A stretch of DNA of 64,000 nt from NCBI RefSeq assembly GCF_027257195.1, contig NZ_JAPDFS010000003.1, positions 393,018 through 457,017 on the forward strand, given 5' to 3'. The notes beneath the pieces were generated by a model. That model did not search any database, was not told where the DNA came from, and worked only from the letters and a program-made list of their open reading frames with translations. Shown in pieces: positions 1 through 64,000 of the stretch; the stretch's first letter is position 1, and every line of letters starts with the position of its first letter. This DNA is from Halorubrum sp. F4 (GTDB lineage: Archaea; Halobacteriota; Halobacteria; Halobacteriales; Haloferacaceae). The position numbers and the translations under genes were made by a program.

Positions 1-1766
1 AGGCGTACAAGTGGGACCTCGAGAGCGTCTTCGCCGACGACGAGGCGTGGGCGGCCGCATACGAGGAGGTCGAGGGACGGATCGACGAGCTCGGAGCCTA
101 CGAGGGCCGCGTCACCGAGAGTCCCGAGACCCTCCTCGAACTGCTTCGGCTCCGCGAGGAGGTGTTCCGCGAGCTGTCGGCGGTCGCGGTGTACGCCCGG
201 CTCCGAAGCGCGGAGGACACTCGGAATCAGGAGTATCAGGCGATGTCGGCGAAGGCGTCCTCGCTCCAGTCGGAGGCCTCGAGCGCGATCTCGTACCTTC
301 GACCGGAGCTCCAGTCGCTGACCGAGTCGGACGTCGAGGCGTTCCTCGAAACCGAACCCGACCTCGCCGAGTACGAACACTACCTCGACGACGTGTTGCG
401 GACCAAAGCGCACACGCGGTCGGCGGAGGTCGAGGAGGTGCTCGCGGACCTCTCGGAGGTCACGAGCGCCCCGAGCGAGATCTACTCGATGCTGACGAAC
501 GCGGACATGACCTACGGCGTCGTCGAGGATCCCGACGGCGAGGAGGTGGAGATCACCCAGGCCAACTTCACGAAGCTCCAGACGAACCCGGACCGCGACT
601 TCCGCCGGCGGGTCCACGAGACGTTCTACGACGAGTGGGCCGACGTGCGAAACACCGTGGGAACGAGCCTGGAGAAGGCGGTCCGCGAACACGTCGCGAG
701 CGCGGGGATCCGCGACTACGACACCGCCCGCGAGGCCGCCCTCGACGGCTCGAACGTCCCCGTCGAGGTGTACGACACGCTCGTGGAGACGGTCGACGAC
801 AACCTGGCGACGCTCCACCGACACGCCGAGTTGAAACGGGCGGCGCTCGGCGTCGACACGCTGGAGAGCCACGACCTCTACATGTCACTGACGGGCGACC
901 AGGGCCCCGATATCGAGTACGACCAGGCCGTCGAGTGGGTCATCGAGGCGGTGGCACCGCTCGGCGAGGCGTACCAGGAGCGGATGGCCGAGGGGCTCGA
1001 GAGCCGGTGGATCGACGTCTACGAGAACCGCGGGAAGCGCTCGGGTGCGTTCTCCTCGGGCACCTACGACACCCAGCCGTTCATCCTGATGAACTACCAG
1101 GACGACGTGGCCTCGATGTACACGCTGGCACACGAGCTGGGCCACTCGATGCACTCGGAGCTGGCCGGCGACGCCCAGCCGTGGCACGACGCGAGCTACG
1201 AGATCTTCGTCGCCGAGATCGCCTCCACCGTCAACGAGACCCTGTTGACCCACCACCTGCTCGAGACCGTCGAGGACGACGAGCTCCGGACCCACGTGCT
1301 CGACGAGTACCTCGAGCGGTTCCGCTCCACGCTGTTCCGCCAGACGATGTTCGCGACGTTCGAACAGCGGATCCACGAGCGCGTCGAGGCCGGCGAGGCG
1401 CTCACCCCGGACGTCTTCGACGAGCTCTACGCCGATCTGAAGGGCGACTACTACGAGCCGGCCGAACTGGCCGGCGGGATCGAACGCGAGTGGGAGCGGA
1501 TCCCCCACTTCTACTACGACTTCTACGTGTACCAGTACGCGACCGGCATCTCCGCCGCGGCCGCGATCGTCGAGCGCGTGCTCGAGGAGGGCGAGCCCGC
1601 GGCCGCCGACTACCGCGAGATGCTGGAGGCGGGCGGCTCCGACTACCCGCTCGAGGTCGTCGAACTCGCCGGCATCGACATGGCCTCGCCGGACCCGATC
1701 GAGTCCGCGGTGGGGATCTACGACGACTACCTCGACGAGGTCGCGGCGTTACTCGAGTTGGCGTAG
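1..1766 (+). CDS. pepF: Oligoendopeptidase F (M3 family), 5' end outside the window
   Basis: Cytoplasmic zinc metallopeptidase that cleaves short oligopeptides. The zinc site HELGH is encoded at 1131-1145, followed by the usual M3 downstream glutamate region (YEIFVAEIASTVNE, about 1198-1239). The frame is open from base 3 to the stop at 1764-1766, and residues before the GTG at 162 (AYKWDLESVFADDEAW) match the usual start region of PepF. The gene therefore begins before the window and 162 is not the start. About 587 residues are visible of a family of roughly 600. The downstream neighbour has its own promoter, so this is the end of its transcription unit. The family call is firm; the physiological substrate is unknown. 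Confidence 0.93.
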   Translation, partial: AYKWDLESVFADDEAWAAAYEEVEGRIDELGAYEGRVTESPETLLELLRLREEVFRELSAVAVYARLRSAEDTRNQEYQAMSAKASSLQSEASSAISYLRPELQSLTESDVEAFLETEPDLAEYEHYLDDVLRTKAHTRSAEVEEVLADLSEVTSAPSEIYSMLTNADMTYGVVEDPDGEEVEITQANFTKLQTNPDRDFRRRVHETFYDEWADVRNTVGTSLEKAVREHVASAGIRDYDTAREAALDGSNVPVEVYDTLVETVDDNLATLHRHAELKRAALGVDTLESHDLYMSLTGDQGPDIEYDQAVEWVIEAVAPLGEAYQERMAEGLESRWIDVYENRGKRSGAFSSGTYDTQPFILMNYQDDVASMYTLAHELGHSMHSELAGDAQPWHDASYEIFVAEIASTVNETLLTHHLLETVEDDELRTHVLDEYLERFRSTLFRQTMFATFEQRIHERVEAGEALTPDVFDELYADLKGDYYEPAELAGGIEREWERIPHFYYDFYVYQYATGISAAAAIVERVLEEGEPAAADYREMLEAGGSDYPLEVVELAGIDMASPDPIESAVGIYDDYLDEVAALLELA

Positions 1767-1850
1767 CCGAGACGGCGACCGAGTACCGTTCGGCCGGCGG
1801 CGTCCTCCTCTCCGTGACGACCGACGGATACGACCACCCCACTGACCGAA

Positions 1851-1860
1851 GAATTTAAAC
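1851..1860 (+). promoter_or_regulatory. TATA box of the giant gene pair
   Basis: GAATTTAAAC preceded by a purine-rich BRE-like ACCGAA, in an AT-rich pocket of otherwise GC-rich sequence. It would start transcription near 1880-1885 and give a leader of about 110 bases before the ATG at 1995. Inferred from sequence only. Confidence 0.55.
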
Positions 1861-1865
1861 CCTCG

Positions 1866-1887
1866 TTTCGTGACAACTATCACGAAA
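1866..1887. promoter_or_regulatory. Palindromic operator between TATA box and predicted transcription start
   Basis: Perfect inverted repeat TTTCGTGA, 6 bases, TCACGAAA. A third half-site, TTTCGTG, lies at 1915-1921. The position just downstream of the TATA box is where archaeal repressors usually block polymerase, so the giant gene pair is probably controlled by a dimeric repressor. The regulator is not identifiable here. Confidence 0.55.
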
Positions 1888-1994
1888 GTTTCGGAAGGAA
1901 GAACGTAGGCGTCGTTTCGTGTTCCAGCGTCCGGTCCTCGGCCCGTGGGGATCGCCCGATCGCTGTATCCGGGCGATGCCGAGCGATCCGGCCC

Positions 1995-4900
1995 ATGACA
2001 CACCTCGCACTGACACCCCTCGGCGTTGACGGCGACGCACAGCCCCGCGACGAGTATCCCGACCTTTCCCCCGGGATTCACCTCCGATGGGCGTTTCCCC
2101 CACACCGCGGCTTCCCCCGTGGCGGCTACTACCTCTTCAGGCGTCGCCATCGGGAAGCGCCCCGGCGGCCGCGAGTTCGGCTGACCGCCGCGTTGGATCA
2201 CGACCCCGCAAAGCCCCTCACCGAGGCACACACGGAGGCGGGCCATCGGTTCGGTTTCCCCGAACACGAGCGCGTCTTTCACGTCCAGCACGACGGCAGT
2301 GATGCGGTGATGCCGGTCGGAAGCGATCCGGTTCCGATCGAGCTGCCGGAGCCGTCGTACGCAGTCGACGTATCCGTCGACGTCGAGGGGAGCGATCCGG
2401 TCGTCGTACGGGCGCTCACCGACGACCGCGTCGTCGACGAGACGGAGACGACGGGCGGGCAAGTCAGGCTCTCCGGCGACCGGATCGACGCCGTCTCCTG
2501 TACCGGCGGCGAGCCGAAACGAACCCCCGTGTTCGTGACCGAAGTCGCGCCGCACTTCGTCTCCTCGACCCTCGGTCGGGGATGGAGCCTCGTTCCGAAC
2601 GCACCGGCTCCGATCCGTCTCCCGCTTTCTCACCCCGACTACGCACCCGTCAGCGCAGGCACGACGATCGGCGACCTGGACGAGGCCCGGACGATCGCGA
2701 GGGATCGGATCGAGTACGGCCCGCCCGATCGACTCGTCGACGGCGAGGAGTCCGCTTCCGGAACGGGAACGGTCACCGTCTCGGCGGGTTCCTCGTACGC
2801 GTTCGCGAGCGATCTGTCTCCCGACGACGACCTCGTCGGTGACTGTCTGCGGATCGACGGCGACTCCACCGCGTACGGGATCACCGACGTCGGCGAAGCG
2901 CCCGACGGGTCCACCAGACTCGTCCTCTCCCGGCCGTACCGCGGGACCGGCGGCAGCGACCTGGCGTACGACCTCCTCGCCGACGAGTTCGCCTCGCTCC
3001 ACGACACGCTCTCGGTTCTGGTCGACGAGGGGGGCTCCGGCGGTGGGGGCGGAAGCGGTGGGGGCGGGAGCGGTGGCGGTGGGGGCGGGATGGCGAACCG
3101 GACGCTGCCGGCGTTTCGCGCTCCGGACGGCCTAGCGGTCGTGAACGGCGACGGGTCGACCGTCTTCGGTGGAACCGCCGACGGGTCGGCGGTCGACGGC
3201 TGGAACACCGACTGGACGACCGACCTCGTGGGATCGCGACTCCGCCTCTCGACGGGGTCACACACGGACGTGGTCGTGGTCCATGGCCGGCCGTACGTGT
3301 TCACCGCTAACGCCGGTTGGGACGACGCGACGGTCGGCCGCCGGATCCGCATCGAGGACGACCGTGAGCTGTATCGGATCGTCGACGTTGCGCACTTCCG
3401 GGTCGGCGATCGGACTCTCGAGATATGTACACTCGATCGGCCAGTGAGCGGCCCGTACTACGGCGACCCCGTCGACTGCGTGGTCTACGAGGACCACACC
3501 CACCGGATCGGGTCGGTCGACGAGGCCGACCAACGGCTCCACCTTCGCGGCCGGGTCGGGCTCCGAGCGACGCTGCCCCGCCGCTACCTGATCCACCCGG
3601 CGGCGACCGACGCCGCCGCGGCGTCGCTTCCCACGCAGAACCCGCTCGACGCCGTCCTGACGGCCGCCACCGACCCGGCGGCCGCACAGGCGCTCGGTCT
3701 CTACTGGATCGACGACACGATCGACGACGACGTCTCGTACGACTACATGATCGTCGCCGATCACGCCGACGCGATCCCACCGTTGAGAACGGGGGCGGAC
3801 GCGATGCCGGCGCTCGAAGGGCTTCCCTCCTCGCCGACGACGCCGGGCCTCGATCGGTACATCGCCTTCGACGTGAGCCGGAGCGACGGCGACCCGCTCC
3901 CGGCGCCCGAGGAACCGATGGCGTTCGAGCTGCCGGTCACGGCCGACACCGCGAACGCCGTCGGGCTCCGGTGGGACATGGACGACCTCGACGCGACCGC
4001 CCCGGACGTGGCGACGCCCGTCAAGTACCACCTCTGGCGGTGGAGCGGGGACGAGCCGTGGCGACTGGAGGAGAACTCCGACCTCGCCGGCTACGACCCG
4101 ATCACGGCGAGCTCGAGGGCGGATCTCCTCGCGGACGCGACGCCGATACTCGCGACCGCGCCGGCGGGCCCGCCGCGAACGCCGGAGGGGTGGCCGAACG
4201 TCCGGTTACACGGGACCGACGGCGACCTCGCCGACGGCTGGCACAGCTACCGCGTCGTCGGCGTCGACGTGTTCGGGCGGTTCAGCGAGGCGAGCGAGCC
4301 GGCGACGTGGTACACGACCGACCCGTCGGCGCCGCTCGAGCCGCCGACGCCCGCGCAGAGCACGCATCGTGACCTGGCGATCCGGGTCGAGGACGACTCT
4401 TCGCCCCCGTCGCCGGCCGCCGTCGAGGCCGCCGCGCTCGATCCGGCCGCGTACGACGACCCCGGCGAACTGGTCGACGCCGACCCCGACGAACTCCCGG
4501 CGAACCGCCACGTCAGGGGGGACGAGGCGTATCGAACCTGGCGGGCGAACGATCCCGAGCGGGTCGGCATTCGGGTCCGGTGGACCTGGCCGGCGGGACA
4601 CGCCGACCTCGCCGACGACGTCGACGCCTTCGAGTTGTACGTCTCGCCCGGCCGGACGAACGCCTTCCTCGGGGAGGTGCTCGACGTCGATCCGACCGCG
4701 ACCGGCTACGAGGTCACGGTCGATCTCGACGACGCGTTCGACCCCGATCCCGGGACGCTCGCGGGCACGAGGCTCCTCATCGACGACGCCGCGTTTCCGG
4801 TTCGAGCGGCGACGGCGGCGGCCGATGGCGTGACGCTCACGGTTCGACCGCCGGTTCCGGGCGGGGACGAAGCGGCGACCGACGGCGGTTCGAACGAGAC

Positions 4901-7205
4901 GGACGGCGGCGAGACGGCAACCGATGGCGGCGGGACGGCAACCGATGGCGGCGAGGCGGACGGACTCGTCCCCGAAACGGGCGGCCGCGCAGCCGATGTC
5001 GTCGCGATGTTCCCACAGGTCGGGGGAGCACTCGACGTCGATCGATCGGAACCGGCGGTCGAGGACCGCTGTACCGTCTCGGTGCCGGCCCACTACGACG
5101 CCGGAACGGTCTCCGTCGACCCGGCGTCGACGGCGACGGTGGACGGAACGACCGGAACCGTTGTCGACGGTCACGACACCGGCTGGACCGAGGCGTTGGA
5201 GGGCGAGCGGTTCCGGTCGGTCGACGACGACGTCGTCTACACCGTCGCGCGCGTCGACGGGCCGACGGAACTGGTGTTGGACCGGGAGGTCGCGTCGTCC
5301 ACGCCGGGCGAGCGCCTGCCGTACCGGATCGATCACCCGCTGTGGGACGACGAGCGGGACCCCGACAGCTGGGACGCCAACGTCGCGACGGTCGCGTACG
5401 ATGACGCGAGCGCGCTGGTCGGCACGGACGGGCTCACCGGAACGGACGACGGGACGCGCGTCTACGAGGCGTTCGTCGACGCACCCGCGAGCGGGGAGGG
5501 CGAGGCGTTCGCGCCGTCACTCTCGATGCCGACCGTCTACGCCGACGTCGCGGTGACGGCCGTCGACGACGCCGGACACGAGAGCGCCGTCGACGCGACC
5601 GCGACGATCGCCAGGGTTCTCCACAAGACGCCGGCGACGCCGTCGGTTGCCGTGGAGCCGGCCTCGTTCCATCACGCGACCGAACCGGACTACGACGGCG
5701 AGTCGGCGTACACCGTCCGGTGGGAGCCCGACGCGGACGCCGGCGACGACTACGGCTATCACGTCTTCCGTGCCTTGGACGAGACGCTGTTCGCGACCGA
5801 CTGGGGACGACGGCTCGCCGCCGCGGACGACGGCGATGGGAACGGCGACAGCACCGGCAACGGCGACGCCCCGGAGCGCTCGCTCGACCCCGACGACCCG
5901 GCCCACGACCGCTTCTTCCCGCCCGCCTACCGCGGCGACGACGAGGCGGCCGAGACGGCACGCGAAACGATCGCCGCGGAGGTGAACGCCTTCACGACCC
6001 TCGCGGAGGACGCCGTTTCGGGCGACGGAAACGACGCGGCCGATCCGGACGAGGGGGTCGTGGAGTCGGCGATGGAGGCGTATCGTCGCCTCCGGAGGCC
6101 GGTCGACCTGGACGACGGGGGCGACCCGGGTGGTGCTGACGAGGAGAGCGACGGGGACGACGGAGGCGATGCGGACGACGGGGGGAGCGACGCGGACGAC
6201 GGAGGCGACGCGGACGAGGAGTCCACCGACGCCGCGCTTCTCCGACCGGCGACGCTCGCCACGCTCGCCGCGCTTCCGGGCAACGAGGCGGCCTTCTCCC
6301 AGCGAACCGTCGACGCGCTCGCGCCGAGCGACCACCCGGACCGCGTCGGTCCGGACGGCGACCCCGACGACGAGCCGGACGACGACCTGTGCGCCTGGGT
6401 CGACCGGTTCGACGGCGGCTCACGGAACGTCTACTGCTATCGGGTCGGCACGGTCGACGACGCCGGGAACCGCAGCGACGCCGGCGGGACCGACGGTCCG
6501 CCGATGAGCTACCCGACGATGCCGGTCCGGTCCGCCGGCGGGGTGGCACCGAGACGACCGCGGATCGTCGAGGCCGCCGCCGGCCACGCCGACTCGGACG
6601 CGCCCGACGACCGGGCGATCACCCTGCGGATCGCGGGCGTCGACGATCCGACGCTCGAGAAACTGCTCGTCTATCGGTCTCGTGACCGCGAGCGGGCGAC
6701 GGATCTCCGCCGGGCCGACGAACCCGAGGTGGTTGCGGACCCCGCCGCGCCACGGGACTCGGCGGCCGCCGGCGCGGTCGCGGTCGAGGACGGCGTGCTC
6801 GCGTGGGTCGACGCCGACGTCGAACCGTTCACGACGACGTACTATCGGGTCGTCGGGGTCGGGGAGTCCGGCGCGCACACGGAGCCGACCGCGGTCGCGT
6901 CCGCGGAGGCGTTCGATCGCTCGCCGCCGGACCCGCCGACGTGGGACGACGAGGACCCCGCGGTCGACGACGGCGCGGTGACGCTGTCGTGGAGCCCCGC
7001 CACGGGAGCGCCGTCGGACCTCCGCTATCAGCTACACCGCCGCCCCCACGGCGGCGACGGGGACGACTGGCGTCCCGTGAGCCCCTGGCTCGACCGGACC
7101 ACGTACGAGGACGGGAGTCGCGACCCGAACACGACGTACGATTACCGACTGCTCGTCCTGCGGCCGACCGGCGGCCGTGACGATCTGACCCTGACGGAGG
7201 TGTGA
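1995..7205 (+). CDS. Giant multidomain beta-rich protein of unknown function (1736 aa)
   Basis: Function not recognised. The N-terminus carries a distinctive block (GIHLRWAFPPHRGFPRGGYYLFRR, split here as GIHLRWAFP and PRGGYYLFRR). At least three copies of a roughly 70-residue module follow, with a pattern of tryptophan, 'G.R.RI..D...Y.I..V' and 'L.L.RP', encoded near 2758-2960, 3130-3480 and 5100-5340. This pattern is familiar from phage tail and fibre proteins. Fibronectin-III-like segments lie near 4560-4860, 5640-5800 and 6950-7190. Low-complexity linkers include a glycine-serine stretch at 3031-3090 and acidic DGG repeats at 4900-4970 and 6110-6225. There is no signal peptide and no membrane segment. 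The stop overlaps the start region of the next giant gene, so the two are translationally linked. The gene pair has its own promoter and operator. A cell-surface, tail-like or adhesion role is inference only. Confidence 0.8.
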   Translation: MTHLALTPLGVDGDAQPRDEYPDLSPGIHLRWAFPPHRGFPRGGYYLFRRRHREAPRRPRVRLTAALDHDPAKPLTEAHTEAGHRFGFPEHERVFHVQHDGSDAVMPVGSDPVPIELPEPSYAVDVSVDVEGSDPVVVRALTDDRVVDETETTGGQVRLSGDRIDAVSCTGGEPKRTPVFVTEVAPHFVSSTLGRGWSLVPNAPAPIRLPLSHPDYAPVSAGTTIGDLDEARTIARDRIEYGPPDRLVDGEESASGTGTVTVSAGSSYAFASDLSPDDDLVGDCLRIDGDSTAYGITDVGEAPDGSTRLVLSRPYRGTGGSDLAYDLLADEFASLHDTLSVLVDEGGSGGGGGSGGGGSGGGGGGMANRTLPAFRAPDGLAVVNGDGSTVFGGTADGSAVDGWNTDWTTDLVGSRLRLSTGSHTDVVVVHGRPYVFTANAGWDDATVGRRIRIEDDRELYRIVDVAHFRVGDRTLEICTLDRPVSGPYYGDPVDCVVYEDHTHRIGSVDEADQRLHLRGRVGLRATLPRRYLIHPAATDAAAASLPTQNPLDAVLTAATDPAAAQALGLYWIDDTIDDDVSYDYMIVADHADAIPPLRTGADAMPALEGLPSSPTTPGLDRYIAFDVSRSDGDPLPAPEEPMAFELPVTADTANAVGLRWDMDDLDATAPDVATPVKYHLWRWSGDEPWRLEENSDLAGYDPITASSRADLLADATPILATAPAGPPRTPEGWPNVRLHGTDGDLADGWHSYRVVGVDVFGRFSEASEPATWYTTDPSAPLEPPTPAQSTHRDLAIRVEDDSSPPSPAAVEAAALDPAAYDDPGELVDADPDELPANRHVRGDEAYRTWRANDPERVGIRVRWTWPAGHADLADDVDAFELYVSPGRTNAFLGEVLDVDPTATGYEVTVDLDDAFDPDPGTLAGTRLLIDDAAFPVRAATAAADGVTLTVRPPVPGGDEAATDGGSNETDGGETATDGGGTATDGGEADGLVPETGGRAADVVAMFPQVGGALDVDRSEPAVEDRCTVSVPAHYDAGTVSVDPASTATVDGTTGTVVDGHDTGWTEALEGERFRSVDDDVVYTVARVDGPTELVLDREVASSTPGERLPYRIDHPLWDDERDPDSWDANVATVAYDDASALVGTDGLTGTDDGTRVYEAFVDAPASGEGEAFAPSLSMPTVYADVAVTAVDDAGHESAVDATATIARVLHKTPATPSVAVEPASFHHATEPDYDGESAYTVRWEPDADAGDDYGYHVFRALDETLFATDWGRRLAAADDGDGNGDSTGNGDAPERSLDPDDPAHDRFFPPAYRGDDEAAETARETIAAEVNAFTTLAEDAVSGDGNDAADPDEGVVESAMEAYRRLRRPVDLDDGGDPGGADEESDGDDGGDADDGGSDADDGGDADEESTDAALLRPATLATLAALPGNEAAFSQRTVDALAPSDHPDRVGPDGDPDDEPDDDLCAWVDRFDGGSRNVYCYRVGTVDDAGNRSDAGGTDGPPMSYPTMPVRSAGGVAPRRPRIVEAAAGHADSDAPDDRAITLRIAGVDDPTLEKLLVYRSRDRERATDLRRADEPEVVADPAAPRDSAAAGAVAVEDGVLAWVDADVEPFTTTYYRVVGVGESGAHTEPTAVASAEAFDRSPPDPPTWDDEDPAVDDGAVTLSWSPATGAPSDLRYQLHRRPHGGDGDDWRPVSPWLDRTTYEDGSRDPNTTYDYRLLVLRPTGGRDDLTLTEV

Positions 7206-7207
7206 CC

Positions 7208-10200
7208 ATGCCGACGACACGATCATCCACGGCCGACGCGGAACCGCTCGACGAGCTCATGGCGGACGAGTTCGACCCCATCGGCGTCTCGACCGACAAC
7301 CTGCCCGACTTCCTCGGCGAGGTGCTGGTGGACGACTACGACTACGAGGACGGCGAGGCGAGCGTTTCGCTGCTCGTCGCCGGCGAGCCCGCCCTCTCGA
7401 TCCCCGGCAGCGCCGGCGTCACGTTCGTTCTCGGCGAGCCGGGAACCGGCGAGACGACGGTCGACGCCACCCTGATCGTCGACGCCGAGTGGGAGCTCAC
7501 GATCGAATCGGTCCGACTCACGGCCCGGGTCGACGGCGACGTGCTCCGGCCGACACCGGACGAGGACGGCACGAGGCCGGAGCACCTCGACGTGACGACG
7601 ACCGTCGACGTCGTCGTCGACCACGCGTGGTCGCTCGACGTGAACGGCTTCGAGGGCGTCGACTTGCCGCCCGCGGAGATCGGACACACTGGCGTCGTGA
7701 TCGAGGCGACCGACGTCGTCCTCGACGTCTCGCCGACGGGGCTCTCCCCGGCGATCGCAGACCACGACGATTTCGACGGCTCGTCCGTCGACGACGGCTT
7801 CGTCGGGCTCTTCGTCGGCGACGCGTCGGTCTCCTTCCCCGATCGCTGGCCGGTGTCCGGAGACGTCGTGTTACGCGGGACCGCGATCGGCTCCGGCGGC
7901 CTCAGCGGGACGATCGGGTACGAACCCGACGTCTCCTTCGACCCCGACGCGGAGACGTACACCGGCGAGGGTGCGGGGTCGCTCGGCGACCTCGCGTTCG
8001 CGGTCACCGCGGTCGAGGTGGAGTTCGTCCAGACCGCGCTGTCGACCTGTTCGATCGCGGGCGAGCTGTTCGTCCCGTACTTCGACGAACGGGTCGTCGT
8101 CGACCTCGCGTTCGACATGGACGGCACGCTCACGGCGCGGCTGGTCGGTCTCCCCGACCCTGGGACCGAGTCGGTCGGCGAGGTCACGGACGAGGACCTC
8201 GTCTCGCTCGAGGTGCCCGGCGTCGCCGCGTTCGACGTCGACTCGTTCGGGCTGGTCGTCGCGGGCGACGCGGAGGGGGTCGGCGTCTCGGTCGCCGGCA
8301 CCCTTCGACCGCTCGTCGGCGAGGGGGGCCCCGACGTCGACCCCGGCGTCGACGACCTCGACCTCCCGACGATCGAAGTGCCGGAGATAACGATCGACAG
8401 CGACGGCGAGGTCGACTTCGAGGGGAGCTGGATCGAACTGCCGTCACAGCGGTCGACCGAGCTCCAGGGGATCGAAATCGAGGTGACGAAACTCGGGTTC
8501 GGCACCCGCGACGACGGCTGGCGGTACGTCGCGTTCGGTGGGTCGATCGCCATCGTCGAGGGGATCCCCGCCGGCGCGTCGACCGAGGGACTCCGGGTCG
8601 CGTGGAACCCCGACGGCGACGGCGTCGAGATGACCTTCGACCGCATCGGCGTCGAGTTCGAGGTGCCGGACGCCCTCGCGTTCTCCGGATCGATCGCCTT
8701 CGACCCCGCGGACGAACGGTACTACGGCGACGTCGACCTCGACCTGCTCGCCCTCGACACCTCGATCTCGGCGACGCTGATCGTCGGCCGCGAGACCGGA
8801 CCGGACGGGGAGGCGTTCACCTTCCTCGGGGTCTCGCTCGACGCGAGCCTCCCGGCGGGTATTCCCCTCTTCTCGACCGGGCTGTCCATCTACGGCATGG
8901 GCGGGCTGTACGCGCACAACATGGAGCCGCACCGCGGCGACCGCGAGTGGTACGCCCTGAGCGGCGAGGCCGACGAGAGCTGGTATCACGCGAGCGGCGA
9001 GCCCCGCGTCGACGACTTCGACGCCCAGTGGCGACCCAGTGCCGGCGCGTTCGCGTTCGGCGCCGGGGTCACGCTCGGCACGAGCGCTGACAACGGCTTC
9101 GCGCTCGGCTCCGACCTGCTGCTCGTCATCGCGTTCCCCGGCCCCGTGATCATGCTCGAGGGACGTGCCGACGTCCTCTCTTCGGGTGCGGACGTCGACG
9201 CGGAGGGCGCGTTACGCGCGCTCGCGGTGCTCGACGGCGACGCCGGAAACGTGACCTTCGGCATCGACGCCGCGTTCACGAAGCGGTCGGCGGACGCGAC
9301 CCTCCTCGACGTGCGGGCCGGCGTCGAGGCGCACTACGACTTCGCCGACCCGTCCGCCTGGTATCTGAACCTCGGTCGGCGCGAGCCGCGGGAGGACCGC
9401 GTGCGGGCGGAGGCGCTGCTTTTCACCGCGGAGGGGTACCTGATGATCGACGCCGACCGGGTCGCCACCGGCGCCCGCGCCGGCTACGACGAATCGTTCG
9501 AGTTCGGCCCGCTCGCCGTCTCCTTCGAGGCGTGGGTCGCCGGACACGTCCGGCTCAGCTGGCAGCCGACCCACTTCTCTGGTGAGGTGCTTCTCCACGG
9601 CTCGGTCGAGCTGTCCGCGTTCGGCGTCGGCGCGTCGATCACCGCGGACGCCGCGCTCGGCGCCGAGGCGCTCGATCCGTTCCACCTACACGGCGACGTG
9701 CGCGTCGCGCTCGAGACGCCCTGGCCGCTGCCCGACCCGGAGGCGAGCGTCTCGCTCGAGTGGGGGCCCGTGCCGAGTCCGCCGCCGGTGCCCGCCCCGC
9801 TGGACGGCGTCGCGCTCGGCCACGAACGCGTGACGACGCGGTGGCCGCTCCCGCGCTCCGAGTCGCTCCTGACGCCCGACTACGCGACGGCGGGCGAGGG
9901 CGGCGAGAACGGCGACCGGCTGCTCGGCTACGACGAGGGGCTGCCGACGCCGCCCGACGACGGGACCGTCCCGCCGGAGGACGTCCCCGTCGTCCCCCCG
10001 GACGTGCGGCCCGAATTGACCTTCTCGAAGTCCGTGATCGACGACGGCGACGTCGGCGTCAACGCGTCGACGGCGGGCCCCGAGTGGCGGCTCGTCGGCG
10101 ACCCGACCGACGACGGCCCCGTCGAGGCGCGTTACGGCCTGGAGGACGTCTCGCTGGAGCGGTGGGACGCCGACGCCGGCGGGTGGGTCGACGACGGCCC

Positions 10201-13200
10201 CGTCTTCGGTTCCTGGGCGCCGCTGCCCGACACGCGGATCGGCGCGGGAGGCGCCCCGGACGAGGCGGGCACGCCGCCGACCGCGAACACGAAACTCCGG
10301 CTCTGGTCCGTCAACCCGTACGACTACGGGCGGAACACGGGCGGCGCGTGGGAGGAGGGGATCGACCGCCTCCTCGGTACGTACCCGTGTTACGCCGACG
10401 GCCGGTGCTTCCGGCTCGCCGGCACCGAGGTGGGCGAGGAGCTGGTCCGTGAGACGGCCGACGAGGTGACGGTCACCCACGAGGAGGAGGGATGGCCCGC
10501 GTTCGTCTCGAACACGACCGGCGCGCTCCCGTCGGTCGCGACGCTCCCGACGGACGAGGGTACGTTCGAGGCGCTGACGTACGCCGGCCCCAGCCGAAAG
10601 GACGGCGGCGGCGCGACGCGGTCGGTGGTGGTGGATCTCGACGGGAGCCATCGATCCGTCGAGGTCACGCTCGTGCTCCGGCGGGATCACACACACCTCA
10701 CCGCGACCGCGTACGGTCACGGGGTCGTCGAGGACACGGACATCCGTTCGGTCCCGCAAGAGGTCTTCGACCTCCGGCCAGACGAGGACGACCACGTCGC
10801 CAAGGCCGAACCGATCGGCTTCGAGCGACACACGGTCACGTTCGACACCGAGCCGGGGATCGACCGGGTCGTGTTGACCTCGACCGGCACCTTCGGGATC
10901 GTCGAGGTCTGTCAGGCGACCGTCCCGATCGGAACCCTGGGAGCCGGCGGCGTCGAAGGCGCCGCACACGTGCGGGACCGACTCGATCGATGGAGCGACG
11001 AGCCACACGTACTGGAGCCGAACGAGCGGTATCGGCTCGTGGTCGACACCGTCGTCGAGGCCCGTGGCGTCGCCGGCGGACCGCTCGCCGACTTCGAGCA
11101 CCGCTGGCCCGACGACGGGACGATGCGGGAGGTCGCGTACTTCGAGACGAGCGGGCCGCCGGCGCTCGCGGACGTGAGCACGCCCCTGACACCCGGCGGC
11201 AACGGCGGGAACGGTACCGACGTGGACGAGGTGCGCTCGTTCGACACGCTCTCGCGATACGTCGAGGGGAGCGTCCCGGAGAGCGTGACCCCCGACGGGG
11301 AGCGTCCGTCGACGCCACGGCCGGTGTACCGCGCCTACGACGTCGGCGTCAGGTTCGGGGAGGCGTACGTCGAGACGCTGTACGCGATGGCCGACCGCGA
11401 CCTTCGACTCCAGGTGTACGACGCGGACGACCGGCCGGTCCGGGACGTCGACGGGCGGCTCGGCTCGGCCAGATGGGGCAAGGCGGGGAGCCGCGCGCTG
11501 AAGCGACACGACCGGACGTGGCTCTCCAGGGTCGCCGAGGAGTGTGGCGGCGTCGACGAGGAGACGCTTCCGCACGAGGACGTCCTCGAGGAGCGGGACC
11601 CGCGGCTCGTGTTCGACCCGGACGCGACGCTCGAGGCCCGGCTCGTTCCGGCACTCCTGCATGAGACGTTCGACGGCGGGAGCGATCGGTGGTCCGTGAC
11701 CGGCACCGCCGACGTGACCACCGACGGCCACGACGGCCGCGACGGCGACGCCGCGACGGTGACGTCGACGGTAGACGGCGAGGCGACCCTCGCCCTCGAC
11801 GACGACGCGGACCTCGGCGTCCTCTCGCCGAACGACGACGCCGTGTGGTTCCGCGGCGACCGCGAGCGCCCCGACGGAACCTATCGGATCGTCGGCGTGG
11901 ACGCGACCGACGGGACCGTCACGCTGGCGGGCGTTCCGGACCTGGGCGACGACGGCACCTGGCGGATCGCTCCCGAACGCCGGGTGGAGCTGTCGTCGGC
12001 CGTCGGCGCGGACGCCACGGTGCGTCTCACGGACGCGCCCGGCGACTCGTCGCCGGCGACGTGGGACGACTACGCCGTGACGACGAACCTCCGGTTCACG
12101 GGCGGCGCGAGCGGCACGGCCGGCGTCGTCGTCCGCGACGCCCCCGACGCGGGCCGCGGCTATCGGTTCGAGGTCGACGCGGACGAGGACGTCTACCGGC
12201 TCGTTCGTCTCGACGGTGACGCGTCGACGACGCTCGCGTCGACCGACGCGCCGCCGATCGAGGACGGCATGGACGTCGGCCTCCGCATACAGGTCATCGG
12301 CCGTCGGGTGGACGTCTTCGTCGACGACGAGCCGACGTTCGTCGTCGACGATCCGGACCCGTTGGGGCCGGGCGGCGTCGCCGTCCGCCTCGCGGACGTT
12401 CAGGGCCTCGTCGTGCCCGAGGTGCTCGTCGAGGGATTCGACACCGGGTCACCCGTCGCGTACCGGTTCCCGTTCACGACCTCGCTTTTCGCCGACTTCG
12501 TCCATCAGGTCCACAGCTTCCCGGGGGAGACGTTCGAGGTCGCCTCCGAAGCCGCGCTCGAGGCGGTTCCCGTGGACACGCCCGAGGCTGCGGTCCCGCT
12601 TCCGGACGCCGATCCGGACCCGCCGGGGGAGGCGGAGGCCCGGGCGTACGATCGCGTCTTCCACGCGTTGACGCCAGGCGATCGACCGTCGATCGACGGG
12701 CTCGACGCCACGTGGCTCCTCGACGGGGACGCGCCGACCGCGCTCCTCGTGCGCAGCCCGGAACCGATCGACTGGACGCGGACGACCGCGGCGGTGAGCT
12801 GTAGCGAGACGGCGCTCCCGCCGGAGACCGAACCCGACGTGACGAAGGTGACGGACGTGCGGTACGGGGCGCCAGAGTCGAGCGCGGACGACGGGGAAGC
12901 CACGGCGGACGGGGACGGGAGCGTCGAAGTGCTCTTCGCCGAAACGGAACCTCCCGAGGGACACGTCGTCGAACGACGGCTGACCGGCGAGGAGGGGTTC
13001 ACCCCCGAGCCCGTCGGCGAGGGGATCGACGACGAGTTCCTCGACCGGAGCGTCCTCGCCCCCTACCGACGGGTCCCCACCCCGGAGCCCGGAGACGTCG
13101 GCGACCTGCCGACGCCGGGGGACCCGTTCGACGGGTTCGTGGGCGAGATCCTGCCGCCCGACGTCGACCCGGACGGGCCGATCCCGGGCTCCGTCCCGGA

Positions 13201-15178
13201 CGGCCCGTTTTTCGATCCGAGCGTCGATCCGGACGGTCCGAACGTCGGCCCGGACGCCCCGGACAGCGACCCGGACGCCCCGGACAGCGACCCGAGCGAC
13301 GGTTCATCCGCGTCGCGACCGTTCGACCCGGCGATCGACGACGACCGGCTCTCGGCCGTCTCCGAGCGGATCGGGCGGGCGCTCCGCGGTCGAAACGCCG
13401 ACGTCGAGGTGGACCCCGCGAACCCGCTGGCCGCGCTGGAGGCGGCGGCGGTCGATCCGGACCTCGTCGACGACGTCGGCCTCACCGACGAGGAGTACGA
13501 GCTTATCGAGGCGGCCGCCGCGGTTCGAGCGCCCGGAGACCGGGTACCCCCGCGTGAGGACCCCGCCGAGGGGTCGGTCCGGACCGCGTCGACGTCGTCC
13601 GAGGTCGCGTCGCTCGCGGCGGCGGCGGAAGGCGACGCCCGAACGCCCGATCCGGACGCGGAGTGGACCGTCGACGACGACGGCCTCTCGGCGAGCACCG
13701 AGGGCTGGACCGGGCTCGTTCGTCCCGTCGAGGAGACACCGAGCGTGTGGGAAACGACGGTCTCGCCGGGCGCGTCCGGACGGGCTGGGCTCCTCTTCCG
13801 CCTCCACGACGAGACCCACTACCACGCGGTCGCCGTCGGCGACGGTGAGGTCGCCCTCCAGCGTCGGACCGGCGACGGCGTCGAGGCCCTTCGGCGAGTG
13901 CCGTTCGAGCACGGGTCGGAGGCGGGTCCGCTGACGCTCCGCGTTCGTGCGGACGACACGACGCTGTGGGTCTCCGTCGACGACGTTCCGCTGTTCGGCG
14001 TCGACGACGAGTTCCCTGGCGGCGGTACAGCTGGGGTGTTCACCACCGCCGACGACGCGACGTTCACGTCGCTGTCGGTTCACTCGTCGGTCGCCGACGC
14101 ACGACTCCTGGCGGACGCGTTCGCGGAGGACGACCCGGTCGACGCGGACGGAACCGCCGAGAGCGACGCGTCCGAGGAACCGTACGCCTCCGGCGGGGAG
14201 GACGTCGCCGGCTGGCAGGTGGTCGACGAGCCGCCGTACACGACCCGTCACTCGCGCTGGCGCACCCGCGACGGCACGCTCGAACAGACGAGCAACCTGT
14301 ACGGCTTCGTCGGGAACCGCTTCCGACAGCCGGGGACGTACGCGGTGACCGGCGACGACGCGTGGAGCGACTACCGGCTCTTCGTTCGCCTCCGCTCCGA
14401 GGACGACGACGCGATCGGTGCCGTCTTCCGGTACCGTGGTCACGACGAGTTCTATCGGTTCTCGATGGACCACGAGCGCGGATACCGTCGACTCACCCGC
14501 CGTTCGAACGGTGAGACGACGGTGTTGTGGGCCGACGACGAGCCGTACGAGGTCGGTCGCGAGTACCTCCTCACGATCGACTGCGTGGACGACGAGATCG
14601 TCGGCTACCTCGACGGTGAACGGCTGTTCGCGGTCACCGACCCGGTCATCGACGCCGGGAGGGTCGGCGTCTACTGCCGGGCCAACGTCGGCGCGCGGTT
14701 CGAGGACGTCCGCGTCACCGCACCGGGAGACGGCTGGGTGCCGTACCACGTCTTCGAGTCGGAACCGGCGCTTCCGGCGGGCACCCGCGTCCGGATCGCC
14801 GAGCAGCCGCCGACGGACGCCGACCTGCCGGCAGGCGTGGTCGGTCGAGCGCGAAACGGGGACGCGGCCGGCCGGCTCCCGCCGACGCCGACGGCGTTCA
14901 GGCTGCGTGGCCCGCGGGGAACGGTCGGACACCGTCGAACCGTCCCGCCCGCGGACGCCTTCGATTCGTGTGAAGACGTGCGGGTAGTCCGGAGCGCGGA
15001 CGGCACCGGAACGGTGCTGTTTCCCGACGTCGACGACGACGTGAGCACGCTACGTCTGCGGTTGACGTATCGTCGCTCGATCGACGACGACGTCCGTACC
15101 CGGAACGGAAGCGACGAACCGGAGGAGACGGCCATCGACGTCCCACTGCCGCCGACGGCCGACGAGTCGGGGGAGTGA
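7208..15178 (+). CDS. Giant beta-rich protein with concanavalin-like domains (about 2656 aa)
   Basis: Function not recognised. The ATG at 7208 is chosen; a GTG at 7202, inside the end of the upstream gene, is the alternative. Residues about 1-900 consist of repeated beta-strand units, including a block with YGMGGLYAHNMEP followed by WYALSG near 8890-8990. The second half has at least three lectin/LamG-like jelly-roll domains, near residues 1486-1748, 2149-2296 and 2334-2505. These share a pattern of 'V.VRD....YRFEVD', 'VD.FVDDEP.F.V.D' and 'G.GGVAVR' or close variants. A proline- and aspartate-rich linker with DPDAPDS repeats is encoded at 13150-13310. There is no signal peptide, no membrane anchor and no catalytic motif that I can see. 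It is co-transcribed with the preceding giant gene. The architecture suggests a large extracellular or particle-associated binding protein; this is inference. Confidence 0.8.
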   Translation: MPTTRSSTADAEPLDELMADEFDPIGVSTDNLPDFLGEVLVDDYDYEDGEASVSLLVAGEPALSIPGSAGVTFVLGEPGTGETTVDATLIVDAEWELTIESVRLTARVDGDVLRPTPDEDGTRPEHLDVTTTVDVVVDHAWSLDVNGFEGVDLPPAEIGHTGVVIEATDVVLDVSPTGLSPAIADHDDFDGSSVDDGFVGLFVGDASVSFPDRWPVSGDVVLRGTAIGSGGLSGTIGYEPDVSFDPDAETYTGEGAGSLGDLAFAVTAVEVEFVQTALSTCSIAGELFVPYFDERVVVDLAFDMDGTLTARLVGLPDPGTESVGEVTDEDLVSLEVPGVAAFDVDSFGLVVAGDAEGVGVSVAGTLRPLVGEGGPDVDPGVDDLDLPTIEVPEITIDSDGEVDFEGSWIELPSQRSTELQGIEIEVTKLGFGTRDDGWRYVAFGGSIAIVEGIPAGASTEGLRVAWNPDGDGVEMTFDRIGVEFEVPDALAFSGSIAFDPADERYYGDVDLDLLALDTSISATLIVGRETGPDGEAFTFLGVSLDASLPAGIPLFSTGLSIYGMGGLYAHNMEPHRGDREWYALSGEADESWYHASGEPRVDDFDAQWRPSAGAFAFGAGVTLGTSADNGFALGSDLLLVIAFPGPVIMLEGRADVLSSGADVDAEGALRALAVLDGDAGNVTFGIDAAFTKRSADATLLDVRAGVEAHYDFADPSAWYLNLGRREPREDRVRAEALLFTAEGYLMIDADRVATGARAGYDESFEFGPLAVSFEAWVAGHVRLSWQPTHFSGEVLLHGSVELSAFGVGASITADAALGAEALDPFHLHGDVRVALETPWPLPDPEASVSLEWGPVPSPPPVPAPLDGVALGHERVTTRWPLPRSESLLTPDYATAGEGGENGDRLLGYDEGLPTPPDDGTVPPEDVPVVPPDVRPELTFSKSVIDDGDVGVNASTAGPEWRLVGDPTDDGPVEARYGLEDVSLERWDADAGGWVDDGPVFGSWAPLPDTRIGAGGAPDEAGTPPTANTKLRLWSVNPYDYGRNTGGAWEEGIDRLLGTYPCYADGRCFRLAGTEVGEELVRETADEVTVTHEEEGWPAFVSNTTGALPSVATLPTDEGTFEALTYAGPSRKDGGGATRSVVVDLDGSHRSVEVTLVLRRDHTHLTATAYGHGVVEDTDIRSVPQEVFDLRPDEDDHVAKAEPIGFERHTVTFDTEPGIDRVVLTSTGTFGIVEVCQATVPIGTLGAGGVEGAAHVRDRLDRWSDEPHVLEPNERYRLVVDTVVEARGVAGGPLADFEHRWPDDGTMREVAYFETSGPPALADVSTPLTPGGNGGNGTDVDEVRSFDTLSRYVEGSVPESVTPDGERPSTPRPVYRAYDVGVRFGEAYVETLYAMADRDLRLQVYDADDRPVRDVDGRLGSARWGKAGSRALKRHDRTWLSRVAEECGGVDEETLPHEDVLEERDPRLVFDPDATLEARLVPALLHETFDGGSDRWSVTGTADVTTDGHDGRDGDAATVTSTVDGEATLALDDDADLGVLSPNDDAVWFRGDRERPDGTYRIVGVDATDGTVTLAGVPDLGDDGTWRIAPERRVELSSAVGADATVRLTDAPGDSSPATWDDYAVTTNLRFTGGASGTAGVVVRDAPDAGRGYRFEVDADEDVYRLVRLDGDASTTLASTDAPPIEDGMDVGLRIQVIGRRVDVFVDDEPTFVVDDPDPLGPGGVAVRLADVQGLVVPEVLVEGFDTGSPVAYRFPFTTSLFADFVHQVHSFPGETFEVASEAALEAVPVDTPEAAVPLPDADPDPPGEAEARAYDRVFHALTPGDRPSIDGLDATWLLDGDAPTALLVRSPEPIDWTRTTAAVSCSETALPPETEPDVTKVTDVRYGAPESSADDGEATADGDGSVEVLFAETEPPEGHVVERRLTGEEGFTPEPVGEGIDDEFLDRSVLAPYRRVPTPEPGDVGDLPTPGDPFDGFVGEILPPDVDPDGPIPGSVPDGPFFDPSVDPDGPNVGPDAPDSDPDAPDSDPSDGSSASRPFDPAIDDDRLSAVSERIGRALRGRNADVEVDPANPLAALEAAAVDPDLVDDVGLTDEEYELIEAAAAVRAPGDRVPPREDPAEGSVRTASTSSEVASLAAAAEGDARTPDPDAEWTVDDDGLSASTEGWTGLVRPVEETPSVWETTVSPGASGRAGLLFRLHDETHYHAVAVGDGEVALQRRTGDGVEALRRVPFEHGSEAGPLTLRVRADDTTLWVSVDDVPLFGVDDEFPGGGTAGVFTTADDATFTSLSVHSSVADARLLADAFAEDDPVDADGTAESDASEEPYASGGEDVAGWQVVDEPPYTTRHSRWRTRDGTLEQTSNLYGFVGNRFRQPGTYAVTGDDAWSDYRLFVRLRSEDDDAIGAVFRYRGHDEFYRFSMDHERGYRRLTRRSNGETTVLWADDEPYEVGREYLLTIDCVDDEIVGYLDGERLFAVTDPVIDAGRVGVYCRANVGARFEDVRVTAPGDGWVPYHVFESEPALPAGTRVRIAEQPPTDADLPAGVVGRARNGDAAGRLPPTPTAFRLRGPRGTVGHRRTVPPADAFDSCEDVRVVRSADGTGTVLFPDVDDDVSTLRLRLTYRRSIDDDVRTRNGSDEPEETAIDVPLPPTADESGE

Positions 15179-15184
15179 GCGGGG

Positions 15185-15282
15185 GAGGCCGCCGCGGACG
15201 CGCTCGAACACCTCACGGAGCCGAGGTCGACTGGATCGTCGCCGGCGGCGTCGGCTTCGGCTTCGGACTGCCCGAAGAGTAG
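15185..15282 (+). pseudogene. Possible C-terminal remnant of a decayed small gene
   Basis: Two frames read like one peptide broken by a shift near 15220. Frame one gives EAAADALEHLTEP; the second gives EVDWIVAGGVGFGFGLPEE and a stop at 15280-15282. Both halves have protein-like composition, with an amphipathic helix followed by a glycine-rich hydrophobic end. No start codon was found. This could be chance in GC-rich DNA. Confidence 0.22.
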
Positions 15283-15298
15283 CGGCGGAGCCGATCCG

Positions 15299-15305
15299 TT
15301 ATATT
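15299..15305 (+). promoter_or_regulatory. TATA box of the M29 aminopeptidase gene
   Basis: TTATATT, about 25 bases before the ATG at 15327, consistent with a leaderless transcript and supporting that start codon. Confidence 0.6.
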
Positions 15306-15326
15306 CCCGGCACGCGAGCCCCACGC

Positions 15327-16460
15327 ATGGACGAACGCGTACGCGAACACGCGGAGGTGCTCGTCGACTGGAGCGCGCGGGTCGACCCGGGAGAACACGT
15401 CGTCGTGAGCGTCGCCGAGGACGCCCACGACCTCGGCGTCGCGGTCGCGGAGGCGCTCGGCGAACGGGGCGCGACCGTGACGACGCTGTACGGTTCCGAC
15501 GAGGTCTCCCGTGCCTACCTGAAGGGAGCCGAGGCGGGTGCCGAGGGCGGGACGCCCGACTTCGACGAGGACTCCGCGGTCGACCTGGCGATCTTCGAGG
15601 CTGCCGACGTCTACCTCCGGCTGGGCGGCGGCCGCAACACGGCCGCGACCGCGGACGTCGACCGCGAGACGCGTCAGGCCTACGCCAGAGCCAGAAAGGG
15701 CGTCCGGGAGGCGCGGATGGACACCGACTGGGTGTCGACGGTCCACCCCACCCGGAGCCTCGCCCAGCAGGCCGGGATGGCCCACGAGGAGTACGAGGAC
15801 TTCGTCTACGACGCGATCCTCCGCGACTGGGAGGAGTTGGCCGGAGAGATGGCCCACATGAAGGGAGTCCTCGACGACGGCGACGAGGTCCGGATCGTCA
15901 CCGAGCGTGAGGACGACCCCGACACCGACCTCCGGATGTCGATCGCGGGCCGGACCGCCGTCAACTCCGCGGCGTCCGTCGCGTACGACTCCCACAACCT
16001 GCCGAGCGGCGAGGTGTTCACCGCCCCCTACGACGCCGAGGGCGAGGTCTTCTTCGACGTGCCGATGACGATCGACGCGACCCGCGTCCGAAACGTCCGC
16101 CTCGTCTTCGAGGACGGCGAGGTGGTCGACTTCGCCGCGGAGGCGGGTGAGGACGCGCTCGCGAGCGTGCTCGAGACGGACCCCGGCGCGCGGCGGCTCG
16201 GTGAGTTAGGGATCGGGATGAACCGCGGGATCGACCGGTTCACCGACTCGATCCTCTTCGACGAGAAGATGGGGGACACGGTCCACCTCGCGCTCGGCCG
16301 CGCCTACGACGCCTGCCTGCCCGACGGGGAATCGGGCAACGAGAGCGCGGTCCACGTCGACATGATAAGCGACGTGAGCGCGGAGTCGACGATGAGCGTC
16401 GACGGCGAGGTCGTCCAGCGCGACGGGACCTTCCGGTGGGAGGACGGCTTCGAGGGATAA
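15327..16460 (+). CDS. Aminopeptidase, M29 (aminopeptidase T/II) family
   Basis: Cytoplasmic metal-dependent exopeptidase that removes N-terminal residues from peptides. At 377 residues it is close to the usual M29 length of about 370-410. Family landmarks are visible: NLPSGEVFTAPYD, carrying a metal-ligand glutamate; NRGIDRFTDSILFDEKMGDTVHLALGRAYD, with the conserved histidine, encoded around 16225-16310; and a C-terminal VHVDMISD. The TATA box 25 bases upstream supports the ATG start. It is transcribed alone and converges on the lactate oxidation genes. It is one of two peptidases in the first 17 kb, but the two are not linked in one operon. Confidence 0.88.
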   Translation: MDERVREHAEVLVDWSARVDPGEHVVVSVAEDAHDLGVAVAEALGERGATVTTLYGSDEVSRAYLKGAEAGAEGGTPDFDEDSAVDLAIFEAADVYLRLGGGRNTAATADVDRETRQAYARARKGVREARMDTDWVSTVHPTRSLAQQAGMAHEEYEDFVYDAILRDWEELAGEMAHMKGVLDDGDEVRIVTEREDDPDTDLRMSIAGRTAVNSAASVAYDSHNLPSGEVFTAPYDAEGEVFFDVPMTIDATRVRNVRLVFEDGEVVDFAAEAGEDALASVLETDPGARRLGELGIGMNRGIDRFTDSILFDEKMGDTVHLALGRAYDACLPDGESGNESAVHVDMISDVSAESTMSVDGEVVQRDGTFRWEDGFEG

Positions 16461-16511
16461 CGCGGGATTCGGGGACCGAATCGGGTGCCAATCCGAAGTG
16501 GAGCCGGGCGA

Positions 16512-18746
16512 CTACCGCGCGTCGAGCAGCCGAACCGGGTGTGTCGGTCGGCGTGCCAGCAGCGCGTCGAGCTGTTCGAGACACGACGTGCCGCTGGCGA
16601 CGACGGTTCGGTCCGCGGCGTCGTCCGTCGTGAACTGGTCGGCGAGCGTCCCGCCCACGTCGACGCTGAGCTCGTAGTACTCCGACTTGTAGCCGAAGCT
16701 CCCGGCCATGCCACAACACTCCACGTCCGAGGTCGCGACGTCGAACCCGCAGTCCTCCAGGACCGCCAGCGTGTAGGGTTCGAGGTCGAGCGTGCGCTGC
16801 TGGCAGTGGCTGTGATAGGCGATCCGCTCGCCGTTCCCGTCGGCGAGCACGTCGACGCTCGCGCCGTTCTCCAGCAACCCGTAGACGTACTCCATGACCT
16901 CGTAGCTGTCCTCCTTCAGCGCCGTGTACTCGTCCTCGGGGAGGAGCCGTTCGTACTCCCGATGGAACATAGCGAGGTCCGACGGCTCGATCACGACGAC
17001 GTCGCGGCCCGCGGCGACGGCGGGCGAGAGCGCCTCGTAGACGGCCTCGGCGTTGGCTCGGGCGGTCGCCACCATCCCCTGTGAGAGCGGCGCTCGCCCG
17101 CTCTCGCCGGCGGATGGGACGTCGACGTGGACGTCGATCGACTCGAGGACTCGGACAGCCGCCTTCCCCCGTTCGGTCCGCACGTAGTTCGTGTACGCGT
17201 CGGGGTAGAGCGCGACCCGGCGACGCGCCTCCTCGGGGTCCACGCGCGACCCGCGCGTCTCGAACCACTCGACGAGCGACTCGCGCTCGAACGCCGGGAG
17301 CTCGCGACGGGCGTCGACGCCGAGGGTTCGCTCCATCACCGAGCGGGCGACGTCGGTTCGGGCGACCCGGTTCGAGAGCGGCGCGAACGCCGACCCGAGT
17401 CTCGCGAGCGCGTCGAAGTTGCCGAACAGCCGCTTCTGGAGGTCGATCCCGCCGGGCTCCTCGTCCGGGGTGAGCCCCTCGACGAGGAAGTCGAGGTCGC
17501 CGTCCGTTCCTCGATTGATGCGGTCGCGGACGACGGTGTTGATCCACGGGATGTCGATCTTCACCGGACACCCGTTCACACACCGGCTACACCCCGTACA
17601 GAGGTCGTTGAACTCGGCGGCGCTCTCCTGCCCGTGGACGCCCGCCTCCCAGCCGGTGGCGATGCCGCCGGAGTACGTCTCGCCGCCGAAGGCATGCCCG
17701 CCGACGTGCTGGAAGTTCGCACACGAGTTCGCACACGCCGAACACCGGATACAGTACAGCGTCTCCCTGAGGTCGTCGTCCTCGCGCATCGCCATGCGGC
17801 CGTTGTCGATGAGCACGAGGTGGAACTCGCGGTCGCCGCCCGACTCGAGTTCGCGGCCGTCGAGGGGGTCGGAGCCGCCGCTGCCTCCACCACCTCCGCC
17901 GCCTCCGCTGCCGAAGGTCGGCGAGTCGCCCGGCGGCGTGAGAAGCGAGAGGTAGGAGGTGACGTCCTGTCCGGTCCCCGACCGGCCGATGAGTTCGACG
18001 AACGGCTGGAGGTCCTCGACGCGGGGAACGACCTTCTCGACGCCCGCGACCGCGACGTGGGTGTTCGTGGCCTGCACGCACTTGCGGGCGTTTCCCTCGC
18101 TCGTGACCAACGCGAGCGTGCCGGTGTCCGCCGTGACGAAGTTCGCGCCGGTCATGCCGACCTCGGCGTCCAGGATCCGCTCGCCGAGGTACTCGCGGGC
18201 GAACCGCGTCAGCTCCTCGGCGGTCTCGAGGGGCTCGTCGGGGTCGAACACCTCGTTGAACAGGTCGGCGATCTCCTCGCGGGACTTGTGGATGGCAGGG
18301 GCGACGATGTGCGAGGGAGCCTCCTCCGCGATCTGGAGGACGAACTCGGCGAGGTCGGTCTCCCAGACCTCCGCGCCGCTCGCCTCGAGCGCGTCGTTCA
18401 CCTCGATCTCCTCCGTGGTCATCGACTTCGATTTCACCACGTTCCGGCCGTCGACGACCTCCGAGACGTATCGGTTCGCGTCGGCGGCGTCCTCGGCGAC
18501 GTAGACGGTGCCGCCGTTGGCCTCGATCGTCTCGGTGAGCCGGTCGAGGAGTTCCGGGAGCCGTTCGATCGCGTCCTCCTTGATCGATCTCGCCTCGTCC
18601 TTGAGGGATTCGTAGTCGTCGAGCTTCGCGACCGACTCGTATCGCCCCTCGTTGAACACCCGCGTGTTCTCGTGGACGCTGTCGCCCTCGGTGTCGAGGA
18701 GGTGGCGGATGCGCTCGGCCTTCCGCCGGCGGTCGTCGACGCTCAT
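16512..18746 (-). CDS. lutB: LutB-type iron-sulfur protein fused to a LutA/GlcF-like cysteine-rich domain
   Basis: Part of a probable L-lactate dehydrogenase (quinone-linked) complex. The N-terminal LUD domain (residues about 20-270) includes YVAEDAADANRYV and GMTGANFVTADTGTLALV. It is joined through a glycine-serine linker (about residues 280-293) to a ferredoxin region with two CxxCxxCxxxC clusters, CIRCSACANSC (from residue 332) and CTGCSRCVNGC. The C-terminal half ends in a CCG domain with HSHCQQRTL and VECCGMAGSFG, as in LutA or heterodisulfide reductase subunits. At 744 residues this is longer than bacterial LutB (about 475), because the LutA-like half is fused. The ATG abuts the stop of lutC with no gap, so the two are co-translated. 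The substrate is inferred from the family. Confidence 0.85.
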   Translation of the reverse strand: MSVDDRRRKAERIRHLLDTEGDSVHENTRVFNEGRYESVAKLDDYESLKDEARSIKEDAIERLPELLDRLTETIEANGGTVYVAEDAADANRYVSEVVDGRNVVKSKSMTTEEIEVNDALEASGAEVWETDLAEFVLQIAEEAPSHIVAPAIHKSREEIADLFNEVFDPDEPLETAEELTRFAREYLGERILDAEVGMTGANFVTADTGTLALVTSEGNARKCVQATNTHVAVAGVEKVVPRVEDLQPFVELIGRSGTGQDVTSYLSLLTPPGDSPTFGSGGGGGGGGSGGSDPLDGRELESGGDREFHLVLIDNGRMAMREDDDLRETLYCIRCSACANSCANFQHVGGHAFGGETYSGGIATGWEAGVHGQESAAEFNDLCTGCSRCVNGCPVKIDIPWINTVVRDRINRGTDGDLDFLVEGLTPDEEPGGIDLQKRLFGNFDALARLGSAFAPLSNRVARTDVARSVMERTLGVDARRELPAFERESLVEWFETRGSRVDPEEARRRVALYPDAYTNYVRTERGKAAVRVLESIDVHVDVPSAGESGRAPLSQGMVATARANAEAVYEALSPAVAAGRDVVVIEPSDLAMFHREYERLLPEDEYTALKEDSYEVMEYVYGLLENGASVDVLADGNGERIAYHSHCQQRTLDLEPYTLAVLEDCGFDVATSDVECCGMAGSFGYKSEYYELSVDVGGTLADQFTTDDAADRTVVASGTSCLEQLDALLARRPTHPVRLLDAR

Positions 18747-19253
18747 CTACGCGTCCTCCAGGAGCACGACCGTGACCGCCATCGGCCCGTGGGCCCCCGT
18801 CACGAGCGAGCCCATGTCGGCGGTGGCGCTCGGTCCGGTCGCGATGACGGCCCGTCCGGTGCCGCCGCGGATGTCCTCGGCCAATCGATCGAACGCCGCG
18901 TCCATGTCCGGGAGGACGTCGCTCGCGGCGACGACGGCGACGTGTTCGTCGGCGTAGAGGCTCACCGGTTCCTCGCCGGCGGGTCCGCCCTGAACGACCA
19001 CGGAGCCGTAGTCGGCGATCCCGTACCCGGCGGCGGTGACGCCGGTCCTCGCGGCCTCGAGGTCCGCCACCGTCGGGTTCGTCTCCACGTCGGCCGGCAG
19101 GGAGACGTCCGCGAACGGGAGCGGCGTGCCGACCGCGGGCGCGTCGAGAAGCGGGGCGAGCGTCGACTCGAATTCCTCAGTGCTCGTCCGAACGAGTTCG
19201 ACCCCGATCTCGGTAAGCGACGACTCGAAGGTCGAGAGCGGTTCCGTTGACAT
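18747..19253 (-). CDS. lutC: LutC-type LUD domain protein
   Basis: A 168-residue single-domain LUD protein, the third part of the lactate utilisation system LutABC. The domain spans most of the chain, with recognisable DYGSVVVQGG and VIATGPSATADMGSLVTGAHGPMAV near the C-terminus, the latter matching the conserved GPS-TADIE-like region. It is the first gene of a two-gene minus-strand unit with the fused lutB/lutA gene, and its stop directly precedes that gene's start. Only a weak TATA-like stretch is seen upstream, near 19265-19275. The family call is good; lactate as substrate is inferred. Confidence 0.82.
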   Translation of the reverse strand: MSTEPLSTFESSLTEIGVELVRTSTEEFESTLAPLLDAPAVGTPLPFADVSLPADVETNPTVADLEAARTGVTAAGYGIADYGSVVVQGGPAGEEPVSLYADEHVAVVAASDVLPDMDAAFDRLAEDIRGGTGRAVIATGPSATADMGSLVTGAHGPMAVTVVLLEDA

Positions 19254-19339
19254 GTGCTATCAGTTCACTAAACGGCCTAATGGGCGTTTCCCTCCCGCAC
19301 CGGCACGAAAAGCGAGGCCGAACTACGCCGCCGTCCGCC

Positions 19340-21076
19340 TCACCGCAGCGCGTCGAGGTCGAACTCGAAGGCGGCGACGGGTACCTCGAGGTCGTGGTCG
19401 ACGAGGACCGCCGGGTGGACCTCGCCGATCACGCCGACGGACTCGCCGTCGATGGTGACGCTCGCGGTCCGACCGTCGATGAACGTCGGATGGTCGGTCC
19501 GTGGAGTCTCGAGCTCGGCGCCGAAGTCGTCACACACCGCCTGGAGCCGACCCTTCGCGGCCTCGTAGGAGGCGTCGCGGCGCGCGACCGCGCCGGCGAC
19601 GTGGCGGGCCTCGGAAACGTTCGTGTTCTCCGCCTCGTCGCGCTCGGCGACGAAGCCGACCTCGGCGACGTCCTGCGGATAGGCGTTGTGGGTGTTGCCC
19701 TCGAGCAGGAGCAGGAGCGACGGGAGCGCCCACGTCCGGAGCTGGGTGTACTCCTCGCTGTACGGCTCCGTGATCCGGACGGGTTCGCCCCCGCCGAGGA
19801 CGGCGGTCCCCGGCTCGACCCGCATGCGGTCGTAGTTCTCCTCGCCGCTCGTCATGTGGAAGTTGAGCAGGTCCTCGAAGCCGAGCCCGACGAGGCTCGT
19901 CCGGACGGCGTCCTCGAGCCGGGTGCGCTCGTGACGCCCCCCGACGGTTCCCACGTCCGGGTAGCGCGGCTCCAGCTCGTCGAAGCCGTGCGCGCGTCCC
20001 ACGTCGTCGACGAGGTCGAGCGGGTGGAGCACGTCCACGCGGTACGGCGGGATCTCCACCTCGTAGGTCACCGCCTCGTCGAGCGTGTAGCTGGCGTCCA
20101 GCCCCGAGCGCTCGAAGCAGTCGACGACGTCCTCGGGCTCGAAATCGACGCCGAGCAGCGTCTCGATCCGGTCGTGAGACACCGACTTCCCGTCGATCTC
20201 GAGGTTCGGGCGGAGGAGGTCGGAGCCGTACTCCTCGGGATGGGTCGCGCCGTCCGCGTACGCGACCTCGACCTCCTCTATCGTCGCGCCGCGCGCGGAG
20301 AGCGCGTAACAGACGATCGTACACATCTTGTCGATCGTCCACTGGTCCGTGCCGGTGAGTTCGACGAGCAGCTCGCGCGACTCGGTGTCGACCTCGGTTC
20401 GCCTCCCGTTGATCACGGGCGGGAACGAGAACAGCCCGAGTTCGTCGTAGATCGCGGGGTATCGGTCGTACTCGCTCACGAGGTCGGCGTACGTCCGCCC
20501 GGTGTCGTGCTCCTCCAGCACCTCGGCGGGCGTCAGCTCGTCGTTCGAATCGAGCGGGACGAACGTCTCGCCGTCGGGCTCGATCCCTCGATAGGTGATC
20601 GAGCGCTCCGCGCCCTCCCGGAGCGGCGCGCCCTTCACCATCGCCAGGTCGTGGATCCCGATCGCGCCCTTCGCGCGGCCGCGACCCATCGTGGCGTGGA
20701 GCTTCTCCTGCAGCTGGATCAGCGACTCCAGGGCCGACTCGTCGAGGTCGACGCCGCGGACCACCGCGCCCGTGACGTACGGGCGCTCGTCGGGCACCGA
20801 CTCGTCGACCTCGATCGTCCACTCGGCGTCGTTGGTCTCGGGGACGTACACCCCGCGGTCGTCGCCGTAGTGGTAGCGAAGCGACCGGGCGACGCCCTCG
20901 ACGCTCAGCCGGTCGAGCCGGTCGGGCGCGAACTCGAACTGCAGCTCGCCGTCGTCGGTCTCGCCCTCGAACTCCAACCCGAGCCCGAAGAGGTCCTCCT
21001 TGAACTCCTCGTCCGTCTTCTCCGTCCGGCCGGTGAGCCCCCGGAGCGCGTCGGGGTCGACGTCCACGACGGGCAT
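19340..21076 (-). CDS. pheT: Phenylalanyl-tRNA synthetase beta subunit
   Basis: Forms the alpha2-beta2 enzyme that charges tRNA-Phe. The 578 residues are the archaeal/eukaryotic-type beta chain, shorter than the bacterial one of about 790. It begins MPVVDVDPDALRGLTG and contains the B3/B4 editing region (TITYRGIEPDGETFVPLDSNDELTPAEVLEEHDTGRTYADLV shows the conserved spacing) and a C-terminal catalytic-like fold with FHMTSGEENYDRM. The ATG at 21074-21076 overlaps the pheS stop by one base (TGATG), so the reading frame starts there. A much longer open stretch extends upstream in the same frame but lies inside pheS and is not coding. Transcribed with pheS. Confidence 0.95.
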   Translation of the reverse strand: MPVVDVDPDALRGLTGRTEKTDEEFKEDLFGLGLEFEGETDDGELQFEFAPDRLDRLSVEGVARSLRYHYGDDRGVYVPETNDAEWTIEVDESVPDERPYVTGAVVRGVDLDESALESLIQLQEKLHATMGRGRAKGAIGIHDLAMVKGAPLREGAERSITYRGIEPDGETFVPLDSNDELTPAEVLEEHDTGRTYADLVSEYDRYPAIYDELGLFSFPPVINGRRTEVDTESRELLVELTGTDQWTIDKMCTIVCYALSARGATIEEVEVAYADGATHPEEYGSDLLRPNLEIDGKSVSHDRIETLLGVDFEPEDVVDCFERSGLDASYTLDEAVTYEVEIPPYRVDVLHPLDLVDDVGRAHGFDELEPRYPDVGTVGGRHERTRLEDAVRTSLVGLGFEDLLNFHMTSGEENYDRMRVEPGTAVLGGGEPVRITEPYSEEYTQLRTWALPSLLLLLEGNTHNAYPQDVAEVGFVAERDEAENTNVSEARHVAGAVARRDASYEAAKGRLQAVCDDFGAELETPRTDHPTFIDGRTASVTIDGESVGVIGEVHPAVLVDHDLEVPVAAFEFDLDALR

Positions 21077-22581
21077 CAGTAGCTCACCTCCGCGGTCCGC
21101 AGGAAGTCGATGTCGGCGAGCGTCCCGTGGAGGTCGCGTATGTCCTCCGCGCCGGTGGTCAGCATCGCGAGCCGCTCGAGGGCGAGCCCCCACGCCATCA
21201 CGTCGCAGTCGACGCCGAGCGGGCCGGTGACCTCCTCGCGGAAGATGCCGGAGTTGCCGATCTCGATCTCCTCGCCGGTCTCGGGGTGGTCGCCGAACAG
21301 CTCGAAGGAGGGCTCGGTGTAGGGGTTGTAGTGCGGCTTGAATCGGATGTCCGTGATCCCGAACTGGCGGTAGAACTCCTCGAAGGTGCCCATCAGGTCG
21401 CGGACGGAGAGGTCCTCGGCCATCACCCATCCCTCGATCTGGAAGAACTCGAGGAGGTGCGTCGGGTCGAGCGTGTCGTTGCGGTACACCTTCTCGACGG
21501 AGAAGTAGCGCTGGGGCGGCTCCAGCTCCGCGCCGGCGTAGCCGGAGAGGTACCGCATCGACAGCGAGGTGGTGTGTCCCCGGAGGGCGACCTCGCGGGC
21601 GAACTCCTCGGACCACGGCGAGTGGTAGCCGTCGCCGTCCTCGCCCCACCCGTCGCGGTGGGCGGTCTCGACACGATCGAGGAGCGCAGGAGGGATCTCC
21701 TCCATCGGGTCGACGTCGAGCGCGAACCGGTCCCAGTGGGTCCGCGCCGGGTGGTCCTGGGGCATGAACAGGCAGTCGTTGATCCAGAAGTCGCTGTCGG
21801 CGTGGGGACCCTCCATCTCCTGGAAACCCATGCCGACGAGCACGTCCTTCACGCGGTCGGCGGTCCGCCGGAGCACGTGTTTCCGGCCGCCCTCGACCGC
21901 CGGCGCGTCCGCCTCGACGTTGTACTCGGCGAACTCGACGTCGGCCCACTCGCCGCTCGCGAGCAGCTCCGGCGTGACCTGTCCGACCGTCTCGGCCGCC
22001 TCGACGCCCTCCATGAGCGCGTCGACGCCGTCGTCGGTGAGCCGGACCGCCCGGGTGGTACGTTCCACGAGGTCGACTAGCCCGCGAGAGGCGAGCCGGG
22101 CGAGGACGCCATCGTCGTCGACGCTCCCGCCGTCGGCGAGCGTCGCCAGAGCCGCCGCCTCGGGGTCGGCGTCCGGATCGGCGTCCGAGTCGACCGTGAG
22201 CTCGCCCGAATCGATCCCTCCGAACCCCTTCCGCGGGAGGTTCGCGAGCGCGATGTCGACCTCGGGGCCCGCCAGGTCGGCGCGACCGATGACCTCGCCC
22301 ATCGGGACGGCCCCGTCGGCAGCGCCGGCGTCGACCGCCGCCCGGTAGAGCCGGATCTCCGGGAGGCCGTCGGCGACGTAGTCGCGCCCCTCGTCGGTGA
22401 GTTCGGCGACCTCGGTCGTCGTCTCCGTCACGGCGAGCAGTCCCTCGTCACGGAGGTCGAAGGCCGCACCGGTGACCGTCTCGGGTTTCAGGCCCGTCTC
22501 GGCCGCGATCTCGTCCATCGTCCGTTCGTCCGTCGCGCTCGCGGCCTCGAGGACCGCGAGCTGTCGTTCCGGGAGTCGCAT
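21076..22581 (-). CDS. pheS: Phenylalanyl-tRNA synthetase alpha subunit
   Basis: Catalytic subunit of PheRS. The N-terminal part (residues about 1-200) is a winged-helix region of the archaeal/eukaryotic type. The C-terminal class II catalytic core shows motif 2, TLDPTHLLEFFQIEGWVMAEDL, and motif 3, GVDCDVMAWGLALERLAML, with FRPHYNPY-like FKPHYNPYTEPS before it. Length is 501 residues, typical for archaea. It overlaps pheT by one base. No TATA box is visible directly upstream. The nearest good promoter is about 280 bases away, in front of a 24-codon phenylalanine-rich frame (22764-22838), so control through a leader is plausible. Confidence 0.96.
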   Translation of the reverse strand: MRLPERQLAVLEAASATDERTMDEIAAETGLKPETVTGAAFDLRDEGLLAVTETTTEVAELTDEGRDYVADGLPEIRLYRAAVDAGAADGAVPMGEVIGRADLAGPEVDIALANLPRKGFGGIDSGELTVDSDADPDADPEAAALATLADGGSVDDDGVLARLASRGLVDLVERTTRAVRLTDDGVDALMEGVEAAETVGQVTPELLASGEWADVEFAEYNVEADAPAVEGGRKHVLRRTADRVKDVLVGMGFQEMEGPHADSDFWINDCLFMPQDHPARTHWDRFALDVDPMEEIPPALLDRVETAHRDGWGEDGDGYHSPWSEEFAREVALRGHTTSLSMRYLSGYAGAELEPPQRYFSVEKVYRNDTLDPTHLLEFFQIEGWVMAEDLSVRDLMGTFEEFYRQFGITDIRFKPHYNPYTEPSFELFGDHPETGEEIEIGNSGIFREEVTGPLGVDCDVMAWGLALERLAMLTTGAEDIRDLHGTLADIDFLRTAEVSY

Positions 22582-22763
22582 TCGGTTGTGTGGATACGTG
22601 TGTGGCTGGGTGGTAACGGTTCCGGCACGTCGCCGGCGCGGTGCCTGGCGGCGGGGGCGGACGGGATCGTGGCCCGAGCGGACCGCGCTTTCCTTCCTCC
22701 TCGCCGCCGACCGAACCGCGCGGTTTCACCGCCCCGCCGCGGGACGGCTCCACCGCGCGCGGT
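22582..22763 (-). promoter_or_regulatory. GC-rich structured spacer between leader frame and pheS
   Basis: Non-coding on the minus strand. It holds two perfect palindromes, ACCGCGCGCGGT at 22752-22763 (directly after the leader stop) and AACCGCGCGGTT at 22714-22725. Because both contain CCGCGCGG-like cores they could pair with themselves or with each other. No T-run is seen. This is compatible with a regulatory leader, but not proof of one. Confidence 0.4.
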
Positions 22764-22838
22764 TCACGCGAAGAACGGCCCGAACGCGCCGCCGTCGGTC
22801 GTCGGGACGATCCCGTCCGTGGCGTGTTCGGGTGCCAT
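22764..22838 (-). CDS. Putative 24-residue leader peptide of pheST
   Basis: A short open frame that reads MAPEHATDGIVPTT then DGGAFGPFFA, with three phenylalanines in its last six residues. Of its 23 codons after the start, 21 end in G or C, like neighbouring real genes. A TATA box lies about 28 bases before the ATG, so the frame would be the first thing translated on a leaderless pheST transcript. The arrangement resembles bacterial leader peptides that sense the charging of the cognate tRNA. Coding status and function are inference. It could alternatively be a small protein gene of its own. Confidence 0.45.
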   Translation of the reverse strand: MAPEHATDGIVPTTDGGAFGPFFA

Positions 22839-22859
22839 GTACCCGCGTGGATCCTACGA

Positions 22860-22872
22860 CTAAGTATACGTT
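22860..22872 (-). promoter_or_regulatory. Promoter of the pheST transcript
   Basis: On the minus strand the sequence reads CGAAACG followed by TATACTTAG, a BRE plus TATA arrangement, 25-30 bases before the ATG at 22838. No equally good box is found nearer to pheS. Confidence 0.55.
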
Positions 22873-22915
22873 TCGCTCGATCCGTTCGGCCCGAACCGCC
22901 GAGTAGCGGTCGCCG

Positions 22916-23578
22916 TCAGGCCCCGTCCGATGCCGCTCGTTCGCGCAACGCCGCGACCCGGTCGCCGAGCGGGGGCTGGACCTCGAACCACGTCGACCAG
23001 TCGCCGGTCTCGGGTTCGACGCCGCGGAGCTCCGCGACGCGTTCGAAGGCGTCCGCGACCCGTGTCGCTCCTACCGCGTCGGCGGCGCGGTCGTCGGCGG
23101 CGTACTGGACGCGTCGCCCGACCCAGAAGGAGGCCACGCCGATCGTGACGAGCGCGAGGAACCCGGCGTCGAACGCGACGGTCGCCGTCACGATCGCGGC
23201 GAGAAGTCCGACCACGACGGCGACCGCGACCGCCCGGAACTCGCCGTAGTACGTCCCGACCCGTCCGGCCTCGGCCGCGAGCAGGCCGACCGCGACGTCC
23301 TCGTCGAGATCCGTGAGGACGGCCTCGGTGAGAAAGAGCACCTGCCGGCGGGGCGGGCCCTTCACCGCGACGTCGATCGAGTCCGGATCGGCGGCCTCCA
23401 CGATCGCGACCCGGTCGACGCCGAGGCCGGCCTCGCGGCGGAGCTCGTCGAGCGCCGCGCGCTCGGGACCGGTCGGCTCGCGGAGCTCTCGAAACCGGTC
23501 GGCCGCGTAGAGCGGGCCGACCTCGACGGCGAGGAACGCCAGGGCGACGACGCCGAGGAGGAGCGCGACCGTGAGCAT
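22916..23578 (-). CDS. HtpX/M48-like membrane protein lacking the zinc-binding motif
   Basis: 220 residues with an N-terminal membrane segment (LTVALLLGVVALAFLAVEVG) and two further hydrophobic segments in the middle. It has the M48 layout: a domain with VAIVEAADPDSIDVAVKGPPRRQVLFLTEAVLTDLDEDVAVGLLAAEAGR (landmarks only), then membrane helices, then an ADDRAAD segment. In active HtpX the sequence after 'VLAHELAH' binds zinc. Here the matching stretch is VGLLAAEAGRV, so both histidines of HExxH are gone. The later glutamate region (QYAADDRAADAVG) resembles the EYSADRGA of the true HtpX at 62832-63707. It is therefore probably an inactive relative with a structural or regulatory role. Last gene of the mcm-linked minus-strand cluster. 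Confidence 0.7.
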   Translation of the reverse strand: MLTVALLLGVVALAFLAVEVGPLYAADRFRELREPTGPERAALDELRREAGLGVDRVAIVEAADPDSIDVAVKGPPRRQVLFLTEAVLTDLDEDVAVGLLAAEAGRVGTYYGEFRAVAVAVVVGLLAAIVTATVAFDAGFLALVTIGVASFWVGRRVQYAADDRAADAVGATRVADAFERVAELRGVEPETGDWSTWFEVQPPLGDRVAALRERAASDGA

Positions 23579-23648
23579 CGCTCCGTCGTCGGGCGCGCCG
23601 AGGCTAAAAGGGCGCGGTCTCGACGGAGCCGCGCCGCGATCCGTCCCG

Positions 23649-24299
23649 CTATCGTGGTACCCGACGCGCGAGTTCCCGGATCGCGTCGGTGGCCGCGCTA
23701 TCGGGGGCCGCCTCCACGACGGGGCGCTCCTCGACGACCGAGCGCCTGACGCGGGGGTCCGCGGGGACGACCGCCGTCGGCGCGCCGAGCGCGTCGGAGA
23801 TGGCGTCCGCGGGCGGCTCCTCGACGACCCGGTTGACCGCGCACGCGACGAGCCCGGCGTCGAGCTCTCGCGCCAGCTCCCGCGTCCGGATCGCGTCGGC
23901 CAGTGCGAACGCCCGCGGGGAGACGACGACGAGGCAGGCGTCCGCGACCGCCAGCGGAACGCCCGCGTCGGCGCGCCGGCCCGCGGGACAGTCGATCACG
24001 ACCGTCCCGTGCGTCCGTTCGACGGCCTCGACGGCGTCGGCGAGCCGGGTGAGGTCCGACGCCCGCGCGCCGGCGAGCGTCCGGCCGCAGGGGACCACGT
24101 CGACCGGACCGGGACGGATCGTCTCCGTGACGGACGCGCGCCCGGCGAGCACGTCGTGGAGGTCCGGGCCCCGGCCGGCCGGGAGGTCTGCCATGCCGAG
24201 GTCGGCGTCGACGACGACCGCGTCGAGCGCGGCGGCGACGTTGTACGCGAGCGTCGTCTTCCCGACGCCGCCCTTGCCGCCCGCGGCGGCGAGGATCAC
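23649..24299 (-). CDS. Short MinD/ParA-family ATPase
   Basis: A 216-residue deviant Walker ATPase. The P-loop KGGVGKTT is at residues 9-16, the switch I-like DADLGMADLP follows, and VVIDCPAGRRADAG gives the second motif. It is shorter than typical MinD (about 260), and no clear C-terminal amphipathic membrane-targeting helix is seen. It starts with GTG and overlaps the upstream gene by four bases (GTGA), so it is translationally coupled to it. Such ATPases position proteins or DNA in the cell or regulate partners. The role here is unknown; the neighbours suggest a membrane-associated cluster linked to the replication helicase gene. Confidence 0.82.
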   Translation of the reverse strand: MILAAAGGKGGVGKTTLAYNVAAALDAVVVDADLGMADLPAGRGPDLHDVLAGRASVTETIRPGPVDVVPCGRTLAGARASDLTRLADAVEAVERTHGTVVIDCPAGRRADAGVPLAVADACLVVVSPRAFALADAIRTRELARELDAGLVACAVNRVVEEPPADAISDALGAPTAVVPADPRVRRSVVEERPVVEAAPDSAATDAIRELARRVPR

Positions 24300-25210
24300 G
24301 CGAGCCGCTCCAGCGCGTCGGTCGGCACGTCCGTCGCCTCCGCGCGGGCCGCCAGCGACGACGCGCGCTCGCTCAGCCGCCGAAGCGCCGTCGCGTCTTT
24401 CGCGATCCGATCCGCGAGGGTCGAGGCCGCGCTCACGCCGTCGAGACGCTCCAATTCCGCCGTGGCCGTCCCGAGGTCGGCGTCAGTCAATCGCTCCGCC
24501 CGCTCGAGACGACGCTCCACCCGTTCGAGCCGGTCCTCGAGAGCGTCCGGTTCGGCCGAAACGACGTTCGGATTCCCGGATTGTGATCGCAGAGCGCGAC
24601 GTTCCGCCACGTCGTCCGAGTCGTCGTCGGCCAGTAGTGGGGACGCGTCGTCGTCGGCCGGTGGTGCCACATCCTCGTCGCTCGACGGTTCGGTATCCCT
24701 TTCGACGGACTCGTCGTCCACGCCCGCGTCGGCATCCTCGATCCGCCGGCGTTCTCCGGTCGTCCGCGTCTCCACGTCTTCACCGTCGACGACGGAGGGA
24801 CCCGCCCGTTCGGAACCGACGAGCGCGTCGCGAGGCGGACGGTGATCGCCGAGGGATCGGACCGCCTCATCGGCCGTGACGGCGGGCGAGTCGGCGTCGG
24901 TGACCGGGTCGGAGTCATCGATCGGGGTCGCATCAGCGATCTCGACCGGCGGTTCGCGGACCGGCTCGCCCGCCGGCGCGACGACGGCGAATCCGACGCC
25001 GCGGCGCTCCTCCGGGTCGAGCCGGAGAGTCACGCCCGTCGAGTCCCACCCTTCCTCCGGCACGCCGGCCCGTCGCGGCGGGAGGACCGGCTCTTCGCTC
25101 CGGCTCCGAACGCGCACGCGTCGGGTAACGGCGGCGGCGTTGTGGACGCGACAGGCGACGAACCGCACGCCCTCCTCGCGTTCGACGCTCCAGGAGAGGT
25201 CCACGCTCAT
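24296..25210 (-). CDS. Uncharacterised haloarchaeal protein with C-terminal coiled coil
   Basis: 304 residues, not assigned to a function. The N-terminal part (1-110) looks like a beta-sandwich: LSWSVEREEGVRFVACRVHNAAAVTRRVRV, then GVTLRLDPEERRGVGFAVVAP. The middle (about 110-210) is acidic and low in complexity. The C-terminal part (about 215-304) is helical and probably coiled coil, with heptad-like DALEDRLERVERRLERAERL. No signal peptide or membrane segment. It overlaps the MinD-like gene by four bases and lies 24 bases after the next gene upstream, in a conserved-looking run of haloarchaeal genes next to mcm. Confidence 0.72.
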   Translation of the reverse strand: MSVDLSWSVEREEGVRFVACRVHNAAAVTRRVRVRSRSEEPVLPPRRAGVPEEGWDSTGVTLRLDPEERRGVGFAVVAPAGEPVREPPVEIADATPIDDSDPVTDADSPAVTADEAVRSLGDHRPPRDALVGSERAGPSVVDGEDVETRTTGERRRIEDADAGVDDESVERDTEPSSDEDVAPPADDDASPLLADDDSDDVAERRALRSQSGNPNVVSAEPDALEDRLERVERRLERAERLTDADLGTATAELERLDGVSAASTLADRIAKDATALRRLSERASSLAARAEATDVPTDALERLA

Positions 25211-25234
25211 GCGCCGACTGACGCCGCATCGTAT

Positions 25235-26077
25235 CTAAAGGTCGGGACGGGTCACGGGAACGTCGAGGACCGCTTCCGGGCGCGTCCCCTCCGCCGCCTC
25301 GAGGACGGAGGCGACCGACGGGTCCAGGGCCACCGGCCCCTCGATCTCCGCGATCCGTATCGCCGCGAACGAGGCGGCGAGGTCGGAACCCTCGTACTCG
25401 CTTGGACGCCTCCCGGCGTCCACGGGATCGCCTCCCGGAACCGTCGACAGCGCCTCGCGGAACTCGGCGTACGCCGCGAGCGCGAGCTCCTCGCGTGCGT
25501 CGCGCTTTCGATTCTCCAGCCGATCGTGGAGGGCGAGCCGACGCTCGCGCTCGTCGCGCGCCGCGGCCGCCCGTTCACGTTCCCGCTCGAGCGCCTGTTC
25601 GGCGGCGATCCGTGCGGTCTGTGCCTCGGCCAGCTCCGCCGCGGCCGCCTCGAGGTCGGCGAGGGCCTCCGTGGGATCGGCGTCGATCGCCCGGCGAGCC
25701 CGAACGTCGCCGCGGACCGTCGCGACGCGTTCCTTCAGTCGACCCTCCTCGCCGGTGGCGTCAGCGAGCCGCCGCCGGGCGCTCTCGAGGTCGACCGCCG
25801 GGATCTCGATCGCCGTCAGCTCCGCGTGGATCGTCGAGATCTCGTCCGCAAGGGAGGACACCAGCCCGCGAGAGCGTGCCGCGGCGGCGAGCTCCCGCCG
25901 AAGGCTCGTCCCCGTCGGAAGTCGGCCCAACACGTCCACCGGGTCCGGTACCGGTTCGTCGTCGGGGAGCGGCGTCGACTCGCAGTCGAGGCGGTCGTGA
26001 CCGGTCGACGCGATCGACGTGCCTGCGCCTCCCGCCACGGGTGCGTCGTCGACGTCGCCGGATTCGGGCGCGGTCAC
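25235..26077 (-). CDS. Uncharacterised haloarchaeal coiled-coil protein
   Basis: 280 residues of unknown function. After a disordered acidic N-terminus, residues about 70-200 are strongly helical with long charged runs (LADLEAAAAELAEAQTARIAAEQALERERERAAAARDERERR shown only as landmarks AAELAEAQTARI and RERERAAAARDER). The C-terminus has a compact segment with EYEGSDLAASFAAIRIAEIEGP and PEAVLDVPVTRPDL. The start is a GTG that overlaps the upstream gene's stop by four bases (GTGA). Tight coupling to its neighbours suggests they form one complex or pathway, but the sequence gives no enzymatic hint. Confidence 0.72.
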   Translation of the reverse strand: MTAPESGDVDDAPVAGGAGTSIASTGHDRLDCESTPLPDDEPVPDPVDVLGRLPTGTSLRRELAAAARSRGLVSSLADEISTIHAELTAIEIPAVDLESARRRLADATGEEGRLKERVATVRGDVRARRAIDADPTEALADLEAAAAELAEAQTARIAAEQALERERERAAAARDERERRLALHDRLENRKRDAREELALAAYAEFREALSTVPGGDPVDAGRRPSEYEGSDLAASFAAIRIAEIEGPVALDPSVASVLEAAEGTRPEAVLDVPVTRPDL

Positions 26078-26412
26078 AGCTCTCGGCGCTTCATCGTCTC
26101 CGGGTCGGGATGGTCCGTCCCGGCGGCGAACGACGCGTACGGCGTCGATCGTGTCTCGCGGTCGGCGTAGGCGCTCGCGGCCTCCCTGACGGCGTCGTCG
26201 ACGAGGGAGAACTCGTTGAACGGCTCCGTCCGCTCGATCTGGACGGCGTCACCGTGCGTCTCGCGCAGCCGCAACGCCAGGAACGCGCCGTACGCCGTCG
26301 ATTCGAACAACGCCGCGCGGCCGAACCGCCGGACGACCTGATCGTCGTGACGGCGACACGCGTTGCGGAGCCCGGTCCGGGCAGCCTCCGAGTACGTTAC
26401 GACCAGTAACAC
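26074..26412 (-). CDS. Small uncharacterised haloarchaeal protein
   Basis: 112 residues starting MLLVVTYSEAARTGLRNACR, containing VVRRFGRAALFESTAYGAFLALRL and ending ETMKRREL. The GTG start at 26410-26412 is chosen because a TATA box lies about 25 bases upstream; a longer reading in the same frame into the 26500-26960 region is non-coding in character. The chain looks alpha/beta and soluble. Function unknown. It is the first gene of the coupled set running down to 22916, and its stop overlaps the next start by four bases. Confidence 0.7.
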   Translation of the reverse strand: MLLVVTYSEAARTGLRNACRRHDDQVVRRFGRAALFESTAYGAFLALRLRETHGDAVQIERTEPFNEFSLVDDAVREAASAYADRETRSTPYASFAAGTDHPDPETMKRREL

Positions 26413-26431
26413 GAGCGTCGGTGCTCGGGTG

Positions 26432-26443
26432 GGAAATAAATCG
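26432..26443 (-). promoter_or_regulatory. Promoter inside the mcm-linked cluster
   Basis: The minus strand reads CCGATTTATTTC, 20-31 bases before the GTG at 26412. It supports that start and separates this gene set from the mcm transcript. Confidence 0.5.
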
Positions 26444-26566
26444 GTTCCGAACGCGACCGGCGATCGGCGGCGGGAGGTGGTCGGCGTGATGATCGGCGTG
26501 GTGATCGGCGAGAGTAGGCGGTCAGCGTGACGGTCGGCGTCATCGACCGTCGAAAACGCGTCGAAC

Positions 26567-26857
26567 TCAGACGCGTTCGAGGTCGAACGCCGGGGGGTCG
26601 TCGTCCGTCGCGGGATCGATCCCGGCGGCCGCCAGCACCCGTTCTCGCGCCGCCGGCTTCGAGGGGGCGACGACGACGCGTCCGTCGATCGGCGGGTCGC
26701 CGACGGCGCGGAAGACGTCGTCCTCGCCGTCGAAATCCGTCGCGTACGTCCGCAACACGGCTGCGACGCGCCGCTCGGTTCCCGACAGGTCCTCCTCGCC
26801 GTTCTCGAACGCACGGAGCGCGTCCTCGACGTTCCGTAACGCGGAGATCCGGTCCAT
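26567..26857 (-). CDS. Small uncharacterised haloarchaeal protein directly after mcm
   Basis: 96 residues, MDRISALRNVEDALRAFENG at the start and PPAFDLERV at the end. A helical N-terminal half, then RVVVAPSKPAARERVLAAAGI. Its ATG abuts the mcm stop codon with no spacer, so it is translated from the same message. A role with the helicase or in replication is suggested only by this arrangement. No motif was recognised. Confidence 0.7.
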   Translation of the reverse strand: MDRISALRNVEDALRAFENGEEDLSGTERRVAAVLRTYATDFDGEDDVFRAVGDPPIDGRVVVAPSKPAARERVLAAAGIDPATDDDPPAFDLERV

Positions 26858-29800
26858 CTACGTCGTCCGCAGGTGTCCCTGCTTCGGCTCGTACACTTCG
26901 CCCTTCGTCCGGAGCTTCTCGATCTCCGCTTCGGCCTTCCCCGGGTCCATCCCGATCTCGCCCGCACGATCCAGGACCTCGTCGACGGGCGCGCCCTCCT
27001 CGTACTCCTCCTCGATGTCCGCGATGAGCCCCTTGATGTTCTTGATCCGGTCGCGCTGGCTCTTCGAGGTCCCCGTCTCGACCACGTCGGCGTCGAACTG
27101 GCCCGTCTCCGGGTCGACGCCGATGTCCTTGAGACACGACTCGACGATGTCGGTCGCGCGGTCGGCGTCCTCGCGTTCGACCGTGTCCGAGAGCCGAACC
27201 CGCGCGCTCGCCTCCGAGAGCCGCACTATCGCCTCGAGCTTCCGGGCGGTGACGGGAACGGGCGCGTCCTCGTCGGCCCCCTTCGAGCGGAGGTCGACGT
27301 AGAACTCCTCGATGAGTTCCTTTGCCTCCTCCGTCATCGTCGGGTAACAGGAGCGTTTCGCGTGTGCGACGTACTTCCTGAGCAGCTCGGCGTCGATCGC
27401 CGGGGCGACCTCCTGGGTGACCTCCGCGACCTGGTCCGAGGTGAACTCCGACGTCGCGAGCTCCTCGCGCTGGGTGTTGAGCTCGCCCGCGTAGTTCGTC
27501 TTGATGATGTGTTTCGCCAGCCGCGAGTCGTGTTCGGGGTCCGGGCTGTCCGTCACCGTGAAGATCAGGTCGAACCGCGAGATGAGCGCGGGTTCGAGAT
27601 CGATCTGCTCGCCGATCGGCTCGTACTGGTCGAACCGTCCGTACTTGGGGTTCGCCGCGCCGAGCAGCGAACACCGGGCCTTCAGCGTCGCGTTGATGCC
27701 CGCCTTCGACACCGAGATCTTCTGCTGTTCGAGCCCCTCGTGCATGGCGGAGCGGTCCGACGAGTTATGGACGACGAGTCCGTTCGCGATGAAGTTGTGC
27801 GTCTCGTCGACCGTCAAGTCGTACACTTTCGGCTGCCGTCCGTCCTCGATCCGGGCGAGGATCGACCGCAGTTCCTTTTCGACGGTTTCCACTTCGCTTA
27901 GGACCGCCTCCCGGAGGTCGGCGAGCCGGTCCGTTTCCACGGTACCGGACAGCCACCGAGAGATGGTCGCCTGATCCACACCGAGCAACGACGCGACATC
28001 GGCTTGGCTGACGCCGTACTCGTCGAGCGCCGCTGCCAGTTCGTCCCGCGTTTTCCCGACCGGACCGCCTTCGAGGAGGTCGCGCGCGCGTCGTTCGACC
28101 GTCTCGACTGGACCGCCGATGACGTCTGCGAGCCGCTGTCGAAGCACTTCCCGGCGGTGTTCGGTCGATTCCGGCGGGACCGTCTCGACCGATCCAACCC
28201 GTCGCCATTTCACGTCCCCGCGGACGAACGCTCTCAGCCCATCGAGGTCAGTCTCAGCGACCGCGGCGAGGACGTCCCGAAGCCGGTCCGCAACGGTTCG
28301 GCGAACGTCGTCGCTTTCGCCCCACTCCCGGGAGATCTGCTGTTGTGACAACGCCGTCCCCTCGGCGAGTTCGGACTGAGCGACGTGGTACCGATCGCGT
28401 ATCTCGCCGAGCGTTTTCCACGTCGGCTCTCCGTCGAGCACGCGACGGTCCTCGATCGCCGCCTCCAGTCTGTCCTCGAACGCGGAGAGCACCCGTTCGG
28501 CGCGGTGGAGCGACAGGTTCGCGGTCCCGTTCTCGAAGTCGTGATACGTGCCGGCGTTGAGTCCGCACTCGCTCTGATACAGTCGGAGCGAATCGCGACA
28601 CCTCTCGAGCACGTCGTCGACCTCCGGGATCACGTCGAGGATCGTACGGTCGCCGTCAGCGGAATCGACGATACGGTCGAGTGCTTCGGCCTTTCGAGTG
28701 GCGGTGAAGCCGATGAGCCGGCGGAACGCCGCGAGCGAGTCCGCGTCGGTCACCGTGAGGTAGTACACGTCCCGACCGTCGTCGCGGGCGCGACGCTGCA
28801 TCTGGCTCGACACGCCGAACTGTAGGAGGAGGTTCCGTGTCCCTCGCAGCAGGTCCCGACTCGCGGACGCAACCCGAACGTTACCCGCCGACTCGTCGAC
28901 GTGTCCCTCGCTGTCGGCCAGCGCGCGGACGAACGCGGCCTTCGCCACACGGTTCCCCGTCGACACCGCGGTCGGGAAACACTTTCCGTCGTATCGTCCG
29001 AGGTTCATCCCGGCGTCGAGGACGGCGTCGGCGTGCCGTTTTCCGTGGACACGAACGGTCTTGACGCCTCCGTCCCGCTTCTCGCTCGGCGGCCGAGCCG
29101 GCTCCGTGCCGAACGCCCCTCGTGCCGCCCGCTCGAAGTCGGCCAGGAGTTCCTCATTGGTGTTCGTGAACCGAACGCCGTACACCCCCTCGTCACGGTC
29201 GTAGTAGACGTTGCCATCGCCGGAGAGGTAGCCGAGGACGCTCGCCATCGTGTCGTCGATCCCGCCGTCGGCAGCCGCGGACGCGCCTCCGGCGTCGCCG
29301 CCGGCCGCCGCTACCGCTCCACCGCCGTCCGTTGCTTTGGTCGGGATCTCACGGGGGACGTATACCCAGTCGCCGTCGTCGAGCGCGGCCGCCTCTCGCT
29401 CGACGCGCTCCCCGTCGTCGAGGACGAAGAACGGGTGATCGGCCGTCGCCGTCAGCGACTCTCCGGTCTCCATCGTCACCCGATTCAGCTCCGACGGCGC
29501 GTCGTACTCGTGGACGGAGCACACGGGACGCTCGACGAGCCTCCCGTCGTCGTCCATCGACCAGACGTCGAGGTCGACGTCACGGATGCGGCGACCGTTC
29601 GAGAGATCCTCGATCTCGCCGTCCTCGGCGGCCTTCCGTGCCAGCTCGTCGATCCGCTCCACGCGGCCGTCAGCGAGCATGACCAGCGTGTCACCCGTTA
29701 CGCAGTCCATCTTGTCAAGTTCGTCGACAGCGGCGATCCCCTTGTCGGCGAGGACGAGCGCGCCGGCCTCGAGTGACCACTGCTGGCCGTCGCCGAAGTC

Positions 29801-30901
29801 ATCTCTTACAGCTGCAGCCGTAAGCCCCGCAGCAGATGATCCTTTTCCAGAGGTATATACTGATCTTGGAGCAATATTTTCTACATAACTGATCATCTGA
29901 CTTTTTCCAGTTCCCGGATCTCCGATAAGAAGCATGTGGAGGTCCCCCCGGATCCGCGAGCCGTCGGGGAGGTGCTTCGTCACGCCGGAGAAGAGCTGGA
30001 GGATCATCGCGAGCTTCTCCTCCTCGTAGCCGTAGATGGCGGGCGCGATGGAGTCGACCATCGCGTCGTAGATGTCCTCGCGGTTCGAGAGCTCGATGAT
30101 CTCCCGGCGGTCCGCGTCGGTGATGTCCATGTCCTCGAACTCCTCGTCCTCGATGGCGATGGAGACGCCGTCCATGTAGAGGTCGAAGATGGCGGACTTC
30201 TCGTTGCCCTGTTCGACCTGCTCGATGTGGAGGACGCCGACGCAGGTGACGTGGTCGCCGGGGCTCACCTCGCCGGTGATGTCGTCGACGATGTCGACGT
30301 CAAGCGACTGGGGCGTCTCGCCGCCGCGGAGTCCCTCGGGCGACTCCTGGATCCGGAGCTTCTGGGAGTCGATGAACTCCGACTGGTCGAAGTTGACGCG
30401 GAAGGGGCCCTGCCGTTCACATCCCTGGCACTCGTGGGGCTCCTGGAAGCCGCCGTCGCTCTGGGGGATGTACGTCATCGTCCCGCAGCGCTGGCACTCG
30501 AAGGCCGCCTCCGTCACCTTCGGACGGACGTCGGTCGCCTTGCGGACGATCCCCTGGACCGAGACGAGCTTGCCGATGTGGTCGTCGTGAACGCGGATCC
30601 CGCGGATGTCGATGTTCTCCGGGAGGTTTCGGAGTCGTACGTGTGCGCGCCCGAGACTGACGTCCGCGGGGAGGTCGTACAGCCGCAGCGCCTCCTCGGC
30701 GTACTCGCGCATCTGGTCGGGCTTCGTGAGGAAGTCCTCGGCGAGGTCGCGGTCGAACTGGAAGAGGTCGTCGTACTCGACGTACAGCGAGCGCTGTTCG
30801 TTGGGATACTTCTGTGCGAGGGTGCCTATCTCCTCGCGGTAGTAGTTCCGGTAGAACTGGATGAACCGTTCGGTGAGGTCCTGATTCCCGGCCTGAGCCA
30901 T
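26858..30901 (-). CDS. mcm: Replicative DNA helicase MCM, interrupted by an intein
   Basis: Ring helicase of the archaeal replication fork. The precursor has 1347 residues. Removing the 647-residue intein (27764-29704) leaves 700, the normal archaeal MCM size. The N-terminal domain has the zinc cluster CQRCGTMTYIPQSDGG and CQGC. The AAA+ domain has Walker A GDPGTGKS (29900-29923) and Walker B LADKGIAAVDELDKMD immediately before the intein. The arginine-finger region SRFDLIFTVTD follows, then a C-terminal winged helix. The intein sits right after Walker B, so the unspliced protein should be inactive. A segment of about 130 bases over Walker A (29801-29930) has markedly AT-rich codons (AGA, GTA, TCA, ATT) unlike the rest. 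A TRAM protein gene lies upstream and a small unknown gene directly downstream. Confidence 0.96.
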   Translation of the reverse strand: MAQAGNQDLTERFIQFYRNYYREEIGTLAQKYPNEQRSLYVEYDDLFQFDRDLAEDFLTKPDQMREYAEEALRLYDLPADVSLGRAHVRLRNLPENIDIRGIRVHDDHIGKLVSVQGIVRKATDVRPKVTEAAFECQRCGTMTYIPQSDGGFQEPHECQGCERQGPFRVNFDQSEFIDSQKLRIQESPEGLRGGETPQSLDVDIVDDITGEVSPGDHVTCVGVLHIEQVEQGNEKSAIFDLYMDGVSIAIEDEEFEDMDITDADRREIIELSNREDIYDAMVDSIAPAIYGYEEEKLAMILQLFSGVTKHLPDGSRIRGDLHMLLIGDPGTGKSQMISYVENIAPRSVYTSGKGSSAAGLTAAAVRDDFGDGQQWSLEAGALVLADKGIAAVDELDKMDCVTGDTLVMLADGRVERIDELARKAAEDGEIEDLSNGRRIRDVDLDVWSMDDDGRLVERPVCSVHEYDAPSELNRVTMETGESLTATADHPFFVLDDGERVEREAAALDDGDWVYVPREIPTKATDGGGAVAAAGGDAGGASAAADGGIDDTMASVLGYLSGDGNVYYDRDEGVYGVRFTNTNEELLADFERAARGAFGTEPARPPSEKRDGGVKTVRVHGKRHADAVLDAGMNLGRYDGKCFPTAVSTGNRVAKAAFVRALADSEGHVDESAGNVRVASASRDLLRGTRNLLLQFGVSSQMQRRARDDGRDVYYLTVTDADSLAAFRRLIGFTATRKAEALDRIVDSADGDRTILDVIPEVDDVLERCRDSLRLYQSECGLNAGTYHDFENGTANLSLHRAERVLSAFEDRLEAAIEDRRVLDGEPTWKTLGEIRDRYHVAQSELAEGTALSQQQISREWGESDDVRRTVADRLRDVLAAVAETDLDGLRAFVRGDVKWRRVGSVETVPPESTEHRREVLRQRLADVIGGPVETVERRARDLLEGGPVGKTRDELAAALDEYGVSQADVASLLGVDQATISRWLSGTVETDRLADLREAVLSEVETVEKELRSILARIEDGRQPKVYDLTVDETHNFIANGLVVHNSSDRSAMHEGLEQQKISVSKAGINATLKARCSLLGAANPKYGRFDQYEPIGEQIDLEPALISRFDLIFTVTDSPDPEHDSRLAKHIIKTNYAGELNTQREELATSEFTSDQVAEVTQEVAPAIDAELLRKYVAHAKRSCYPTMTEEAKELIEEFYVDLRSKGADEDAPVPVTARKLEAIVRLSEASARVRLSDTVEREDADRATDIVESCLKDIGVDPETGQFDADVVETGTSKSQRDRIKNIKGLIADIEEEYEEGAPVDEVLDRAGEIGMDPGKAEAEIEKLRTKGEVYEPKQGHLRTT
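27764..29704 (-). other. MCM intein with LAGLIDADG endonuclease and helix-turn-helix motifs
   Basis: Begins with Cys (CVTGDTLVML) after the extein DELDKMD and ends with the canonical VVHN followed by Ser of the C-extein, so all splice residues are present. Block B is the TADHPFFVLDDG region (TxxH) and block F is the DLTVDETHNFIANG region. The endonuclease part has two LAGLIDADG-like motifs, LGYLSGDGNV and FVRALADSEGHV, each with its acidic residue. It also contains two helix-turn-helix-like segments, QADVASLLGVDQATISRWLSG (near 27948-28020) and a second around QSELAEGTALSQQQISREW (28306-28378). These may be DNA-recognition add-ons. Splicing competence is likely from the intact ends; endonuclease activity is unproven. 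Confidence 0.93.
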
Positions 30902-30971
30902 TACGGCACCCCTTGGTCGGCATCACGTATGAACCTCCTGCTCGGAGCGGAGGTGGTCCGACTGGCCGTCC

Positions 30972-31334
30972 TCAGGCCTTCGTCACGAACGTCGCGTCCG
31001 CGGAGGTCCGGCCCTCGTTGAACGAGAGCACCTTCGCGCGGATCACGTCGCCCTTCGCGAGGTCGCTCGGGACGTCCTCCGTGAAGACGACGAATCCCTC
31101 GACCTTGCCGACGGCGACCTCGCTTCCGGAGTGGTGGTCCGTGAGTTCCGTCACGCCGAACTCGTACGTCTCGCCGATCTCGACGGGCGGGTCGCGTTCC
31201 CGGGCCGCCTCGTGGGCCTGCTTCGATTCGCGGGCCTCGTCCGAGGGGCCGCGGAGGCGGCGAAAGACGCCGAGCAGGAGGAGTAGGACGAGGATGGCAA
31301 TGCCGATTCCCACTACGGGATCGTTAGGTGTCAT
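30972..31334 (-). CDS. Membrane-anchored TRAM domain protein
   Basis: 120 residues. One N-terminal membrane helix (VVGIGIAILVLLLLLGVF) is followed by a charged linker. The C-terminal TRAM domain (about 50-118) has the family pattern PPVEIGETYEFGVTEL, then GVAKVEGFVVFTEDVP-like VGKVEGFVVFTEDVP and GDVIRAKVLSFNEGRTSADA. TRAM domains bind RNA and are common in archaeal small proteins. It lies 70 bases upstream of mcm on the same strand and may share its transcript. Membrane topology is inferred. Confidence 0.82.
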   Translation of the reverse strand: MTPNDPVVGIGIAILVLLLLLGVFRRLRGPSDEARESKQAHEAARERDPPVEIGETYEFGVTELTDHHSGSEVAVGKVEGFVVFTEDVPSDLAKGDVIRAKVLSFNEGRTSADATFVTKA

Positions 31335-31419
31335 AGACGCCGCTCGGGCGGGTGGCTACTAAAATCCGAGTGAAATACCGATGAGAACGGACTACAACGG
31401 ACGACTGAGTTATCAGAGT

Positions 31420-31437
31420 GTATATTCTCGGATATAC
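31420..31437. promoter_or_regulatory. AT-rich inverted repeat in the divergent promoter region
   Basis: GTATAT, 6 bases, ATATAC, 30 bases before the ATG of the lipoprotein gene at 31468 and within an AT-rich island (about 31370-31466) between divergent genes. It overlaps the expected TATA box position, so it may be a promoter element, an operator or both. Confidence 0.4.
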
Positions 31438-31467
31438 CATTATCTGTATTGATATTGAAATCCTCGT

Positions 31468-32502
31468 ATGTCATCCCACGACACCGGACGACGAGCGTTC
31501 CTTGTTAGTGTTGGAATCTCCGGTATCGCGGGCTGTATGGACGATTCACCGACAGAGACCGACGATACGACCGATGACGGAACGGATTCCGATGACGACG
31601 GGCAAGAAACCAGCGACGATGGAATGGAATCCGATGACGGGGAGATGGATGACGAGACGACCGTGGAAGATCACATCGAGACCGCACTTGATGCGCTTCA
31701 AAACGCGGAGTCGACTCTCGGCGAGGAGGTCGAGGGGTTCGATGGTGCGACCGATCACGTCGATTTCCGGACGGATGCTATCGATCGGGACCTCGACGAC
31801 GCCGAGGACGCACTTGACGATGCCGAGATCGACGCAGGTCCGGATCAACAGGAACGGATCGACGCGATCCGAGATACGATCTCGTGGATCCGTGCTCTGA
31901 CGGATACACTCGACTCCCTCGGGACCGCTCTCGACGACTTCGAGACGGCGATGGACTACTGGGACGTCGAGCGATACGAGGACGCGACCGAACGGATCAA
32001 GGATGCGGAATCGGCACTTGAGGACGCCAGGGATCATCATACCGTCGCAGTTGACCGATTCGAACGAGTTGACGAGACGGAGATCGATCTCGAACTGATC
32101 GATGATGCCAGATCGGATATGGCCGACCTCGACGATGCGATCACGGGATTGGCCCCGTTGCTCGCGGGGACCAGAGAGATGTCCCGGGGGTTCCAAGCGC
32201 TCTTTACGGGTTTAGACGAGTTCGTCGAAGAACGGTGGAACACGGCCGCGAGCGACCTTGACGAGGCGAGTACTCGGTTTGGAAGCGCCGAGGATCGGTT
32301 TCGAGACGGTGAGGAGACCGCCCCAGTCGAGATGCGGAGCGACTTCATCGATCTCACCTGCATGAGCGGTCACTTCTCGGACGCCGCTAGACACTACCGG
32401 GACGCCGCAAACGCGGCCGACGAAGAGGACTGGGATACCTTCGAGGCGAGGGTCGATGCCGGAGAAGCAGCTCTCGAGGCGTCCGGGGACTGCGAGTTGT
32501 AG
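31468..32502 (+). CDS. Tat-type lipoprotein with a helical domain
   Basis: 344 residues. The N-terminus GRRAFLVSVGISGIAGC has twin arginines and a lipobox with Cys 23, typical of haloarchaeal lipoproteins exported folded by Tat. An acidic Asp/Thr-rich tether follows (residues about 24-70). The remainder is mostly helical, with repeated 'DDAEDALDDAEID'-like and 'ESALEDARDHH'-like stretches, likely a helical bundle on the outer face of the membrane. No enzyme motif is seen. Base composition is less GC-rich than the surroundings and the neighbours are unrelated, which may indicate later acquisition. Function unknown. Confidence 0.75.
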   Translation: MSSHDTGRRAFLVSVGISGIAGCMDDSPTETDDTTDDGTDSDDDGQETSDDGMESDDGEMDDETTVEDHIETALDALQNAESTLGEEVEGFDGATDHVDFRTDAIDRDLDDAEDALDDAEIDAGPDQQERIDAIRDTISWIRALTDTLDSLGTALDDFETAMDYWDVERYEDATERIKDAESALEDARDHHTVAVDRFERVDETEIDLELIDDARSDMADLDDAITGLAPLLAGTREMSRGFQALFTGLDEFVEERWNTAASDLDEASTRFGSAEDRFRDGEETAPVEMRSDFIDLTCMSGHFSDAARHYRDAANAADEEDWDTFEARVDAGEAALEASGDCEL

Positions 32503-32640
32503 TCGATGTGAACCACTACTCTTCCGCTCGCATGAGAAACGCCTTTGCTCTCGAAGCCCCGGGTTCGATCCAATGCGACACAGCCGCGAGCGCGATCGAT
32601 TCGTCCCCGGACGTGGTTCCGTCCCCGGATGTGGTGCGGC

Positions 32641-34983
32641 GTGAAGGTCGCGGACGCGGTTCCGGAGTTCGCCGACGCCTTCGGGTTCGAGGAGTTCAAC
32701 CGGATGCAACGCGAGGCGCTCCCCGGGATCTTCGAGACCGACCACAACGTCGTCGCGTCCGCGCCGACCGCCTCGGGGAAGACCGCGCTCGCCGAACTCG
32801 CGATCTGTAAGACGCTCGCCGCGGGCGGGACCGCGCTGTTCATCGCCCCGCTTCGCGCGCTCACGAACGAGAAGGAGAGCGAGTGGGAGCGGTTCGAGGA
32901 CCTGGGCTACTCCGTGTACGTCGTCTCCGGCGAGCGCGACCTCAACCCGCGGCGGGCCGAGCGCGCCGACGTGCTCGTCACGACGCCCGAGAAGGCCGAC
33001 AGCGCGACCCGCAAACACGACTCCGCGCGGTACAGCTTCATCACCGACGTCGACTGCGTCGTGATCGACGAGGTCCACCTGCTCGACTCGGAGAAGCGCG
33101 GCGCGGTGCTGGAGGTCACCGTCTCGCGCCTTCGACGACTCCAGGACCCGCGGGTCGTCGCGCTCTCGGCGACGATGCCGAACGTCGACGACGTGGCCGA
33201 GTGGCTCGACGCGCCCCCCGAGACCACCTACTCGTTCGGCGACGAGTACCGCCCGGTCGACCTCGAGACCGGCGTCAAGACGTATAGTCACGGCTCGAAC
33301 GCCTTCGCGGACAAGTACCGCCGACTCTACCGCGCGATCGACCTGGCCGAACCGCACGTCCGCGAGGACGGCCAGGCGCTCGTGTTCGTCTCCTCGCGAC
33401 AGGACACGGTCCAGGCCGCGAAGAAGGCGCGCGACGAGATCACGGAACGGGACGTTCCGATCGACTCGCGGGGCGACTACGACTTCCACAACGAGGCGAC
33501 GGAGCTCTCGAACGACACCCTCCGCCAGTCGGTTCTCGACGGGGTCGGCTTCCACCACGCCGGGCTCGCGAAGGGCGACCGCGACCGTGTCGAAGAGTGG
33601 TTCAAACAGGGGAAGATCAAGCTGCTCTTCTCGACGTCCACGCTCGCGTGGGGGGTGAACCTCCCGGCGCGCTGTGTCGTGATCCGAGACACCAAGTATC
33701 ACGATCCCCTGGAGGGCGAGACGGACATCTCGCCGCTCGACGTCCTCCAGATGCTCGGCCGGGCGGGACGCCCCGGCTACGACGACGTGGGCTACGGCTG
33801 GGTGGTGTGTGACCGCGCGGACGCCGACAAGTACCGGCGGCTCCTCCGTGAGGGCAAGGAGATCGAGTCGCGGCTGGCGGCGGAGTTGGAGTCACACCTC
33901 AACGCCGAGGTCGCGATGGGGACGATCCGCGGACTCGAGGACGTGATGGAGTGGCTGGAGACGACGTTCTACTACGTGCGCGCACGCTCGGAGCCCGCGG
34001 AGTACGGGTTCGAGGGGATCCGCGACCGCGTCCGCGACACCCTCGACTCGCTCGTCGACGAGGGGTTCGTCGCGGCCGACGACGACCTCGCGGTCGAGCC
34101 GACGACGCTGGGTCGGCTCGCCTCGAAGTACTACATGCGCCTCGAGACCGCCCGGCAGTTCCGCGACCTCGCCGAGCGCGATCGGCTCACCGTCGACGCG
34201 GTGCTCGAGACGGTCGCCGCCGCCGGCGAGTTCGACTCGGTCTCGGCGCGTGCCGCGGAGTCCGACGCCATCGATCGGGTCCTCGAGAGTCACGACACGG
34301 ATCTCGAGGACGGCCACCGCAAGGTGTTCGCCATCCTGCTCGCGGGAATGGCCGATTCGATGCCCACGGATCTCCGCTCGGACGCCTGGGTGATCCGGCA
34401 GAACGCTCTCCGGCTGCTCGCCGCGCTCTCGGAGTTCCTCGACCGGTTCGCCGGGCCGCGGGCGGCCAACCTCGCGTGCCGCGTCGAGGCCCGGGTCGAG
34501 CACGGCGTCTCCCGCGAGGCGGTCGCGCTCACCGCGATCGACGGCGTCGGCTCCGGCCGCGCCGAGCGGCTCGCGAACGCCGGACTCACCTCGCCGGCCG
34601 CGGTCGTCGAGGCGGGCGTCGAAACCCTGGAGAACTCCGGGATGAGCGCCTCCGTCGCCGAGCGGATCGTCGACGCCGCCCGCGAGTGCCCGCGGATCGA
34701 GGTCGACTGGGGCGCGTTCCCCGAGGCCATCGCCGTCGGCGAGAACGACCTGTGTGAGGTCGGCGTCTCGACCGCGAACGGCGGCGCGCGCGTCGGGATC
34801 CGCGTCACCGTCAACGACGTGGAGATGACCGAGACCGCGACGTATCTCGACGGGGAGACGACGATGCCGGTCGGCGTGTTCGGCCCGACCGACGCCGACG
34901 AGTTGGAGTTCGTCGTCGAGGTGGTCTTTCCCGACCTGCCGCTGATGCCCGTGCGTGCGAGCCGAACCGTCAGAGTGGAGTGA
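32641..34983 (+). CDS. Ski2/Hel308-class superfamily 2 helicase
   Basis: A 780-residue ATP-dependent nucleic acid helicase. Motif I is SAPTASGKTALAELA, motif II is DEVH (VVIDEVHLLDS), motif III is LSATMP and motif V/VI is STLAWGVNLPARCV then QMLGRAGRPGYDD. A winged-helix and helical region follows, then a Sec63-like part with helix-hairpin-helix AIDGVGSGRAERLANAGL, as in Hel308 and Brr2. The C-terminus is a beta-rich domain (about 690-780). GTG at 32641 is chosen because the family start is about 'KVADAVPEFADAFGFEEFN'. An ATG 12 bases upstream is possible. Likely role: branched-DNA processing or repair; an RNA role is not excluded. Confidence 0.85.
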   Translation: MKVADAVPEFADAFGFEEFNRMQREALPGIFETDHNVVASAPTASGKTALAELAICKTLAAGGTALFIAPLRALTNEKESEWERFEDLGYSVYVVSGERDLNPRRAERADVLVTTPEKADSATRKHDSARYSFITDVDCVVIDEVHLLDSEKRGAVLEVTVSRLRRLQDPRVVALSATMPNVDDVAEWLDAPPETTYSFGDEYRPVDLETGVKTYSHGSNAFADKYRRLYRAIDLAEPHVREDGQALVFVSSRQDTVQAAKKARDEITERDVPIDSRGDYDFHNEATELSNDTLRQSVLDGVGFHHAGLAKGDRDRVEEWFKQGKIKLLFSTSTLAWGVNLPARCVVIRDTKYHDPLEGETDISPLDVLQMLGRAGRPGYDDVGYGWVVCDRADADKYRRLLREGKEIESRLAAELESHLNAEVAMGTIRGLEDVMEWLETTFYYVRARSEPAEYGFEGIRDRVRDTLDSLVDEGFVAADDDLAVEPTTLGRLASKYYMRLETARQFRDLAERDRLTVDAVLETVAAAGEFDSVSARAAESDAIDRVLESHDTDLEDGHRKVFAILLAGMADSMPTDLRSDAWVIRQNALRLLAALSEFLDRFAGPRAANLACRVEARVEHGVSREAVALTAIDGVGSGRAERLANAGLTSPAAVVEAGVETLENSGMSASVAERIVDAARECPRIEVDWGAFPEAIAVGENDLCEVGVSTANGGARVGIRVTVNDVEMTETATYLDGETTMPVGVFGPTDADELEFVVEVVFPDLPLMPVRASRTVRVE

Positions 34984-35031
34984 GATCCCCAGAAGCGCCG
35001 TGTTTCCACACCGTCCGTGAACGGAACGCGG

Positions 35032-35454
35032 TCACTCCCGGACTCGCTCGAGTTCGCGCTCGACGGTCCCGCGGATCCGGGCGGCCACGTCGCGGTCGCG
35101 GTCGCGGTCGGCGACTTCCGCGTCCTCGGTCTCGAGCAGACGGTCGAGCTTCCGTTCGAACTCCCGTTCGTCGATCTCACCGCGGGCGTACCGCTCGCGC
35201 AGCGCATCGAGTGCGGGATCGCTCTCGCGGCCGCGGTCGCCGTCGTTCCCGTCGTCGCGATCGGGAAGCGGCTTCGCGAGCGTGTGAAGCACGGGGAGGA
35301 CGACGAACAGCCCGAGGAACCAGACGAGCGGAAGGCTCCACCAGAGGCTCGTGACGAGCGGTGCGAGGACGCCGCCACCGACGACACAGAGCGCGAACAC
35401 CCGCCGCCAGCGATGTCGGAGGTTCCAGGCGACGCGTCGGAGGGGACCGGTCAT
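35032..35454 (-). CDS. SHOCT domain membrane protein
   Basis: 140 residues with two hydrophobic segments (FALCVVGGGVLAPLVTSLWW and PLVWFLGLFVVLPVLHTLA), an acidic spacer, and a C-terminal SHOCT motif, DALRERYARGEIDEREFERKLDRLLETE. SHOCT is a short oligomerisation module found at the end of many membrane proteins. It converges with the helicase gene. Function is otherwise unknown. Confidence 0.8.
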   Translation of the reverse strand: MTGPLRRVAWNLRHRWRRVFALCVVGGGVLAPLVTSLWWSLPLVWFLGLFVVLPVLHTLAKPLPDRDDGNDGDRGRESDPALDALRERYARGEIDEREFERKLDRLLETEDAEVADRDRDRDVAARIRGTVERELERVRE

Positions 35455-35508
35455 ATCCGGTTCGACGGAAGGGAAGCGTGAAAGGGTTTCGTCGGGGGGA
35501 TCGGCGGT

Positions 35509-35988
35509 TCACGGAAGGTCGAACTCGAGCGTGTCCCCGGGTTCGACGCCGTTGTCGGCGCTCCACCCTCTCGGCACTTCGAGGACGTATCTCCCCGTCC
35601 CTTCATAGGTCGTGAGCGGGCGCGACTCGGGTTCGGCCTCCCGTATCGACGTGATCTCCCCGTCGGCGGCGACGAACACGATGTCGATGGCGAAGGCCAT
35701 GTCGCGCATCACGTAATCGTACTCGCCGGGGTCGGGATGGACGAACAACATTCCCTCGTCGGCGGCGAGTTCCTCGGTCGTCGAGAGCCCGACGTAGCGT
35801 TTCATCGGACCGTCCGCGATCCGGACCTCGGCGGTCGCGAGCGTCTCGGCCGTCTCGGCGTCGGTCGCCTCGACCGTGGTCGTCTCGTAGCTCGAGATCA
35901 GGATCGACGGGGCGGTGGCGATCACGAGCGCGGCGAAGACGAAGACGACGATGAGAACGGTGAGCGGCGCGCGGAATCGGGGGTTCAC
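35509..35988 (-). CDS. DUF192 family protein, membrane anchored
   Basis: 159 residues from a GTG at 35986-35988 (start NPRFRAPLTVLIVVF). A longer in-frame start at 36042 exists but would come within six bases of the tRNA gene. One N-terminal membrane segment (LTVLIVVFVFAALVIA) is followed by the DUF192 domain. Landmarks are VEVRIADGPMKRYVGLS-like VRIADGPMKRYVGLSTTEEL, GMLFVHPDPGEYDYVMRDMAFAIDIVFVAADGEI (spaced as in the family) and YVLEVPRGWSADNGVEPGD. The fold is a small beta structure of unknown biochemical role, usually extracytoplasmic. Confidence 0.82.
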   Translation of the reverse strand: MNPRFRAPLTVLIVVFVFAALVIATAPSILISSYETTTVEATDAETAETLATAEVRIADGPMKRYVGLSTTEELAADEGMLFVHPDPGEYDYVMRDMAFAIDIVFVAADGEITSIREAEPESRPLTTYEGTGRYVLEVPRGWSADNGVEPGDTLEFDLP

Positions 35989-36047
35989 GGTCGGAGTTCG
36001 CGGCCGAGACAGAAACCGTTTTCCGCTCGCGGCGGCTTCCACCGACG

Positions 36048-36121
36048 GGGCTCGTGGTCTAGCTGGTTATGACGCGGCCTTTACAAGGCTGAGGTCGGCG
36101 GTTCGAACCCGCCCGAGCCCA
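36048..36121 (+). tRNA. tRNA-Val (anticodon UAC)
   Basis: A 74-base gene with a perfect 7-bp acceptor stem GGGCTCG/CGAGCCC and discriminator A. The anticodon stem CGGCC/GGCTG encloses loop TTTACAA, anticodon TAC. The T arm is GGCGG TTCGAAC CCGCC. No intron and no encoded CCA. It reads GUA and GUG valine codons. Confidence 0.95.
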
Positions 36122-36491
36122 TACCTGTGGCGAGCAACTCTGCGAGCCGCAGGTATGGAGCGGGTTCGAACCCCGGTCGCTCCCATTCGCTCGCTGCGCT
36201 CGCTCACCTCCCGCTCCCTGGTTCGAACCCGCCCCAACACGTCCGTTCCGAGAGAAGTCGGATCGACGGGCCCGCGATCGTCGCCGGTGCGGCGAACGTC
36301 TCCAAAGCCCCGCCCGAACCGCACCGCCCCGCACCTCACGCCTCCCCAGCCTCGCGACTCCCTCCGGTCGTCGCGTCCCTCGCGGTCGGGTTCGCGCCCT
36401 GCTGGGCGCTCACCGGCGCGCCACCGCTTAGATCGAGGCACCCCTCCCCGGTGTGCTCCAGTGTTCATCCTTCTGAAGGATCGATTCACCC
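36122..36491. other. Non-coding stretch with tRNA-like debris and a dispersed repeat
   Basis: No gene is seen. Just after tRNA-Val there is an imperfect hairpin (ATACCTG...CAGGTAT, 36121-36156). Two further T-loop boxes follow, GGTTCGAA near 36163-36170 and GTTCGAACCC at 36221-36230. The first of these is followed by GGTCGCTCCCA, like a tRNA 3' end. From 36303 a repeat element begins that is found again at 48267. The debris suggests past recombination at the tRNA 3' end. Confidence 0.5.
36303..36428 (+). repeat. Dispersed repeat, short copy
   Basis: Shares with 48267-48564 a left block CAAAGCCCC, a central block of 38 bases with one mismatch (36317-36354 against 48391-48428), and a right block around CTCACCGGCGC..GCCACCGC (36409-36427). 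The sequence between blocks differs. No open reading frame of its own. Confidence 0.65.
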
Positions 36492-37790
36492 TCACCCGCC
36501 GAACAGGCTGGAGTGAACGGGAGCGTGGTCGGGGTCTCGGTCGGACTCCTCTCTCGCGGGGCCGTCGCCACCCTGGTCGTCGACCGCGCGCCCCTCGACC
36601 CCGTCCGCGAGGAAGTCGCGCAGCGGCGGGCCGACGTGTTCGGGCTCGACGAGGAACGCGTCGTGGCCGTGGTCGGAGTCGATCACGTGGTGAGCGACGG
36701 GGACGTCGCGCTCGCGGAAGGCGGTCGCGACGGAGGCGGCCTGCTCGACGGTGAAGTGCCAGTCGCCGGTGAAGCTGGTCACGAGCGCCTCGCCCTCGAA
36801 GGCGGCGAGCGCGTCGGCGTCGGAGCCGTAGCCGGCGGCGAGGTCGTACTCGTCCATCGCGCGCGTGAGGTAGAGGTAGCTGTTGGCGTCGAACCGCTCC
36901 GCGAACCCCTCCGCCTGATAGTCGAGGTACGACTCCACCTCGCGGTACGGGAAGAAGGCGGCCGCGGGGTCGGCCGCCAGTCCGAGGTCGCCCTGCTCGC
37001 GGCTCAGCGAGTCGCGGCCGGCCGAACGTCGGCCGAACTTCCGCTCCATCGACGCCTTCGAGAGGTACATCACGTGGCCGATCTGCCGGGCCATCGCCAG
37101 CCCGGTGTCGGGCGACTCGCGGTCCTCGCCGTAGTAGTCGCCGCCGTTCCAGTTCGGGTCCGCCCGGATCGCCCGGCGGGCGATGGCGTCGAGCGCGAGA
37201 CACTGCGCGTCGAGTCTGGCCGCGGCGGCGATGGGGACGATACGGTCGACGTCGTCGGGGTACCGTTTCGCCCACTCGAGGACGTTCATCCCGCCGACGC
37301 TCCCGCCGACGACCGCCCGGAGCCGGCCGACGCCGAGGTGGTCGAGCAGGCGGCGCTGTGCGCGCGTCCAGTCCTCGACTTGAACCGGCGGGAACGCCGT
37401 CCCCCAGCGGTCGTGGTCGGGCTCGTCGCCGGGGAGATCCAGATCGGTCGGGCGCTCGCTGGCCGGCCCCGAGGTGCCGTAACAGGAGCCGGGAACGTTC
37501 GCACAGACGACGTAGTACTCGGTCGTGTCTATCGCCTTTCCCGGGCCGACCACGTCGTCCCACCACGCGCGTGCCTGGCCGGCCTGTCCGGCGTCCGCGT
37601 CGCGCCCGGGCGTCCGGGCGACGTTCTGGCTGCCGGTGAGCGCGTGACACACGAGGACGACGTTGTCCCCGTCGAACTCGCCGTACGTCTCGTAGCCGAC
37701 GTGCAGCTCGGGGATCGACTGCCCGCACTCGAAGGTGAACTCCCCGAGGGTCGCGACGCCGGCGTCGGTGGGCGTGGCCGCCATCCTCAC
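36492..37790 (-). CDS. metX: Homoserine O-acetyltransferase
   Basis: Transfers an acetyl group from acetyl-CoA to homoserine, the first committed step to methionine by direct sulfhydrylation. Alpha/beta-hydrolase fold, 432 residues from GTG at 37790 or 430 from ATG at 37784. The family start is [24 protein letters not shown]. The nucleophile elbow is [13 protein letters not shown], and the catalytic histidine is in [17 protein letters not shown]. The N-terminus overlaps the metY stop by four bases (GTGA), so metY and metX are co-translated. Family members that prefer succinyl-CoA exist and cannot be excluded from sequence alone. The C-terminal tail of about 30 residues after the catalytic histidine region is acidic and probably disordered. 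Confidence 0.92.
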
Positions 37791-39136
37791 TCCCTCCCCG
37801 TTCCGTTCCCCGTCCCCGACGCGTTCACCGCCGCCGACAGCGCCGCGTCGAGGTCGGCGATCACGTCGTCCGGGTCCTCGATGCCGACCGAGAGTCGGAC
37901 CATGTCCTCCCGGACGCCCGCCGCCGCCCGCGCCTCCGCGTCGAGCTGTGCGTGCGTGGTGGAGGCGGGATGGATGATCAGCGTCTTCGCGTCGCCGATG
38001 TTCGCGAGGAAGCTCGCGAGGTCGACCGACTCACAGAGCGTCTTCGCGGCCGCGTAACCCCCCGCGGCCCCGAAGGTGATCATCCCGCCGTAGCCGGACC
38101 CGGGGTCGTCGCCGTCGTCGGGGTCGTCTTCGCCGTCGAGGTACTCGCTCGCGTTCGCGTGAGTCGGGTGCTCCTCGAACCCGGGGTAGGTCACCCAGTC
38201 GACCCGGTCGTCCTCGCGGAGGAACTCGGCGACTCGTCGGGCGTTCTCGCAGTGGCGCTCCATCCGGAGGGGAAGCGTCCCGACCCCTTGAAGCGTCTGC
38301 CAGGCGTCGAAGGGGGACTGCTGGCTCCCCGTCGGACGGACCGCCCGCTGGCGGACGACGTTCGCGAACGCGGCGTCGCCGAACCGCTCCACGAAGTCGA
38401 TCGGGAACGCCGGCGACTCGCCCGACAGTTCCGCGTACTCCGCCTCGGGGTGGTCCCACGGGAAGGTGCCGCCGTCGACGACGACCCCGCCGACGGTGGT
38501 GCCGTTCCCGGTGAGCCACTTGGTCGTCGACTCCCAGACGACGTCCGCGCCGTGCTCGATCGGCCGACAGAGGTACGGCGTCGCGAACGTGTTGTCGACG
38601 ACGAGCGGGACCGCGTTCGCGTGGGCGATCCCCGCGAGACGCTCGAAGTCGGGCGTGACGAGGGAGGGGTTCGCGATCGTCTCCACGTGGACGAAGGCGG
38701 TGTCGTCGTCGATGGCATCGGCGTACGCCCCGTAGTCGGTCGTGCCGACGAGCCGGGCTTCCACCCCGCGGCGGTTCGCGACGCTGGTGAGGTGGGTCGT
38801 GGTGCCGCCGTACATCTCCTCGCTGGCGACGACGTTGTCGCCCGCGCTCGCGAGGACCGTGGTGATCGCGTCGAACGCTCCCATCCCGGAGGCGGTCGCG
38901 ACCGCCCCCGACCCGCCCTCCAGGTCGGCGAGGCGGTTCTCGAGCGCACGCACGGTCGGGTTCGAGACGCGGGAGTAGACGTCCCCGTCCGCCCGGAGCG
39001 CGTACAGATCGGCCGCCGCGTCGGCGTCCTCGAACTCGTAGGACGTCGTCTGATGGATCGGCGTCGCGCGAGCCCCGGTCGCCGGATCGGCGGACGATCC
39101 GGCGTGGAGACTCCGGGTGTCGAACCCACGTGTCAT
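37787..39136 (-). CDS. metY: O-acetylhomoserine sulfhydrylase (aminocarboxypropyltransferase)
   Basis: PLP enzyme that makes homocysteine from O-acetylhomoserine and sulfide. 449 residues, Cys/Met metabolism PLP family. Landmarks: [34 protein letters not shown] at the start, [22 protein letters not shown], and the PLP-binding lysine in [17 protein letters not shown]. The C-terminal substrate region is [23 protein letters not shown]. It is the first gene of the metY-metX unit and overlaps metX by four bases. An AT-rich promoter lies upstream (39148-39169). Together the two genes give a complete homoserine to homocysteine route. Confidence 0.94.
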
Positions 39137-39147
39137 GTATGTAGCGC

Positions 39148-39169
39148 ATATATCTTTATCCGTCTATAA
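39148..39169 (-). promoter_or_regulatory. Promoter of metYX
   Basis: AT-rich island read on the minus strand as GTTATAGACGG then GATAAAGATATAT. The TTATAGAC element is about 28 bases before the ATG at 39136, consistent with a leaderless transcript. Confidence 0.5.
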
Positions 39170-39292
39170 CTGTCAGTTACGGCAAGGTCTGCCGGACCCG
39201 GCCGCGGTCGAGCGCGGTTCGCGTTCTGGTGGCTACGGTCTGCCGTCTGCCGTCGACCGAACGCCTTTGCGTCGGGCGACCGACGGTCAGTC

Positions 39293-41524
39293 ATGACCGA
39301 GGACACGCCGGTTCGCGGGCTGGTCGAGGCGCTCACGCTCGAGGAGACCGCCCGTCTCGTCTCCGGAACGACGGACCCGACCGGGCGCGCGACGGGATAT
39401 CTCGCGGGCGTCGAACGGCTCGACGTCCCCCCACTTTGCATGGTCGACGGGCCGCTCGGCGTCCGGATCCCCGACGAATCGGCGACCGCGTTCCCCGCTC
39501 CGATCGCGCTGGCAGCGACGTTCGACGACGAGTTGGCCCGCGAACACGGAGCCGCGCTCGGTCGCGAGACTCGGGCGGCCGGGGCCGACGTCCTGCTCGC
39601 GCCGGGGACGAACCTGATCCGCGTCCCACAGGGCGGCCGGAACTTCGAGTACTTCTCCGAGGACCCCGTGTCGTCCGCCGCGACCGCCGCGAGCGTCGTC
39701 GAGGGGATCGAGTCCGAGGGCGTGATCGCGACGCCGAAACACTACGTCGCGAACGGCCAGGAGACGGACCGTGCGGCGGTCAGTGCCGAGGTCGACGAGC
39801 GGGCGCTCCGTGAGCTATACCTCCCGTCGTTCCGCGCCGCGGTCGCGGCCGGTGCCGGATCGGTGATGTCGGCGTACAACCGCGTGAACGGGACCCGGAT
39901 GAGCGACCACCGGCGACTGCTGACGGACGTGTTGAAGGAGGAGTGGGGGTTCGACGGCTACGTCGTCTCCGACTGGTACGGGACCGAGAGCGCAGTCGAC
40001 GCGGCGACCGCCGGCCTCGACGTCGAGATGCCGGGCGTCCCGATGGCGGAGACGTCGGACGCGACGGCGGGCGACGGGGACGATGACGACGCCCCCGCCT
40101 CCGACGATCCGATCCCTCCCGAGATCGCTCGCGGGATGCCCGATCCGGAGACGTGCGAACCGTTCGACGAGGCGCTCCCCGCCGCGGTCCGGAACGGGTC
40201 GCTCCCGCGGGAGCGGCTCGACGACATGGCAACGCGCGTCCTTCGGACGATGGACCGGGCCGGGGTGCTGGACGGCGACCGCTCCCCCGTCGAGGCCGAC
40301 GCGGAGGCCCACCGCCGGACCGCGTTCGAGGTCGCGACGCGCGGGTCCGTCCTGCTGAAGAACGAGGGTGCCCTCCCGCTTCCGGCCGCCGCCGACGTCG
40401 CGCTCGTCGGCCCCGCGGTGGACGAGGCGGTCCTCGGCGGGGGCGGCTCCGCGGAGACGACACCCGAGACGAGCACCGCGCCGCGGGAGGGTCTCGAGGC
40501 GCGCGCCGACGGAGCCGTGACCGTCGTCCCCGGTCACCCGCCGATCGAGGGCGTCTCGATGCTCGACCTCCTGACGGACGAGGAGGGAGAGAAGGATAAC
40601 GTCGACGCGACCGACACCGACGCGGCCGACGCCGTCGACGCGACTGACACCGATAGCGACGGCGATGCCGCGAGCGACGACCTCGCCGTCGACGTCGACT
40701 CGGCTGTCGCGGCCGCCGAGGCCGCGGACGTCGCCGTCGTCGTCGTTCGCGACACCACGACGGAGGCGCTCGATCGGGACGGACTCGGTCTCCCCGGCAG
40801 TCAGGACGAACTGATCGAGGCGGTCGCCGCGGCCGCGGACCGGACCGTCGTCACGGTCGCCGCGAGCGGCCCGGTGGAACTCCCGTGGCGCGGCGCGGTC
40901 GATGCGGTCCTCGTCAACTGGTACCCCGGGCAGGTCCACGGCGACGCGCTCGCGGCGCTCCTTTACGGGGACGTCGACCCGGGCGGTCGGCTCCCGGTCA
41001 CGTTCGCGCCGGCGTCAGCGTACCCGACGGCCGACCGCCGGCGCTTCCCGGGCGTCGACGGGCGCGTCAGCCACGACGAGGGCGTCCTCGTCGGCTACCG
41101 CTGGTTCGACGCCCGCGACCTCGAACCCACCTACCCGTTCGGCCACGGCCGCTCGTACGCGGAGTTCGAGTACCGCGACGCGAGCCTCGAGGGCGTCCGG
41201 AGGGGCGACGGCGACGACGGGGACGACGTCGCCGTCACGGCCACCCTGGCGAACGTCGCCGACCGCGACGGCCGCGAGGTGGTCCAGACGTACGTCCGTC
41301 CGCCGGACGTGGCGGGCGTCGACCGCCCCGCCCGCGAGTTCGCCGGAGCCGAGAGCGTCGCCGTCGCCGCCGGCGAGCGCGAAACCGTCACCGTTCGGCT
41401 CGACGACCTCGCGTTCTCACGGTACGACCCCGAGGACGGCTGGACCGTCGACGCCGGGGAGTACGTCGTCGAGGTCGGACGTTCCGCACGGGACGCCCGG
41501 CTCGAGCTGACGGTGGAACGGTGA
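39293..41524 (+). CDS. Glycoside hydrolase family 3 beta-glucosidase
   Basis: A 743-residue GH3 enzyme releasing terminal beta-linked glucose or related sugars. The N-terminal barrel shows MVDGPLGVRIP, KHYVANGQETDR and DGYVVSDWYGTESAVDAATAGLDVEMPG, where the Asp of SDW is the nucleophile. The middle domain carries GSVLLKNEGALPLP. The C-terminal fibronectin-like domain includes EVVQTYVRPPDV and GEYVVEVGRS. An acidic insert rich in DATDTD is encoded at 40590-40690, probably a disordered surface loop. There is no signal peptide, so it acts in the cytoplasm on imported oligosaccharides. The last codons and stop are duplicated in tandem just downstream (41507-41552). Confidence 0.92.
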   Translation: MTEDTPVRGLVEALTLEETARLVSGTTDPTGRATGYLAGVERLDVPPLCMVDGPLGVRIPDESATAFPAPIALAATFDDELAREHGAALGRETRAAGADVLLAPGTNLIRVPQGGRNFEYFSEDPVSSAATAASVVEGIESEGVIATPKHYVANGQETDRAAVSAEVDERALRELYLPSFRAAVAAGAGSVMSAYNRVNGTRMSDHRRLLTDVLKEEWGFDGYVVSDWYGTESAVDAATAGLDVEMPGVPMAETSDATAGDGDDDDAPASDDPIPPEIARGMPDPETCEPFDEALPAAVRNGSLPRERLDDMATRVLRTMDRAGVLDGDRSPVEADAEAHRRTAFEVATRGSVLLKNEGALPLPAAADVALVGPAVDEAVLGGGGSAETTPETSTAPREGLEARADGAVTVVPGHPPIEGVSMLDLLTDEEGEKDNVDATDTDAADAVDATDTDSDGDAASDDLAVDVDSAVAAAEAADVAVVVVRDTTTEALDRDGLGLPGSQDELIEAVAAAADRTVVTVAASGPVELPWRGAVDAVLVNWYPGQVHGDALAALLYGDVDPGGRLPVTFAPASAYPTADRRRFPGVDGRVSHDEGVLVGYRWFDARDLEPTYPFGHGRSYAEFEYRDASLEGVRRGDGDDGDDVAVTATLANVADRDGREVVQTYVRPPDVAGVDRPAREFAGAESVAVAAGERETVTVRLDDLAFSRYDPEDGWTVDAGEYVVEVGRSARDARLELTVER

Positions 41525-41552
41525 GGTTCCTGACGGTGGAACGGTGAGGTTC
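41507..41552 (+). repeat. Perfect tandem duplication of 23 bases over the GH3 stop codon
   Basis: The 23-base unit CTGACGGTGGAACGGTGAGG plus TTC occurs at 41507-41529 and again immediately at 41530-41552. The first copy contains the final codons and the stop of the GH3 gene. Probably a recent slippage event with no effect on the protein. Confidence 0.85.
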
Positions 41553-41600
41553 GGGGAAACCGGGGCGGATCCACCCGGCAACGCGTCGACCGAAACGTGC

Positions 41601-41608
41601 GTTTATCC
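41601..41608 (+). promoter_or_regulatory. TATA box of the DHH phosphoesterase gene
   Basis: GTTTATCC, 25-32 bases before the ATG at 41633, supporting that start rather than the in-frame ATG at 41612. Confidence 0.5.
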
Positions 41609-41632
41609 CCCATGACGACCCATCGGCCGGTA

Positions 41633-43054
41633 ATGGCAGCCGCCGACATTCCGGTTCCCGCCCTCGGCGATCGGGCCCGCGCCTGCGCCGACCGGCTACG
41701 CGAGGCCGACCGCGTCCTGCTCGTCTCACACATCGACGCCGACGGCCTCACGAGCGCCGCCGTCGCGTCGTCGGCGCTCGCGCGAGCGGGGATCGACCAC
41801 GAGGTCGTCTTCGAGAAGGGGCTCGACCACGAGTCGGTCGCGGGGATCGCCGCCCGCGAGTTCGAGGTCGTGCTCTTCACCGACTTCGGCTCCGGACAGC
41901 TCGACGTGATCGCCGACCACGAGGCCCGCGGCGACTTCATTCCCGTGATCGCCGACCATCACCGGCCCGCCGACGCCGACACGGAGTTCCATCTCAACCC
42001 GCTCCTCGAGGGGATAGACGGCGCGAGCGAGCTCTCGGGGGCCGGCGCGAGCTACGTCCTCGCCCGGGCGCTCGAGGACGCCGACGGCGACAACCGCGAC
42101 CTGGCGGGGCTGGCGGTCGTCGGCGCGGTCGGCGACATGCAGGACGGCGGGGGCGGGCTCGTCGGTGCGAACGAGGCGATCGTCGCCGACGGCGTCGACG
42201 CGGGCGTCCTCGAGGAGCGCACCGACCTCGACCTCTACGGTCGACAGACCCGCCCGCTCCCGAAGCTGCTGGAGTACGCCTCGGACGTTCGGATCCCGGG
42301 GATCTCCAACGACGAGGCGGGCGCGATCGGGTTCCTTCGGGACCTCGACGTCGACGTGAAACGCGACGGCGAGTGGCGGCGCTGGGTCGACCTCGACGGC
42401 GACGAGCGCCGGACGCTCGTCTCCGCGCTGATGCAGCGTGCCGTCGCCTCGGGCGTTCCGGCCGATCGGATCGAGACGCTCGTCGGCACCTCCTACACGC
42501 TGCTCGGAGAGGAATCGGGTACCGAGCTTCGGGACGTCAGCGAGTTCTCGACGCTGCTCAACGCGACCGCCCGGTACGAGCGTGCGGACGTGGGACTGGC
42601 GGTCTGTCTCGGCGACCGCGACGCGGCGCTCGCGGAGGCACGACGGCTGCTCCGGAACCACAGACGGAACCTCTCGGAGGGACTCCAGTGGGTGAAATCC
42701 GAGGGCGTGACCCACGAGGAGCACCTCCAGTGGTTCGACGCCGGCTCGCGGATCCGCGAGACCATCGTGGGGATCGTCGCTGGGATGGCTGCCGGATCGC
42801 CCGCCGTCGACCGCTCGAAGCCCGTGATCGCGTTCGCGGAGAAGAACGCGGAGGAACTGAAGGTCTCCTCGCGCGGGACCGGGCGGCTGGTTCGGCAGGG
42901 ACTCGACCTCTCGGCCGTGATGCGGGAAGCGAGCCGGTCCGTGGGCGGCGACGGCGGTGGCCACGACGTCGCCGCCGGCGCGACGATCCCGATCGACGAA
43001 CGCGACGCGTTCCTCGCGGCGGCGGACGCGCTGGTCGGCGATCAGCTCTCGTGA
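41633..43054 (+). CDS. DHH/DHHA1 phosphoesterase (RecJ-like nuclease)
   Basis: 473 residues from the chosen ATG; in-frame codons at 41597 and 41612 would add up to 12. The DHH catalytic domain shows SHIDADGLTSAA, VLFTDFGSGQ and VIADHHRP, the metal-binding motifs of RecJ-type enzymes. A DHHA1 domain at the C-terminus ends with KVSSRGTGRLVRQGLDLS and GGDGGGHDVAAGATIP, the GGGH motif. Archaeal members act as 5' or 3' single-strand exonucleases or associate with the replisome (GAN/Cdc45-like). This one keeps the catalytic motifs and should be active. The TATA box supports the start. Its physiological substrate is not determined by the sequence. Confidence 0.87.
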   Translation: MAAADIPVPALGDRARACADRLREADRVLLVSHIDADGLTSAAVASSALARAGIDHEVVFEKGLDHESVAGIAAREFEVVLFTDFGSGQLDVIADHEARGDFIPVIADHHRPADADTEFHLNPLLEGIDGASELSGAGASYVLARALEDADGDNRDLAGLAVVGAVGDMQDGGGGLVGANEAIVADGVDAGVLEERTDLDLYGRQTRPLPKLLEYASDVRIPGISNDEAGAIGFLRDLDVDVKRDGEWRRWVDLDGDERRTLVSALMQRAVASGVPADRIETLVGTSYTLLGEESGTELRDVSEFSTLLNATARYERADVGLAVCLGDRDAALAEARRLLRNHRRNLSEGLQWVKSEGVTHEEHLQWFDAGSRIRETIVGIVAGMAAGSPAVDRSKPVIAFAEKNAEELKVSSRGTGRLVRQGLDLSAVMREASRSVGGDGGGHDVAAGATIPIDERDAFLAAADALVGDQLS

Positions 43055-43067
43055 GGAGGGGAGGACG

Positions 43068-43631
43068 TCAAGCTTCGCCGATGTCCCGGAACATCGCGCG
43101 GTAGTCGTCCGGGGAGAGCGACTCGGTGATGGCGTCCATGTCGGCGTCGAGCTCGTCGAGCCGGGAGACGAGTTCGTCGAACGCCTCGTTGCCGTCGAGT
43201 TGGGCGGTCGGTTTCTGTGCTCTGAGGACCGCGCGTTTGCTCGCCAGGGCCGCGGCCTCCTGGAGGAGCTCGTCGTACTCGTCGCGGGTCAAGAGCGTCT
43301 CGAGCGCGGCGAGCAGGTTCTCTCGGCTCACCGGCTTGGTCAAGTAGAGGTCGAAGCCCATTCCGATGATGTCGAAGTCGGGTTCGACGGCGGTCACCAT
43401 CGCGATCCGACAATCGAGACCGTTCTCCCGGATGTATTCGAGAACCTCGTCACCGCTTCCGTCCGGGAGCCGTCGGTCGAGGAGGACGGCGTCGACGGTC
43501 TCGTCGACGGTGTCCATCGCCTCGGCGGCGGTCTCGGCGACGGTAACGTCGTAGCGCTCCTCGAGGAAGCCGGCGTACAACGCCGAGATGTCCGGCTCGT
43601 CCTCCACGACGAGGACCGTCGCTTCGCTCAC
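43068..43631 (-). CDS. Response regulator with HalX domain
   Basis: 187 residues. The receiver domain (1-120) has phospho-acceptor Asp 52 in VLLDRRLPDG, acidic VVEDEPD at 8-14 and the conserved Lys in LYLTKPVS. The C-terminal HalX domain (about 125-185), specific to haloarchaea, has DEYDELLQEAAALASKRAVL and DYRAMFRDIGEA. There is no DNA-binding domain, so the output is likely protein-protein. It converges with the DHH gene and diverges from the KaiC-like gene. The sensor kinase is not nearby. Confidence 0.9.
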   Translation of the reverse strand: MSEATVLVVEDEPDISALYAGFLEERYDVTVAETAAEAMDTVDETVDAVLLDRRLPDGSGDEVLEYIRENGLDCRIAMVTAVEPDFDIIGMGFDLYLTKPVSRENLLAALETLLTRDEYDELLQEAAALASKRAVLRAQKPTAQLDGNEAFDELVSRLDELDADMDAITESLSPDDYRAMFRDIGEA

Positions 43632-43776
43632 CGTCGATCACCGTCGAGAGCGACGGGGTACGTTTCACCGAGCATACTGGACGTGGCGGCGTGTCGACGA
43701 ATAAAGCTATCGCCGTCCTCTCCTCACGGAGATCCGGTCGTCCTCGCGTTCGACACGGCGGTTCGAACGGATCGTC

Positions 43777-43785
43777 TTTTATATG
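43777..43785 (+). promoter_or_regulatory. TATA box of the KaiC-like ATPase gene
   Basis: TTTTATATG, 25-33 bases before the ATG at 43810, supporting that start over an in-frame ATG at 43783 that lies inside the TATA box. Confidence 0.6.
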
Positions 43786-43809
43786 TTCCCGACGCGAAGG
43801 CCAAGGCGA

Positions 43810-44538
43810 ATGTCAGAACTCGTCTCTACCGGAGTCGAGGGGCTCGATTCGATCCTCACCGGCGGCATCACGGAGCGGTCGACCGTCCTGATCTCCGGGA
43901 ACCCCGGCACCGGAAAGAGCATTTTCGGGATCCAGTACCTCTACGCGGGCGTCACCGACCACGACCAGCGCGGCGTGTACGTCTCCTTCGAGGAGGACGA
44001 AGCCGACATCCGCGCCGCCGCCGAGTCGGTCGGGTTCGACGACTTCGGCGAGTTAGTCGACGACGGCGAGATCGTGATCCTCGACAAGCGCCAGATGCTT
44101 CGAGAGACCGACTTCTCGACGGCCGTCGACAAACTGCTCGACACGATCGAGGGCGAGGAGTTCGACCGGCTCGTGCTCGACTCGCTGTCGATGTTCCAGC
44201 TGTTCTTCGACGACGAACAGGAGAAGCGGACGTACCTGCTGAAGTTCTCCGACATCCTCAAGGCGAACGGGCTCACCTCCCTGCTGATCAACGAGCAGGG
44301 CGCGGTGTTCCCCGACACCGAGGTCGGCTTGGAGAACTTCCTCACCGACGGCAACATCTACTTCATCCAGACGCCGACGGACTCGGGGGTCAACCGCTAC
44401 GTCTGGGTCGCCAAGATGCGCAAACAGGACATCGACACGGACATCTTCCCGATGGACATCGGGCAGGGGGGGATCACGGTCCACGAGCGCGCGGGCGGGT
44501 TCTCGATGATGAGCCGGTCGGACGAGCCGTCCTTTTAA
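43810..44538 (+). CDS. KaiC/RAD55-like RecA-fold ATPase
   Basis: 242 residues starting MSELVSTGVEGLDSILTGG. Walker A is GNPGTGKS and Walker B-like DRLVLDSLSMF, with EEDEADIRAAAESVGF typical of the single-domain KaiC group. The group acts in archaeal signalling; ArlH, also in this window, is a related regulator of the archaellum motor. The TATA box fixes the start at 43810. It converges with a winged-helix regulator 3 bases away and diverges from a HalX response regulator, which suggests a signalling module beside the archaellin genes. Target unknown. Confidence 0.85.
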   Translation: MSELVSTGVEGLDSILTGGITERSTVLISGNPGTGKSIFGIQYLYAGVTDHDQRGVYVSFEEDEADIRAAAESVGFDDFGELVDDGEIVILDKRQMLRETDFSTAVDKLLDTIEGEEFDRLVLDSLSMFQLFFDDEQEKRTYLLKFSDILKANGLTSLLINEQGAVFPDTEVGLENFLTDGNIYFIQTPTDSGVNRYVWVAKMRKQDIDTDIFPMDIGQGGITVHERAGGFSMMSRSDEPSF

Positions 44539-44541
44539 CGG

Positions 44542-44883
44542 TCAATCGCCCCTCGCGGAGAGGTCGCGCCAGACGTCGTCGAGTCGGTTCTTGACCGCGG
44601 ATCGCTCCTTGATCTCGACGGTGAGCCCGTCGCGGAAGTCGACGTCGACGCCGTCGACCTTCCGGCGGTACACCTTCACGCGGCGATGCTCGTCCGAGAG
44701 GGGCCGGTCGTGGAGCTCGAGCAAGTCCGCCTCCTCCAGCTCGTTGATCCGGCGGTAACACGTCGCGATGGGGACTTCCAGCTCCTCGCTCAGGTCCTGA
44801 GCCGATTTGGCGTCCCCCGTCGCGCTCAGGATGTCCGTGTTGTATTTGTTCCCGAGTACCGTGATCAGGTCGTCCCCCGCCAT
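44542..44883 (-). CDS. Winged-helix transcriptional regulator
   Basis: 113 residues from ATG at 44881-44883: MAGDDLITVLGNKYNTDILS, then AKSAQDLSEELEVPIATCYRRINELEEADLLEL, a winged helix of the ArsR/TrmB type. The recognition helix is IATCYRRINELEE, and a wing with RVKVYRRKVDGVDV follows. A longer frame upstream is discarded because the family begins at this methionine. It converges with the KaiC-like gene and diverges from a small membrane protein gene. Archaellin control by such a regulator would be reasonable, but is inference. Confidence 0.83.
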   Translation of the reverse strand: MAGDDLITVLGNKYNTDILSATGDAKSAQDLSEELEVPIATCYRRINELEEADLLELHDRPLSDEHRRVKVYRRKVDGVDVDFRDGLTVEIKERSAVKNRLDDVWRDLSARGD

Positions 44884-45068
44884 TATCGTTATCAAATATG
44901 AGTCTTTCGCCCAAAAAGATATCGGTAAGGCGTGCCGACGCTCGGACTCTCTCGCGTCGACGGCGCGACGAACGCGACTTTCGGGGCGTCTGACGCGCTT
45001 CCCCCTCGGGATCGGCCGTGTGTCCGGGCGAACCCGGATGTTATCGCTATTGATACCCCACACCGGAT

Positions 45069-45075
45069 CTTTATC
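45069..45075 (+). promoter_or_regulatory. TATA box of the small membrane protein gene
   Basis: CTTTATC, about 27 bases before the ATG at 45099. Confidence 0.5.
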
Positions 45076-45098
45076 CTGTCCGGTCGGGCAGATCGGGT

Positions 45099-45437
45099 AT
45101 GGACCTCATCGAAGGGCTGTACCTCGTGACGACCGCCGTGCTCGCGGGGGCGGGCGCGACGCTGTCGGCGTTCGCGGTGGCGGCGTACCGTTCCTCCGGG
45201 CGGACCGCGATGGCGTATCTCGCCGTCGGGTTCGGGCTGGTCGTCGTCGCCGCGCTCGCCACCCCGCTCGCAGCGTTCCGGACCGCGTTCGCGAACCCCC
45301 GGGCGATCCTCCTCGTCAACACCGGCCTGCTCGCCGGGTCGATGGCGCTCGTCGCGGGGAGCCTCGCGGTCTACGAGCCCGGCACTCGGGAGTTCGTGAT
45401 CTCCGAGGTCGACGTGGGCGAGCTTCGCGAGCGGTGA
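45099..45437 (+). CDS. Small haloarchaeal membrane protein, three hydrophobic segments
   Basis: 112 residues. Three predicted membrane segments: LYLVTTAVLAGAGATLSAFAV, MAYLAVGFGLVVVAALATPL and ILLVNTGLLAGSMALVAGSLAV. The C-terminal tail is acidic. It is divergent from the winged-helix regulator gene, a pairing that often reflects regulation of one by the other. No functional motif was recognised. The start is supported by the TATA box. Confidence 0.75.
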   Translation: MDLIEGLYLVTTAVLAGAGATLSAFAVAAYRSSGRTAMAYLAVGFGLVVVAALATPLAAFRTAFANPRAILLVNTGLLAGSMALVAGSLAVYEPGTREFVISEVDVGELRER

Positions 45438-45524
45438 TCTCTCGGATCCATATCTGATAGTCAGGATGGCTCGTCGTTGTTGTATTCTGTAACTAATCGC
45501 TAGAATAAATCCCGAAAAACGCAT

Positions 45525-45582
45525 GACTGCAGTCGTTTATCAACATAGATAACCCGCCCCGTGTCTTTAATAGGGAATTCCC
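45525..45582 (+). promoter_or_regulatory. Archaellin promoter region with two palindromes
   Basis: A perfect palindrome GACTGCAGTC lies at 45525-45534, flanked by AAACG and GTTT. The TATA box TTTAATAGG (45566-45574) partly overlaps a second palindrome GGGAATTCCC (45573-45582). Transcription would start near 45595-45600, about 40 bases before the ATG at 45636. Both palindromes may be regulator sites. Confidence 0.5.
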
Positions 45583-45635
45583 GCTCCGTAGCGATAACGC
45601 CCGCCGGGCAGGCCGCGGGCCCACACAACAAACCA

Positions 45636-46232
45636 ATGTTCGAAACCATATTCGACGAGGAAGAGCGCGGTCAAGTGGGGATCGGGACGCTCATCGTGTT
45701 CATCGCGATGGTGCTGGTGGCGGCGATCGCCGCCGGCGTCCTGATCAACACGGCCGGCTTCCTCCAGACGCAGGCGGAGGCGACGGGCGAGGAGAGTACG
45801 AGTCAAGTGAGTGATCGGCTACAGGTCGTGAGTACCTCTGGTGAGGTGAATCAAGCAAATAACGATGAGATCACCTCACTCAATTTCGTCGTAGCAATAG
45901 CGCCGGGGTCGAGCCCGATTGACCTTCAGCAGACAACGGCAGAATTCATTGGTCAAGACGGCCAGGTAACCTTCGATCTAAATGAAAATGACGTGGACGA
46001 GGTTACGACAAGTAATATTATCGGGACTGACAGCGGTCAGGTTCTTACTGACAACAGTGACCGAGTTAACGTGAATGTTGACCTTACTACCAACACAGAC
46101 GTTGATTACAACGTGCTCAGCGAGGGTGAGCGTCTAACGGTGACGTTCACGACAGCTACGGGCGCGACGACTACCAAAGAGATCCGAGTCCCGACGACCA
46201 TCACGAGCGAAGATAGCTCGGTGAGGCTGTAA
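45636..46232 (+). CDS. arlA1: Archaellin (archaellum filament subunit)
   Basis: 198 residues from the ATG at 45636, [20 protein letters not shown]. The class III signal peptide is cut by the prepilin peptidase PibD, most likely after RG. The hydrophobic stretch [23 protein letters not shown] is the core helix of the filament. The outer domain is variable and less GC-rich than the genome. The stop is followed after 2 bases by the start of a second archaellin with the same N-terminus. Sequon-like N-x-S/T sites are present; N-glycosylation is known for haloarchaeal archaellins. Confidence 0.95.
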
Positions 46233-46234
46233 CA

Positions 46235-47491
46235 ATGTTCGAATTCATCACTAACCCCGAGGATCGCGGCCAGGTGGGGATCGGGACGCTCATCGTGTTC
46301 ATCGCGATGGTGCTGGTGGCAGCGATCGCCGCCGGCGTTCTGATCAACACCGCTGGGTTCCTTCAGTCACAGGCAGAAGCAACGGGTCAAGAGAGTACGG
46401 ACCTCGTGTCCGAACGTATTGAGGTCGGTAGCTCCGTCGGTATCGTCGCTTCGGGGGACGACACCCTCAACGAGATTCGAGTGTCGGTCTCCGGGGCACC
46501 TGGCTCCGATAACATCGATCTGAGTGAGACGACGATCCAAGCGGTCGGACCGGGTGGACAGGAGAACTTAGTCTTCGCCGTACCGAAGTCGTTGGACTTC
46601 GACACAAGCATTAATACGGCCGATAGCGAGATCGAAGCACAGTTACAAGTCGACGAAACTGCCGATACAGTCGACGTGTCAGTCGGTGATGGCTACGACA
46701 TCGCAGACGATTACTCACTCGTCGTAACCGCAGATGAGACAAGCAATGAAGCCGGGAGCCTTGCTGGTAGCGAATTCGATTCTGGTGAAGTAGTGACGGT
46801 CAGCGTTGATCCTGCTGAGTTGGATAGCGCGGCTACCGCTAATACCCTCTCTGTGGAACTAAAAGATGGTGGGGACACCAATCAGGGCACCGCAAGTATC
46901 GAAATCGTGTCTGACTCGCCCGACACCAGTATTGCGACCGCGGGCAGCGAGATCGAGTCGCAAGCGAACATCGGCGATCGCGACAGCTCAATTAGTGTGT
47001 CCGTTGGTGGTGGCCACTCCCTTCAGGACAGTGGTGAAATCGTCGTCACCAACGGGGAGACTGAAGTCGGAACGCTCTCCGGCTCCGAGTTCAGTGCCGG
47101 AGAGGTTGTCTCGATTGATGTTGACAACAGTCAGTTCACCACGGGTGACCAACTTGACGTGGAATTCTACGAGGATGACACGGATGAAACCACCGAGGGC
47201 ACGACGACTACTGATGTCGTCGACGACGTGGGCACACTCAGCGATCTTAATGGTGGCGAGTTCGCCGTCCGTGACGACGGGACAATTCAAGAAAGTGCCG
47301 TACTTGACAGTGAGTCACAGTTCCAGATTCTCTTGAATCCTGATGCTGGCGCCTTCAAAAACGGAGGAACGGCCTTCGGCGAAGGAGAGCAGGCAACTCT
47401 CGACATCGTCTCGCCCGCAGGCGCGGCGACACAGGTCGAACTCCGCGCACCCGACCTGTTCAATTCACAGGGCGAAGCCGTCAGGCTCTAA
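46235..47491 (+). CDS. arlA2: Large archaellin with duplicated outer domain
   Basis: 418 residues, about twice the usual archaellin. The first 55 residues are nearly identical to the upstream archaellin ([18 protein letters not shown] core helix, PibD site). Residues about 123-229 and 230-333 are two tandem copies of an Ig-like unit with a 107-codon period (46601-46921 and 46922-about 47233). Copies share SI.TA.SEIE.Q, the 'SVG.G' block and 'SL.GSEF..GEVV..VD'. The C-terminal part returns to archaellin-like sequence, ending [11 protein letters not shown], close to the SSVRL end of the first. Composition is lower in GC (52 percent in 46621-46680). Expressed behind arlA1 with a 2-base gap. Confidence 0.93.
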
Positions 47492-47546
47492 CGAGCCACG
47501 AACCACCCGCTAACCACTTTCCGACGGAATCGATCCGCCCGGAACA

Positions 47547-47554
47547 CCTATTTT
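47547..47554 (+). promoter_or_regulatory. TATA box of the unknown gene after the archaellins
   Basis: CCTATTTT, 23-30 bases before the ATG at 47577, consistent with a leaderless transcript separate from the archaellins. Confidence 0.5.
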
Positions 47555-47576
47555 CTCGCGCGACCACGCTTTCCCC

Positions 47577-48206
47577 ATGAGTGACCACGACGCACCGCCG
47601 GCCGATCCCGACGACCTCGATTTTACCGACGACGAGAGCGTCGTCGAGATCGGGGAGGGCCGGTACGTCGTCGGGACCGACGGCCGCCCGAACGTCCGGC
47701 GGCGGTCACGGGCGTCCGCGCCGGATCCCGGACCGGCCGACGGGTCGGGGTTTCAGTCGCCGGCGGATCCCGCGCCTGCGACCGATCGCGAGCCGGTCGC
47801 CGGCGACCGGGACGGTGCGGGTGGTGACGGCGGAAGCGGTGGATCCGGCGACGTCGACCGACGAGCCGTGAGCCAGTGGCTGGCGGACTCCTTCGACGAC
47901 GACGGCTTCGACTATGGAGTGGACGTGACGCTCCACGCGAAGGGCTCGACCGCGCGCAACCGCATGGTCTCGAACGACGTGACCGCCACCTTCGACAACA
48001 CCCTCTCGTGGTTCGTCTCCAACGCCGGCCCGGGAACGGACCCCGCCGAGGCGCTCGGGCTCCTCCTCGTCGCCGCCGACAGCCCGGTCGACGTGCCGCC
48101 GGTGGCGATCAAACGCTTCGCTGCGAGCCAGGGCCTCTCCGCGAACGACTCCATCGCGGACCTGATCCGCGCCGCCGAGGACGCCGGCGGCTTCCGGATC
48201 GAGTGA
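47577..48206 (+). CDS. Uncharacterised haloarchaeal protein
   Basis: 209 residues. Residues 1-100 are acidic and low complexity, with an early motif VVEIGEGRYVVGTDGRPNVRRR. The C-terminal domain (about 100-209) is structured: VSQWLADSFDDDGFDYGVDVTLHAKGSTARNRMVSNDVTATFDNTLSWFVSNAGPG (landmarks RRAVSQWLADSF and ATFDNTLSWFVSNAG) and PVAIKRFAASQGLSANDSIADLIRAAE. No membrane segment. The position directly behind the archaellin genes suggests a link to motility, but it has its own promoter and no recognised motif. Confidence 0.72.
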   Translation: MSDHDAPPADPDDLDFTDDESVVEIGEGRYVVGTDGRPNVRRRSRASAPDPGPADGSGFQSPADPAPATDREPVAGDRDGAGGDGGSGGSGDVDRRAVSQWLADSFDDDGFDYGVDVTLHAKGSTARNRMVSNDVTATFDNTLSWFVSNAGPGTDPAEALGLLLVAADSPVDVPPVAIKRFAASQGLSANDSIADLIRAAEDAGGFRIE

Positions 48207-48616
48207 GAGACATGTATCGTTTGGAGCCGAAGAGTTCGGTACGTTCGTGACCGCGGACCATGTCTTCAAAGCCCCAGCCGCGACGATTCGCGCGGCTCGC
48301 TGTGCTCCTCACTCGGTCGCTATCGCTCCCTCGTTGCGGTGCTTGCTGCGCCGTGCGTCGTCCTCGCGACTGCCCCTTTGAGCCCCACCCAACCGCACAG
48401 CCCCGCACCTCACGCCTCCCCAGCCTCGTCACCGGACTGCGTCCGGTTTCAAGCGAGAGCATCGCTCTCGCCCTGTCGATCGGTCTCCGCTTCGCTTCGA
48501 CCGCTCGACTCCCTCATACGATCGGTTCGTGTCCTAACGGGCACTCACCGGCGCACGCCACCGCAGTCGAACGAACGGGATCGCCGACGGATCGACGGAG
48601 CCCGGCGGTTCCCCCG
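48207..48616. other. Non-coding stretch holding the long dispersed repeat
   Basis: No gene is supported. Open frames here run through the repeat and have no protein-like features. Two perfect small hairpins with three-base loops are present, ACCGGAC/GTCCGGT (48431-48447) and CGAGAGC/GCTCTCG (48454-48470). Confidence 0.6.
48267..48564 (+). repeat. Dispersed repeat, long copy
   Basis: Same block order as the copy at 36303-36428: CAAAGCCCC on the left, the shared 38-base centre at 48391-48428, and CTCACCGGCGCACGCCACCGC on the right. It is longer because of about 115 extra bases before the centre and about 55 after. The internal hairpins may help it fold. Mobility cannot be judged from one window. 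Confidence 0.65.
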
Positions 48617-49105
48617 CTACAACACGAAGAACAGAACCGCGCCGAGTACCACCAAGATCGCGTACAGCCCCGCCATCGCCTCCCGCTTGAACGTCCCGCC
48701 GACGGGCAGGCCGAGCAGCCGCCGGGTCGGCGGCAGGATCGCGATCCCTCCCAGGAGGAGGAACCACGCTCCCGGATTCGTGATCTGCGTGAGGGCGATC
48801 ACGATCGTGGCGTACCCGATCACGTAGGTTCCGCGCCGCCACAGCTGCTCGCGCTCGGTCAGCTCCTCGGCCGCGACGCCGAAGAGATCGGCGGCGGTCA
48901 CGTCGCCGGTCCCGGTTCCGCCGCCCGCCGACCCGCCGTCACCCCTGGCTCCGCCGGACCGTGCGGCCACCTGCTTCGCCTGGCGCTGTACGTACTGGTC
49001 CAGCTCCTCGGCGGCCTCCTCGTTCTGCGGCGCACCGCACTCCGAGCAGAACCGGGCGGAGTCGTCGATCGACGCCTCACAGCGGGGACAGGACTTCATC
49101 CTCAT
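48617..49105 (-). CDS. Zinc-ribbon membrane protein
   Basis: 162 residues. A zinc ribbon at the N-terminus, CPRCEASIDDSARFCSEC (two CxxC pairs), is followed by a Gly-rich spacer, a short helical part (TAADLFGVAAEELTEREQLWRRG) and three hydrophobic segments (VIGYATIVIALTQI, WFLLLGGIAILPP, GLYAILVVLGAVLFFVL). A common haloarchaeal architecture of unknown function. A TATA box about 25 bases upstream supports the start MRMKSCPRC; an internal Met two codons later is also possible. Confidence 0.8.
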   Translation of the reverse strand: MRMKSCPRCEASIDDSARFCSECGAPQNEEAAEELDQYVQRQAKQVAARSGGARGDGGSAGGGTGTGDVTAADLFGVAAEELTEREQLWRRGTYVIGYATIVIALTQITNPGAWFLLLGGIAILPPTRRLLGLPVGGTFKREAMAGLYAILVVLGAVLFFVL

Positions 49106-49125
49106 CGGAACGGCACCGCGGTCGG

Positions 49126-49134
49126 GCTTAACTC
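49126..49134 (-). promoter_or_regulatory. TATA box of the zinc-ribbon protein gene
   Basis: Minus strand AGAGTTAAG, 21-29 bases before the ATG at 49105. Confidence 0.45.
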
Positions 49135-49330
49135 TTCGGTCCGTCGCCCGGTTCGTCCCGGATCTCGATATCCGTATCGTGCCTCACGAGTCTCCTCCGG
49201 CCGGATCGTCGCCGTTCCGATCGTTTTCTCAGTTGATAATCGGGGGCGCACGTTTTAGTCGACCTGCGGTGGAGTCGAGACCGAACGACGACGGTCCGTC
49301 CCTCGACGGGCCTCGCGGACGACCCACACG

Positions 49331-51784
49331 ATGCCACAGCACTCCCCGCCGCCCTCGACGAACGCTTCCCTCCCTCCAACGGTCCGTACCGACCATAGGG
49401 CCTGCGTGGACCGGACGACCCGTGCCCGCCGGGCAGTCGCGTGGCTCCTCGGGATCGCGCTCGTCGGATTCCTCCTCGCGGGCACGTCTCCCGCAGTCGG
49501 TGCGGCCACCGCGAGCGTTACCACGGCTCCCGCTGGCGATGCTCCCGCCGCGGTGAACGCCTCCTTCGGATCCGACACGTACACGACGACCGCCGGCGAC
49601 CTCGCCGAACTCACGGTCAACATCGAGGAGGGCGGCACGAAGTACCTCCTCGTCGGCGGAAACCGCCTGACCGATCCGAACGCGCCGGTGGGGTTCGTCG
49701 ACGTCATCGAGGTCAACGGCGAGGGTTCGGTCACGGTGGCCCTCAACACCCGCACGGCGGGGACGGGAGTGGACTACGTCTCCGTCACGAGCGAGGAGGG
49801 TAGTGCCACCAGCTGTGCGGTGTCGGGCTGCTCGCTCGACTTCGTAGACGAGGACGGCGAGCCAGTCGCGAGCAGTCTCGCCGGGCTCCCGTCGAGCACG
49901 GGCGCGGACGGTCCGGTTCGCCCGCTCGTCCCCCAGCGCTACCGGCTCTCGCTCGTCGACAACGCGACGTTCACCGTCGACGGCGATGGTACCGTCGCTC
50001 CTGCGGGCGAATCCGAGCGATCGAAACTCGTCTTGACCGAGCCCGAGCGCCGCGTGGCAGAGGAGGTGGAGGTGTTCACGACGATGCCGGGCGGATCGGA
50101 CGGGGGCGAGGCGGTCGGATCGCTACGAAGCGACGGGCTCGACCGCTCGGCCGTCACGAAGGGCGACCGCCTCGTGATCGGCGTCGAGGCAGCCGGGATC
50201 TGGGGCGCGTTCTCGCACCTCGCCGCCGAGCGGGACGCGGGACCGGTCGAGGCGGGCGAGAACGCGACCGGCGCGGTGCTCGGCGACCTACTGACCGAGG
50301 AGGGGGGAGTTCACCTCCGGATCGAACAGACGAACCCTCGCCGGAACAACGCTCCGACGCGGATCGGCCCCGACCAGCTCGAGGACGCCACGCTGATCTT
50401 CGAGTCGGCGAGCGAGCTCGAGAGCGCGCCCGACGACCCGACTGCGGGCCGACTCTACCTCGTGATCGACACGAGCGACGGGAACGCGATCGGCGACCGG
50501 CTCGACCCCGGCGAGGAGTACCGCGTCGAGTTCGGGCTCGACGGCACGGACGGCGAGCGGTATCGGTTCGCCGACGATCCGGCCGCCGTCGACGCCGACG
50601 CTCCGTTCGCGGCCGCCTCCGTCGGCGACGACGGGACGCCCGAGCAGTTCCCGTACCTGTCGACCGACGAGACGGGCGTCACGGTCAACGCGACGTTCTC
50701 CGTCAGCGAGCGCTACCTCCGGTACGACCACGTCACCGACGACGGCGAGGTCCTCGTCGACGGCAGCGGAGTGACCGGGACGACGACGCTGTTGCCCGCG
50801 AACGAGCTGACGGCCACGTTCGCCTACGACGGCGGCGAGACGCCGCGGGCCTCCGAGTCGACGGTCCGGATCGACGACGACGGGACCTTCAGCGTCGATC
50901 CCGGGATCGGCGAGGCACAACCCGGCGATCGACTGACGTTCGATCTGTACGCCGGTTCGGGACCCTACGATAGCCGGACGGCGATCGTCGTCTCGGACGC
51001 CGCGGACCCCGACCGGCTGCGGCTCGCTAACGAACCGATCGAACTCAACGTGACTCGCGGTGACACGCTCTCCGAGCTGTCCGTGACGGTTCGCAACGCC
51101 GGCGCCGTCGAGGGGCGGGAATCGTTGTCGCTCGACGTTGCTGGCGGGGAACTATACGAAGAACGGTACGTGACCGTCGCCCCGGACGAGCCGAAAAACG
51201 AGACGTTCAACGGGACGACGGTCGACCTCGATCCCGGCACGTACTCGTACACGCTGGCAATCGACGGCGACGAGACGACGGGTACGCTCACGGTCGAACC
51301 GGACCCCGCAGTGACCCAGATCGACGACGGGACGGACGACGGTGGGACGGACGGCGACGACGGTGGGACGGACGGCGACGACGGTGGAACGAACGACGAC
51401 GGCAGCGACGGTAGCGGGGACGACGCGGGTGAGACCGGAAACGGCGTCGAGGGGGCGAACGAGACGGAGACGACGAACGGAACCGGGGTCGCCAACGGGA
51501 CGGAGCCCGACGACACGGGAGCCGGAACCGAAACCGAGCCTGAAAACGGCACGGACGGCGAAAACGACGCGGAGACGGCGAACGGGACCGGAACCGGAAG
51601 CGTCGGGGAACCGGGGAACGGAACCGACGCCGGGAATGGATCCGCCCCCAACGGGAGCGACGGTGACGACCCGGAGACTCCCGCGGCTTCGGCGACTCCG
51701 GGTCTGGTTCCCGTCGGAACCCGCGAGGCGTTCGGCGGGACGGTCGTCGTGGGTGCGACGTACCTGCTCGGCCACTGGGTCTAA
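49331..51784 (+). CDS. Secreted surface glycoprotein with acidic Thr/Asn/Gly-rich stalk
   Basis: 817 residues. A signal peptide with a late hydrophobic core (AVAWLLGIALVGFLLAGTSPAVGAA, residues about 36-60) follows a charged leader. An extracellular beta-rich region holds several Ig-like units (about 60-660). The stalk, residues about 665-790, is made of DDGGTDGDDGG repeats and many NGT or NGS sequons, as in haloarchaeal S-layer and surface proteins. The short C-terminal end PVGTREAFGGTVVVGATYLLGHWV is hydrophobic and may be a retention signal. This belongs to the haloarchaeal surface-protein group with a conserved C-terminal tail; the exact role is unknown. It lies between the archaellin genes and the chemotaxis genes. 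Confidence 0.78.
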   Translation: MPQHSPPPSTNASLPPTVRTDHRACVDRTTRARRAVAWLLGIALVGFLLAGTSPAVGAATASVTTAPAGDAPAAVNASFGSDTYTTTAGDLAELTVNIEEGGTKYLLVGGNRLTDPNAPVGFVDVIEVNGEGSVTVALNTRTAGTGVDYVSVTSEEGSATSCAVSGCSLDFVDEDGEPVASSLAGLPSSTGADGPVRPLVPQRYRLSLVDNATFTVDGDGTVAPAGESERSKLVLTEPERRVAEEVEVFTTMPGGSDGGEAVGSLRSDGLDRSAVTKGDRLVIGVEAAGIWGAFSHLAAERDAGPVEAGENATGAVLGDLLTEEGGVHLRIEQTNPRRNNAPTRIGPDQLEDATLIFESASELESAPDDPTAGRLYLVIDTSDGNAIGDRLDPGEEYRVEFGLDGTDGERYRFADDPAAVDADAPFAAASVGDDGTPEQFPYLSTDETGVTVNATFSVSERYLRYDHVTDDGEVLVDGSGVTGTTTLLPANELTATFAYDGGETPRASESTVRIDDDGTFSVDPGIGEAQPGDRLTFDLYAGSGPYDSRTAIVVSDAADPDRLRLANEPIELNVTRGDTLSELSVTVRNAGAVEGRESLSLDVAGGELYEERYVTVAPDEPKNETFNGTTVDLDPGTYSYTLAIDGDETTGTLTVEPDPAVTQIDDGTDDGGTDGDDGGTDGDDGGTNDDGSDGSGDDAGETGNGVEGANETETTNGTGVANGTEPDDTGAGTETEPENGTDGENDAETANGTGTGSVGEPGNGTDAGNGSAPNGSDGDDPETPAASATPGLVPVGTREAFGGTVVVGATYLLGHWV

Positions 51785-51788
51785 TCTC

Positions 51789-51795
51789 GTTTTTA
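51789..51795 (+). terminator. T-rich terminator after the surface glycoprotein gene
   Basis: GTTTTTA within a pyrimidine-rich stretch directly after the stop at 51784. Oligo-T tracts terminate archaeal transcription. Inferred. Confidence 0.35.
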
Positions 51796-51809
51796 CCCTC
51801 GCCCACTCC

Positions 51810-51827
51810 GTTCTCAGCGATGAGAAC
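51810..51827. promoter_or_regulatory. Inverted repeat upstream of cheY
   Basis: GTTCTCA, GCGA, TGAGAAC, just upstream of the TATA-like GGTTAAGTGG (51839-51848), which lies about 25-30 bases before the cheY ATG at 51872. It could be an activator site or a weak terminator stem of the previous gene. Confidence 0.4.
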
Positions 51828-51871
51828 CGCGGGCGAGCGGTTAAGTGGACGCCCGCTCCGGGTTCGTGTAT

Positions 51872-52228
51872 ATGGCGAAGCGCGTGCTCATCGCGGACGA
51901 TTCGGAGTTCATGCGGAACCTGCTCCGTGAGATACTCGAGGGCGAGTTCGAGGTCGTCGGCGAGGCGGAAAACGGGGTGGAAGCGGTGAACATGTACGAC
52001 GAACACGGACCCGACCTCGTGATGATGGACATCGTGATGCCGATCCGCGACGGGATCGAGGCGACGACGGAGATCAAGGGCGACGACCCGGAGGCGACGG
52101 TGATCATGTGTACCAGCGTCGGCCAGGAGGAGAAGATGAAGGCGGCGATCAAGGCCGGCGCGGAGGGGTACATCACGAAGCCGTTCCAGAAGCCGAACGT
52201 CCTCGACGCCATCGGGTCGGCGGTCTGA
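51872..52228 (+). CDS. cheY: Chemotaxis response regulator CheY
   Basis: 118-residue single receiver domain. The phospho-acceptor is Asp 53 in LVMMDIVMP, acidic residues are Asp 9 and Asp 10, and the signalling lysine lies in GYITKPF. Phosphorylated CheY carries the signal from the CheA kinase to the archaellum switch. ATG at 51872 is chosen because it begins the conserved MAKRVLIADDS; frames further upstream are not family-like. The stop overlaps the cheC start by one base. cheA and the receptors are not in this window. Confidence 0.95.
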   Translation: MAKRVLIADDSEFMRNLLREILEGEFEVVGEAENGVEAVNMYDEHGPDLVMMDIVMPIRDGIEATTEIKGDDPEATVIMCTSVGQEEKMKAAIKAGAEGYITKPFQKPNVLDAIGSAV

Positions 52229-53448
52229 TGCGCGTCGACGTTCGGGCGCTCGGCGCGTGTAACCGGCTCGCCGAACGCGGCGCGGAGCGCGCCGCAAACG
52301 CGCTGGGCGAGCTGACGGGGTCGGACCTCGCGGTCGAGGTGACGGGCGCGAGCGTCGCCACCGGCGAGGACCTCGCGAAGGCCTTCTCCGGTCGCGAGTC
52401 GATCGGCGTGCGCGTCGGACTCGACGGCGGCCTGGAAGGATCGGCCGTGCTCGCGTTCGACGCCGACCAGATCGACGGGCTGCTCTCGGTGCTGCCCGGC
52501 GGCGCGTCGACGGGCCGGAGCGCGGTGACGGAGGTCGGCAACATCGCGCTCGGCGGCTTCCTCGACGGCTGGGCCAACTACCTCGGTCGGGCGATCGACA
52601 TGACCCCGCCGCGGTACTTCGAGGCCGACGGCGCGGCGGTGCTGCCGGACGGCGCGCTCGCCGGCGACGGCGTCTTCCTCTTCGAGAGCCGGCTCGACGC
52701 CACGGGAACCGACCTCGACTTCTCGATCTACATGCTGCCCGACTCCGGGCCGTTTCGCGACCTCGTGGTCGGCAAGACCGCCACGGCGGCGACCGCGGGC
52801 GCGGAGGGTGCCGTCGGATCCGTGGGGACTGGAGGGGCGAGCGGGGGGACGAACGCGCCCGCGGTCCCGTACGAGTCGCTCTCGACGTTCGCGTCGCTGG
52901 CGAAGCGCGGCTCGGCGAACGCCGCCGACAACATCGGCATGATGACCGGCCTCGAGACCACCGTCGACGTGAGTCGACTCCGGTTCGTCCCGCTCGCGGA
53001 CGTGCCGAGCGAGGTGGGCACGGAGCCGCACGTCGGGACGGTCTTCGAGCTCCAGGGGAAGCCGAGCGGCTACCTCGCGATCCTCTTCTCGGAGGAGTCG
53101 GGGGCCGCGGTCGCCGAGGCGATGCTCCCGACCGAGCCGGACGAGCCGCTCGGCGGGATGGCCGAGAACGCGCTCCGTGAACTCGGCAACGTGATGACGA
53201 GCGGATTCATCGACGGCTGGGCGAACGTGCTCGGGACGTCCATCTCACACTCGCCGCCGGAGTTCGTCCACGACATCGGCTCGGCGACCGTCAGCCCGCT
53301 CGTCGCCTCGCTGAGCCGCCGCCAGGACTACGGGTTCGTCATCGACGCCGCCATCCGGACGGAGGGCGTCCAGGCGCGCTGTGACGTGTACGCGCTCCCC
53401 GACGAGCGCGAGTTGGCGGCGGCGCTGGAACGACTCTCCGAAACATGA
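52228..53448 (+). CDS. cheC: CheC with two CheC domains
   Basis: 406 residues: two CheC-type domains joined by a Gly/Ala-rich linker (residues about 185-210). Both halves carry the family active-site pattern, TEVGNIALGGFLDGWANYLG in the first and RELGNVMTSGFIDGWANVLG in the second; a partial third site is NAADNIGMMTG. CheC dephosphorylates CheY-P and binds CheD, and in archaea it also connects to the archaellum. Haloarchaea often have a long CheC beside short ones. Coupled to cheY by TGATG and to cheD by ATGA. Confidence 0.9.
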   Translation: MRVDVRALGACNRLAERGAERAANALGELTGSDLAVEVTGASVATGEDLAKAFSGRESIGVRVGLDGGLEGSAVLAFDADQIDGLLSVLPGGASTGRSAVTEVGNIALGGFLDGWANYLGRAIDMTPPRYFEADGAAVLPDGALAGDGVFLFESRLDATGTDLDFSIYMLPDSGPFRDLVVGKTATAATAGAEGAVGSVGTGGASGGTNAPAVPYESLSTFASLAKRGSANAADNIGMMTGLETTVDVSRLRFVPLADVPSEVGTEPHVGTVFELQGKPSGYLAILFSEESGAAVAEAMLPTEPDEPLGGMAENALRELGNVMTSGFIDGWANVLGTSISHSPPEFVHDIGSATVSPLVASLSRRQDYGFVIDAAIRTEGVQARCDVYALPDERELAAALERLSET

Positions 53449-53996
53449 GCCACCTCACGCCGTCGGGAGACTGGCCCGCCTCGGGTCGGACCGATCCGGA
53501 TCGATCCGATACGGCCCGGAACGACACCCCTCGGCGCGTGAAGGTCGGCGTCGGAGACCTCGCCGTGGTGAGCGATCGCGCAGTGTTGACGACGAGCGGG
53601 CTCGGTTCCTGTGTCGCGATCGCGCTCGTCGACCGGGAGGCCGGGGTCCGCGGACTCCTACACGCCATGCTTCCGTCCGCCGATGGGAGCGCCTCACGAT
53701 CCCCTCGTCCGGCGAAGTACGTCGATTCGGGACTCGAAACGCTCGTCGACGAGCTCGCGTCGGCCGGCGCGTCGCCCCGTCGACTCGAGGCGCGGCTCGT
53801 CGGCGGCGCGGAGATGCTCGATCTCACGGCCGCGGTCGGCCCGCGAAACGTCGAGCGCGCTCGCGAAAGGCTGGGGGCTGCCGGAATTCCCGTCGTCGCC
53901 AGCGACGTCGGCGACGCGGTCGGCCGGACGGTCCGGTTTCTGCCCGGCGGCGACCTCGCCGTGCGGGCGGCCGACGGCTTCGAACGCACCCTGTGA
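53445..53996 (+). CDS. cheD: Chemoreceptor glutamine deamidase CheD
   Basis: 183 residues. The catalytic triad region is visible: Cys 56 in TSGLGSCVAI, His 73 in GLLHAMLP, and the conserved Thr in the GGAEMLDLTAAVG region. CheD deamidates glutamines on chemoreceptors and pairs with CheC. An N-terminal extension of about 30 disordered residues is haloarchaeal. The ATG overlaps the cheC stop by four bases, giving tight coupling cheY-cheC-cheD. Confidence 0.93.
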   Translation: MSHLTPSGDWPASGRTDPDRSDTARNDTPRRVKVGVGDLAVVSDRAVLTTSGLGSCVAIALVDREAGVRGLLHAMLPSADGSASRSPRPAKYVDSGLETLVDELASAGASPRRLEARLVGGAEMLDLTAAVGPRNVERARERLGAAGIPVVASDVGDAVGRTVRFLPGGDLAVRAADGFERTL

Positions 53997-54047
53997 CGTT
54001 CTCGCCGAGACGGGCGGGATCCCGTCGGAACCGGTGTTCTCACGCCT

Positions 54048-54055
54048 GATATTTT
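54048..54055 (+). promoter_or_regulatory. TATA box of the archaellum motor operon
   Basis: TGATATTT in an AT-rich pocket 42-49 bases before the ATG at 54097, so a leader of about 15-20 bases is expected. It suggests arlCE-J can be expressed apart from cheYCD. Confidence 0.45.
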
Positions 54056-54096
54056 GAGGAGTGGGTTGAAGTGTCGTCTGCGGATTGCTGTGATCA

Positions 54097-55950
54097 ATGG
54101 GCCTCGAACTATCGGTGTGGGGCGTCTCGGCGGTCGCTTGGACAGTCACCACGCTGGGGCTCGTCGGTGCGAGCGTTCTCGACCGATTCCTCGATGACGA
54201 CGGGGACGACACGGACGGTGGCGACGACGTCTTCGGCGGCGGAATGGGAGGAGGCGGTGGCGGGATGGGCGGCGGTGGCGGTGACGGTATGGGTGGCGGC
54301 AGTGGCGGTGACGGTATGGGTGGCGGCGGTGGAATGGGTGGCGGCGGTGGAATGGGAGGAGGCAGTGAGATGGGCGGCGGCGGTCTAGGCGGTGGAATGG
54401 GAGACGGCGGCTTCGACGAGTTCGACGGCATGGACGAGTGGGACGACGGCTTCGATGACGGCGGGGGCGGTTCCGACACCGACGAGTTGGAGAAGCGACT
54501 CGACGACCTCGAAGCCGAGGTCGCCACCCTCTCCTCGACGGTGTCGACGGTGCGGTCGGAAAACGAGGAGATCTCCGCCGCGGTCGATGACATCGAGGAG
54601 GACGTTCGGAACCTCCTCGACATCTACGAGATGGTCACCCGCGGGATCAACCCCTTCGTCGACGAGTCCAGCGGCTTCAACGGCGGCGGTGCCGCGGACA
54701 GTTCCTTCGGTCTCTTCGACGACGAGGGCGGCGACGAGGCCGAGGCGGAACTCGACGACGACGTCGCGAGCGCGGACGCGGACGGCTTCTTCGACGAGGA
54801 GTTGCTCGACGAGGACGGACTCGACGACGAGGGCCTCGACGACTTCGACGACCTCGAGGAGGCGGACGACGGGAACGAACCGAACGACGAACCGGACGAC
54901 GGCGACCCCGCCGACGCCGCGTCCGAGACCGAATCGGCGGCGGAAGACGACGACATGAACGACGACGGAAAGAGCTTCAGCGAACTCAAAGAGGAGTACG
55001 ACGCCGGGGAGGCCGACTGGGCCGACGACGCCGGCGACGAGACGGCACCCGAGGGGGGTGCCTTCGAGGACGGAACGGAGCCGTTCGACGACGATCTCGA
55101 CGATGAGCTCGGGAACGACGCCTTCGATGACGGTCTCGGCGACGGCCCCGATGACGCCGTCGGTGCCGGCGGCGAGGGGTTCGAGGACGACCCCGTCGGG
55201 GCGGCTGCCGCCCCGACGGGGAACGACCACGAGGAGCCGGATCCGGCCCCCATGGCCGGGGAACCGGGACCGACACCCGGCGGCGATCCGGCCGAAGCGA
55301 ACGGGGACGGCTTCGAGTACGTCGGGCGCGACGACCTCGCGGGTCGGCGCGGCAAGCCGTACCTCACCGAGCTGCCCGGCGACTACGTCGGCGACCTGCT
55401 CGTGATGGAGTGGCTGGAGTTCCTGGTCGCCGAGAGCGACGTCACCGACGCGGTGCGCGCGGTGAACTACTACGAGCGGATCGAGTGGATCGGTCCCGAC
55501 GCCGCCGCGCGGCTCCGAGACTTCCTCTCGGGATTCGGGACGATCGACCGCAACCTCGTCGACCGTCCGGGAACCGATCGACTGGTCCGGGAGCATCACA
55601 CGCGGAGTCTGCGGTACATCACGCAGCTCAACGGCACGGGCGGGCACCTCGTCCTCCTAGACCGGTGGGAGGACCTCGCCGGCGGGTCGCTGGTCGGCGG
55701 CGAACCCCCGGCATCCGCTCGAGGCCCCCACGACCGCGGCCACGGCCGACGGAACTCCCGGTCCGACGGGAACGACGAACACGCCCACGAGCGGCCGAAC
55801 GGGGGGACTCAACGGGACGGTCGCGACCGCCGCCCGCGATCCGACGCCGGTAACGGCCGGAACGGCAGCTCACCCCGTCCGATGAACGACCCGGATCCGC
55901 AGCCCGACCGCGCCGACCCGGCGGACGGAGGGTGGGGAGATGGGCGTTAG
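54097..55950 (+). CDS. arlCE: Archaellar motor/switch protein ArlCE (FlaC/E-type)
   Basis: 617 residues. Residues 1-35 look like a membrane or hydrophobic helix (VWGVSAVAWTVTTLGLVGASVL). Residues about 47-105 are a Gly/Met repeat (GGGMGGG units). Next comes an ArlC-like coiled coil, DELEKRLDDLEAEVATLSSTVSTV and NLLDIYEMVTRGINPF. A long acidic linker of Asp/Glu-rich repeats follows (about 190-410). The ArlD/E domain is near 410-535, with YLTELPGDYVGDLLVMEWLEFLV and WIGPDAAARLRDFLSGF, and the tail is basic/polar and disordered. ArlCE connects the chemotaxis machinery (through CheF) to the motor. No separate arlD gene is seen between cheD and arlF. It overlaps arlF by 11 bases. Confidence 0.88.
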   Translation: MGLELSVWGVSAVAWTVTTLGLVGASVLDRFLDDDGDDTDGGDDVFGGGMGGGGGGMGGGGGDGMGGGSGGDGMGGGGGMGGGGGMGGGSEMGGGGLGGGMGDGGFDEFDGMDEWDDGFDDGGGGSDTDELEKRLDDLEAEVATLSSTVSTVRSENEEISAAVDDIEEDVRNLLDIYEMVTRGINPFVDESSGFNGGGAADSSFGLFDDEGGDEAEAELDDDVASADADGFFDEELLDEDGLDDEGLDDFDDLEEADDGNEPNDEPDDGDPADAASETESAAEDDDMNDDGKSFSELKEEYDAGEADWADDAGDETAPEGGAFEDGTEPFDDDLDDELGNDAFDDGLGDGPDDAVGAGGEGFEDDPVGAAAAPTGNDHEEPDPAPMAGEPGPTPGGDPAEANGDGFEYVGRDDLAGRRGKPYLTELPGDYVGDLLVMEWLEFLVAESDVTDAVRAVNYYERIEWIGPDAAARLRDFLSGFGTIDRNLVDRPGTDRLVREHHTRSLRYITQLNGTGGHLVLLDRWEDLAGGSLVGGEPPASARGPHDRGHGRRNSRSDGNDEHAHERPNGGTQRDGRDRRPRSDAGNGRNGSSPRPMNDPDPQPDRADPADGGWGDGR

Positions 55951-56407
55951 CGTCTCGGCGTCGACGGCGGTCATCGTCGCGGGGATGTTCTTCGCGTTCA
56001 CCGCCTTCTACCCCGTCGCGGCGAACGGGTTCGAGCGCGTCACCGAGGGCGAACGCGACCTCCACGAGGGGGCGCTCGAACGCCAGAACACGGCGGTCAC
56101 CGTCGACTCCGCGACGTTCAACGCGAGCGGGAACGACGAGCTCGTCGTGAACGCGACCAACGGGGGCTCGGTCGGACTCGTCGTGAGCGACACGACCCTC
56201 GTCGTCGACAACGAGTACGTCGATATCGCGGCCGACGAGTCGTGGACGAGCGTCGACGGCACGGCCGACACAGATCTCTGGCTCGACGGCGAGACCCTCT
56301 CGATCGCGATCCCGGACGCGTCGGTCGACGCCGACCTCGCGAACGCGGGCCGCGTCGTCGTCGTGACTGAGTCGGGCGTTCGCGACGCCGCGGAGGTGAC
56401 CGCCTGA
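55940..56407 (+). CDS. arlF: Archaellar stator-like protein ArlF
   Basis: 155 residues with one N-terminal membrane helix (STAVIVAGMFFAFTAFYPVAA) and an extracellular beta-domain, as expected of ArlF, which contacts the S-layer and acts with ArlG. Landmarks are NATNGGSVGLVVSDTTLVVDN and NAGRVVVVTESGVRDAAEVTA. It overlaps arlCE by 11 bases and its stop is followed directly by arlG, so the operon is translationally coupled. Confidence 0.9.
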   Translation: MGVSVSASTAVIVAGMFFAFTAFYPVAANGFERVTEGERDLHEGALERQNTAVTVDSATFNASGNDELVVNATNGGSVGLVVSDTTLVVDNEYVDIAADESWTSVDGTADTDLWLDGETLSIAIPDASVDADLANAGRVVVVTESGVRDAAEVTA

Positions 56408-56902
56408 ATGGCGAGCGTTCCGGTCTCCCACCTCATCCTGTTCGTCGCCAGCCTCGTGATCGCCGCCGGCGTCGTCGGCACGGTCACCACCGGCGTCGAC
56501 CGGGTGAGCGCGGCCGTCGAGGACGGCAGCCTCGACGCGACCCAACAGCTCCGGACGGACGTGACGGTGATCTCCGACCCCAACGGCGGGGTGTACAACG
56601 GAACCGAGAACAACGTGACCCTTCTCGTGAAGAACACCGGCACCCAGCGGCTCGCTCCGGACGGTTCCGGCCTCGACGTCGTCTTCGACGGGCGGTTCGT
56701 CCGGCCGGACGCGACGACCGGCGAGGTCGTCTCCGTCGACGGCGCGACCGCCTGGAGCCGCGGCGACGTCCTCGAGCTCACGATCGACCTCGACGCGGTC
56801 GACGACGTCGGGAGCCTCGGCGACGGAGAGACCACGGACCACCGGGTGTACCTCACGGTCAACGGGGACGAGGAGACCTTCCGGTTCCGGGTGGAGGCGT
56901 AG
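56408..56902 (+). CDS. arlG: Archaellar stator-like protein ArlG
   Basis: 164 residues. An N-terminal membrane helix of the pilin-like type (VSHLILFVASLVIAAGVVGTV) precedes a beta-rich extracellular domain with NVTLLVKNTGTQRLAPDGSGLDVVFDG and HRVYLTVNGDEETFRFRV. Together with ArlF it forms the stator-like ring contact. ATG follows the arlF stop with no gap, and the arlH ATG follows its own stop with no gap. Confidence 0.9.
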   Translation: MASVPVSHLILFVASLVIAAGVVGTVTTGVDRVSAAVEDGSLDATQQLRTDVTVISDPNGGVYNGTENNVTLLVKNTGTQRLAPDGSGLDVVFDGRFVRPDATTGEVVSVDGATAWSRGDVLELTIDLDAVDDVGSLGDGETTDHRVYLTVNGDEETFRFRVEA

Positions 56903-57655
56903 ATGCCCCGCGCCGACAACCTGCTGTCGCTCGGGCTGGGCGAGCGCGACCGGCTGAACAAGGAGCTCGGCGGCGGGATCCCCCGCGGGAGCATCGTGCT
57001 CATCGAGGGCGATTACGGCGCGGGGAAGAGCGCGATATCCCAGCGGTTCTCCTACGGACTCGTCGAGGAAGGGGCGTCCGTGACGCTGATGTCGACGGAG
57101 CTCACCGTCCGCGGCTTCATCGACCAGATGCACTCGCTGGAGTACGACATGGTGAAGCCGCTCTTGAACGAGGAGCTGCTCTTCTTACACGCCGACTTCG
57201 ACTCCGGGGGGGCGTTCTCCGACGACGACGGCGAGCGAAAGGAGCTGCTCAAGCGGCTGATGAACGCCGACGCGATGTGGCGGTCGGACGTGATCTTCCT
57301 CGATACGTTCGACGCGATCTTCCGGAACGACCCGACGTTCGAGGCGCTCGTCCGGAAGAACGAGGAACGACAGGCGGCACTCGAGATCATCTCGTTCTTC
57401 CGGGAGATCATCTCCCAGGGGAAGGTCGTCGTGCTCACCGTCGACCCCTCGGCGGTCGACGACGACGCGATCGGGCCGTTCCGGTCGATCGCCGACGTCT
57501 TCATTCAACTCGAGATGATCGAGGTCGGCAACGACATCCGCCGACAGATCAACGTGAAACGCTTCGCGGGCATGGGCGAACAGGTCGGCGACACCATCGG
57601 CTTCTCCGTCCGCTCGGGGACGGGGATCGTCATCGAGAGCCGGAGTGTCGCCTGA
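56903..57655 (+). CDS. arlH: Archaellum regulatory ATPase ArlH (KaiC-like)
   Basis: 250-residue RecA-fold protein. Walker A is GDYGAGKS at residues 36-43 and Walker B is VIFLDTFDAI. ArlH binds nucleotide and docks on ArlI and the ArlJ platform to regulate motor assembly; it is part of the conserved H-I-J core. It abuts arlG and precedes arlI by 75 bases. That spacer holds near-repeats of 'GACACGAACGA' but no gene. Confidence 0.95.
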   Translation: MPRADNLLSLGLGERDRLNKELGGGIPRGSIVLIEGDYGAGKSAISQRFSYGLVEEGASVTLMSTELTVRGFIDQMHSLEYDMVKPLLNEELLFLHADFDSGGAFSDDDGERKELLKRLMNADAMWRSDVIFLDTFDAIFRNDPTFEALVRKNEERQAALEIISFFREIISQGKVVVLTVDPSAVDDDAIGPFRSIADVFIQLEMIEVGNDIRRQINVKRFAGMGEQVGDTIGFSVRSGTGIVIESRSVA

Positions 57656-57730
57656 GGCGACCGCCGAGGGAACGCCTTCGGCGAGGATCGAGACCACCAG
57701 ACACGAACGAGACGGCACGAGACACGAACG

Positions 57731-59404
57731 ATGACCGAACACGGCACAGCGAAACCGTCCGACGAGCTCCGGAAGGCCGCCATGCGCCGGCCCCACCTCA
57801 GGGAACACCTCAAGGAGTTCAAACAGATCACGGGCGAGTTCCCGCTCTTCATCGAGGAGCCGAAGGACGAGTACGAGTCGGCCCGCCCCAACGTGCTCTA
57901 TCCGGTCGGCGGGCCGATCTACTGCCACGTGTACGGCGACCTCGGCCAGGAGACGAAGTACTACGCCATCGAGCCGGAGATGTCCGGGCCGCAGGCGACC
58001 GTCCTCAACGAGGTGAAGAACAAGCTGCTCGCCGCCAGCGGCGGCCACACCGCGCCGGACTCCGAGGCGGAGTACGACGACCTCATCGAGGAGCTGCTCG
58101 AGGACGTTACACACATCCAGAACGGACGAACCGGCTGGAAGGCGACCGCCTCGAAGCTCCTCAACGTCGGCAAGCTCTCCGTCACCGAGGAGACCTACGA
58201 GAGCATCCGGTACCGGCTCAATCGCGACATCGTCGGACTCGGGCCGCTCGAGCCCGTGATGCGCGACCCGGCCAACGAGGACATCCACGTGATCGGCCCC
58301 CACGAGTGCCACGTCGACCACGGCACGTTCGGGATGCTCGAGACGACCGTCGACTTCGGCACCCCGAAGGAGTTCGACAACTGGCTGCGCAACATGGGCG
58401 AGCGGATCGGCGACCCGCTCTCGGACTCCGACCCCATCGTCGACTCGACGCTCCCCGACGGCTCGCGTATCAACATCATCTACTCGGACGACGTCTCGCT
58501 CAAGGGGTCCTCGCTCACGATCCGTCAGGGCGAGGAGGTTCCCCTCTCGATCAACCAGATCACGAACTGGGGAACGCTCTCGCCGCAGTTGGCTGCGTAC
58601 CTCTGGCTCTGTCTGGAGAACGAACAGACCGTCTTCGTCGTCGGGGAGACGGCCTCGGGGAAGACGACGACGCTGAACGCGATCCTCTCGTACATTCCAC
58701 AGGACTCGAAGATATACACCGCGGAGGACACCGCCGAGGTGATCCCGCCGCACAACACCTGGCAGCAGCTCCTCACTCGGGAGGGCGGCGGAGAGGGGTC
58801 CTCGGACGTCGACATGTTCGATCTGGTCGCCGCCGCGTTGCGGTCGCGACCCGACTACATCATCGTGGGCGAGGTTCGGGGCGCCGAGGGTCGCATGGCG
58901 TTCCAGGCGGCCCAGACGGGTCACCCCGTCATGTTGACGTTCCACGCCTCCGACATCGTCTCGATGATCCAGCGGTTCACCTCCGAGCCGATCAACGTCC
59001 CGGAGACGTTCATGGACAACGCCGACGTGGCGCTGTTCCAGAACCGGGTGAAACAGGGCGACGACGTGCTCCGGCGGGTGACGAGCGTCCAGGAGATCGA
59101 GGGCTACTCGAAGGAGATGGAGGGCGTCGTCACCCGCGAGGTGTTCAGCTGGGATCCCGTCGAGGACGACATCGTCTTTCAGGGGATGAACAACTCGTAC
59201 GTGTTGGAGGAGCAGATCGCGACGCTCCTGGGGTACGCGGACACCCGCGACATCTACGACGACCTCGACTTCCGCGCGGAGCTGATAGAGCGGATGATCG
59301 GGGAGGGAATCCTGGGCTATCACGAGGTGAACCAGGCGATAGACGCCTTCCAGCGCGACGGCGTCGAGGGGCTTCCCTTCGAGATGCACCGAAACGTCAG
59401 GTGA
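57731..59404 (+). CDS. arlI: Archaellum motor ATPase ArlI
   Basis: 557-residue secretion-type (type II/IV) ATPase that assembles and rotates the archaellum. Walker A is GETASGKTTTLNA at residues 305 onward; the Asp box IYTAEDTAEV and Walker B DYIIVGEVRG are intact, as is the His box GHPVMLTFHASD. The N-terminal domain (1-200) has the archaeal-specific helical part. The ATG is 75 bases after arlH. Length is normal for haloarchaea. It works with the platform ArlJ, encoded next. Confidence 0.95.
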   Translation: MTEHGTAKPSDELRKAAMRRPHLREHLKEFKQITGEFPLFIEEPKDEYESARPNVLYPVGGPIYCHVYGDLGQETKYYAIEPEMSGPQATVLNEVKNKLLAASGGHTAPDSEAEYDDLIEELLEDVTHIQNGRTGWKATASKLLNVGKLSVTEETYESIRYRLNRDIVGLGPLEPVMRDPANEDIHVIGPHECHVDHGTFGMLETTVDFGTPKEFDNWLRNMGERIGDPLSDSDPIVDSTLPDGSRINIIYSDDVSLKGSSLTIRQGEEVPLSINQITNWGTLSPQLAAYLWLCLENEQTVFVVGETASGKTTTLNAILSYIPQDSKIYTAEDTAEVIPPHNTWQQLLTREGGGEGSSDVDMFDLVAAALRSRPDYIIVGEVRGAEGRMAFQAAQTGHPVMLTFHASDIVSMIQRFTSEPINVPETFMDNADVALFQNRVKQGDDVLRRVTSVQEIEGYSKEMEGVVTREVFSWDPVEDDIVFQGMNNSYVLEEQIATLLGYADTRDIYDDLDFRAELIERMIGEGILGYHEVNQAIDAFQRDGVEGLPFEMHRNVR

Positions 59405-59454
59405 GTCCACGACCATGAGCCAGGCGAGTACACGACCATGAACCGGGTGCCCCG

Positions 59455-61191
59455 ATGAACGTGAAAGCGGCGGGGGACGGACTCGCGGTCGCGATGCGGC
59501 TGACCGAGGAGGTGCTCGACTCCTACGAGAAGCTCGACATCACCAAGCGGCAGTACGTCGGCTACGTCCTCCTCCCGGCGGTGGCGGTGTTCGCGGTCAC
59601 CGTCGTCGGCGCGTTCGTGCTGCCGCTGCCGCCCGCGGCGCGGGCACCGATCCCGCTCTTCGGCGCGCTCACGCTGATCTCGGCGGTCGTCTATCCCAAG
59701 ATCTACCTCAGCGGCGTCGAGAACCGGATCGACAACCAGCTCCACCTCGTGATGACGCACATGACCGTGCTGTCGACGACGAACATCGACCGCATGGAGG
59801 TGTTCCGGACGCTGGCGAGAGAGGAGGAGTACGGGGCCGCAGCCGAGGAGATCGGCCGGGTCGTCCACCTCGTGGACACCTGGAATCAGAGCCTCGACGA
59901 CGCGTGTCGCCGGCGCGCCAAGGAGGTCCCCTCGGACGCGATGGCCGACTTCTTCGACCGGCTCGGCTACACCCTCGGGGCCGGTCAGTCGCTCGAGGAC
60001 TTCCTCGTCTCCGAGCAGGACGTGATGCTGGCGAAGTACGAGACGCTCTACGAGTCGTCGCTGTCGAACCTGGAGGTGATGAAGGACCTGTACATGTCGA
60101 TGATCCTCTCGATGACGTTCGCGTTGGTGTTCGCCATCGTGCTCCCCATCCTGACGGGCAACGACCCGACCGCGACGGTCTCGGCCGTGATCGTCCTCTT
60201 CGTCTTCGTTCAGCTCGGTTTCTACGCGATGATCCGAGCGACCTCCCCGTACGACCCGATCTGGTATCACCCCGAGGAGCGCGCGCCCGGCGACCGCAAG
60301 CTGTGGGCGTCGCTCGGGGTCGGTGCCGGGCTCTCGCTTCTGCTCATCGGATTCACGGCGGCCGGGATGTTCGGGTACGGCCCGGGACTACCCGGCCTCC
60401 TCTTCTTCCTCGACGACGTCCGGCTCCCGCTGTACCTCGCGGTCCCGATCACCCCGCTCTTTCTCACCGGGGTCATCCTCCGGGCCGAGGAGGGGGCGAT
60501 CACCGCCCGCGACGGAGAGTTCCCCTCGTTCGTCAGGGCGCTCGGCGCGACCGAGAGCGCGAAGCAGTCGACGACCTCGGACGTGTTGACGACGCTTCGC
60601 GACAAGGACTTCGGCGCGCTCTCGCCGTCGATCGAGCGGCTCTACCGCCGTCTCAACATGCGTATCAGCACGGAGGGCGCGTGGCGGGCGTTCTCGCGTG
60701 ACACGCGGTCGTATCTCATCCAGAAGTTCTCCGAGATGTACCTCGTCGGCCGGCGGATGGGCGGCGACCCGAAGCTGCTCGGCGAGCTGATCTCGACGAA
60801 CATGAACACCGTCAACCAGCTCCGCGAGCAGCGCCGGCAGTCGGCGGTGACGTTCATCGGGCTCCTCTACGGGATCACGGCGGCGGCGACGTTCGCCTTC
60901 TTCATCGGGCTGGAGATCGTCGCCATCCTCGCCGAGTTGACCGCCGACTTCGAGATCGACCAGATGGACATCGGCCAGATCGTCTACCCCGGCGCGTACG
61001 ACATCCCGCTCATCGAGTACCTGCTTCTCACGGTGGTGTTGTTCAACGCCGCGCTCTCCTCGCAGATGATCCGCAAGATCGACGGCGGCAACCCGGCGAA
61101 CGGCTACATCCACTTCGTCCTGCTGACGTGGCTCGGGGCGGCCACCGCGGTCGCGACCCGGACGCTCGTGAACGCGATCCTGTCGATCTGA
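59455..61191 (+). CDS. arlJ: Archaellum membrane platform protein ArlJ
   Basis: 578-residue polytopic membrane protein of the type II secretion F family. Two T2SF-like halves each have cytoplasmic helices and membrane segments, for example VLLPAVAVFAVTVVGAFVLPL, MILSMTFALVFAIVLPIL, FVFVQLGFYAMIRA, and at the end YLLLTVVLFNAALSSQMI and LLTWLGAATAVATRTLVNAIL. It anchors ArlI and ArlH. The start at 59455 is the only ATG open to the frame here; ATGs at 59414 and 59438 run quickly into stops. Last gene of the archaellum operon. Confidence 0.93.
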   Translation: MNVKAAGDGLAVAMRLTEEVLDSYEKLDITKRQYVGYVLLPAVAVFAVTVVGAFVLPLPPAARAPIPLFGALTLISAVVYPKIYLSGVENRIDNQLHLVMTHMTVLSTTNIDRMEVFRTLAREEEYGAAAEEIGRVVHLVDTWNQSLDDACRRRAKEVPSDAMADFFDRLGYTLGAGQSLEDFLVSEQDVMLAKYETLYESSLSNLEVMKDLYMSMILSMTFALVFAIVLPILTGNDPTATVSAVIVLFVFVQLGFYAMIRATSPYDPIWYHPEERAPGDRKLWASLGVGAGLSLLLIGFTAAGMFGYGPGLPGLLFFLDDVRLPLYLAVPITPLFLTGVILRAEEGAITARDGEFPSFVRALGATESAKQSTTSDVLTTLRDKDFGALSPSIERLYRRLNMRISTEGAWRAFSRDTRSYLIQKFSEMYLVGRRMGGDPKLLGELISTNMNTVNQLREQRRQSAVTFIGLLYGITAAATFAFFIGLEIVAILAELTADFEIDQMDIGQIVYPGAYDIPLIEYLLLTVVLFNAALSSQMIRKIDGGNPANGYIHFVLLTWLGAATAVATRTLVNAILSI

Positions 61192-61250
61192 GCGCGGGCG
61201 GACGACCGCGCTGCCACCGGAGGCCGTCCGTCCGGATGCGGGACGTGCGG

Positions 61251-61721
61251 TCAGTCGCTCACGTCGGTAAAGCAGTTGAACTCGACGGTGACGGAGTCGA
61301 CGGTGACGCCGGTCTCGGTCACCGCAGCGACCCGGTATCGACCGTGTAACGGCCGGTCGCCGAGCGACTGCTCGTACAGCAGATTCCCCTCGGCGACCCC
61401 GACCTTGTTCGCCATCACTCCGGCGTCGGCCGGCGACACGGGGATCACGTGCGCGAGGTCGTCCGCCGCATCGTACACCTCGAGCGCGTCGACATCGTTC
61501 TCCCGGACGTCGTCGACGGACAGCGGAACCGCCAGCCGGACGGTGCCGGACTCGACCGTCCCCTGCGCGCCGCCGTCGAGAACGCCCCCCTCACCGTGTT
61601 CGACGGCGCTCGTGTGGCAGTCGACCGTGTCGGAACCGCCCGACTCCGACCCGCTACAGCCGGCGAAGCCGGCGACGGTCGCGGCGCTGACGGCGGCGAG
61701 CAGCTGTCGTCTGGAGGGCAT
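61251..61721 (-). CDS. Tat-exported lipoprotein
   Basis: 156 residues. The N-terminus SRRQLLAAVSAATVAGFAGC has twin arginines and a lipobox Cys at 22, typical of haloarchaeal lipoproteins. After a short GSE-rich tether the mature part is a small beta-rich domain with TVDCHTSAVEHG, VRENDVDALEVYDAADDLAHVIPVSPAD and YRVAAVTETGVTVDSVTVEFNCF; two cysteines (residues about 34 and 150) may form a disulfide. Function unknown. It converges on arlJ and is unrelated to motility by sequence. Confidence 0.78.
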   Translation of the reverse strand: MPSRRQLLAAVSAATVAGFAGCSGSESGGSDTVDCHTSAVEHGEGGVLDGGAQGTVESGTVRLAVPLSVDDVRENDVDALEVYDAADDLAHVIPVSPADAGVMANKVGVAEGNLLYEQSLGDRPLHGRYRVAAVTETGVTVDSVTVEFNCFTDVSD

Positions 61722-61778
61722 GTGGCGTGATCTTTCCCCGATGACAAATCAACGTTCCCCCTCGGTACCGCCCGGTCG

Positions 61779-62705
61779 TCACCGTTCGAACAGGACCGGA
61801 CCGGTGACGCCGGTCGCGTCGGCCTCCTCCCGCCACGAGCGCGAGGGCGTCCAGCCGAACAGCCGGTTCGCCTTCGAGATCGCGTACGCGCCCCGGTCGT
61901 CGCCCTCCTCCACCGCGTTGTCGTCGGGGGTCTCGCCGTATTCCTCCCGCAGGAGATCGAGGAGGGGACGGCCGAGCGCGTTGTCGGCGGCGACGCAGTT
62001 TACCGCCTCGTGGGTCCCCGGCTCCACGGCCGGATCGTCGCCGAAGAGGTCGGCGACCGCGCATGCGACGAGGTCGGCGACGTCCCGGACGTCGACGTAC
62101 GACCAGAAGTTGCCCGCGCCGGCCGCGAGGTCCTCGACGTACCCCGGCTCCCGGCAGGCGTACGCGCCGGGGTACTGGATCCACGAGGGACGGATCGAGA
62201 CCGCGGGGACCGCGTGTCGGCGGGCGACCGCCGCGGCGGTCTCCTCCGCGGTCACCTTCGAGAGCCCGTAGGGGTCCTCGGGCCGCAGCGGGTGCGCCTC
62301 CGTCACCGGGAGCTCGTCCGGGAGTGGGGTGGGATCGGCGAAGAAGAAGCCGTACGCGCCGTCGCTCGACGCCTGGACGACCGGCGCGTCCGCACGGCCC
62401 GCCGCCGTCAGGACGTTGTGGGCGGCGAGTGCGTTCGTCTCGAAGACGCGCCCCTCCGGGTGGGTTCCCGCGACGGGGATCGCGGCCCAGTGGACGACCG
62501 CGTCGGGATCGACCGCACTCACGACGTCGAGCGCCTCGCCGCGATCCGCGAGGTCGGCCGCCCGAAACGAGACGCTCGGCGCGGGATCGGCGTCGAGCCC
62601 GGGATGCTCGCGGTCGACGACGACGACCTCGTGGTCGCCGGCGAGTCGGTCCACCACCCATCGCCCCGACGCCCCGCGTCCACCTGTGACCAGGACCGTT
62701 GCCAT
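61779..62705 (-). CDS. NAD(P)-dependent epimerase/dehydratase (extended SDR)
   Basis: 308 residues. The Rossmann glycine motif GGRGASG is at residues 8-14 (TVLVTGGRGASGRWVVDRL), and the catalytic YxxxK is YGLSK in DPYGLSKVTAEE with a Ser upstream (QASSDGAYGFF). Substrate-side sequence SIRPSWIQYPGAY and the VDVRDVADLVACAV motif are typical of sugar-nucleotide epimerases and UDP-glucose epimerase-like proteins. The substrate is not predictable. It stands alone on the minus strand, diverging from htpX. Confidence 0.85.
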   Translation of the reverse strand: MATVLVTGGRGASGRWVVDRLAGDHEVVVVDREHPGLDADPAPSVSFRAADLADRGEALDVVSAVDPDAVVHWAAIPVAGTHPEGRVFETNALAAHNVLTAAGRADAPVVQASSDGAYGFFFADPTPLPDELPVTEAHPLRPEDPYGLSKVTAEETAAAVARRHAVPAVSIRPSWIQYPGAYACREPGYVEDLAAGAGNFWSYVDVRDVADLVACAVADLFGDDPAVEPGTHEAVNCVAADNALGRPLLDLLREEYGETPDDNAVEEGDDRGAYAISKANRLFGWTPSRSWREEADATGVTGPVLFER

Positions 62706-62800
62706 GGCGGAATCTCGATCGAGGCGGACTAAAGGACGACGGTGTCCGGGGCGACCGAATCGGGAGCGGTTCGACGTCCGGAACCGCCCGCCTCCGGTAG

Positions 62801-62809
62801 CCTTTAACG
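62801..62809 (+). promoter_or_regulatory. TATA box of htpX
   Basis: CCTTTAACG, 23-31 bases before the ATG at 62832, consistent with a leaderless transcript. Confidence 0.5.
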
Positions 62810-62831
62810 CGCCGAGCGGTTACTCGCGGGT

Positions 62832-63707
62832 ATGCAGTGGGACACCGACTGGGGACTACGTGGACGGATGGCGTTCACGATGTTCCTCCTGTTCGCCCTC
62901 TATCTCGTGTTCGTCGGCTTCCTCACCCTCTACTTCGAGGGTGGGCTGTTCCCGTTGATCATGCTCGGCGGGTTCGCGATCGCCCAGTACTTCTTCAGCG
63001 ACAAGCTCGCGCTCCGGGGGATGGGCGCGCGCGAGGTGAGCGCCGAGGAGTACCCCGAGCTCCACCGCCGGATCGAGCGGCTCTCCCAGCAGGCGGACCT
63101 GCCGAAGCCGACGGTGGCCGTCTCCGACACGCAGGTGCCGAACGCGTTCGCCACCGGCCGGAACAAGAAGAACGCGACCGTCGCGGTGACGACCGGCCTG
63201 CTCCGCACCCTCGACTCCGACGAACTCGACGGCGTGCTCGCCCACGAGCTCGCCCACGTGAAGAACCGCGACGTGATGGTGATGACCATCGCGTCGTTCC
63301 TCTCGACCATCGCCTTCTTCATCGTGCGGTGGGGGTGGCTCTTCGGCGGGAACAACCGACAGGGCGGCGCGCCAGTGATCGTCGCCATCGCGGTGTCGAT
63401 CGTCGTCTGGATCGTCTCGTTCCTGCTCATCCGCGCCCTCTCGCGGTACCGCGAGTACTCCGCCGACCGCGGCGCGGCGGTCATCACCGGCCAGCCCGGT
63501 GCGCTGGCGTCCGCACTGATCAGCATCGACGGTCGGATGGACCGCGTTCCGGATCAGGACCTCCGCGACGGCAGCGCCGAGATGAACGCCTTCTTCATCA
63601 TCCCGATCCGTGCGGGATTCCTGAGCCGGGTCGCCTCCACGCACCCGCCGACGGAGAAGCGGATCGAGCGGCTCCGCGACCTCGAACGCGAGATGGAGAC
63701 CGCCTGA
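62832..63707 (+). CDS. htpX: HtpX, M48 family zinc metalloprotease
   Basis: 291-residue integral membrane protease that degrades damaged membrane proteins. The zinc site HELAH is at residues 138-142 (LAHELAHVKNRDV), and the third ligand glutamate is in REYSADRGAAVITG. Two N-terminal helices (MFLLFALYLVFVGFLTLYF and LFPLIMLGGFAIAQYFF) and two central ones (TIASFLSTIAFFIVRWGW and VIVAIAVSIVVWIVSFLLI) are visible. Ends HPPTEKRIERLRDLEREM. It contrasts with the motif-less relative at 22916-23578. The TATA box supports the start. Confidence 0.94.
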   Translation: MQWDTDWGLRGRMAFTMFLLFALYLVFVGFLTLYFEGGLFPLIMLGGFAIAQYFFSDKLALRGMGAREVSAEEYPELHRRIERLSQQADLPKPTVAVSDTQVPNAFATGRNKKNATVAVTTGLLRTLDSDELDGVLAHELAHVKNRDVMVMTIASFLSTIAFFIVRWGWLFGGNNRQGGAPVIVAIAVSIVVWIVSFLLIRALSRYREYSADRGAAVITGQPGALASALISIDGRMDRVPDQDLRDGSAEMNAFFIIPIRAGFLSRVASTHPPTEKRIERLRDLEREMETA

Positions 63708-64000
63708 TACGGGTCCGTCGAGCCGGATCATATCTCGTTTCGTCCACGACGGCGTGACCGTTTTCGAGAGATTCGCGAGCGGTTCGTTCCTGGGCCCACT
63801 TCGGTGAATCGTCCGTCGGAGTCCGCCTGCATATCCACCTTTTTCTCGTCCTCAGAAATCTCCGATTTCTGATGGGCTGCACGAGAGCTCTGCTCTCGTG
63901 AACGTCGGGTTCTCTCGCTCACTGGGTTCGCTTCGAGAATCACTCCTCGAAAACCCTGGAGGGAAAAAGCCGACTCCGCCGTCTTCGACGGCTCCGTCGG
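63708..64000. repeat. Non-coding tail with perfect three-base-loop hairpins
   Basis: No gene is seen. Three perfect stem-loops with three-base loops: TCAGAAATC/GATTTCTGA (63852-63872), CACGAGAGC/GCTCTCGTG (63880-63900) and GCCGTC/GACGGC (63978-63992). A T-rich stretch (63838-63844) might end htpX transcription. The same hairpin style occurs at 48431-48470, next to the dispersed repeat. Confidence 0.6.

Follow-up and report, generated by a model that had tools for sequence, protein, structure and literature searches.

A pair of giant overlapping haloarchaeal genes belongs to a mobile cassette that carries a phospholipase D-like gene in some other carriers

Introduction

Between two peptidase genes of Halorubrum sp. 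F4 lie two giant genes, here called A and B, and the locus raises the question of what such a pair encodes and how it came to be there. The first-pass annotation of the 64,000-nucleotide stretch of DNA analysed here (the window) had suggested an undescribed surface, particle or contact system built of tail-like and lectin-like modules. To answer this question we compared the layout, domains, distribution and genomic surroundings of the two genes in archaea and bacteria.

Results

Gene A (1995–7205, + strand, as for all coding features below) encodes 1,736 amino acids and gene B (7202–15178) encodes 2,658 amino acids, and the two overlap by 4 nt, in agreement with the first-pass annotation of two overlapping genes. 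The flanks are indeed ordinary peptidase genes. The left border of the cassette is the oligoendopeptidase F gene (Peptidase M3, 162–1766; Pfam PF01432, E 3.1e-75), and the right border is the M29 aminopeptidase gene (15327–16460; Pfam PF02073, E 9.9e-55). A LUD-domain gene is found farther to the right, and a PAS-type kinase, an acetyltransferase, an RND-type transporter and a LutB-like gene were named by eye from the translations of other neighbors. Among the neighbors that were read, we recognised no gene for export, lysis or immunity, and neither A nor B matched the PADLOC defence models at E<=0.01. The dN/dS values were 0.34 for A and 0.38 for B in comparison with the related locus L004, 0.40 for both genes with L003, and 0.42 and 0.39, respectively, with L030. 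Hence, A and B are real genes under purifying constraint (dN/dS 0.34–0.42). Their GC content is 72%; upstream of them it is 65%, and in the part of the window to their right 68%. Their GC3 is 0.88 (A) and 0.91 (B), and the peptidase genes have values of 0.95 and 0.93.

Protein A contains small repeated beta modules but no known domain, and no family was found above a Pfam cut-off. One module covers aa 255–332 (2757–2990), further ones lie in the middle at aa 384–502 (3144–3500), and another follows at aa 1045–1119 (5127–5351). A block at aa 547–886 (3633–4652) served as the survey probe A4. A glycine-rich linker was read from the sequence at about aa 348–365 (3036–3089), and the antibody-linker matches obtained there were rejected as chance hits due to low complexity. 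The repeated modules described in the first-pass annotation as phage-tail-style are present, but their phage-tail reading found no support in profile searches. The fibronectin-like reading found no profile support either, as no FN3 family was detected in eight A proteins at E<=0.05.

Protein B contains a DUF6603-like core at aa 426–856 (8477–9769), which is 44% identical to the Mycetohabitans protein. Its match to Pfam PF20248 (E 1.5e-10) reached 40.7 bits over two stretches, above the curated cut-off of 27 bits, while in a six-frame search of the genome a single stretch scored 18.1 bits, below this cut-off. The best stretch covers model positions 36–267, and another covers 328–445, of the 502-position model. 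PF20248 matched six of eight B proteins at E<=0.01. The core includes a conserved hydrophobic stretch around an FPGP motif (aa 634–652; 9101–9157), which could form a hairpin. This stretch is the hydropathy maximum in each of the eight B proteins (1.7–2.0), with F645, P646, G647 and P648 invariant among them. Because these values are higher than the hydropathy threshold commonly applied to membrane helices, a membrane anchor at this position is possible.

The claim of at least three concanavalin-like domains in B also held. Domain 1 lies within aa 1484–1754 (11651–12463), domain 2 at aa 2165–2290 (13694–14071) and domain 3 at aa 2332–2504 (14195–14713). The first of them resembles the sugar-binding module of levanase, known as CBM66; the phmmer match for aa 1617–1720 had E 9e-4. 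The profile matches to the levanase structures (PDB 4azz, 4b1l, 4b1m) had E values from 6e-10, obtained for 4azz, to 1e-11, and PF06439 was just over its cut-off in B of the window. The levanase-like alignment spans only ~90 residues, and glycan binding by B is a prediction from this likeness. In contrast to levanase, the module sits inside a 2,658-aa protein, and no glycoside hydrolase was recognised beside B.

To describe the distribution of the pair, a profile of the A block was searched against 392 genomes of Halobacteria, of which eight matched, including that of the window. One of these, G345 (locus L033), matched only partially, at 41 of 326 positions. Frequent separation of the two genes, which would have counted against the first-pass annotation, was not observed: full-length B adjoins A in all seven full-length archaeal copies. 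Using tblastn, A was found in four of 72,556 plasmid records, all from Mycetohabitans, and the same four plasmids hold B over at least 80% of the length of the Mycetohabitans protein. Mycetohabitans are endofungal, that is fungus-dwelling, bacteria. Across carriers, the identities to A of the window were 87, 57, 38, 35, 37, 30 and 30%, and those to B, in the same order, were 88, 62, 38, 37, 40, 32 and 33%, closely parallel to A. Hence, A and B form one unit. In the three of the four Mycetohabitans regions that were read (L005–L007), the cassette is located near toxin–antitoxin genes and transposases or recombinases.

The right-hand peptidase gene allowed us to examine the insertion site. The M29 gene was found in all 30 genus members, with 28 orthologous loci (L034–L061), the other two (L062, L063) being paralogues at about half identity. 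B is located upstream of M29 in two of the 28 orthologous loci, those of the window's genome and of G349. In 15 of the 28, peptidase F lies within 1.5 kb upstream of M29 without the cassette, and the remaining 11, with neither B nor peptidase F in the 1.5-kb flank, neither support nor contradict this arrangement. The closeness of peptidase F and M29 in these 15 related genomes marks the empty insertion site. In L003 and L004 the cassette has peptidase F on its left and M29 on its right, and so occupies the same site as in the window. Some relatives have a small gene between the two peptidase genes, and L004 retains this gene on the right side of its cassette. The 20 kb examined around the cassettes of L030, which belongs to the same genus, and of L018, L031 and L032 contain neither peptidase gene, which places these cassettes elsewhere. 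The tree of the B core grouped L031 with L032, which are from different families, and not L032 with L018, which are from the same one, with modest, unstarred support (84/99); as this tree is unrooted, it gives no direction of transfer. The A–B set is thus a horizontally moving accessory cassette with a patchy distribution.

The comparison of carriers showed a further gene. In the three archaeal carriers that belong to other genera (L018, L031, L032), and also in the three Mycetohabitans regions that were read, A and B are separated by a phospholipase D-like (PLD) gene of 509–544 amino acids. The junctions of A, PLD and B in these six loci are overlaps of 4 nt or 1 nt, or gaps of 5–18 nt, where the B start in L032 was taken as the ATG at 9800, the longest reading frame beginning earlier, and where the public annotation of L006 places the PLD start later than the reading frame used here. 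The PLD proteins were over the cut-off for PF13091 and PF00614, and the nearest solved structures were phospholipases D (phospholipase D, D alpha 1, D1 and D2; E 2e-22). Both H-x-K motifs are kept in all five aligned proteins, two of which are near-identical, and G-S-x-N follows the second motif. A difference from the PLD superfamily is that the aspartate of H-x-K(x)4-D is in place only in the second motif, while that of the first is displaced. Weak matches to DrmC/MkoB in PADLOC arise through the shared PLD fold.

A PLD profile was compared with 12 chosen genomes. The gene was recovered from the genomes of L018, L031 and L032, whose own sequences are part of the profile. It was not detected in any of the four carriers within the window's genus (the window's genome included), in the partial carrier G345, or in four members of this genus without a known A gene. 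Since PLD holds the middle position in carriers of other genera and was not detected in those of the window's genus, the A–B pair of the window is probably a reduced form of an A–PLD–B cassette. With the tree unrooted, loss of PLD in this genus is the simplest reading, the alternative being gain elsewhere. Relatives of PLD also exist without the cassette: 49 plasmid records matched the Mycetohabitans protein, of which 45 showed less than 60% identity, compared with the four records that contain A.

The first-pass annotation had reported that neither protein has a signal peptide, and the hydropathy profiles agree with this: no hydrophobic N-terminus was detected in eight A, eight B and five PLD proteins, the maximum in the first 60 residues of these 21 proteins being 0.89, with two controls, of which only the RND-type one showed a helix inside the first 60 residues. 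An internal stretch above 1.6 was found once in each of the eight B proteins, and one A protein barely exceeded this value (1.63). That the archaeal and the Gram-negative members alike lack a signal speaks against ordinary secretion in both groups.

To place B in a wider family, PF20248 was searched in 294 genomes of the phylum, five of which matched, three over the cut-off. Residues 11–316 of B resemble the classical DUF6603 protein of L017 (E 1.9e-11), as does B of L018 (E 3e-31). On the other hand, B matches only part of the PF20248 model, the profile of the B core did not match the classical DUF6603 proteins of L015–L017 at E<=1, and the genes for these proteins sit with other giant partners, unlike the A–B arrangement. 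In these three sampled archaea the classical genes lie among other giant reading frames; Pfam matches were obtained for one of six scanned neighbors from L015 and L017 (decapeptide repeats, in L015), and the single neighbor scanned from L016 gave none. B-like cores with a further large gene behind them were also found in Azospirillum oryzae (L008), Paracoccus aminophilus (L009), Azospirillum thermophilum (L010) and G345, and the comparison suggests that the second gene in L033 and L008 is remotely related to A. The B-like gene of G345 precedes the A-like gene, which is the reverse of the order in the window, and very large genes with hydrophobic starts, as judged by eye, are present nearby.

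The region upstream of A was searched for regulatory elements. A TTTAAA sequence at 1854–1859 (+ strand) could be the TATA-box-like element of gene A; it is also TTTAAA in L003 and TTTAAG in L004. It is followed by a perfect 22-bp palindrome, TTTCGTGA-N6-TCACGAAA, at 1866–1887. L003 has the identical palindrome and L004 an imperfect one, and none was noticed in front of A in the remaining carriers. Among the 10 sites listed in the window's genome, the one at 1866–1887 is the only one with fewer than three mismatches, the other nine having three, and the backward-read control returned no sites. This palindrome is possibly an operator, that is a putative repressor site, for A. A second inverted repeat at 1948–1980, directly 5′ of the A start, has 11-bp arms with one mismatch, is kept in L003 and has 8-bp arms in L004; it is possibly a leader hairpin. 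No terminator-like site was found at 14900–15400.

Discussion

The gene order, the packing, the distribution, the domains and the lack of a hydrophobic N-terminus are direct observations, and with them in view we tentatively propose, as a reading that is quite possible, that the locus encodes a giant glycan-binding complex without a recognised export signal, which worked with a phospholipase D at membranes. A and B would be two giant subunits of a mobile accessory cassette, the fuller form of which is A–PLD–B. Inside the cell the proteins would assemble into a large beta-rich complex, in which A could be a stalk or scaffold, while B would bind glycans through its concanavalin-like domains and face lipid with the DUF6603 core and its conserved FPGP stretch. 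PLD might then act on phospholipid brought near by the complex. The complex would leave the cell without Sec or Tat, for example by lysis, and act on contact with other cells. The lineage of the window would have lost PLD, while the glycan-binding scaffold was kept under purifying selection.

The strongest point against delivery of PLD is that the PLD-less version in the window is still under purifying selection. If PLD is the active part, the retention of this version means that PLD is either dispensable or the role is different. A more far-reaching form of the proposal, in which A–PLD–B is an undescribed self-contained giant complex that has no export signals, occurs in haloarchaea as well as in endofungal bacteria, binds glycans, acts on membranes, carries PLD to other cells, crosses domains as a cassette and can shed its enzyme without giving up the binding apparatus, appears improbable. 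A comparable setting is provided by Tle5, the phospholipase D effector of type VI secretion systems, because a PLD enzyme that serves an accessory, contact-type trait would act alike. However, no part of such a system was recognised beside the cassette genes, and the likeness drawn here is one of setting.

A role in adhesion or in a matrix, where A and B would act as giant lectins, on the cell surface or outside the cell, with an exopolysaccharide (perhaps fructan) as their ligand and no part in killing, and PLD would be a lipid-remodelling accessory, is in our judgment rather unlikely. It would account for the three lectin-like domains of B, for the repeated beta modules and for the fact that no PLD was found in carriers of the window's genus. 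It would also agree with the synthesis of fructan by some haloarchaea, as reported in PMC8066391. However, neither the archaeal nor the bacterial members have a hydrophobic N-terminus. In this they differ from halomucin of Haloquadratum, likewise a giant haloarchaeal protein, for which a predicted signal sequence is described in PMC4378361; A, B and PLD showed no such sequence.

The missing export signal in archaea and in a Gram-negative bacterium also fits a cytosolic site in both, and the proteins might build a giant beta-rich assembly around a store of lipid or polysaccharide, which it would coat or organise while PLD worked on the membrane of that store. The hydrophobic stretch of the DUF6603 core and the PLD partner in other carriers could be explained in this way. 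We nevertheless consider such a role unlikely, since levanase-type lectin domains usually meet extracellular sugar, and the patchy, mobile, plasmid-borne distribution suits an accessory contact trait better than storage.

It is highly improbable that the proteins are part of a phage-tail-like or contractile injection particle, because the resemblance of the modules to tail repeats by eye, a weak match to an F2-pyocin side fibre (E 0.14) and the existence of contractile systems in haloarchaea (PMC11566945) are outweighed by the ordinary neighboring genes, the absence of a PF04984 match (the single sheath family tried) in the window's genome, which is 96% complete, the absence of a PHROGs match for the pair, the absence of a tblastn relative of A or B among 50,697 phage records at E<=1e-5, and the failure of all candidate stretches from viral contigs (85 and 115) to be confirmed.

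No characterised family was found for A, and B is only DUF6603-like and lectin-like, so that an undescribed giant glycan-binding system, predicted from sequence, is a fair reading. The words particle and tail-like found no support, and the first-pass annotation was thus confirmed in most but not all of its observations and supported in part of its interpretation. DUF6603 proteins are annotated in bacteria and archaea without a known role, and a search for "DUF6603" or "PF20248" returned no paper among open-licence PubMed Central papers. The cassette, with its PLD, sugar-binding domains, empty site and haloarchaeal members, makes the role of DUF6603 directly testable, and it documents a gene set common to Archaea and endofungal bacteria. 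A search for Mycetohabitans rhizoxinica together with plasmid and phospholipase D likewise returned no paper from the same collection. A PLD-like relative of the middle gene was also observed on a plasmid of Streptomyces sp. NBC_01724 (L065), where it adjoins a gene of DUF2235, which is presumably a lipase-effector family.
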